A stretch of 14,311 bases of DNA from positions 1 to 14,311 of the forward strand of contig CAMPJV010000029.1 in NCBI GenBank assembly GCA_946886975.1, in the 5' to 3' direction. This document shows, in pieces, positions 1 to 14,311 of the stretch (its first letter is position 1; the number at the start of each line of letters is the position of its first letter). This DNA is from an uncultured Taibaiella sp. (GTDB lineage Bacteria; Bacteroidota; Bacteroidia; Chitinophagales; Chitinophagaceae). Below the pieces are notes generated by a model. It was not told the DNA's origin and ran no database searches. It saw only the letters and a program-made list of their open reading frames with translations. The position numbers and the translations under genes were made by a program.

Positions 1-11
1 AGTAGCGGCTT

Positions 12-419
12 ATGAAGAAGAAGGGCGTGATATTAGCATTATTGGGTGGTTTGGTTGCCGTGGCGGTGGCCATTGTACTGGTCTGGAACAAGCCGCACAA
101 GACAGTAGATAATAAGGATGGGGTGAGCATCACGGCTGAGGCACTGACCAAAGCGTTTGAAGAGAATGAGCAGCAGGCCAACACCACGTACCTAAGCAGC
201 ATACTTGAAGTAGAAGGAATAATATCTGAGATCACCAGGAACCAGGACGGGAGGACAGTGCTTTTGCTGGGTGTCGAGGACCCCTTATCCGGGGTGCAGT
301 GTACTATGAAAGATGATGACGCAACATATGAGATCGGACAAAAGGTGACCATAAAGGGGTTTTGCAATGGGTATACTACTGTTGTTCTACTAAATGATTG
401 TGTGAACGTCAAAGAATAG
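12..419 (+). CDS. Membrane-anchored OB-fold (tRNA_anti-like) protein
   Basis: The product is 135 residues. Residues 6-24 form one hydrophobic segment after a lysine-rich start (MKKK), so it is probably an inner-membrane anchor with the rest in the periplasm; there is no lipobox. A short linker follows. Residues 60-135 alternate beta-strand-like segments (LEVEGIISEI, RTVLLLG, QKVTIKGFCNGY) in the pattern of the Bacteroidota 'tRNA_anti-like' OB-fold family. Despite that name, nothing here indicates tRNA binding. Cys97, Cys118 and Cys130 lie in the OB part and could form a disulfide. The gene ends 27 bases before the cytochrome lipoprotein gene and is probably co-transcribed with it. The start at 12 is the only one that gives the full anchor. 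Family assignment is from recognised pattern; the function is unknown. Confidence 0.8.
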   Translation: MKKKGVILALLGGLVAVAVAIVLVWNKPHKTVDNKDGVSITAEALTKAFEENEQQANTTYLSSILEVEGIISEITRNQDGRTVLLLGVEDPLSGVQCTMKDDDATYEIGQKVTIKGFCNGYTTVVLLNDCVNVKE

Positions 420-446
420 AGAACGAAACCGATAAGCTATCAGGAA

Positions 447-1205
447 ATGAAAAGGTTTACAAGTTGTGTATTGTTAACGGGAATATTAGGCATGGGACTT
501 TACGCATGTCAGCACAAGGGGGACGCCCCTCAGCCAGCTGTAACCGGGAACAATGGCGGGACAGGCGGGAATGACTCTACCGGTGAGGGGCCAGGAAGCG
601 GTACGGGTGAAGGGACTAAAGGTCCGGACACGAGTTTATGCTTTGAAAGAGACATCTTGCCGATCTTCATTTCAAACTGTGCAAAGAGTGGATGTCATGA
701 CGCCGCGTCAAGACAGGATGGCTATGAGTTCACCAGCTGGGCGACGATAACCAACAAGAAGTTTGAACCCTATGATGCGGAGGAAACTGAACTCTATGAG
801 AAGATTACGGAGAATGATCACGATGACCGAATGCCTCCGCCGCCGAATGCCCCGCTGACCTCAAAACAGATCGCCTTAATTAAGAACTGGATAGACAGAG
901 GCGCTCCTAATAGTACTGGATGCGCATCTACAGGTTGTGATACTCTTAACATTACATTCTCTGCAACGATACAGCCTTTGCTGAACAATTATTGCAAGGG
1001 ATGTCATAATAGTACGCTGCAGTCGGGTGGGTTTTCCTATGAAACCCATGGAGGTGTATTAGCCGCAGTAAACTCTGGCAGGTTTCTTGGAGCATTAAAG
1101 CATCAGGCGGGGTTTTCTCCGATGCCAAAGGGCGGGGCAAAGCTCACGGACTGCCAGATCAGACAAATCGAGATATGGATAGCAGAGGGGTCGTTAAACA
1201 ACTAA
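447..1205 (+). CDS. Two-domain c-type cytochrome lipoprotein
   Basis: The product is 252 residues. A lipoprotein signal ends at Cys21 (lipobox GLYAC), followed by a Gly/Ser/Thr-rich low-complexity linker (about 32-60) that would hold the haem domains away from the membrane. Domain 1 (about 65-153) has Cys78-x4-Cys83-His84 and a candidate axial Met129 in RMPPPP. Domain 2 (about 163-252) has a canonical Cys183-x2-Cys186-His187 and Met226 in PMPKGG. Both domains end in a similar helix (IKNWIDRGAPN and IEIWIAEGSLNN), which points to internal duplication. The organisation resembles the planctomycete-type cytochrome c domains that are common in Bacteroidota. Expected role: an envelope electron carrier with one or two covalent haems. 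Whether the CX4CH site carries haem cannot be told from sequence. The gene lies in the middle of a plus-strand cluster with a one-domain paralogue directly downstream. Confidence 0.87.
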   Translation: MKRFTSCVLLTGILGMGLYACQHKGDAPQPAVTGNNGGTGGNDSTGEGPGSGTGEGTKGPDTSLCFERDILPIFISNCAKSGCHDAASRQDGYEFTSWATITNKKFEPYDAEETELYEKITENDHDDRMPPPPNAPLTSKQIALIKNWIDRGAPNSTGCASTGCDTLNITFSATIQPLLNNYCKGCHNSTLQSGGFSYETHGGVLAAVNSGRFLGALKHQAGFSPMPKGGAKLTDCQIRQIEIWIAEGSLNN

Positions 1206-1227
1206 AAGGTTTATTTTGAACCTTTTA
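1203..1227 (+). promoter_or_regulatory. Intercistronic hairpin between cytochrome genes
   Basis: A perfect inverted repeat, TAAAAGGTT/AACCTTTTA, with a 7-base loop (TATTTTG) overlaps the stop codon of the upstream gene. No T-run follows, so it is unlikely to be a full terminator. It could stabilise or process the mRNA between the two cytochrome genes. Low GC content makes the stem only moderately stable. Confidence 0.4.
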
Positions 1228-1235
1228 AAGCAAAT

Positions 1236-1628
1236 ATGATGAAGAAACTCTTATTGATAGGGTCACTAGCAGGATTTGGTGCATTAGCAATGACTGGTTG
1301 CTATAACGACAATAGCGAGGAGCTATATCCGAAAGTACCTGTCACGAACTGTGATACTGCTAATCTATCATTTTCCGCAACGGTTGCTCCCATTTTCAAC
1401 ACCAACTGTGCAGCGGCGGCGGGCTGTCACAAGACAGGGTCGAATACCGGCGGGTACATTCTGGATGGCTATGAAGGAGCTAAGCAGGCAGCAAATTCTG
1501 GCAGGCTGATCGGAGCTATCAACTGGCTGCCAGGTCATTCGCAGATGCCCAAAGGAGGATCGAAGCTATCAGATTGTGATATACTGAAAATAGAGACATG
1601 GGTGAATAGAGGCACCCCTAATAACTAG
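1236..1628 (+). CDS. Single-domain cytochrome c-like lipoprotein with CX5CH motif
   Basis: The product is 130 residues with a lipoprotein signal peptide and lipobox AMTGC (lipidated Cys22). The mature part (about 38-130) aligns closely with the second domain of the preceding cytochrome: both share a CDT-N-SFSAT start, a GG-Y-GV/A-A-NSGR core, an SxMPKGGxKLxDC segment and the ending NN. The haem-binding position reads Cys58-A-A-A-A-G-Cys64-His65, five residues between the cysteines instead of two. The spacer is encoded by GCA GCG GCG GCG GGC, a GCG-rich run that could have expanded by slippage. Met104 is the candidate axial ligand. It is probably a paralogue of the upstream gene. It may bind haem through a non-canonical motif or may have lost covalent haem attachment; the sequence cannot decide. 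Confidence 0.82.
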   Translation: MMKKLLLIGSLAGFGALAMTGCYNDNSEELYPKVPVTNCDTANLSFSATVAPIFNTNCAAAAGCHKTGSNTGGYILDGYEGAKQAANSGRLIGAINWLPGHSQMPKGGSKLSDCDILKIETWVNRGTPNN

Positions 1629-1653
1629 TGAATAAACAGGAAAACTTAATACT

Positions 1654-2202
1654 ATGAAAAAGATCGTGATTGCTACAGCATTATTGTGTGGAATGTCAGC
1701 AAGTGTGTTTGCCCAGAAGTACATGACTAGGACTGGGAAGGTTACCTTTTTCTCTTCTACGCCGGTGGAGAATATAGAAGCGTTTAACAATGATGTGTCG
1801 AGCGTGTTGGATTCTAAATCAGGGGAGGTGGCCTTCGTGGTTCCTATAAAGAGCTTCAAGTTTGAGAAAGCACTGATGCAGGAGCACTTCAATGAGAACT
1901 ACATGGAGAGTGACAAATATCCCAAGGCAGATTTTAAGGGGAAGGTGACTAATCTTGGTGACGTGAACTTTGCCAAAGACGGCAACTATAGTGTAAAAGT
2001 GGCTGGTGCACTGACAATACATGGAGTGACGAAGAATGTGAGCCTGCCGGGTACCATAACGGTGAAAGGGGGCAGCATAACAACTAATTCCAAATTTAAG
2101 GTGAAGACTGCGGACTATGGTATTAAGATACCAGCGATGGTAAAGAACAAGATTGCGGAGCAGATAGAAGTGACGGTAAACAGCATTCTAAGCAAGAAGT
2201 AA
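1654..2202 (+). CDS. YceI family secreted lipid-binding protein
   Basis: The product is 182 residues with a Sec signal peptide (1-20, ending VFA before Gln21). The mature protein is a single YceI-type lipocalin-like beta barrel. Recognisable features are VTFFSSTPVENIEA near the start, SFKFEKALMQEHFNENYM with DKYPKADFKG in the middle, and LTIHGVTKNVSLPGTI in the second half, which matches the family's 'GVTK-V-LP' strand. Characterised YceI proteins bind long-chain isoprenoids or quinone-like lipids in the periplasm, and the family is often encoded beside membrane cytochromes. The gene lies 25 bases after the CX5CH cytochrome gene and 43 bases before the DUF5777 gene, consistent with one operon. 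Family assignment is secure; the ligand is unknown. Confidence 0.92.
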   Translation: MKKIVIATALLCGMSASVFAQKYMTRTGKVTFFSSTPVENIEAFNNDVSSVLDSKSGEVAFVVPIKSFKFEKALMQEHFNENYMESDKYPKADFKGKVTNLGDVNFAKDGNYSVKVAGALTIHGVTKNVSLPGTITVKGGSITTNSKFKVKTADYGIKIPAMVKNKIAEQIEVTVNSILSKK

Positions 2203-2245
2203 TATTTTGTGCCCAAACTGCACATTTGTAAATCAATAAATCTTT

Positions 2246-3232
2246 ATGGTCATCAAACCGATCCTGATCTTTTGTCTTTTAGTGTTTAGTGCAGCTGGCT
2301 CTGAGGTGTATGCCCAAATTCCGGTTCAATCTCCAAAGGACTCGACAGGTGGTGAGGAAGGGGATTTGATGAGCATGCTGGAAGAGGAGACAGCCGTGCC
2401 TGCACGAGAGTATACCACGGCAACCTTCAAGACAACCAGGATAGCGAACGGACACAGTATAGAAAATACCGGGAAGGGAGTACTGGACTTCCGGGTTGGG
2501 CACCGGTTTGGCTATCTTAACCAAGGCTTCAAAGAGTTCTTTGGGCTGGATAATGCCACAACCAGGATAGCTTTTGACTACGGGGTGACTGACTGGCTGA
2601 TGATAGGGATAGGGAGAAGCTCGTACAAGAAGGAGTATGATGGGTTTATCAAACCGAAGCTATTGAGGCAAAGAGACGGAGGAATGCCATTTTCGCTGAG
2701 CTATATGGGGGGTATATCCATACGTACGCTTGACGAACCACATGCTGATACTGCCGAGTATTATTTTAGTAACAGGCTGGCTTATGTGAACCAGTTGCTG
2801 ATAGCAAGGAAATTCAACTCGTGGCTGTCGCTGCAGCTGATGCCTACCCATGTGCATTATAACCTTGTTCCTTTTAAGAATGACCCGAACGATGTGGTGG
2901 CTATAGGGCTTGGTGGAAGAATAAAACTATCTAACAGGATCTCTCTTACTGGAGAGTGGTATTACCAACTCTCTTCTATGCAAAGACATAATGAAGGTGA
3001 TCCTGCAATGATGACAAAAAACCCATTGACTATAGGCTTTGATATTGAAACGGGAGGACACGTTTTTCAGCTCATGTTCTCTAACGCGCCGGGCATTACA
3101 GAAAGAACGGTAATAGGTGAAACTACAGGCGATTGGGGAAAGGGCGATGTTTTGTTTGGGTTTAATATTTCGAGGGTATTTACGGTGGTAAAGCCTAAAG
3201 GATTTGAGAATTCGAGGAACAAGATCTGGTAA
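2246..3232 (+). CDS. DUF5777 family outer-membrane beta-barrel protein
   Basis: The product is 328 residues with a signal peptide ending near Ala23 (VYA before Gln24). An acidic stretch (about 34-50) is followed by the characteristic DUF5777 opening: TTATFKTTRIANGHSIE, GKGVLDFRVGHRFG and FFGLDNATTRIAFDYGVTDWLMIGIGRSS (about residues 57-126). The remainder alternates amphipathic strands (LAYVNQLLIARKF, ISLTGEWYYQLS, VFQLMFSNAPG), as expected for an outer-membrane barrel, and ends with a short charged tail rather than a canonical C-terminal aromatic. The function of the family is not known to me. It is the last gene of the cytochrome/YceI cluster and is followed 29 bases later by a strong terminator, which suggests it is the outer-membrane partner of that cluster. 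Confidence 0.85.
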   Translation: MVIKPILIFCLLVFSAAGSEVYAQIPVQSPKDSTGGEEGDLMSMLEEETAVPAREYTTATFKTTRIANGHSIENTGKGVLDFRVGHRFGYLNQGFKEFFGLDNATTRIAFDYGVTDWLMIGIGRSSYKKEYDGFIKPKLLRQRDGGMPFSLSYMGGISIRTLDEPHADTAEYYFSNRLAYVNQLLIARKFNSWLSLQLMPTHVHYNLVPFKNDPNDVVAIGLGGRIKLSNRISLTGEWYYQLSSMQRHNEGDPAMMTKNPLTIGFDIETGGHVFQLMFSNAPGITERTVIGETTGDWGKGDVLFGFNISRVFTVVKPKGFENSRNKIW

Positions 3233-3261
3233 GACTTTTCGGGGATAGGTGATGAAAGATG

Positions 3262-3290
3262 AGCTCCATTTTTAATGGAGCTTTTTCTTT
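3262..3290 (+). terminator. Intrinsic terminator of the cytochrome/YceI/DUF5777 cluster
   Basis: A perfect 9-bp stem, AGCTCCATT/AATGGAGCT, with a 3-base TTT loop is followed by the T-rich tract TTTTCTTT. It sits 29 bases after the stop codon of the DUF5777 gene. Confidence 0.92.
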
Positions 3291-3440
3291 GCCTGAGCGG
3301 ATGGTGGCGAGAATATCGCAGGTGCAACACATCAGCGGCCATCAAAAATAATTAATACCGTTTTAATCCCCTGTATTGTAAATGAATCAACTTCAATTGG
3401 GCTTGCGATTAGTATTCTTAAAATTTTCTAAAATGTTATG

Positions 3441-3527
3441 TGAGAAATTTGGTGATCTCAATTCATTGCGTACATTCGCACTTGATAGGGTTTATAGGGG
3501 CTGGCCTGTTCTCAGGTCGGCTTTTTT
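3441..3527 (+). ncRNA. Candidate small RNA ending in an intrinsic terminator
   Basis: Three hairpins follow one another. TGAGA (3441-3445) pairs with TCTCA (3456-3460). TGCG (3467-3470) pairs with CGCA (3477-3480). A 9-bp stem at 3500-3508/3513-3521, with two G-U pairs and a TTCT loop, is followed directly by six T residues. The main cluster already ends at 3290, so this second plus-strand terminator implies either a separate short transcript or a backup terminator. No clear TAnnTTTG promoter was found; GAAATTTG at 3444-3451 is the nearest match. The 5' end is therefore unknown. Confidence 0.35.
3500..3527 (+). terminator. Second plus-strand intrinsic terminator
   Basis: GCTGGCCTG pairs with CAGGTCGGC (nine pairs, two of them G-U) across a TTCT loop and is followed by TTTTTT. 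On the opposite strand the wobble pairs become mismatches and the T-run is absent, so it functions only on the plus strand. No annotated gene ends just before it. Confidence 0.75.
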
Positions 3528-3668
3528 ATTTTAGCTACTCTTTCCTCTCCTAATTTACCTGATAGTTTATTGTTATTTTCTGACTTCCGGACGTTCCTGA
3601 CGAAAGGATATGTGTGGCATTGGCATGGCAAGGATTGAAGCTATAGCTTTGGAAGGCCGGGGGAGACT

Positions 3669-3701
3669 CGGTGCAACTCCAGTGCAACTTCGGTGTAACT
3701 C
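3669..3701. repeat. Three tandem 11-bp repeats
   Basis: Head-to-tail copies CGGTGCAACTC (3669-3679), CAGTGCAACTT (3680-3690) and CGGTGTAACTC (3691-3701) differ by two or three substitutions and have no spacer. The repeat lies in non-coding DNA about 155 bases beyond the 3' end of the malate dehydrogenase gene. The function is unknown. Confidence 0.8.
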
Positions 3702-3800
3702 CGTAGATATTGCAGGTGCATAGCTGTTTTGTGTAATGGGAGTGACTTAATGTGATTGGCAGGGAAAGCAGACGTCTCTCAAAGCGCCATAGGGAATGCG

Positions 3801-3834
3801 TAATAAAAAAGGCTGCCTTTCGGGGGCAGCCTTT
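3801..3834 (-). terminator. Intrinsic terminator of malate dehydrogenase gene
   Basis: On the minus strand AAAGGCTGCC (3834-3825) pairs perfectly with GGCAGCCTTT (3817-3808) across a 7-base loop and runs into TTTTTTATTA. It begins 20 bases after the mdh stop codon. The plus-strand reading has only CTTTG after the stem, so it is mainly a minus-strand terminator. Confidence 0.92.
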
Positions 3835-3854
3835 GAATTGAAGTGATTGTAGAA

Positions 3855-4790
3855 CTATGCTACCAAAGTATCGAGTACCTGGTTCATGTTGCGAACGGCC
3901 TCTGCTGATTTGTTGAAAGCTTCCTGTTCTTCAGTGTTGAGCTTGAAGTCGATGATCTTTTCCCAGCCTTTGCTGCCTATTACGACAGGAACGCCAAGAC
4001 AAATATCGTTCTGACCATATTCTCCTTCGAGCAATACGCAGCAAGGAAATACTTTCTTTTGATTGCGAATGATGCTTTCGACAAGGGCAGCTCCGGCAGC
4101 TCCGGGAGCGTACCATGCGGAAGTGCCAAGAAGCTTAGTAAGCGTTGCTCCGCCGACCATGGTGTCTGAAGCGACCTGTTTCAATTGATCAGCATTCAGG
4201 AAGTTGCTTACAGGCGTACCGTTGAGAGAGGCAAGACGAGTAAGAGGAATCATTGTAGTATCGCCATGGCCGCCGATCACAGTGGCATGAAGGTCATTCT
4301 GAGAGCAATTCAGGGCCTGCTGGAGGTAAGTCTTAAAGCGAGAGCTGTCAAGGATACCACCCATACCGATGATGCGGTTCTTTGGAAGACCTGTCGCTTT
4401 GAGAGTAAGATAGGTCATCGTATCCATTGGGTTAGAGATAACGACGATAACGGTGTTAGGAGAGTACTGGAGTAAGTTCTTCGCTACTGTCTCCACTATC
4501 TTGGCGTTGGTGCCTATCAGTTCCTCGCGGGTCATACCTGGCTTACGAGGGATGCCTGAGGTGATAACGCATACGTCGGAGTTAGCTGTTTTGCTGTAAT
4601 CGTTAGTGCTGCCAATGACGCGCGTGTCGAAACCTAAGAGTGAGGAGGTCTGCATAATGTCTAATGCTTTTCCTTCGGCAAAACCTTCCTTGATGTCTAC
4701 GAGTACGAGCTCTTCTACAAGGCCTCTGCGGGCGATATTGTCGGCACAGGTTGCACCTACAGCGCCGGCACCCACTACAGTTACTTTCAT
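3855..4790 (-). CDS. mdh: Malate dehydrogenase, LDH-like NAD-dependent type
   Basis: It interconverts malate and oxaloacetate with NAD in the cytoplasm (TCA cycle). The 311 residues match the usual length of the LDH-like MDH group. Residues 7-13 form the Rossmann glycine motif GAGAVGA. Asp32 at the end of the second strand indicates NAD rather than NADP. The substrate loop is IPRKPGMTR, with Arg82 and Arg88; Arg at position 82, instead of the Gln of lactate dehydrogenases, supports malate specificity. Asn120 is in ISNPMD, Asp148 and Arg151 in LDSSR, and the catalytic base is His175 in GGHGD. All key residues are present. It has its own -7 box about 39 bases upstream and its own terminator, so it is a single-gene unit. 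Confidence 0.96.
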   Translation of the reverse strand: MKVTVVGAGAVGATCADNIARRGLVEELVLVDIKEGFAEGKALDIMQTSSLLGFDTRVIGSTNDYSKTANSDVCVITSGIPRKPGMTREELIGTNAKIVETVAKNLLQYSPNTVIVVISNPMDTMTYLTLKATGLPKNRIIGMGGILDSSRFKTYLQQALNCSQNDLHATVIGGHGDTTMIPLTRLASLNGTPVSNFLNADQLKQVASDTMVGGATLTKLLGTSAWYAPGAAGAALVESIIRNQKKVFPCCVLLEGEYGQNDICLGVPVVIGSKGWEKIIDFKLNTEEQEAFNKSAEAVRNMNQVLDTLVA

Positions 4791-4828
4791 TCTATAAAAT
4801 TAATTGGTGAGAGATAGAAATTTCGGTG

Positions 4829-4836
4829 CAAAGTTA
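4829..4836 (-). promoter_or_regulatory. mdh promoter, Bacteroidota -7 box TAACTTTG
   Basis: TAACTTTG on the minus strand matches the Bacteroidota sigma-70 -7 consensus TAnnTTTG exactly and is followed by CACCGA. It ends 38 bases before the ATG, implying a leader of roughly 30 bases. A clear TTG at -33 was not found. A perfect 15-bp palindrome (4862-4876) lies about 26 bases upstream of the box. Confidence 0.7.
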
Positions 4837-4861
4837 AGAGATAAGGCTATTGCACAGGCGG

Positions 4862-4876
4862 AAATCTTAAAGATTT
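4862..4876. repeat. Palindrome AAATCTTAAAGATTT upstream of mdh
   Basis: Two perfect 7-bp arms are separated by a single A. The site lies 26 bases upstream of the mdh -7 box and so covers the edge of the -33 region. It could be a regulator-binding site, but AT-rich palindromes also arise by chance. Nothing identifies a cognate regulator. Confidence 0.4.
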
Positions 4877-4946
4877 TGCATGTATTATTTGATTGCTGCC
4901 GCAGGTGAAAGCCTGTCAGATCAAAGGTTTTGATTGTATTTGCCCA

Positions 4947-5795
4947 TTAGTAATACCTCGGTCCTCTTCTGTCTCCGTTATCCTGAGCATCTCCTCTCCA
5001 GAACCTGGGGCTGAGCTCCAGTGTTATGCCCATTGACATATAGAACGGAGTCTCAATGCGAAGGCGTGGCTTGCCAACATTGAAATTGGCGCCGAACTGC
5101 ATATTGAACTTTGCGTATTTGTAGCCGACGTTCAGGTTCATAAAGGGGCCGACGAGGACGAAAGTGGGATCTTCGATGTCTACCCTTGGGTCTGTGAACT
5201 CTCTGCGGAAGCCGATGTTGTCGGAGGTAAAGGAGGAGTATTTATGGATATTGAACTTAACGCCTCCACACATATCGAACACCTCCTTTGCATAGAAACC
5301 AATGGAGGGCTGCAGGAATATCTGGTAGTACTTTGAATTATAATTTCCAATGATGCCAGGTCCTTTCTCGAGATTTCTTCTATCCATAGAACCGACGGCG
5401 CCGCCCCCGTAAATCTCGAAGAGACCTTTGCCGCCGAAAGGCATATAATAGCCTGCACCGAACTCCCAGCGGCTGCCTTCATAGCGCACGCTGTCCTGGG
5501 AACCATAGGTATTATCGTAGTCTTCATCTTCATCGGCGTAGCGGTTAGTCTTTCGATAGCTGGCAATCAGCCCCAGGCCAGTAACAGGCGAGACGGCAAA
5601 GTCGAGGGAAGGACTGAGCACTGTCTTTGGGGCATTGGAGTTGTTTTGGATCTTCAGGGAGCTGGTGAGCTTCACATCGCCGGCTTCGCGGAGCATGGGG
5701 GCATTTGTACGTTCCGGCAGGTATATTTTCGGGGCACATGAAGAGCACACCACAGCGAAGGAAAGGAGGAGGAAAAGAGGTAGTAGCTGACGCAT
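4947..5795 (-). CDS. Putative outer-membrane beta-barrel lipoprotein
   Basis: The product is 282 residues from the ATG at 5795. The signal peptide MRQLLPLFLLLSFAVV is followed by Cys17 and Cys20 (CSSCAPK); one of these is probably the lipidated residue. The rest alternates amphipathic strands rich in Tyr, Phe and Gly (WEFGAGYYMPFG, GLFEIYGGGAVG, YQIFLQPSIGFYAKE, FMNLNVGYKYAKFNMQFGANF), as in small outer-membrane barrels of Bacteroidota. A longer reading with a TTG start at 5885 exists, but it would begin inside the aldolase terminator and bury the signal peptide, so I reject it. The gene lies between aldolase and malate dehydrogenase with its own likely promoter. I do not recognise a named family; the function is unknown. 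Confidence 0.75.
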   Translation of the reverse strand: MRQLLPLFLLLSFAVVCSSCAPKIYLPERTNAPMLREAGDVKLTSSLKIQNNSNAPKTVLSPSLDFAVSPVTGLGLIASYRKTNRYADEDEDYDNTYGSQDSVRYEGSRWEFGAGYYMPFGGKGLFEIYGGGAVGSMDRRNLEKGPGIIGNYNSKYYQIFLQPSIGFYAKEVFDMCGGVKFNIHKYSSFTSDNIGFRREFTDPRVDIEDPTFVLVGPFMNLNVGYKYAKFNMQFGANFNVGKPRLRIETPFYMSMGITLELSPRFWRGDAQDNGDRRGPRYY

Positions 5796-5810
5796 AGAGC
5801 TAGTTTGGTG

Positions 5811-5818
5811 GAAAATTA
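5811..5818 (-). promoter_or_regulatory. Probable -7 box TAATTTTC of the barrel lipoprotein gene
   Basis: TAATTTTC on the minus strand matches seven of eight positions' worth of the TAnnTTTG pattern (final G is C) and is followed by CACC, as at the mdh and aldolase promoters. It ends 15 bases before the ATG at 5795, which supports that start. Confidence 0.5.
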
Positions 5819-5848
5819 TATAAAAACCGCTACATGGTGCACTTATTC

Positions 5849-5863
5849 GACATGCTGCATGTC
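5849..5863. repeat. Palindrome GACATGCTGCATGTC upstream of barrel lipoprotein
   Basis: Two perfect 7-bp arms flank a single T. The site is 31 bases upstream of the likely -7 box of the barrel lipoprotein gene, between it and the aldolase terminator. The position suits an operator; no regulator gene is nearby. Confidence 0.45.
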
Positions 5864-5881
5864 TTTTCAGGTCATCCGCAT

Positions 5882-5917
5882 ACAAAAAGGGCTGCTTTTT
5901 ATTGCAGCCCTTTTGTA
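5882..5917 (-). terminator. Intrinsic terminator of aldolase gene
   Basis: On the minus strand AAAAGGGCTGC (5914-5904) pairs perfectly with GCAGCCCTTTT (5895-5885) across an 8-base A-rich loop and continues with T residues. It starts 20 bases after the aldolase stop codon. The flanking A and T runs make it likely to work in both directions. Confidence 0.92.
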
Positions 5918-5934
5918 TGTGACTTCTTAGCTAT

Positions 5935-6993
5935 TTACGCTATGGTGATGCTATTATCGAGATATACATCCTGAATGTTGTTCAGCAGATCTATACCTTC
6001 ATTCATTGGCTTCTGGAACGCCTTACGTCCGCTGATGAGGCCCATTCCACCTGCGCGCTTATTTACTACCGCAGTGGTGATTGCTTCCTGAAGATCTGTA
6101 GCACCCTTGGACTCGCCACCGGAGTTGATAAGACCAACACGGCCCATGTAGCAATTGGCAACCTGATAACGGCAAAGATCGATAGGGTGGTCTGTAGTCA
6201 ATTCATCATAGACTTTCTTGTGCGTTTTACCGAAATTAACCGCTGTGTACCCGCCGTTGTTCGTAGGTAGCTTTTGCTTAATGATATCGGCCTGGATGGT
6301 GACGCCAAGGTGATTGGCCTGTCCGGTAAGATCGGCAGCGGTGTGGTAGTCTACTCCGTCTTTTTTGAAGGCATTATTACGGATATAGCACCAAAGTACT
6401 GTAGCCATTCCCAACTCATGCGCATATTCGAAGGCCCTGGCTACTTCAACGATCTGGCGTGAGCTTTCTTCCGAGCCATAATAGATGGTAGCACCGACAG
6501 CTACAGCTCCCATATTCCATGCATCCTTTATGGTACCAAACATGATCTGATCGAACTTGTTTGGATAGGAAATGAACTCGTTGTGATTCACTTTTACGAT
6601 GAAAGGAATCTTGTGTGCGTATTTACGGGATACTGCGCCTAAAACACCATAAGTAGAAGCGACGGCATTACATCCGCCATCTATGGCAAGCTTTACGATA
6701 TTCTCAGGATCAAAGTAGATGGGATTGGGCGCGAAGGAGGCGCCTGCGCTGTGCTCAATACCTTGATCTACGGGCAGGATAGACACATAGCCTGTGCCGG
6801 AAAGGCGGCCATGGTTCATAAGCGCGTTTATGCTGCGGAGAGTCTGAAGATTGCGGTTAGAGTTGATCCATACCTCGTCAACTGCATTTCCTGAAGGGGT
6901 GTGTAAGCTGGATTTGTCAATAGTTTTGCAGGTGTGATCCAAGTAATACCCGGCCTTATCACCAAGGAGGTCCTGTATTTTCTTTGAAGCCAT
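5935..6993 (-). CDS. fbaB: Class I fructose-bisphosphate aldolase, FbaB (DhnA) type
   Basis: It catalyses reversible cleavage of fructose 1,6-bisphosphate to dihydroxyacetone phosphate and glyceraldehyde 3-phosphate in the cytoplasm, in glycolysis and gluconeogenesis. The 352 residues match the length of bacterial FbaB proteins. Family landmarks are [19 protein letters not shown] (about 73-91), the strand [13 protein letters not shown] (128-140), [16 protein letters not shown] (162-177), [10 protein letters not shown] (198-207), [12 protein letters not shown] (232-243) and the phosphate-site glycines near SGGESKGA (291-298). Lys239 in ADIIKQK is the most likely Schiff-base lysine; this placement is from memory of the family. 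The gene has its own -7 box and terminator. It replaces or supplements any metal-dependent class II enzyme elsewhere in the genome. Confidence 0.93.
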
Positions 6994-7021
6994 AGAATGG
7001 TTTGGTTTTTAAAAATCGGTG

Positions 7022-7029
7022 CAAAGGTA
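7022..7029 (-). promoter_or_regulatory. fbaB promoter, Bacteroidota -7 box TACCTTTG
   Basis: TACCTTTG on the minus strand matches TAnnTTTG exactly and is followed by CACCGA, the same hexamer as after the mdh box. It ends 28 bases before the ATG, implying a leader of roughly 20 bases. No clear TTG was found at -33; an inverted repeat (7046-7068) covers that position. Confidence 0.72.
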
Positions 7030-7045
7030 ATGATTGTTAGACATT

Positions 7046-7068
7046 ACAGCTATATGAACTATAACTGT
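7046..7068 (-). repeat. Inverted repeat at the fbaB -33 region
   Basis: ACAGTTATA and TATAGCTGT on the minus strand form nine pairs (one G-U in RNA) around a 5-base loop. It overlaps the stop codon of the upstream glycosyltransferase gene and lies 17-39 bases upstream of the fbaB -7 box. There is no T-run, so it is not a standard terminator; an operator or a 3'-end stabilising hairpin are both possible. Confidence 0.4.
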
Positions 7069-8645
7069 TATTGAGGATTTACGAGATAGATCCTTAAACC
7101 ATCCAACCTCCCTCCTGTAACTTCCGGGAACGGCTGTCCTGACTCATCAATTAGCTGGCAAGCTACGTCGTCTGCGTCCTTGTAGTGGAAGTAGTACTTT
7201 ATGTTATATCTTCTCATTTCCATAAGGATGCCTTTCCAGGGGGAGGGCAAGGGCATATTATAGTATGGATTTCCCGAGAAATAAGCCAGCCTTACAATAT
7301 CCTGAGACTTGGGGCCGTAAGGGATGTTGGTTGTAAAGCTTCCATGGATTTCCGCCTTCTTCATCCATTCAGCCGTTTCAAATTCGCGCTGACCTTTTCG
7401 ATACATGTCTTTTAACCCGAGCACGGGTGTGGCCAGGAAACTGATGGCGAAAAGCAGCATTATTGCTTTGACAAGTCGTCTCTCGCTCCTGCCGTGGAAC
7501 GTTACTTTTTGTATGGTCAAAGCTCCTATGAGCATGCTGAGCGGTAGCATATACCAGAGGTAGCGCGCCTGAAAGTTGACGAGGAGGTAGCCCAAAGGAA
7601 AGAGCAGGAATGAGAGTGCGACGATAGAGAGTCTGCCGGCAAACAGCGTTTTTACCTGCTTGCTAAGCAATATAGCTAGAGCGACAACGACGGTGAAGGC
7701 AAAAAACATGGATAGCTCGTTCATGCTCAGCGCCAGCTTCAACAAGTTGTAAACCATTCTTATCCCTTGCAGCAGAAATAACCTAATGCTGCTATAAAAT
7801 TGGGGTGCGGCCCCGTTGGCGATGAATGGATCTTCCCAATAGGAGGGGCTATCGGGGTAGACCGGAGGTAGGAGATGAATAATGTCTTCCTTCCAATACG
7901 GATGTCCTACAAGATACCAGGACATGTTGAGCGAGCCTGCGGTTCCCGTCGTGATGCGGCCGTACTTCTCGTAGAGGACGTATATCCAAGGGCTGCTGCA
8001 GACAACCATGACGAGGATGGTTGTGGCTGCTATTTTCAGCCAGTGATTCTCTTCCTGCTTGTCCTTTGCACGGGAGATAAAATAGGTGCAGCACAAGACG
8101 TTTAGTATGAAGAATGGGAATGCATAAGCCTTTGCGAAATAAGCCAGTGCTCCTAGGGCTCCTGTAGCAATCCAGAGCGAGGGCCGCACTGTAAAGTCAT
8201 CCTTCAGCATTATGCGAAGTGCGGCCAAAAGGAAAAAACACTCCCATAGATCATCAAAGGATTGCCAGAAGATGGCGTAAACAAGGAAACCTACTAAAGT
8301 AAGGGATAGCAGCAACCTTACTCCCGGAACGATCTTAAAGAGAGAGAATAGAGAATAGCTGATGTAAAGAAAGCAGAGTGCACCTATTGTATTCACCATT
8401 ATTGCAGAAGTGAAAGCTGCATAGCCACACTTGATCAATAGTGCTGTTAGCCATATGGCCCATGGGCTCCAGTATCCGTTTATAGCTCTTGCGTAGTCTC
8501 CGGCCACGTAACGTTTAGCAATCGTAAGATATGCTGTGGCGTCAGGGTCGACCAGGTATTGGTAGTAGGGATAAACCGCAAAAACCCCTGCAATCAAAAG
8601 CAGGGACGCAAGCAGTAAAGAGCCATGTGCCTTGAATAATTTCAA
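7068..8645 (-). CDS. Polytopic GT-C-type glycosyltransferase family protein (second of pair)
   Basis: The product is about 525 residues with roughly ten hydrophobic helices. After the first helix comes YLVDPDATAYLTIAKRYVAGDY, an acidic first-loop motif typical of GT-C fold enzymes such as the ArnT/PMT-like (GT39/GT83) groups, then WSPWAIWLTALL. A soluble C-terminal part (about the last 100 residues, including FTTNIPYGPKSQDIVRLAYFSG) would lie in the periplasm. Such enzymes take sugar from a polyprenyl-phosphate donor; donor and acceptor here are unknown. An ATG at 8762 is in frame but would overlap the upstream gene by 107 bases and place non-hydrophobic residues before the first helix. I therefore prefer TTG at 8645, ten bases after the upstream stop. 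Start uncertain. It is the last gene of the CBS operon. Confidence 0.75.
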   Translation of the reverse strand: MKLFKAHGSLLLASLLLIAGVFAVYPYYQYLVDPDATAYLTIAKRYVAGDYARAINGYWSPWAIWLTALLIKCGYAAFTSAIMVNTIGALCFLYISYSLFSLFKIVPGVRLLLSLTLVGFLVYAIFWQSFDDLWECFFLLAALRIMLKDDFTVRPSLWIATGALGALAYFAKAYAFPFFILNVLCCTYFISRAKDKQEENHWLKIAATTILVMVVCSSPWIYVLYEKYGRITTGTAGSLNMSWYLVGHPYWKEDIIHLLPPVYPDSPSYWEDPFIANGAAPQFYSSIRLFLLQGIRMVYNLLKLALSMNELSMFFAFTVVVALAILLSKQVKTLFAGRLSIVALSFLLFPLGYLLVNFQARYLWYMLPLSMLIGALTIQKVTFHGRSERRLVKAIMLLFAISFLATPVLGLKDMYRKGQREFETAEWMKKAEIHGSFTTNIPYGPKSQDIVRLAYFSGNPYYNMPLPSPWKGILMEMRRYNIKYYFHYKDADDVACQLIDESGQPFPEVTGGRLDGLRIYLVNPQ

Positions 8646-8655
8646 GTAGTTAAAA

Positions 8656-10002
8656 TTATGATGTAATGATACCCTTATTATTCTTTTTCGCCAATAGTGC
8701 GTAGTAGCCGATGCAGGCACAACCCATGATGACCAGGGAGACAGGAAGCACATAGTGGGCATTACTGATCGGACCCGTGATCAAAGCAAAGTAGGCAATG
8801 AACAGTATGACAAACCACTTGACTATACGTTCGTGCCTTGAATAGAACACAAAGAGCACAAACCCACCTACCTTAACTAAGTTGACTAAGAGCACCACTA
8901 AAGCTATAATGGCAGAAGTGTTGTGGCGCAGGTACTCAGTAACTCCTGTTATGCCGCTCTCCGCAAGTTCCTGCTTAAAGCTTTTGCTTTTATTCTCGTA
9001 TAACTTACCTAATGTGAGCCGACCGGTAAACATTTCCAGCTCACCTCTTCCTGTTTCGATAAAGAAGCGACTGCTCATTTGGAGGTGATAAAGCAGATAC
9101 GGTACAAATTCCCTCCGGAGAAGTTCTACTCCACGGTGTTGTGCATAATCATATCTTTCTTTAAACTGCCGCAGTTCTCTGATCTTTTTCCGTTCAGTGT
9201 CCATGAAGGCTTTAGCTGCTGCGCTCCCTTCCCTGCCTCCGATATAGTTGTGGTAGTAATACAATGCGTTGAAGGACTGGATACTGGTGAAGTGGAACTT
9301 TCCGGTACGAGTAAGATTCCAGGAGTTGTAGAGGAGGATGCATACAACAGGTAACGATGCGATCATTATAGTTTTGCGGACGTTTTTCTTTAGGACAGCA
9401 GCGTAGATCGCCAGGGCTAAAAATTGAACAAAGGCAAAAGGATATAGGACAGGTTTTATAAACAGGCCCACGGTTAACGCCAGGGCCATGTAGGTAAGAT
9501 GCCTGGTCTGCTTTGTTTTCAGAAAGCAGATCGCATTCCCAAAGTAAATAAGCACGAACGTTTGCAGGAGCAGGTCAGGGGCGATAGTATTAGCATAGAT
9601 GAACTGTGAAGGGAAAGACACAATGAACAAGAGCAGGAGCCAGTCATATTTGATGTTATAACCAAGCGCGGTAGTTGCTTTACGGAAATAGGCAATGTTC
9701 CAAATGGAGATGATGTTCTGCAGGAAAAGCACTACCCAATTGTTTATGGAGACCATGTAGGTAAGCAGCAAGAAGAACGGATAGCCAGGCGTCCGAAGGG
9801 TTTTGTATTCATCCAGGTGGGGCAAAGCGGCGTTTCCGCTGTAGAAGAAAAAGCTGTTTTTGATGTTTACTGCTTCCAATATGTATTCGAATGAGTCACC
9901 ATTAAATATCCTCTTGTAGTGAAGCGCGAGCAGGTAGAAGGCAAGATGTACTACCGAAATAACAGCAAGAAAAAAGAGATTCCTTCTGCTGGTTTGGTTC
10001 AT
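8656..10002 (-). CDS. Polytopic GT-C-type glycosyltransferase family protein (first of pair)
   Basis: The product is 448 residues with about ten hydrophobic helices, beginning at residues 9-27. The first periplasmic loop carries NGDSFEYILEA with Asp36, the expected acidic catalytic or metal site of GT-C enzymes, followed by LRTPGYPFFLLL (69-80), a motif frequent in ArnT/PMT-like dolichyl- or undecaprenyl-phosphate sugar transferases of Bacteroidota. Near residues 250-330 a charged soluble loop (KAFMDTERKKIRELRQFKERYDYAQHRG) interrupts the helices. The product would be an inner-membrane enzyme; the substrate is not predictable. It starts 18 bases after the BtuF-like gene and is followed at once by a second, similar enzyme. 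The two probably arose from the same family, but are too divergent by eye to call a recent duplication. Confidence 0.8.
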   Translation of the reverse strand: MNQTSRRNLFFLAVISVVHLAFYLLALHYKRIFNGDSFEYILEAVNIKNSFFFYSGNAALPHLDEYKTLRTPGYPFFLLLTYMVSINNWVVLFLQNIISIWNIAYFRKATTALGYNIKYDWLLLLFIVSFPSQFIYANTIAPDLLLQTFVLIYFGNAICFLKTKQTRHLTYMALALTVGLFIKPVLYPFAFVQFLALAIYAAVLKKNVRKTIMIASLPVVCILLYNSWNLTRTGKFHFTSIQSFNALYYYHNYIGGREGSAAAKAFMDTERKKIRELRQFKERYDYAQHRGVELLRREFVPYLLYHLQMSSRFFIETGRGELEMFTGRLTLGKLYENKSKSFKQELAESGITGVTEYLRHNTSAIIALVVLLVNLVKVGGFVLFVFYSRHERIVKWFVILFIAYFALITGPISNAHYVLPVSLVIMGCACIGYYALLAKKNNKGIITS

Positions 10003-10020
10003 GGTCTAAAAATAGTGGAA

Positions 10021-10806
10021 CTATTCCGCACTTAATAGCTTGCTGAAGTATGGCAGTGCCTTGAGCATCCTGCTGCCGTACCAGCTAAACATCTCGCCGT
10101 CCACGAGCTTTACTTCTGTGTCCCGCAGTTCCTGCTTCAGTTCGGCTACGTGCTTTTCCTGGAAGGGGAAAGGCTCTGAGGAAAGAAGAACAAGTTCAGG
10201 GGCCAGAGCTTTCAGTTCGCTCAGGGAGAGTTCAGGATACCTCGTATCTTCCTTCATTACATTCTCCCAGCCCAAGGCCTCAATCATGCAGTTGATAAAA
10301 GTGTCCCGTCCAGCGGTCATCCATGGCTTGTACCATATGAAGTAAGCTACCCTTTTGAGTTTTGTTGACCTCTGTAGTTCTTCAAATCCATTCCTGATAC
10401 TGTCTGTAATGGCATCTGCCTCCCGTGCTTTGCTGACGAGCTGACCCACAGACCGGATCATAGTGAGTGCTTCTTCAAGCGTCCTGATGTCGCTGATCCA
10501 GACGGGATACCTCCCCGCCAATGTTTCTATCTGTTCCCTTTCATTTTCTTCCTTATTGGCTATTATTAAGTCCGGGGCCAGTTCGGTGATTCTGTCAATG
10601 TGCAGCTTCTTTGTCCCGCCAACCCTTGCTTTATTCTGGTGCCAATGGTCGGGATGAACACAGAACTTGGTAATGCCTACCACTTCCTCTTCCAGGCCGA
10701 GGTCATAGAGTAATTCTGTTTGTGAGGGTACCAGCGAAACGATCCTCTTCGGGGGGTAATTTATCGTTACCTTTCTTCCTAACATATCGGAGAAGGTCCT
10801 TATCAC
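10021..10806 (-). CDS. BtuF-like helical-backbone binding protein without signal peptide
   Basis: The product is 261 residues, matching the two-lobed periplasmic-binding fold of cobalamin and iron-siderophore receptors (BtuF/FecB-like). The N-terminal lobe starts PPKRIVSLVPSQTELLYDLGLEEEVVGITKFCVHP (about 18-52), followed by RVGGTKKLHIDRITELAPDLIIANKEEN. A linker helix (about 110-145) precedes the C-terminal lobe with RVAYFIWYKPWMTAGRDTFI and LSLSELKALAPELVLLSSEPFPF. No signal peptide or lipobox is present: residue 1 is followed directly by the domain start (MIRTFSDMLGRKVTI), so the protein is predicted to be cytoplasmic, unlike a true ABC-transporter receptor. The ATG overlaps the upstream stop codon by four bases (ATGA), which fixes the start. 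The ligand is unknown. No transporter permease or ATPase gene is in the window. Confidence 0.82.
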   Translation of the reverse strand: MIRTFSDMLGRKVTINYPPKRIVSLVPSQTELLYDLGLEEEVVGITKFCVHPDHWHQNKARVGGTKKLHIDRITELAPDLIIANKEENEREQIETLAGRYPVWISDIRTLEEALTMIRSVGQLVSKAREADAITDSIRNGFEELQRSTKLKRVAYFIWYKPWMTAGRDTFINCMIEALGWENVMKEDTRYPELSLSELKALAPELVLLSSEPFPFQEKHVAELKQELRDTEVKLVDGEMFSWYGSRMLKALPYFSKLLSAE

Positions 10807-11162
10807 TGCCTGAATTTTTTGTAGTAAAAGACAAGAAAGACACAGAAGAGGATGTAGATTATATAGAAAGTGGGCGTGTATAGGTCTACCTCACTGCGGA
10901 ACTTCAGCGTGAACTGCAAGATCACTGACAGTGCCGTCAAGCCGATGTAAGTAAGAAGCGCCCAATGCCTCAGATCGCAGATAAAGATCCAGCAAATAGT
11001 GTAGGCTAATATCCAGGCCGTAGATATCCAACTTTCTGAAGGGAACGGGAACTCTCTGAAGTTCCAGATGCTATAAAATAGCATGAGCAAATGAAACAAA
11101 GCCACCAATGGGAAAAGTATCGGTGGCTTTGTCCAGACTCTTTTAATAAAAGGTTCACTCAT
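10803..11162 (-). CDS. Small four-helix membrane protein, unknown function
   Basis: The product is 119 residues with four predicted transmembrane helices at about 14-32, 47-62, 67-86 and 97-114. Basic residues occur at both ends (RVWTK and KKFRQ), so both termini are probably cytoplasmic. The aromatic content is high and there is no catalytic motif. I do not recognise a family. Translation is coupled to the BtuF-like gene through the ATGA overlap. It begins 20 bases after the cystathionine beta-synthase stop codon, so the three are probably one transcript. A role as a membrane partner of the BtuF-like protein is possible but rests only on adjacency. Confidence 0.75.
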   Translation of the reverse strand: MSEPFIKRVWTKPPILFPLVALFHLLMLFYSIWNFREFPFPSESWISTAWILAYTICWIFICDLRHWALLTYIGLTALSVILQFTLKFRSEVDLYTPTFYIIYILFCVFLVFYYKKFRQ

Positions 11163-11182
11163 AGCAGCGAGTAGTGGTAAGT

Positions 11183-12556
11183 CTATCCTTTGCTGAATGC
11201 GTTAAGTATATCGTACTTGGTGAGAATATTATACTGACCGCTATCATCCCTGGTTAGTACCGCACCGTTGTCCTTATTGATGTAATGCGAAAGACGCTCT
11301 ACGGGAGTGCTCGCTTCTACAACCGGAAGCGCTGGTTCCTTCACGTCCGCTATCAGAAAGTCCTTGACGTCAGTATTCTCTATCAGTTTCTTAAATAGTC
11401 CCGCCTGCGTAATAGCGCCGGTCAACTCTCCGCCTTTCACAACCGGCACCTGCTCGATATCGTACTTTTTCATCAGTTCCAGGGCATCGCTAACTTTGGC
11501 ATCTTCTTCTATTGTTACCAGTCTCCTTCTGCCAAGCCCACCCATCAGGTCTTTTACTGTTTCCACCTCGAGGAAGCCTCTGTCCAGCATCCACTCGTCG
11601 TTATAGATTTTTCCGACATACCGGCTGCCGTGATCATGGAATACCACCACTACTAAGTCGGTTGGTTTTAGGCGCTCCTTCAATTGCTTTAATCCAGCAA
11701 TAACAGAACCTGCAGAATAGCCGACAAACAGCCCCTCTTCCTTGGCAATCCTTCTTGCCATTACAGCGCCGTCCTTATCCGTTACCTTTTCAAAATGATC
11801 TATCACGTCGTGGATATAGTTCTGTGGCAGGAAGTCTTCTCCAAAGCCCTCGGATATATAAGGATGCACTTCGCTCATATCAAGCTCGCCGGTATCAAAC
11901 CATTTCTTGAGCAAGGATCCGTAGGTGTCAATGGCCCACATCTGGATGTCGGGGTTCTTCTCGCGCATGTACATTCCAATACCTGTGATTGTGCCACCGG
12001 TGCCAGACGCTACAACTACGTGCGTTACTTTGCCATCAGTCTGGTCCCATATTTCCGGTGCTGTGCTTTCATAATGGGCCTGTCGGTTAGCGAGGTTGTC
12101 GTATTGGTTTACATACCAGCTATTAGGTATTTCTGTTGCCAGCCTTTTAGACACTGAGTAATATGACCGGGAATCCTCAGGTTCCACATTAGTAGGGCAA
12201 ACAATCACCTCTGCGCCCACGGCCTTCAGTATATCTATCTTTTCCTTTGACTGTTTGTCTGTGGTGGCAAATATGCACTTATACCCCTTTATAATAGCAG
12301 CAAGCGCCAGACCCATGCCTGTGTTGCCGGATGTGCCCTCTATGATGGTCCCACCTGGCTTTATCTTTCCTTCTTTCTCGGCCACTTCCAGCATTTTCAC
12401 AGCCATCCGGTCCTTTATGCTATTGCCGGGGTTGAAGAAATCTACCTTGGCATATACAGGGCAGGGCAGGTCTGCAGTCACCTTGTTCAGTTTGATGAGT
12501 GGTGTATTCCCGATTGTCTGAAGGACATTGTCATATACTCTCTTACTTGCATTCAT
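11183..12556 (-). CDS. Cystathionine beta-synthase with C-terminal CBS domains
   Basis: It is a PLP-dependent enzyme that condenses serine and homocysteine to cystathionine (transsulfuration); H2S-producing side reactions are also known for the family. The 457 residues split into a fold-type II catalytic domain (1 to about 330) and a pair of CBS domains (about 335-457). The catalytic lysine is Lys48 in NPGNSIKDRM. The substrate loop is GTSGNTG (74-80), the PLP phosphate loop SGTGGT (184-189), and the cofactor-nitrogen serine lies in GYSAGS (279-284). The sequence HDHGSRYVGK (308-317) fits CBS rather than CysK. The N-terminal haem domain of animal enzymes is absent, as in yeast and other microbes. 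The CBS pair suggests an adenine-nucleotide or S-adenosylmethionine switch. A role as a cysteine synthase cannot be fully excluded. It is first in a five-gene minus-strand run. Confidence 0.9.
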   Translation of the reverse strand: MNASKRVYDNVLQTIGNTPLIKLNKVTADLPCPVYAKVDFFNPGNSIKDRMAVKMLEVAEKEGKIKPGGTIIEGTSGNTGMGLALAAIIKGYKCIFATTDKQSKEKIDILKAVGAEVIVCPTNVEPEDSRSYYSVSKRLATEIPNSWYVNQYDNLANRQAHYESTAPEIWDQTDGKVTHVVVASGTGGTITGIGMYMREKNPDIQMWAIDTYGSLLKKWFDTGELDMSEVHPYISEGFGEDFLPQNYIHDVIDHFEKVTDKDGAVMARRIAKEEGLFVGYSAGSVIAGLKQLKERLKPTDLVVVVFHDHGSRYVGKIYNDEWMLDRGFLEVETVKDLMGGLGRRRLVTIEEDAKVSDALELMKKYDIEQVPVVKGGELTGAITQAGLFKKLIENTDVKDFLIADVKEPALPVVEASTPVERLSHYINKDNGAVLTRDDSGQYNILTKYDILNAFSKG

Positions 12557-12573
12557 AAGGCTAAAACTTGCGG

Positions 12574-12581
12574 CGAAGGTA
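12574..12581 (-). promoter_or_regulatory. Probable -7 box TACCTTCG of the CBS operon
   Basis: TACCTTCG on the minus strand fits the TAnnTTTG pattern except for C in place of the second-last T. It ends 17 bases before the ATG, implying a very short leader. An inverted repeat TGAACC-T-GGTTCA lies 48-60 bases upstream of the box. Confidence 0.5.
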
Positions 12582-12628
12582 GAAAAATGTCTTTAGTTGG
12601 CTTTTTATATTACGTCAAAACATCAGAT

Positions 12629-12641
12629 TGAACCTGGTTCA
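12629..12641. repeat. Inverted repeat TGAACC-T-GGTTCA
   Basis: Two perfect 6-bp arms flank one T, upstream of the cystathionine beta-synthase promoter. The geometry (13 bp, odd centre) is compatible with a dimeric regulator site, but no other copy was noticed in the window. Confidence 0.4.
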
Positions 12642-12671
12642 GGCGCTTAAGTCCGGGCATTAGATTGGTGC

Positions 12672-12722
12672 GATGGGATCTCACAATTTCGCGATCCAGT
12701 ATAGGTCCAATGAGATCCAATC
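12672..12722. repeat. Long-armed inverted repeat
   Basis: GATGGGATCTCA (12672-12683) and TGAGATCCAATC (12711-12722) are complementary at 11 of 12 positions across a 27-base spacer. TCCAAT also recurs directly at 12706-12711 and 12716-12721. It lies in non-coding DNA between divergent units; it could be a structured RNA element or a remnant of a repeat. Confidence 0.4.
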
Positions 12723-13038
12723 ATAGGCAATTATAATTCAGCAATCAGAACAGCTCCGTTTAAACTCTTATCAGACAGAATAAATTATGCCTTTCACCCT
12801 TGGCCGGAGCTTTACCTGCTCGTCAGTTGCGCATCTTTGGGTATGAGCAAGTGATTAGATACGAAGCCCTTATTCGCAGCATATTTCGATTGTAGAAAGG
12901 TGTGGTGGAGATCGGAAGCTGATTAATGATATATATGTTTGTCGGGCGATATAAAAAAGTCCTTTATAATGTCAAATCGAAAGAGACTTTTTAATAGGGA
13001 GAGAATGAAAGCGTTAGGTATTAGAAAAAAAATCTCTT

Positions 13039-13062
13039 GGATTACTTCTTTAATCCATTTTT
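13039..13062 (+). terminator. Weak candidate terminator hairpin
   Basis: GGATTA (13039-13044) pairs with TAATCC (13051-13056) across a CTTCTT loop, followed by ATTTTT. The 6-bp stem is short and no gene ends just before it, so this may be chance in AT-rich DNA. Confidence 0.25.
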
Positions 13063-13220
13063 AATACTAATTTGTAACCCCAACATTGTTACAAAGGTCC
13101 CCACATGGCAACATTTTTTGCTTTCCGCATTCCACTATTCTTAAGCTCTTCTTAATTAAATTTTCATTTTATTTTAATGATTACACCATGCAATTTTTTA
13201 CTTCAAACCACTACCTTTTT

Positions 13221-14311
13221 ATGAAAAATGTCCTGATTAGCTCCTTGAAGCTCTTCTTAACTATCTTTCTCTGCCTCCTGGTGCAGCAGGCGCACTCACA
13301 AGTTTCCGTGACAGCCACCGCCGGTACCGCAGGTCCTACTTCTTACACGACACTTAGCGCTGCTTTTACAGCAATCAATTCAGGTACGCACCAAGGTGAT
13401 ATTACGATCAATATTACAGGAAATGTTACCCAACCCGCAGCGCCCCAGGCGTTGTATGCAAGTGGTATATCTACAGCACTTTATACTTCGATACTGATAA
13501 AGCCCGATGCGCCGGGGAGGATAATAAACTCTGCAGCCACTCCAACGGGTAGCAGGGGAATTATCGACCTGCTTGGTGCAGACAATATCACAATTGACGG
13601 ATCTGCTACAGGTGGCACTTCGCAAGATCTCACAATTCAGGTGAACGGAACAACAAATCTGGTCCCTGCGATCAGGCTGGAAGGTGGCACGACAGCCATC
13701 GCTTTAGGTTGTAATAACATAGTTATTAAAAATGTTATCATTATCGGCAACAGTATAACTAACACTGGTATGCATGGAATCGCTGCTGCTACTGCTTATA
13801 CAAGCGGGACAGCCTCCAGCACCATGACTGCTACTGGTACCAGTGCAGACAACGACAATGTCACTATTCAGAACTGTAACATTTCAAAATGTTATGTTGG
13901 TATTTATGCAGCAGGAACAGCCGCGGTAAGTGCAGGAGGCATGGACAACTGGACGATTACGAACAACATAATAGGCCCGGCTTCTGCTGGCACTAATAAT
14001 ATTGGGTTTAAGGGCATTCACATGCAAGGCGCCTTTAACGCCAATATATCGAGTAATACCATCCGAAACGTCATAACCACAGTTACACAATCTGGTGGTA
14101 TCTATATCGCTTCGGGCGTAAACGGGTTAACAATCACTCAGAACACTGTGAGCAATATTTCGTCCAGCAGTAGCTCCAGTGGTACCTCTGCGGTTTCCGG
14201 AATTTTCATCGGCACTACCATTACAAACTCTACCGTTGCAAGAAATCTCATCAATGGCGTTTCGAATACAAGCGCAAGTGGATACGGGGGACGAGGTATC
14301 ATGTATAATGC
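13221..14311 (+). CDS. Secreted parallel beta-helix protein, 5' part (runs off window)
   Basis: The open frame continues without a stop to the window end, giving 363 complete codons. A signal peptide (MKNVLISSLKLFLTIFLCLL, cleavage probably after AHS at residue 26) precedes an extracellular region rich in Thr, Ser, Asn and Gly. Residues about 30-80 (GPTSYTTLSAAFTAINSG, DITINITGNV) resemble the usual start of Bacteroidota beta-helix surface proteins. From about residue 110 there are repeated helix rungs such as NITIDGSA, NIVIKNVIIIGNSI, NVTIQNCNISKC, NWTITNNIIG, ANISSNTIRNV, GLTITQNTVSNI and STVARNLINGV. A run of seven serines occurs at 314-320. Proteins of this kind often end in a type IX secretion sorting domain; that end is outside the window. 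An in-frame ATG at 13188 would add 11 residues before the signal; I prefer 13221. Confidence 0.85.
   Translation, partial: MKNVLISSLKLFLTIFLCLLVQQAHSQVSVTATAGTAGPTSYTTLSAAFTAINSGTHQGDITINITGNVTQPAAPQALYASGISTALYTSILIKPDAPGRIINSAATPTGSRGIIDLLGADNITIDGSATGGTSQDLTIQVNGTTNLVPAIRLEGGTTAIALGCNNIVIKNVIIIGNSITNTGMHGIAAATAYTSGTASSTMTATGTSADNDNVTIQNCNISKCYVGIYAAGTAAVSAGGMDNWTITNNIIGPASAGTNNIGFKGIHMQGAFNANISSNTIRNVITTVTQSGGIYIASGVNGLTITQNTVSNISSSSSSSGTSAVSGIFIGTTITNSTVARNLINGVSNTSASGYGGRGIMYN

Follow-up and report, generated by a model that had tools for sequence, protein, structure and literature searches.

Five adjacent plus-strand genes at the start of our window (the whole stretch of DNA analysed here, 14,311 nucleotides) look like an unstudied electron-handling module of the outer cell envelope, whose core, a DUF5777 barrel, a YceI protein and a small electron carrier, is common to many Bacteroidota. 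The ORF coordinates agree with the preliminary description, which had reported five neighbouring genes with gaps of 25–43 bases (27, 30, 25 and 43 in gene order); its list of products, namely one OB-fold protein, two haem-c lipoproteins, one YceI and one DUF5777, is borne out by the Pfam matches and by the alignment of cytochrome B. The genes and two hairpins are as follows:

12–419, + strand: gene 1, membrane-anchored periplasmic OB-fold protein, PF12869 (tRNA_anti-like; Pfam 5.8e-26, structural model)
447–1205, + strand: gene 2, cytochrome A, lipoprotein with two class-I haem-c domains (Pfam, lipobox, haem motifs)
1203–1227, + strand: hairpin with an 11-pair stem between the cytochrome genes, overlapping the stop codon of cytochrome A
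1236–1628, + strand: gene 3, cytochrome B, one-haem lipoprotein (CYxDxxExLYP-type family signature after the lipobox)
1654–2202, + strand: gene 4, YceI-family lipocalin of the HFNENY-motif subfamily (PF04264, 1e-19)
2246–3232, + strand: gene 5, DUF5777 outer-membrane barrel (PF19089, 7e-96; AlphaFold model)
3261–3283, + strand: predicted intrinsic terminator, 3' of DUF5777

Every product had been said to carry an envelope-targeting signal, and reading the N-termini by eye we found one on each: an uncleaved membrane anchor on the OB-fold protein, a lipobox on each of the two lipoproteins, and Sec signals ending in AFA/Q and VYA/Q on the remaining two products. The claim that the genes end in one terminator stands in part; the hairpin at 3261–3283 does fold well (z of −3.58 for 3248–3300), but a scan of the whole window gave 13 terminator matches against 12.7 in shuffles, that is, no excess, so that the five genes are presumably transcribed together. 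The hairpin at 1203–1227 (z of −3.84, with none of 200 shuffles folding equally well) is a possible attenuator or mRNA-stability element. One has to keep in mind that the window begins 11 bases 5' of gene 1, and that a block of YceI, sensor kinase and LytTR-type regulator lies upstream in 9 of the 11 best-matching loci (L001–L011, except L008 and L009; the kinase and regulator domains were tested in L001 alone); the cluster is thus probably truncated at its 5' side by the window edge, and regulators probably precede gene 1.

The OB-fold protein belongs to PF12869 (91.2 bits for a gathering cut-off of 23.5), and its model (mean pLDDT 93) has a helix at residues 3–25 followed by beta strands. 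Its top PDB match is 3f1z, a Klebsiella lipoprotein (E 6e-5); CcmE, which bears on the idea of a haem chaperone, is absent from the 50 fold-search matches listed, where we saw 3f1z, tRNA-synthetase and other OB folds.

Both cytochromes can be described by their haem motifs:

678–698, + strand: motif 1 of cytochrome A, CX4CH, with the spacing seen in fused cytochrome–DUF5777 proteins
993–1007, + strand: motif 2 of cytochrome A, CXXCH, read from the sequence
1407–1430, + strand: motif of cytochrome B, CX5CH, where relatives mostly have CXXCH or CX4CH

Cytochrome A matches PSCyt1 (4e-10) and Cytochrom_C (1.6e-5) in Pfam, has its lipobox cysteine at residue 21 and holds two sets of the class-I haem-c ligand motif (CXnCH plus Met). 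Cytochrome B gave a sub-threshold Pfam match alone, to Cytochrome_CBB3 (0.085); since both haem cysteines, the haem histidine and a Met-Pro pair are invariant among 17 aligned sequences including that of the window, with variable spacing of the cysteines, it is a credible class-I haem-c protein.

The fourth product is a member of PF04264 (71.8 bits, gathering cut-off 23.7), with the following hallmark:

1885–1911, + strand: HFNENYMES segment, in which H, F, N, E, N, Y, E and S are invariant among 26 cluster-associated YceI proteins, the window one included

A profile search matched 5ixg and 5ixh, named BcnB and BcnA, respectively, in the part of PMC9113575 available to us, and the similarity of the subfamily to solved YceI structures is modest (top E 1.4e-6). 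YceI-like domains are described as binding ubiquinone-8 and co-occurring with c-type cytochromes (PMC8981238, available in part), and a YceI gene is among those listed in a study of iron limitation in Riemerella (PMC5429918, likewise in part).

That DUF5777 (320.7 bits against PF19089, gathering cut-off 23.1) is a barrel, as first proposed, is supported by the AlphaFold model (mean pLDDT 87.9) and by hydrophobic alternation in most strands. The model has 13 strand segments, which we count as 12 strands by merging 252–256 with 261–269. Three residues stand out:

2501–2503, + strand: His86, strand 1, lipid-facing parity; 173/174 sequences and 120/120 listed fusions
3059–3061, + strand: His272, strand 11, probably lipid-facing; 172/174 sequences and 120/120 listed fusions
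3173–3175, + strand: Arg310, strand 12, lipid-facing parity; 98% of 174 sequences and 120/120 listed fusions

The 174 sequences omit L003, L020, L036, L052 and L060, whose DUF5777 ORF was lost in a greedy choice of ORFs, and include five paralogues (L182–L186) from hand-picked genomes. These near-invariant residues would lie at the seam of the modelled barrel and probably face the lipid, an assignment weakly determined for His272 given the weak alternation of strand 11. Twelve strands would make a barrel with too little room inside for a cytochrome, so that electrons could hardly cross the membrane through haem alone.

We then turn to gene linkage, computed here with profiles built from 80 hand-selected loci. 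The five genes might have been rarely found together elsewhere, and this is not the case: across a phylum-wide sample of genomes, and leaving aside the own copy of sampling genome G002, 74 of the 93 DUF5777 copies have a cytochrome c gene on their own strand at a distance of no more than 2.5 kb, 70 have a YceI gene in that range, and 58 have both. In a control zone 4–6.5 kb away the same 93 copies gave 0 cytochrome c and 1 YceI, and this difference rules out a chance neighbourhood. When cytochromes, Rieske proteins and the cupredoxin/DOMON group are pooled, 83/93 copies have a candidate carrier nearby, in 17 cases with no YceI or YceI-like gene; five copies have YceI and no carrier, and another five neither, among which L095 and L174 sit on short contigs while L099, L100 and L116 have YceI, or YceI plus cytochrome c, on the opposite strand. 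Conversely, 78 of the 107 listed matches to the YceI subfamily (E up to 1e-15) are at most 3 kb from a DUF5777 gene and 29 are away from one; the best 90 comprise 71 near ones, and the other 17 split into 7 near and 10 away. The fixed set of five genes implied at the outset did not survive this comparison: the exact order recurs in 11 loci (HMM-based count over all 80), many DUF5777 copies have a single cytochrome or none, the OB-fold gene is near 19/93 copies and is an optional member, and, as said, regulators probably come first.

The carrier can also be part of the barrel protein or be exchanged. Locus L181 encodes a single ORF of 411 aa in which a CX4CH...MP domain precedes DUF5777 (PF19089 at residues 161–408); its two parts match window cytochrome A (E 4e-5) and the window barrel (E 8e-20). 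This plan, found in Rhodothermota-type relatives, is kept in 120/120 listed homologues (318 matched), all with CX4CH, and over 14 fusions conservation averages 0.73 in the barrel and 0.67 in the cytochrome part. As no YceI adjoins the L181 gene, YceI may be dispensable for the module. Elsewhere the barrel gene is flanked by a Rieske protein (PF00355; L113, L156), a plastocyanin-type cupredoxin (PF00127; L094, L101, L139, L153) or a DOMON-like protein (L105, a weak match), and most of these carriers adjoin YceI as well. On the barrel tree the Rieske label changes at least six times and the cupredoxin/DOMON label at least five; 6 of the 8 proteins of the latter group have type IX secretion tails, which suggests that they are located at the surface. 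One paralogue clade of DUF5777 (10 copies) is accompanied by other redox genes, with a 4Fe-4S/NrfD block in 7/10; the block tested for domains, that of L184, is closest to DsrO/DsrP and scores below the curated cut-offs.

The idea of a redox module has gained strong new support from the fusions and from the other electron carriers that can take the place of the cytochrome, while its ligand, direction and purpose stay matters that we infer. As we picture it, a reading to which we give somewhat better than an even chance, the small barrel, with its 12 predicted strands, would have the haem-c lipoproteins A and B docked on its periplasmic side, as a split version of the Rhodothermota fusion, and YceI would carry an isoprenoid lipid, for which menaquinone is the likeliest candidate, to and fro between the barrel complex and the pool in the inner membrane. 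The module would then link the respiratory chain with the outer membrane or the cell surface by an exchange of reducing equivalents; the probably lipid-facing, conserved His/His/Arg/Phe patch at the seam could be where the head group of the lipid, or some other partner in the membrane, meets the complex, and the inner-membrane-anchored OB-fold protein might be an optional assembly or tethering factor. A bolder version, which we put forward very tentatively, would be that Bacteroidota and Rhodothermota share an electron-transfer system, so far undescribed, which ends at the outer membrane in DUF5777: YceI would collect menaquinone at the inner membrane and deliver it to the outer one, the head of the quinone would sit at the invariant His86/His272/Arg310 seam on the lipid-facing side of the barrel, a docked or fused haem-c (or Rieske/cupredoxin) protein would exchange electrons with it, and this outer-membrane quinone step would feed surface redox proteins.

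Antioxidant defence of the outer membrane is a different, and in our opinion unlikely, explanation, by which YceI supplies reduced quinone to outer-membrane lipids, the cytochromes recycle the quinone, the seam is an unloading site and no electrons are exported; a similar scheme has been suggested for BcnA/LcoA. A seam patch that probably faces the lipid fits it, as do the BcnA (YceI) and LcoA (cytochrome b561) mutants, with more membrane lipid peroxidation according to the available part of PMC9113575. DUF5777 has strong matches in 70 of 178 sampled genomes from the phylum of the window's relatives (75 once weak matches are included), and COX1, present in 170/178, hardly discriminates by mere presence; a split at a strong COX1 match puts strong DUF5777 in 70/139 genomes against 0/39 without one (Fisher p 1.8e-10, kinship ignored, the five weak-DUF5777 genomes counted as lacking it), which would place the family in respiring species. 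We give this split little weight, however, as the 1e-110 cut-off was our own choice and kinship confounds the association; moreover, this explanation does not account for the surface-targeted cupredoxin and DOMON-like partners and the NrfD-type block.

A split Cyc2-like oxidase or reductase, whose barrel would let a small soluble donor or acceptor (e.g., a metal ion) reach a haem plugged at the periplasmic mouth, seems to us just as doubtful. Indeed, Cyc2 is built of a signal, a one-haem domain and a barrel, as the fusions are (PMC8406198, available in part), and DUF5777 conserves several charged residues whose parity is that of the lumen side (e.g., R225 in 85%, E237 in 78%); but the Cyc2 motif AXPXFAR[Q/K][T/Y] occurs in 0/120 listed fusions and 0/116 unfused cytochromes including those of the window, the predicted strands number 12 instead of 16, and, among the charged or polar residues of the strands, those that vary least (H86, H272, R310) are on the probable outer face and not in the pore. 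Finally, an ordinary solute porin, sharing with the cytochromes and YceI nothing more than regulation, for example by oxygen, is very improbable in view of the fusion in 120/120 listed homologues, the strong gene linkage and invariant, probably lipid-facing seam residues unlike those of a general porin.

DUF5777 is named in no paper found by our literature search, which covered titles and abstract openings and in which this gene set is described nowhere; the strings “Bacteroid” and “Rhodotherm” are absent from the main text of PMC10654088 as partly available. Should the outer-membrane redox module be confirmed, Bacteroidota would handle outer-membrane electrons without multihaem conduits, and whether isoprenoid quinones are active in the outer membrane would become a testable question, for which the cytochrome–barrel fusions are ready-made single-gene constructs suited to structure and spectroscopy.

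Among known systems (the papers cited here being available in part), MtrCAB, PioAB and MtoAB also combine an outer-membrane barrel with c-type cytochromes, but theirs are 26-strand barrels around decahaem cytochromes (PMC8406198), whereas the window has 12 predicted strands and one- or two-haem proteins; the predicted barrel size and the haem number rule out an MtrCAB-like conduit. The 4Fe-4S and NrfD genes of the paralogue clade recall the menaquinone-linked DsrMKJOP and QrcABCD, L184 being best against DsrO and DsrP in NCBIfam, with the difference that its scores stay below cut-off and that the window has no such block. Cbp2D and Cbp2E of Cellvibrio share a YceI-like ubiquinone-binding domain, joined in Cbp2D, a proposed electron donor, by c-type cytochrome domains; that system is one multi-domain protein with a carbohydrate-binding module (PMC8981238), whereas the window has separate envelope proteins plus a barrel. 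In BcnA/LcoA a YceI lipocalin is likewise encoded with a cytochrome, partner fusions are reported, and the protective role at the outer membrane is the authors' hypothesis (PMC9113575). That cytochrome is a membrane b561, of which we found no match (LcoA-type) among the five genes of the window, itself cut upstream; the window cytochromes are c-type lipoproteins, and the cluster adds the DUF5777 barrel and the HFNENY segment of YceI. Cyc2 resembles our cluster in bearing one haem-c domain on an outer-membrane barrel, the cytochrome preceding the barrel and being expected on its periplasmic side (PMC8406198); the absent motif and the predicted strand number rule out membership in that family. 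Cyc2 has CXXCH where the listed fusions have CX4CH and the window has all three spacings given above, the one-haem domain and the barrel are fused in the Rhodothermota-type relatives but lie in separate genes in the window, and YceI accompanies most DUF5777 copies, unlike Cyc2. The Cyc2 porin is poorly conserved according to PMC8406198, whereas the barrel of the DUF5777 fusions is at least as conserved as their cytochrome part.

The preliminary description of five adjacent envelope genes on the plus strand was borne out by domain matches and by the spacing of the genes, which run from 12 to 3232 of the window with intergenic gaps of 27, 30, 25 and 43 bases. The export signals of the five products were assigned by eye.

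Genes of the cluster in the window
From 12, plus strand (gene 1 of 5): OB-fold protein with an N-terminal anchor (PF12869, domain match)
447–1205, plus strand (gene 2 of 5): cytochrome A, a lipoprotein with two haem-c domains (domain match)
1236–1628, plus strand (gene 3 of 5): cytochrome B, a lipoprotein with one haem-c domain (Pfam match below threshold)
1654–2202, plus strand (gene 4 of 5): YceI lipocalin (domain match)
2246–3232, plus strand (gene 5 of 5): DUF5777 protein, a predicted barrel (domain match)

In cytochrome B, the haem cysteines, the histidine and the methionine do not vary across 17 aligned sequences, of which the window's is one. The window's copy has an unusual CX5CH haem spacing; CXXCH and CX4CH prevail among the 116 cytochrome ORFs found in the window and its 80 related loci. 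A terminator is predicted 3' of DUF5777, and a hairpin between the cytochrome genes (1203–1227, z −3.84), which overlaps the stop codon of cytochrome A upstream of cytochrome B, could result in unequal expression of the two.

The 80 loci are the top matches, out of a larger number, obtained when contigs from one genome per species were searched with a DUF5777 alignment. YceI is found in 72/80, cytochrome c in 71/80, the OB-fold gene in 68/80 and all three in 62/80, on the same strand and no more than 3 kb away, as counted with profiles built from those same loci; the exact gene order of the window recurs in 11. As these loci had been picked as best matches, we drew an independent sample, in which DUF5777 is present in 75 of 178 genomes of the phylum (strong in 70) and in none of 14 control genomes. 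For the 93 DUF5777 copies taken with their flanks from this sample, the seed genome's own copy being excluded, cytochrome c lies within 2.5 kb on the same strand in 74 cases, YceI in 70, both in 58 and the OB-fold gene in 19; at 4–6.5 kb on either strand, the same copies have 0 cytochrome c, 1 YceI and 0 OB-fold genes. Seen from the other side, 78 of the 107 matches listed for the window-type YceI subfamily have a DUF5777 gene at a distance of 3 kb or less, against 29 without one that close. The near and far counts for cytochrome c and YceI, together with this reverse count, show linkage, so the possibility raised in the preliminary description, that the genes are rarely found together in other genomes, does not hold.

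The core is DUF5777, YceI and a small electron carrier, the latter being a cytochrome c in most copies. Elsewhere it is a Rieske 2Fe-2S protein (PF00355 found in two loci, L113 and L156, the remaining members being assigned by similarity clustering) or a plastocyanin-type cupredoxin (PF00127 in L094, L101, L139 and L153); L105, L108, L114 and L132 have a protein from the cupredoxins' similarity cluster, and in one of these four loci, L105, it gives a weak DOMON match below the curated cut-off (PF03351, E 6e-5). A C-terminal type IX secretion tail is carried by 6 of the 8 proteins of this cupredoxin/DOMON group, so that a protein with a probable redox role seems, in these lineages, to be exported to the cell surface next to the barrel. 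In a phylogeny of 105 DUF5777 sequences, well-supported branches require no fewer than six changes of the Rieske label and no fewer than five of the cupredoxin/DOMON label, either as gains or as losses. Ten copies form one clade (support 100/100) with other redox neighbours. In 7 of the 10 these include a 4Fe-4S and NrfD block, which in the tested locus (L184) is nearest to DsrO/DsrP and also matches QrcC and QrcD; a further cytochrome and an ethylbenzene-dehydrogenase-like domain are the other companions. Genes resembling RND-type metal efflux components were seen by eye upstream of DUF5777 in L117 and L151.

That cytochrome and barrel work as one unit is best supported by their occurrence as fusions. 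In locus L181, a single ORF of 411 residues runs from a signal through a haem-c domain (CX4CH...MP) to a DUF5777 barrel (PF19089 at 161–408); its product is identical to protein P0121, named by its source Rhodocaloribacter litoris (Rhodothermota). Pfam gave no match for the haem domain of this fusion, which we infer from the motif and from its alignment with the first domain of cytochrome A (E 4e-5, haem motifs superposed); the fusion barrel is 28% identical to the window's DUF5777 (E 8e-20). A protein search returned 318 relatives, and all 120 of those listed have CX4CH followed by Met-Pro N-terminal to the barrel; those named by organism are mostly Rhodothermales, with one Krumholzibacteriia. 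In a separate protein, P0004 (569 residues), two DUF5777 domains stand in tandem.

The AlphaFold model of DUF5777 (mean pLDDT 87.9) has 13 strand segments, which we read as a predicted 12-strand barrel since segments 252–256 and 261–269 look like one broken strand; its matches among solved structures are generic small barrels (OmpG, FapF, KdgM, NanC and a COG4313 channel). In 174 sequences covering all types, the best-kept positions are His86 (173), His272 (172), Phe88, Phe274 and Phe306 (99–100%) and Arg310 (98%), these six being kept in 120/120 fusions listed; Gly100, Pro148 and Gly305 are also among the most conserved. The six belong to strands 1, 11 and 12, neighbours at the closing seam of the modelled barrel, and occupy the more hydrophobic parity, so they probably face lipid. 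Hydrophobic alternation is seen along most strands, with least contrast in strand 6 and in strand 11 (0.7 vs 0.1), which makes the orientation of His272 and Phe274 uncertain. A patch conserved on the outer face is not what one would expect of an ordinary porin; it suggests that a membrane partner or the head group of a lipid is met there.

In the cluster-associated YceI, an HFNENY segment is invariant (26 sequences, window included), and the profile matches structures 5ixg and 5ixh, which are BcnB and BcnA in PMC9113575. The same paper counts ubiquinone-8 among the ligands found in YceI structures and ties BcnA and a cytochrome b561 to envelope protection against lipid peroxyl radicals. Proteins combining a YceI-like ubiquinone-8 domain with c-type cytochrome domains are described in PMC8981238.

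On balance, we lean towards a redox module in which haem-c lipoproteins would dock on the DUF5777 barrel, YceI would supply or remove an isoprenoid quinone, and the respiratory chain would exchange reducing equivalents with the outer membrane or the cell surface; antioxidant defence and direct extracellular exchange are the main competing purposes, each of which we hold to be improbable. Against the redox module, a barrel of 12 strands is expected to leave no room for a cytochrome inside, and 27 of the 93 copies are without YceI (17), a recognised carrier (5) or both (5) close by on the same strand. The redox reading of the preliminary description is partly supported, and sharpened, by the conserved linkage and the fusion; ligand and partner binding we still infer.

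Regulators vary with lineage. In 9 of the 11 loci best matching the window (L001–L007, L010 and L011), the cluster is preceded by genes for another YceI, a large sensor kinase and a LytTR-type response regulator, kinase and regulator being domain-tested in L001 only; the window is truncated on that side. A lipocalin adjoining a sensor kinase may point to sensing of lipid or quinone state. By eye, ECF sigma factor-, anti-sigma factor- and receptor-like genes (similarity clusters 5, 33 and 32) adjoin the cluster in L110–L112, L132, L094 and L101, and a CRP/FNR-like regulator lies upstream of it in L108, L114 and L172. A malate dehydrogenase gene (3855–4790, minus strand) faces the window's cluster, and its clustered relatives near DUF5777 in L003, L004, L007 and L008 point to a wider neighbourhood common to close relatives. 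The predicted 312-residue protein at 4947–5885 (minus strand) has no Pfam or NCBIfam match at E ≤0.1. One contig titled Phycisphaerales (L015) has a Bacteroidota-like OB-cytochrome-YceI-DUF5777 cluster, its DUF5777 50% identical to the window's, and is either mis-binned or the result of a transfer.

No paper names DUF5777 in the literature searched, a scope that leaves out most subscription papers and does not prove the family unpublished, and no title or abstract opening in it describes the gene set as such. We regard the cluster as conserved, modular and apparently unstudied, and as a probable outer-membrane redox cluster. In layout it would work like a split Cyc2, going by the features described in PMC8406198; identity was rejected, as the defining motif is in 0/120 listed fusions and 0/116 cytochromes and the predicted strand number is unlike the one that paper gives for Cyc2. 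With BcnA/LcoA, the cluster has the lipocalin-plus-cytochrome theme in common, and it differs from them in having c-type lipoproteins and a barrel.
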